A DNA stretch of 5,129 nt, taken from assembly GCF_000721935.1 (NCBI RefSeq), contig NZ_KL585405.1, positions 8,385 through 13,513 on the forward strand. Direction: 5' to 3'. Below the pieces are notes generated by a model, which was not told the DNA's origin, made no database searches, and was given only the letters and a program-made list of their open reading frames with translations. Of the stretch, positions 1 to 5,129 are shown piece after piece (position 1 is the first letter of the stretch; the number at the start of each line of letters is the position of its first letter). Source of the DNA: Streptomyces sp. NRRL WC-3549. Its GTDB lineage: Bacteria; Actinomycetota; Actinomycetes; Streptomycetales; Streptomycetaceae. Position numbers and translations under genes: made by a program.

Positions 1-1858
1 GCCCGCCGTGCGCCTGTGGCGGCGGAACCTGCAGCTGCGTGTCGTCGCGGGCACGCTGCTGATGTCGATCGCGGTGGTGCTGCTGCTGGGCTTCGTGGTG
101 ATCGGGCAGGTCAAGAACGGGCTGCTCGACGCGAAGGCGAAAGCCGCGCAGACGCAGGCGGCGGGCGGTTTCGCGGCGGCCCAGGCCAATGCGAACACAC
201 CGCTGGCCCCCGGCGACCAGGGTGCGGAAGAGGGCGCCGACGGGATGACGGCGAACACCTCATGGCGCACCGAACTGGTCGATCAGCTCGCGAGCGGCGG
301 TACGAACGCCTTCAACGTGGTGGCCCTCAGCGCCGACTCCGTCGAACAGGGCGCCACCAGTCGTGCCCCCCGGGGCTCGGGCAGCGTCGAGGCGTCCAGC
401 GTGCCGCAGAGCCTGCGGGAGGCCGTGGGCAAGGGGCCGGGGGCCTTCCAGACGTACTCCTCGATCAAGTACTCGTACGGGAAGGACCCGCAGCCGGGGC
501 TCGTCGTGGGCAAGCGCCTGTACGACATCGACCACAACCCGTACGAGCTCTACTACCTCTTCCCGCTCACGCAGGAGGAGAAGTCGCTCACCCTGGTCAC
601 GACGACGCTGGCCACGGCGGGTCTCTTCGTGGTCGTGCTGCTGGGCGCCATCGCCTGGTTCGTCGTACGCCAGGTCGTCACCCCCGTGCGGATGGCGGCG
701 GGCATCGCCGAACGGCTGTCGGCGGGCCGGCTCCAGGAGCGGATGAAGGTCACCGGCGAGGACGACATCGCCCGCCTCGGTGAGGCTTTCAACAAGATGG
801 CGCAGAACCTTCAGCTGAAGATCCAGCAGTTGGAGGAGCTCTCGCGGATGCAGCGCAGGTTCGTCTCGGACGTCAGCCACGAACTGCGCACTCCGCTCAC
901 GACCGTGCGGATGGCCGCCGACGTCATCCATGAGGCGCGCGTCGACTTCGATCCGGTGACCGCGCGTTCCGCGGAGCTGCTGGGGGACCAGCTCGACCGG
1001 TTCGAGTCGCTCCTGTCCGACCTGCTGGAGATCAGCAGGTTCGACGCGGGGGCCGCCGCCCTGGACGCCGAACCGATCGACTTGAGGACGGTCGTGCGAC
1101 GGGTGATCGGCGGTGCCGAGCCGCTCGCGGAGCGCAAGGGCAGCCGGATCATCGTCGTGGGTGACGAACAGCCCGTGGTCGCGGAGGCCGACCCCCGACG
1201 CGTCGAACGGGTGCTGCGCAACCTGGTCGTCAACGCCGTCGAACACGGCGAGGGACGGGACGTCGTCGTGCGGTTGGGGGTCGCGCAGGGCGCCGTCGCC
1301 GTGGCGGTGCGGGACTACGGGGTGGGGCTCAAGCCCGGAGAGGCGACCCGGGTCTTCAATCGTTTCTGGCGGGCCGATCCGGCGCGCGCCCGCACCACCG
1401 GCGGCACCGGGCTGGGACTGTCGATCGCCGTCGAGGACGCCCGGCTGCACGGCGGCTGGCTGCAGGCCTGGGGCGAGCCCGGCGGCGGTTCGCAGTTCCG
1501 GCTGACTCTGCCGCGTACGGCGGACGAGCCGTTGCGCGGGTCGCCGATACCGCTGGAGCCGGAGGACTCGCGTCGCAACCAGGAGGACCGCGAGCGGTCC
1601 GAGGCGGCCTCGGTGACGACCGCCGAGCACCGGCTGCTGTCCGTGCCGACCCAGGGCGGGGGTACGGCCCGGGGGCAGCTGCCCGTGCCGCCGCGCGGGC
1701 CCGTCGCACTGCGTTCGGCCCCGGCGTCGGTCGACCCGGCGGCGCTGCCGGGCAACGGGGCGCGGGTGGTGCCGCGTCCGGCCGGGGAGCGGCCGTTGGG
1801 CCGCACGGCCCCCGAGACGCATGATCCGGAGCAGGAGGACACGATTCGTGGACACTGA
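1..1858 (+). CDS. mtrB: MtrB sensor histidine kinase (5' partial)
   Basis: Membrane sensor kinase of the MtrAB two-component system; it should autophosphorylate on His and pass phosphate to the response regulator MtrA (not in the window), which in actinobacteria controls cell-wall, division and, in Streptomyces, development and antibiotic genes. The reading frame is open to the left edge, so the true start is probably upstream. Residues here are counted from the GTG at 8. Seen: TM1 about 12-33, an extracytoplasmic domain about 35-192, TM2 about 194-219, HAMP about 219-272, H-box SHELRTPL with His291, N-box with Asn409 (NLVVNAVEH), G1 box DYGVGL with Asp436, and G2 box TGGTGLGLSI at 464-473. 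All catalytic motifs are intact. After about residue 505 there is a roughly 110-residue Pro/Arg/Gly-rich tail that looks disordered. The 3' end overlaps lpqB by 11 bp. The assignment to MtrB, rather than another kinase, rests on the adjacent lpqB and the N-terminal membrane segment. Confidence 0.95.
   Translation, partial: PAVRLWRRNLQLRVVAGTLLMSIAVVLLLGFVVIGQVKNGLLDAKAKAAQTQAAGGFAAAQANANTPLAPGDQGAEEGADGMTANTSWRTELVDQLASGGTNAFNVVALSADSVEQGATSRAPRGSGSVEASSVPQSLREAVGKGPGAFQTYSSIKYSYGKDPQPGLVVGKRLYDIDHNPYELYYLFPLTQEEKSLTLVTTTLATAGLFVVVLLGAIAWFVVRQVVTPVRMAAGIAERLSAGRLQERMKVTGEDDIARLGEAFNKMAQNLQLKIQQLEELSRMQRRFVSDVSHELRTPLTTVRMAADVIHEARVDFDPVTARSAELLGDQLDRFESLLSDLLEISRFDAGAAALDAEPIDLRTVVRRVIGGAEPLAERKGSRIIVVGDEQPVVAEADPRRVERVLRNLVVNAVEHGEGRDVVVRLGVAQGAVAVAVRDYGVGLKPGEATRVFNRFWRADPARARTTGGTGLGLSIAVEDARLHGGWLQAWGEPGGGSQFRLTLPRTADEPLRGSPIPLEPEDSRRNQEDRERSEAASVTTAEHRLLSVPTQGGGTARGQLPVPPRGPVALRSAPASVDPAALPGNGARVVPRPAGERPLGRTAPETHDPEQEDTIRGH
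1833..1838 (+). promoter_or_regulatory. lpqB ribosome binding site
   Basis: A perfect AGGAGG lies inside the end of mtrB, 9 nt before the GTG at 1848. It fixes the lpqB start at this GTG rather than at the in-frame ATG at 1821, which lies upstream of this Shine-Dalgarno and has no comparable one placed for it. Confidence 0.85.
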
Positions 1859-3713
1859 CCGTCGACAGGGCGGCCACGGACGGGCGGTGCGGGTGTCCGC
1901 GGTGCTCGGCTGCGCCGTCGTGGTGCTCGCGGGGTGCGGAGCGATGCCGGACACCGGTGAGGTCAAGGCGGTGGAGGCCTCACGGGCCGGTGACGCCCAG
2001 GTGCAGGTGTACGCGGTGCCGCCGAGGGAGGGCGCCTCGCCCCTGGAGGTCGTCGACGGTTTCCTGGAGTCGATGACGAGCGACGACCCCGGTTTCCGGA
2101 CCACGCGCACGTATCTGACCAAGCAGGCGGCGCGTACCTGGAAGCCGAGTGAGGGCACCACGGTGCTCGCGAAGGCGCCCAACCGCAACGGACCCGTGTT
2201 CCACGACGAGGAGCGCAGGGCCAGCGAGACCACGTACACGCTGACCGGTGAACAGGTGGCGGCGGTCGACGCGCAGAGCTCCTACCGGCCGCTCGCGCCG
2301 ACCGACTACTCCCGGGGGCTGCACCTGGTGCGGGAGAAGGGCGCGGACGGCAAGCAGGAGTGGCGCATCGATGTGGTGCCCGACGGCCTGGTGCTGGGGC
2401 AGTCCGACTTCAGGCGGCTGTACCGGCCGGTGAACAAGTACTACTTCGCGGCCGGGCGGTCGGGGAGCGGGCCGGCGCTGGTCGCCGACCCCGTCTACGT
2501 ACGCAACCGGACGGACCCGGTGACACGGATGGACACCGCCGCCCAGACGCTGCGCACGCTCCTGGAGGGCCCCTCCAACTGGTTGCGGCCGGTCGTCGAG
2601 ACGAGCTTTCCCGCCGGGACGACGCTCAGGAAGGGTGACATCACGCTGGCGCCCGACGACCAGAACGTGTTGAAGGTCCGGCTGAGCAAGCAGGCGGACA
2701 AGGCGGGGCCGCATGAGTGCCGGATGATGGCCGCCCAGGTGCTGTTCACCCTGCGGGACCTCACGTCCGCCCGGGTCGGCCAGGTCGAGCTGCAGGGCGA
2801 GCAGGGTCCGTTGTGTTCGCTCGGGGCCGACGACTCCGAGGAGTTCGAGGGGGACAGCGGTTCCGGGGCCCCCGACAGCCAGTACTTCGTCGATGACAAG
2901 GGGCGTGTGCAGCGGATCCCGGCGGGCAGCAAGGGCCTCGGTGATCCGGATCCGGTGCCCGGTCCGCTCGGTGCCGGGACGGTGGCGATGAGCGCCGTCG
3001 GTGTCTCCCGGGACGAGCAGCAGGGCGCCGCGGTGTCGGTGGACCAGCGGCACCTCTACGTCTGCTCCCTGGTGTCGGACGGCGAGGCGCCCGCCCCCGT
3101 CGTGACCAGTCGGGCCGGGAAGGCCGAGGACCGGCTCTCCACGCCGAGCTGGGACGGCCGGGGGGATCTGTGGGTCGCCGACCGGGACCCCTCCGGTCCT
3201 CGGCTGCTGCGGCTCGTGGGCGGTGAGGGCGAGTCTCAGGAGGTGGCGGTCCCGGACCTGGGCGAGGGCCGGATCGAGGCGTTGCGGCTGTCGGCCGACG
3301 GGGTGCGGATCGCCCTGAGGGTGGCCGAGGGCGATCACACGACCCTGCGGATCGGGCGTGTGGAACGCCATGGCTCGGGTGACGCGGAGCGGGTCTCCGT
3401 GGAGGACCTGCGCACCGCGGCGCCGCAGCTGACCGATGTGACCGCCGTGTCCTGGTCCGGCCGCAGCCGCCTCGTGGTGGTGGGCAAGGAGGAGGGCGGG
3501 GTGCAGCAGGTGCGCTACGTACAGGCGGACGGCTCCACGTCGTCCTCCGGTGTGCTGCCCGGGGTGAACCAGGTGACCGCCGTCGCGGCGGCGGACGACG
3601 AGCAGTTGCCGCTGATGGCGGACACGGAGAGCGACGGAATAGTGAAGCTGTCGCCCGGGGACAACTGGCAGACGGTCCTCAAGGAGGGTTCGTCGCTTGT
3701 CTATCCCGGCTGA
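1848..3713 (+). CDS. lpqB: LpqB lipoprotein, GerMN plus beta-propeller domains
   Basis: Envelope lipoprotein of 621 residues, partner of the MtrAB system; in mycobacteria LpqB interacts with the extracytoplasmic part of MtrB and modulates MtrA phosphorylation. Seen: a basic n-region (Arg5, Arg6, Arg12, Arg15), a hydrophobic segment about 16-27, and lipobox LAGC with the lipidated Cys at residue 30, so the mature protein should be anchored to the outer face of the membrane. An N-terminal LpqB domain follows. A GerMN domain is at about 190-325 (starts near YRPVNKYYF, includes LLEGPSNWLRPVVETSFPAG). The C-terminal part, about 345-621, has repeated beta-strand patterns of the LpqB propeller (for example LSTPSWDGRGDLWVADRD and LRLSADGVRIALRV). 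Length is normal for the family. The GTG start is chosen from the AGGAGG nine bases upstream; it overlaps the mtrB stop by 11 bp, suggesting translational coupling. No defect seen. Confidence 0.95.
   Translation: MDTDRRQGGHGRAVRVSAVLGCAVVVLAGCGAMPDTGEVKAVEASRAGDAQVQVYAVPPREGASPLEVVDGFLESMTSDDPGFRTTRTYLTKQAARTWKPSEGTTVLAKAPNRNGPVFHDEERRASETTYTLTGEQVAAVDAQSSYRPLAPTDYSRGLHLVREKGADGKQEWRIDVVPDGLVLGQSDFRRLYRPVNKYYFAAGRSGSGPALVADPVYVRNRTDPVTRMDTAAQTLRTLLEGPSNWLRPVVETSFPAGTTLRKGDITLAPDDQNVLKVRLSKQADKAGPHECRMMAAQVLFTLRDLTSARVGQVELQGEQGPLCSLGADDSEEFEGDSGSGAPDSQYFVDDKGRVQRIPAGSKGLGDPDPVPGPLGAGTVAMSAVGVSRDEQQGAAVSVDQRHLYVCSLVSDGEAPAPVVTSRAGKAEDRLSTPSWDGRGDLWVADRDPSGPRLLRLVGGEGESQEVAVPDLGEGRIEALRLSADGVRIALRVAEGDHTTLRIGRVERHGSGDAERVSVEDLRTAAPQLTDVTAVSWSGRSRLVVVGKEEGGVQQVRYVQADGSTSSSGVLPGVNQVTAVAAADDEQLPLMADTESDGIVKLSPGDNWQTVLKEGSSLVYPG
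3681..3688 (+). promoter_or_regulatory. Strong Shine-Dalgarno-like AAGGAGGG before an alternative comF start
   Basis: AAGGAGGG lies in the last codons of lpqB, 8 nt ahead of TTG 3697, which is in frame with the comF N-terminal half. If used, ComF would gain 42 Arg-rich residues and the DnaA-box repeat would be coding. The same bases encode Lys-Glu-Gly near the LpqB C-terminus, so the match may be incidental. Confidence 0.35.
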
Positions 3714-3716
3714 CCA

Positions 3717-3752
3717 CCGGGTCGCCCGGCGACGGGCCGTCCGTCCGGCCCG
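3717..3752 (+). terminator. Two tandem GC-rich hairpins after lpqB (possible terminator)
   Basis: Directly behind the lpqB stop are two perfect dyads. The first is CCGGG(3717-3721)-tcg-CCCGG(3725-3729). The second is CGGGCCG(3733-3739)-tccgtc-CGGCCCG(3746-3752). Neither is followed by a T-run, so they are not classic intrinsic terminators. In Streptomyces, terminators without a clear T-run are common, so these may end or attenuate the mtrB-lpqB transcript before comF. Such dyads also arise by chance in GC-rich DNA. Confidence 0.35.
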
Positions 3753-3757
3753 CCCCG

Positions 3758-3786
3758 GCGTTGTCCACAGGGCGTTGTCCACAGGG
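3758..3786 (+). repeat. Tandem 14-bp repeat carrying two DnaA boxes
   Basis: The unit GCGTTGTCCACAGG occurs twice in direct tandem with a 14-bp period, followed by extra Gs. Each unit contains TTGTCCACA (3761-3769 and 3775-3783), which is exactly the preferred DnaA box of Streptomyces oriC. The pair lies in the 109-bp gap between lpqB and the preferred comF start. Both boxes have the same orientation, a little more than one helical turn apart, so two DnaA protomers could bind side by side. Box identity is seen directly; binding is inferred. The gap has no other recognisable origin features, so it is not oriC. Confidence 0.65.
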
Positions 3787-3822
3787 GTGGTCCGGTTCCG
3801 GCGGCACCTGCACAGTGGAGAC

Positions 3823-4484
3823 GTGCGCGGATGGTGGCGGGAGGTCACGGGACTGGTTCTGCCTGCGGCCTGTGGCGGCTGCGGCAGACCTCGTACGCAG
3901 TTGTGCGGGGAGTGCGCGGCGGAGCTGGGGTCCAGGCCGTCACGGGTGCGGCCGACGCCGGAGCCGGAGGGGCTCCCGGCCGTGTATGCCGCCGCTCCGT
4001 ACGAGAACGCGGTGCGGGCGGTGCTGCTGGCCCACAAGGAGCGTGGGGCGCTCGGCCTCGTGGGCGCGCTCGGCGGGGCGCTGGCGGGCGCCGTGCGGGA
4101 GGGGGCGGGCCGACTGCGCGGTGAGGGACCGCTGCTGCTCGTGCCGATGCCGTCGCCGCCGCGGCGGCGCTGAGGCGCGCGGGTGTTCCGGCCCGGGCGC
4201 CGGCGGTGCTGCGGCATCGGCGTCCGGTGGCCGACCAGGCCGGGCTGGGAGCCAGGGCTCGGCAGGAGAACCTGGCGGGTGCCCTGGAGGTGGCGGCCCG
4301 GGGCAGGCCGTTGCTGAGCGGTGGCCGGGTGGTGCTCGTGGACGACCTGCTGACGACCGGGGCCACCCTCGCCGAGGCGGCGCGGGCGGTGCGTACAGGA
4401 TGGCCCGTCGGCGGCGGAGTCGCAGCTCTGGGAGCCGCGGTGATCGCGGCATCTCCCTCTGCTTTCGAAATAAACCGGAACTGA
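3823..4484 (+). pseudogene. comF: ComF/GntX-family phosphoribosyltransferase, frameshifted by internal deletion
   Basis: ComF-family protein (competence / DNA-utilisation related PRTase fold; biochemical role in Streptomyces unknown). The N-terminal half is in the frame of 3823 and stops at TGA 4171-4173. It starts VRGWWREVTGLVLP and has a zinc ribbon with Cys17, Cys20, Cys28 and Cys31, then the conserved YAAPYENAVRAVLLAHKERG and LLLVPMPS. The C-terminal half is in the frame shifted by -1 and contains LRRAGVPARAPAVLRHRRPVADQ, RQENLAGAL, the PRPP-binding loop VVLVDDLLTTGATL, and the end SAFEINRN, stopping at 4484. Between VPMPS and the second half the family normally has about 14-18 more residues including an R-x-RG motif; these are absent in every frame. 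A loss of about 40-55 bp (3n+1) explains both the gap and the frame change. GTG 3823 is chosen because the family motif begins here, though its GGAG is only 2 nt away. A TTG at 3697 with AAGGAGGG eight bases upstream is an alternative start overlapping lpqB. A sequencing or assembly error is a real alternative to a true pseudogene. Confidence 0.8.
4154..4169. repeat. Perfect 16-bp palindrome at the comF break
   Basis: CGCCGCCG followed directly by its reverse complement CGGCGGCG, with no loop. It sits exactly where the two comF reading frames meet, immediately before the premature TGA. Such a GC palindrome could promote a deletion during replication, could be created by a deletion joining two GC repeats, or could cause polymerase or sequencing errors. 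Confidence 0.7.
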
Positions 4485-4502
4485 CAGAAAATTTTCATCG
4501 TT
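4477..4502 (+). promoter_or_regulatory. ECF-sigma-like promoter for the hpf leader
   Basis: GGAAC (4477-4481), an 18-nt spacer, then GTT (4500-4502) matches the general form of Streptomyces ECF sigma promoters (SigE sites use a GGAAC -35; SigR sites a GGAAT -35 and GTT -10). The spacer contains GAAAATTTTC (4487-4496), strikingly A/T-rich for this genome, as is common in ECF promoter spacers. The -35 lies in the last codons of comF (Arg-Asn-stop). Transcription would begin near 4508-4511 and give a leader of about 300 nt before hpf. The sigma factor cannot be named from sequence alone. Confidence 0.45.
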
Positions 4503-4507
4503 GCAGG

Positions 4508-4730
4508 TGGTGCGTGGGTAAAGGGACCTGATCGGAGGTACGCACGAGTAGCGGGTGCCGATCCAGCGGCGGGCAGGCTATGTTCGGTTGTGAGAGACGG
4601 TGAATGCCGGATCTCGACGAATGCGCCTCCAGGTTTCGGGCAGGTAACCAGCGAAGGCCGGACGTACCGAAAGCGGTGGGGCGTAGACCTCGCCGGTGGA
4701 GGAGGAGGTGGAAGTCACCGAGTCCGCGGC
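4508..4730 (+). ncRNA. Structured hpf leader, candidate raiA-motif noncoding RNA
   Basis: This part of the gap shows no convincing coding frame and is richer in A and T than the genes around it. It holds several small stems: GATCGG(4530-4535) with CCGATC(4558-4563), inside it CGC(4541-4543)/GCG(4551-4553); GCCT(4625-4628)+GGTT(4632-4635) with AACC(4646-4649)+AGGC(4655-4658); ACCG(4666-4669)-aaag-CGGT(4674-4677); and CGGTG(4694-4698) with CACCG(4716-4720), the last enclosing a GGAGGAGGAGG run. GGTACG(4537-4542) can also pair at long range with CGTACC(4663-4668), competing with the third stem. The known raiA-motif RNA, about 200 nt with a complex fold, is found upstream of raiA/hpf genes in Firmicutes and Actinobacteria, so position, size and complexity fit. 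The assignment rests on location and stems, not on a recalled consensus. Ends are approximate: the 5' end is from the predicted promoter, the 3' end is set after the last stem. Confidence 0.55.
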
Positions 4731-4765
4731 TCCGGCGATCACCGGGGCCTGGTGCAAAAGGGAGA

Positions 4766-4789
4766 CGCTCCGCACTCTGAGGCGGAGCG
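4766..4789 (+). promoter_or_regulatory. Perfect hairpin just upstream of the hpf ribosome binding site
   Basis: CGCTCCGC (4766-4773), loop actctgag, GCGGAGCG (4782-4789): an 8-bp perfect stem ending 10 nt before the hpf Shine-Dalgarno. Its left arm contains CTCCG, which could instead pair with the Shine-Dalgarno CGGAG at 4799-4803, so two mutually exclusive structures are possible. No T-run follows, so a classic intrinsic terminator is unlikely, but a cis-regulatory hairpin, processing site or Streptomyces-type terminator separating the leader RNA from hpf would all fit. Confidence 0.5.
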
Positions 4790-4798
4790 ATCCGGGAA

Positions 4799-4803
4799 CG
4801 GAG
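4799..4803 (+). promoter_or_regulatory. hpf ribosome binding site
   Basis: CGGAG 6 nt before GTG 4810. It sits in a small dyad GAAC(4796-4799)-GGA-GTTC(4803-4806) and can also pair with the left arm of the upstream hairpin. It supports GTG 4810 as the main start over in-frame GTGs at 4708 and 4696. Confidence 0.7.
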
Positions 4804-4809
4804 TTCTGC

Positions 4810-5129
4810 GTGGACATCGTCGTCAAGGGCCGCAAGACCGAGGTGCCCGAGCGGTTCCGGAAGCACGTGGCCGAGAAGCTGAAGCTGGACAAGATCCAGA
4901 AGTTCGACGGCAAGGTGATGAGCCTGGACGTCGAGGTGTCCAAGGAGCCCAACCCCCGTCAGGCCGACCGTGCAGCAAGGGTGGAGATCACGCTTCGTTC
5001 GCGTGGACCGGTCATCAGGGCGGAAGCGGCGGCAGGCGACCCGTACGCAGCGCTGGACCTGGCGACCGACAAGCTGGACACACAGCTGCGCAAGGAGCAC
5101 GACAAGCGCTACAGCCGCCGTGGCAGCGG
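4810..5129 (+). CDS. hpf: Ribosome hibernation-promoting factor, long form (3' partial)
   Basis: HPF/RaiA (S30AE/YfiA family): binds the 30S decoding region in non-growing cells, blocking translation; long forms also dimerise 70S ribosomes into 100S through a C-terminal domain. The window contains 106 complete codons, covering essentially the whole N-terminal S30AE domain: VDIVVKGRKTEVPERFRKHV at the start, LDVEVSKEPNPRQADR, VEITLRSRGPVIRAEA, then DPYAALDLATDKLDTQLRK from residue 77. This gives the beta-alpha-beta-beta-beta-alpha pattern with abundant Lys/Arg for rRNA contact. The frame is still open at the right edge, so the dimerisation domain lies beyond the window; that this is the long form is known from actinobacterial homologues, not seen here. 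GTG 4810 is preferred because homologues begin at this MDIVVKGRK-like sequence and it has its own Shine-Dalgarno. It is preceded by a long structured leader, suggesting its own promoter rather than read-through from comF. Confidence 0.93.
   Translation, partial: MDIVVKGRKTEVPERFRKHVAEKLKLDKIQKFDGKVMSLDVEVSKEPNPRQADRAARVEITLRSRGPVIRAEAAAGDPYAALDLATDKLDTQLRKEHDKRYSRRGS

Follow-up and report, generated by a model that had tools for sequence, protein, structure and literature searches.

Between comF and hpf, the gene of the ribosome hibernation promoting factor, lies a gap whose 3′ half holds a conserved non-coding fold consisting of the raiA-hairpin RNA and its flanks. This fold runs into the ribosome-binding site of hpf and likely controls hpf translation in cis, a reading to which a probability of roughly 0.55 is assigned. 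Judged by comparison of related sequences, the hpf leader is real and conserved, contains a known Rfam hairpin, exceeds the Rfam element in size, and lacks the raiA motif. The window referred to below is the whole stretch of 5,129 nucleotides that was analysed.

The comF-hpf gap and its conserved fold

The reading frames of the window are presumably mtrB, lpqB (to 3713), comF (to 4484) and hpf (from the GTG at 4810). Relatives of hpf were present in 24 of 24 genomes. A survey of Streptomyces reports that HPF is syntenic with mtrA, mtrB and secA (PMC13118837). The gap between the end of the comF frame at 4484 and the hpf start covers 4485–4809, and its 325 nt confirm the gap described in an earlier note on this DNA. 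In the window, comF is split into two frames (3697–4173 and 4206–4484). Around 4150–4170, about 55 bases are missing relative to the related locus L002, representing either a real deletion or a fault of the draft assembly.

Table 1. Features of the hpf leader and its neighbouring genes, in window coordinates.
Feature	Position	Strand	Remarks
comF 3′ part, upstream neighbour of hpf	4206–4484	+	reading frame
Predicted promoter P1: ECF-type pair GGAAC-N18-GTT, resembling sigma-R/sigma-E promoters	4477–4502	+	upstream of 4508
GGAGGTA, conserved block between the boxes of P1 and P2	4534–4540	+	104/112 Streptomyces leaders (6.6 expected)
Second predicted promoter P2: TATGTT as likely -10 box	4579–4584	+	predicted start near 4590
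Variable linker including CGTACC	4586–4672	+	mostly absent in L018, L044 and L067 (alignment)
Hairpin P0	4673–4696	+	6/10 pairs double-changed, 77.3% of cells paired; moderate support
Purine tract GGAGGAGGAGGTG, complementary to the 16S rRNA 3′ end (orphan Shine-Dalgarno-like site)	4698–4710	+	
raiA-hairpin RNA (RF03059): hairpin P3 and outer CACC/GGUG stem	4716–4763	+	71.2 bits, E 1.2e-11
Hairpin P4, absent from the Rfam model	4761–4793	+	inner stem: 5/6 pairs double-changed
P5, possible small hairpin GGAAC-GGA-GUUCU with the hpf Shine-Dalgarno GGAG (4800–4803)	4795–4807	+	invariant in 77/77
hpf (ribosome hibernation promoting factor)	4810–5129	+	GTG start; gene cut by the window end

The hpf start was found in 79 of the 80 hpf loci collected, with L076 failing the start pattern. 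Alignment of the 79 gap sequences divides the gap into three zones, namely a promoter-like zone (4477–4590), a linker of variable length, and a conserved block of about 140 nt ending in the hpf start. The conserved RNA corresponds to this last block and comprises, in order, P0, the purine tract, the raiA-hairpin (P3), P4 and the ribosome-binding site of hpf (Table 1).

A cmscan search identified RF03059 as the sole Rfam family at its gathering threshold (43.7 bits) in the whole window, with a match spanning the full model from position 1 to 48. The leader thus shares with the raiA-hairpin both sequence and hairpin over the complete 48-position model, as well as the location upstream of hpf/raiA in Streptomyces. 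It differs from the Rfam family in that its conserved unit is larger, with P0, the purine tract and P4 flanking the Rfam element up to the hpf start. Rfam listed no known riboswitch family, either at gathering score across the window or at E ≤ 10 within 4400–4900.

For structural analysis, 109 leaders (107 distinct) were reduced to 78 at below 92% identity, and L044 was removed by hand as too diverged, leaving 77 Streptomyces leaders in alignment A1. RNAalifold returned the outer and inner stems of the raiA-hairpin, P4, and P5 at the Shine-Dalgarno sequence. The structure counted on A1 comprises 36 pairs, including P0, which was added by hand. Altogether 92.1% of its cells are paired, compared to 90.1% in shuffles and at most 54.5% when the structure is slid by 1 to 3 columns, a control over which it is favoured, as it was derived from the same alignment. 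Double changes amount to 77 cells (37 in shuffles) and 15 pairs (10.1 in shuffles), while further pair types show no clear excess, 33 of 500 shuffles being as high.

The check for covariation across Streptomyces suggested by the earlier note thus yielded compensatory changes in P3 and P4. In the inner stem of P3, 97.6% of cells are paired and 4 of 7 pairs are double-changed; the inner stem of P4 reaches 96.8% paired cells. Changes in the outer P3 stem occur on one side only. P5, which might sequester the Shine-Dalgarno sequence, shows no covariation in A1, being invariant, and a GAUC in place of GUUC breaks one of its sides in L150, L185 and L186. P0 is unrecognisable by eye in L067, L102 and L108. 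An alternative GGUG/CACC hairpin was considered as a clean switch and rejected, as covariation of this pairing was looked for and found absent; text-pattern pairing of columns 78/122 across the family gave mixed results.

A second alignment, A2, combined 10 hand-picked Streptomyces leaders with 24 of 29 diverged leaders from other genera, 34 in all. The other five (L150, L183, L185, L186 and L187) were excluded because by eye P4 is absent in them; their tail, like CAGYGCAAGGGA, directly adjoins the hpf site. RNAalifold again recovered P4 from A2 together with its outer stem, which also shows double changes; 4 of 12 pairs are double-changed. P4 looks like a GGGA-flanked insertion in L168–L182 and L184 when compared with the P4-less L150, L183 and L187, in which the tail GGGA meets the ribosome-binding site.

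Folding energies were compared with shuffles for 24 leaders, i.e., the window and every sixth other leader. The 150 nt before hpf fold better than shuffles (z -2.73 in the window, mean -2.12 in the 24 sampled leaders). The preceding 100 nt show no such advantage (z +1.34 for the window, -0.98 on average). A structured leader of about 300 nt at 4508–4809 had been claimed; the structure is found in its last 140 to 150 nt, whereas the whole 302 nt have no folding advantage over shuffles (z -1.07, with 13 of 100 equally stable). Approximately 165 of the 302 bases (4508–4672) consist of promoter-like region and variable linker. The longer predicted transcript part, 4590–4840, likewise folds no better than shuffles (z -1.23, 21 of 200 as good).

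Promoter-like boxes, purine tract and the coding reading

Counts of promoter boxes refer to 112 of 119 Streptomyces records, in which the window and L088 represent one genome counted twice, and to 15 of 21 records of other Streptomycetaceae. The pattern GGAAC-N15-18-CGTT occurs in 108 of the 112 Streptomyces leaders, with 0.8 expected from mononucleotide shuffles, and in 9 of the 15 others. The published sigma-R motif is GGAAT-N18-GTT (PMC2375139), from which the GGAAC-N18-GTT of the window differs by one base. The -35 element of sigma-E is reported to resemble GGAACTT (PMC10771440), and the -35 of the ECF-type pair in the window is similar. TATGTTC is present in 105/112 Streptomyces leaders (0.5 expected) and 13/15 of the others (0.1 expected). 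Transcription of the hpf leader probably proceeds from both predicted promoters, the ECF-type promoter at 4477–4502 and the TATGTT promoter at 4579–4584. The distance from TATGTT to hpf ranges from 148 to 287 nt in Streptomyces.

Between the promoter-like boxes (4503–4545), most species carry conserved CAGGT...ACCTG-like words in addition to GGAGGTA; the dyad is imperfect in the window. This block could be an operator or part of a longer transcript.

A long-range pairing of GGTACG with CGTACC had also been proposed. Both words are present in the window (4537–4542 and 4663–4668), and they occur together in only 7 of 112 Streptomyces leaders, two of which are the same genome. The pairing was rejected as not conserved. 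It looks accidental, because GGTACG lies in the conserved block upstream of TATGTT and CGTACC in the variable linker.

The purine tract was assessed in 135 of 140 records, L088 having been dropped as a duplicate and the others for pattern or length. The exact AGGAGGTG is found in 97 of 116 Streptomyces leaders and 15 of 19 other leaders. A looser purine tract is present in 113 of 116 and 19 of 19, respectively, and missing in L015, L031 and L144. In L144, the rule of taking the last GGAGG catches the upstream GGAGGTA block, and the tract numbers are therefore taken from a separate count.

Duplex energies were computed with what is assumed to be the sequence of the 16S rRNA 3′ end. The best anti-Shine-Dalgarno duplex 50 to 220 nt upstream of hpf reaches about -18 kcal/mol, compared to -12.8 (sd 2.2) in shuffled zones. 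The own site of hpf is weak (GGAG), with -8.8 kcal/mol in all 116 Streptomyces. The best upstream site binds stronger than this own site in 135 of 135 leaders; shuffled zones also outbind the own site, so that only the excess of the tract above their -12.8 is meaningful. In the median, the best upstream duplex ends at about -91 from hpf in Streptomyces and at about -140 in the other genera. A special accessibility of the tract was rejected, as the computed unpaired values for 105 leaders are no different for the tract (0.36), the hpf site (0.35) and the leader average (0.37).

A coding feature was also considered, in which hpf would extend further at its N-terminus or a short upstream frame would begin at the GTG in the tract. 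Consistent with this, the frame from the GTG at 4696 is open into hpf in the window, at least 40 in-frame codons are open upstream of hpf in most leaders, and 97 of 135 leaders have a GTG overlapping their last GGAGG. However, this GTG is in frame with hpf in only 14 of the 97. The distance from the tract to hpf, determined for 87 of 107 leaders with the tract pattern, leaves remainders of 0, 1 and 2 on division by three in 38, 14 and 35 cases, respectively, and in the tract-started frame changes fall 111, 96 and 48 times on codon positions 1, 2 and 3 (87 leaders). One-base indels are also tolerated in the hairpin loops. Start codons 4 to 12 nt past the last GGAGG were found in 9 of 135 leaders, in several of them since the last GGAGG falls in P3.

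The frame started from the tract was consequently rejected as coding, and the conserved leader is regarded as non-coding because the distance to hpf is out of phase and changes occur mainly at codon positions 1 and 2. A coding function is thus extremely improbable, and these comparisons show the purine tract to be a strong ribosome-binding sequence that is followed by no conserved reading frame. In L150, from another genus of the Streptomycetaceae, a start-stop pair ATGTGA directly follows the tract.

Distribution of the hairpin leader and the raiA motif

The raiA-hairpin is an Rfam entry with little literature, as judged by an open full-text search. A paper from 2017 reportedly described both the raiA motif and the raiA-hairpin families. 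RF03059 was detected in 34 of 40 Streptomyces genomes and in none of the 354 others searched in the class, taken here as the Actinomycetia. The 30 loci fetched from the 34 matches all have an hpf start downstream of the hairpin and on its strand (in L102 according to the alignment).

A model of the whole leader, R1, was built from A1 and extends this distribution. In the order, R1 matched 182 of 197 genomes at E ≤ 0.01, comprising 181 of 181 Streptomyces and G009 (E 0.0069); at the hpf locus of G009, R1 gives a single, weak match (E 0.21), located beyond the start of hpf. Among 101 Streptomycetaceae genomes, 67 were matched at E ≤ 0.1, i.e., 21 of 21 Streptomyces and 46 of 80 others. Counted from the rows, 33 of these 80 were matched at E ≤ 0.001. 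Twenty diverged R1 regions, hand-picked from the Streptomycetaceae matches, all run directly into hpf on the same strand. RF03059 was unreported at E ≤ 1 in the seven diverged leaders scanned (L168, L177, L181, L183, L185, L186 and L187).

In the class, R1 matched every one of the 40 Streptomyces genomes and 5 of the 354 others. The five matches are weak (E 2e-5 to 9e-4) and lie on different contigs from the raiA motif of the same genome. On the basis of these searches, there is no comparable leader match outside the Streptomycetaceae. Nine hpf loci of family f3 of the order (L151, L152, L154, L155, L158, L159, L160, L163 and L164) gave no raiA motif or raiA-hairpin at E ≤ 1 and only weak R1 matches, and seem to carry neither RNA before hpf.

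The earlier note had identified the leader as a candidate raiA motif RNA and proposed searching with both Rfam models. The raiA-hairpin model matched as listed in Table 1. The raiA motif (RF03072, cut-off 101.3 bits) had no match in 4400–4900 even at E ≤ 10, was absent from all 40 Streptomyces of the class draw, and was not found at E ≤ 1 in 20 related loci, so that the identity of the Streptomyces leader with the raiA motif was rejected. None of the 101 Streptomycetaceae genomes contained it above the cut-off, one match being weak.

The suggestion that the gap is a site of raiA RNAs holds as a statement on synteny. RF03072 occurs in 101 of 394 genomes of the class (101 of the 354 non-Streptomyces), distributed over 48 of 137 genera. 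Among the 30 best-scoring of these 101 loci plus L001, the raiA strand carries comF in 30 of 31, hpf in 24 of 31, and both in 23 of 31. The distance from the raiA motif to the first aligned hpf codon is 37 to 368 nt with a median of 62 (21 loci with complete sequence and hpf). In the order, 1 of 197 genomes contains RF03072, namely G002, which is outside the family and carries a full raiA motif in the comF-hpf slot (142.5 bits).

The shared slot, the complementary distribution and the full motif in G002 would fit an ancestral raiA motif RNA that was retained in the Streptomycetaceae and changed beyond recognition. This origin is nevertheless very improbable in view of the RF03072 searches described above, and R1 had no match at the raiA position on the raiA strand in the 31 raiA-motif loci. 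Furthermore, R1 folds into local hairpins in a row, in contrast to the raiA structure, for which eight helices are reported together with a three-way junction and two pseudoknots (PMC11751092). An R1 match between raiA and hpf in L128 (1366–1495, E 0.0004) lies on the opposite strand and is probably a chance match arising from GC-rich hairpins.

The hairpin leader and the raiA motif, also termed ModT RNA, thus have in common the position in the comF-hpf gap and the strand. They differ in that the leader lacks any sequence or covariance match to RF03072 and is a series of local hairpins, compared to a pseudoknotted RNA of about 210 nt. As far as the alignments indicate, the two share the slot in different lineages, and only the hairpin leader is built into the ribosome-binding site of hpf.

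Proposed control of hpf

Conservation of the leader is unbroken through the ribosome-binding site of hpf. The TGC of the hairpin tail is separated from the start of hpf by 54 to 57 nt in 89 of 106 leaders and by 54 to 73 nt in all of them, the tail having been sought only 40 to 80 nt upstream. A cis-acting hpf leader is considered likelier than an independent RNA because the fold continues into the hpf ribosome-binding site at this nearly fixed distance. Less weight is accordingly given to the original proposal, in which the RNA is independent and hpf depends on read-through. Evidence against the cis-leader includes P5, which never varies and is broken in three leaders, and the one-sided changes of the outer P3 stem, in addition to the Rfam type of RF03059, "Gene; sRNA". 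The unremarkable folding of 4590–4840, the average accessibility of tract and hpf site, the missing covariation of GGUG/CACC and the three Streptomyces leaders lacking the tract count against it as well.

The same Rfam type would suit a trans-acting sRNA, in which processing or termination ahead of hpf would free the raiA-hairpin region to act at other sites, as proposed for the raiA motif RNA, with hpf as a passenger. The raiA motif, which occupies this gap elsewhere in the class, is reported to be abundant in C. difficile and trans-acting in C. acetobutylicum (PMC11706538, PMC11477304). Such an sRNA is unlikely, since conservation continues past the hairpin through the ribosome-binding site and the element precedes hpf in the same orientation in all loci that were selected by the RNA (30 of 30 by RF03059, 20 of 20 by R1). 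For S. ambofaciens, moreover, the raiA-hairpin is listed with conserved cis-acting elements located in intracistronic sequences of operons (PMC8388888).

A further possibility is that P3 and P4 are processing hairpins for RNase III or RNase J, which would set the lifetime of the hpf mRNA without any sensing of ribosomes. Accumulation of 100S ribosomes is reported for rnc and rnj mutants of S. venezuelae (PMC12096830, PMC10126417). Yet neither report mentions hpf or describes its cleavage, and the conserved single-stranded tract, the tail GGGA and the ribosome-binding site would exceed the needs of a processing site. A pure RNase control site is therefore quite improbable.

For the cis-acting leader, the following mechanism is proposed. 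30S subunits would load on the purine tract as a standby site, approximately 100 nt upstream of hpf and farther in the other genera. The loaded subunits would then reach the weak GGAG site of hpf across the folded P3/P4 spacer, and hpf translation would be highest when idle subunits are plentiful. Cleavage of P3/P4 by RNase III may additionally set the level of hpf. The standby step is the least certain part of this proposal and remains doubtful.

In known standby sites, a distance of about 100 nt between tract and start is long by comparison. With ribosome standby sites and translational leaders of ribosome-related genes, as generally known, the hpf leader shares a strong upstream tract, a weak start and structure between the two; it differs in the length of this distance, and loading is here predicted from the sequence.

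In S. coelicolor, HPF (SCO3009) in ribosome fractions is reported to rise 3.0-fold with tetracycline (PMC7157823). In tetracycline-treated cells, ribosomal HPF was 7.6-fold higher in the wild type than in the wblC mutant, at an RNA-seq ratio of 1.0 (PMC7157823). A rise of HPF without a change in RNA could reflect post-transcriptional control; stronger ribosome binding would fit as well.

In its most far-reaching form, the cis-leader proposal would mean that the Streptomycetaceae swapped the raiA RNA for a ribosome-counting switch in the hpf mRNA, in which the orphan tract captures idle 30S subunits and hands them over P3/P4 to the weak start. This scenario is speculative and distinctly unlikely. 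If it were true, the output of the hibernation factor would be proportional to the number of ribosomes that need to be shelved.

By this analysis, the raiA-hairpin is tied to the hpf start site, enlarged to a leader of about 140 nt, and extended to other genera of the Streptomycetaceae. The raiA-hairpin and the raiA motif occur in the same gap in different lineages, with 0 of 40 Streptomyces containing RF03072 and 0 of 354 other genomes containing RF03059. Streptomyces may thus serve as a natural raiA-negative lineage for judging the role of raiA RNA. The leader opens simple experimental access to the switching of ribosome hibernation in Streptomyces.
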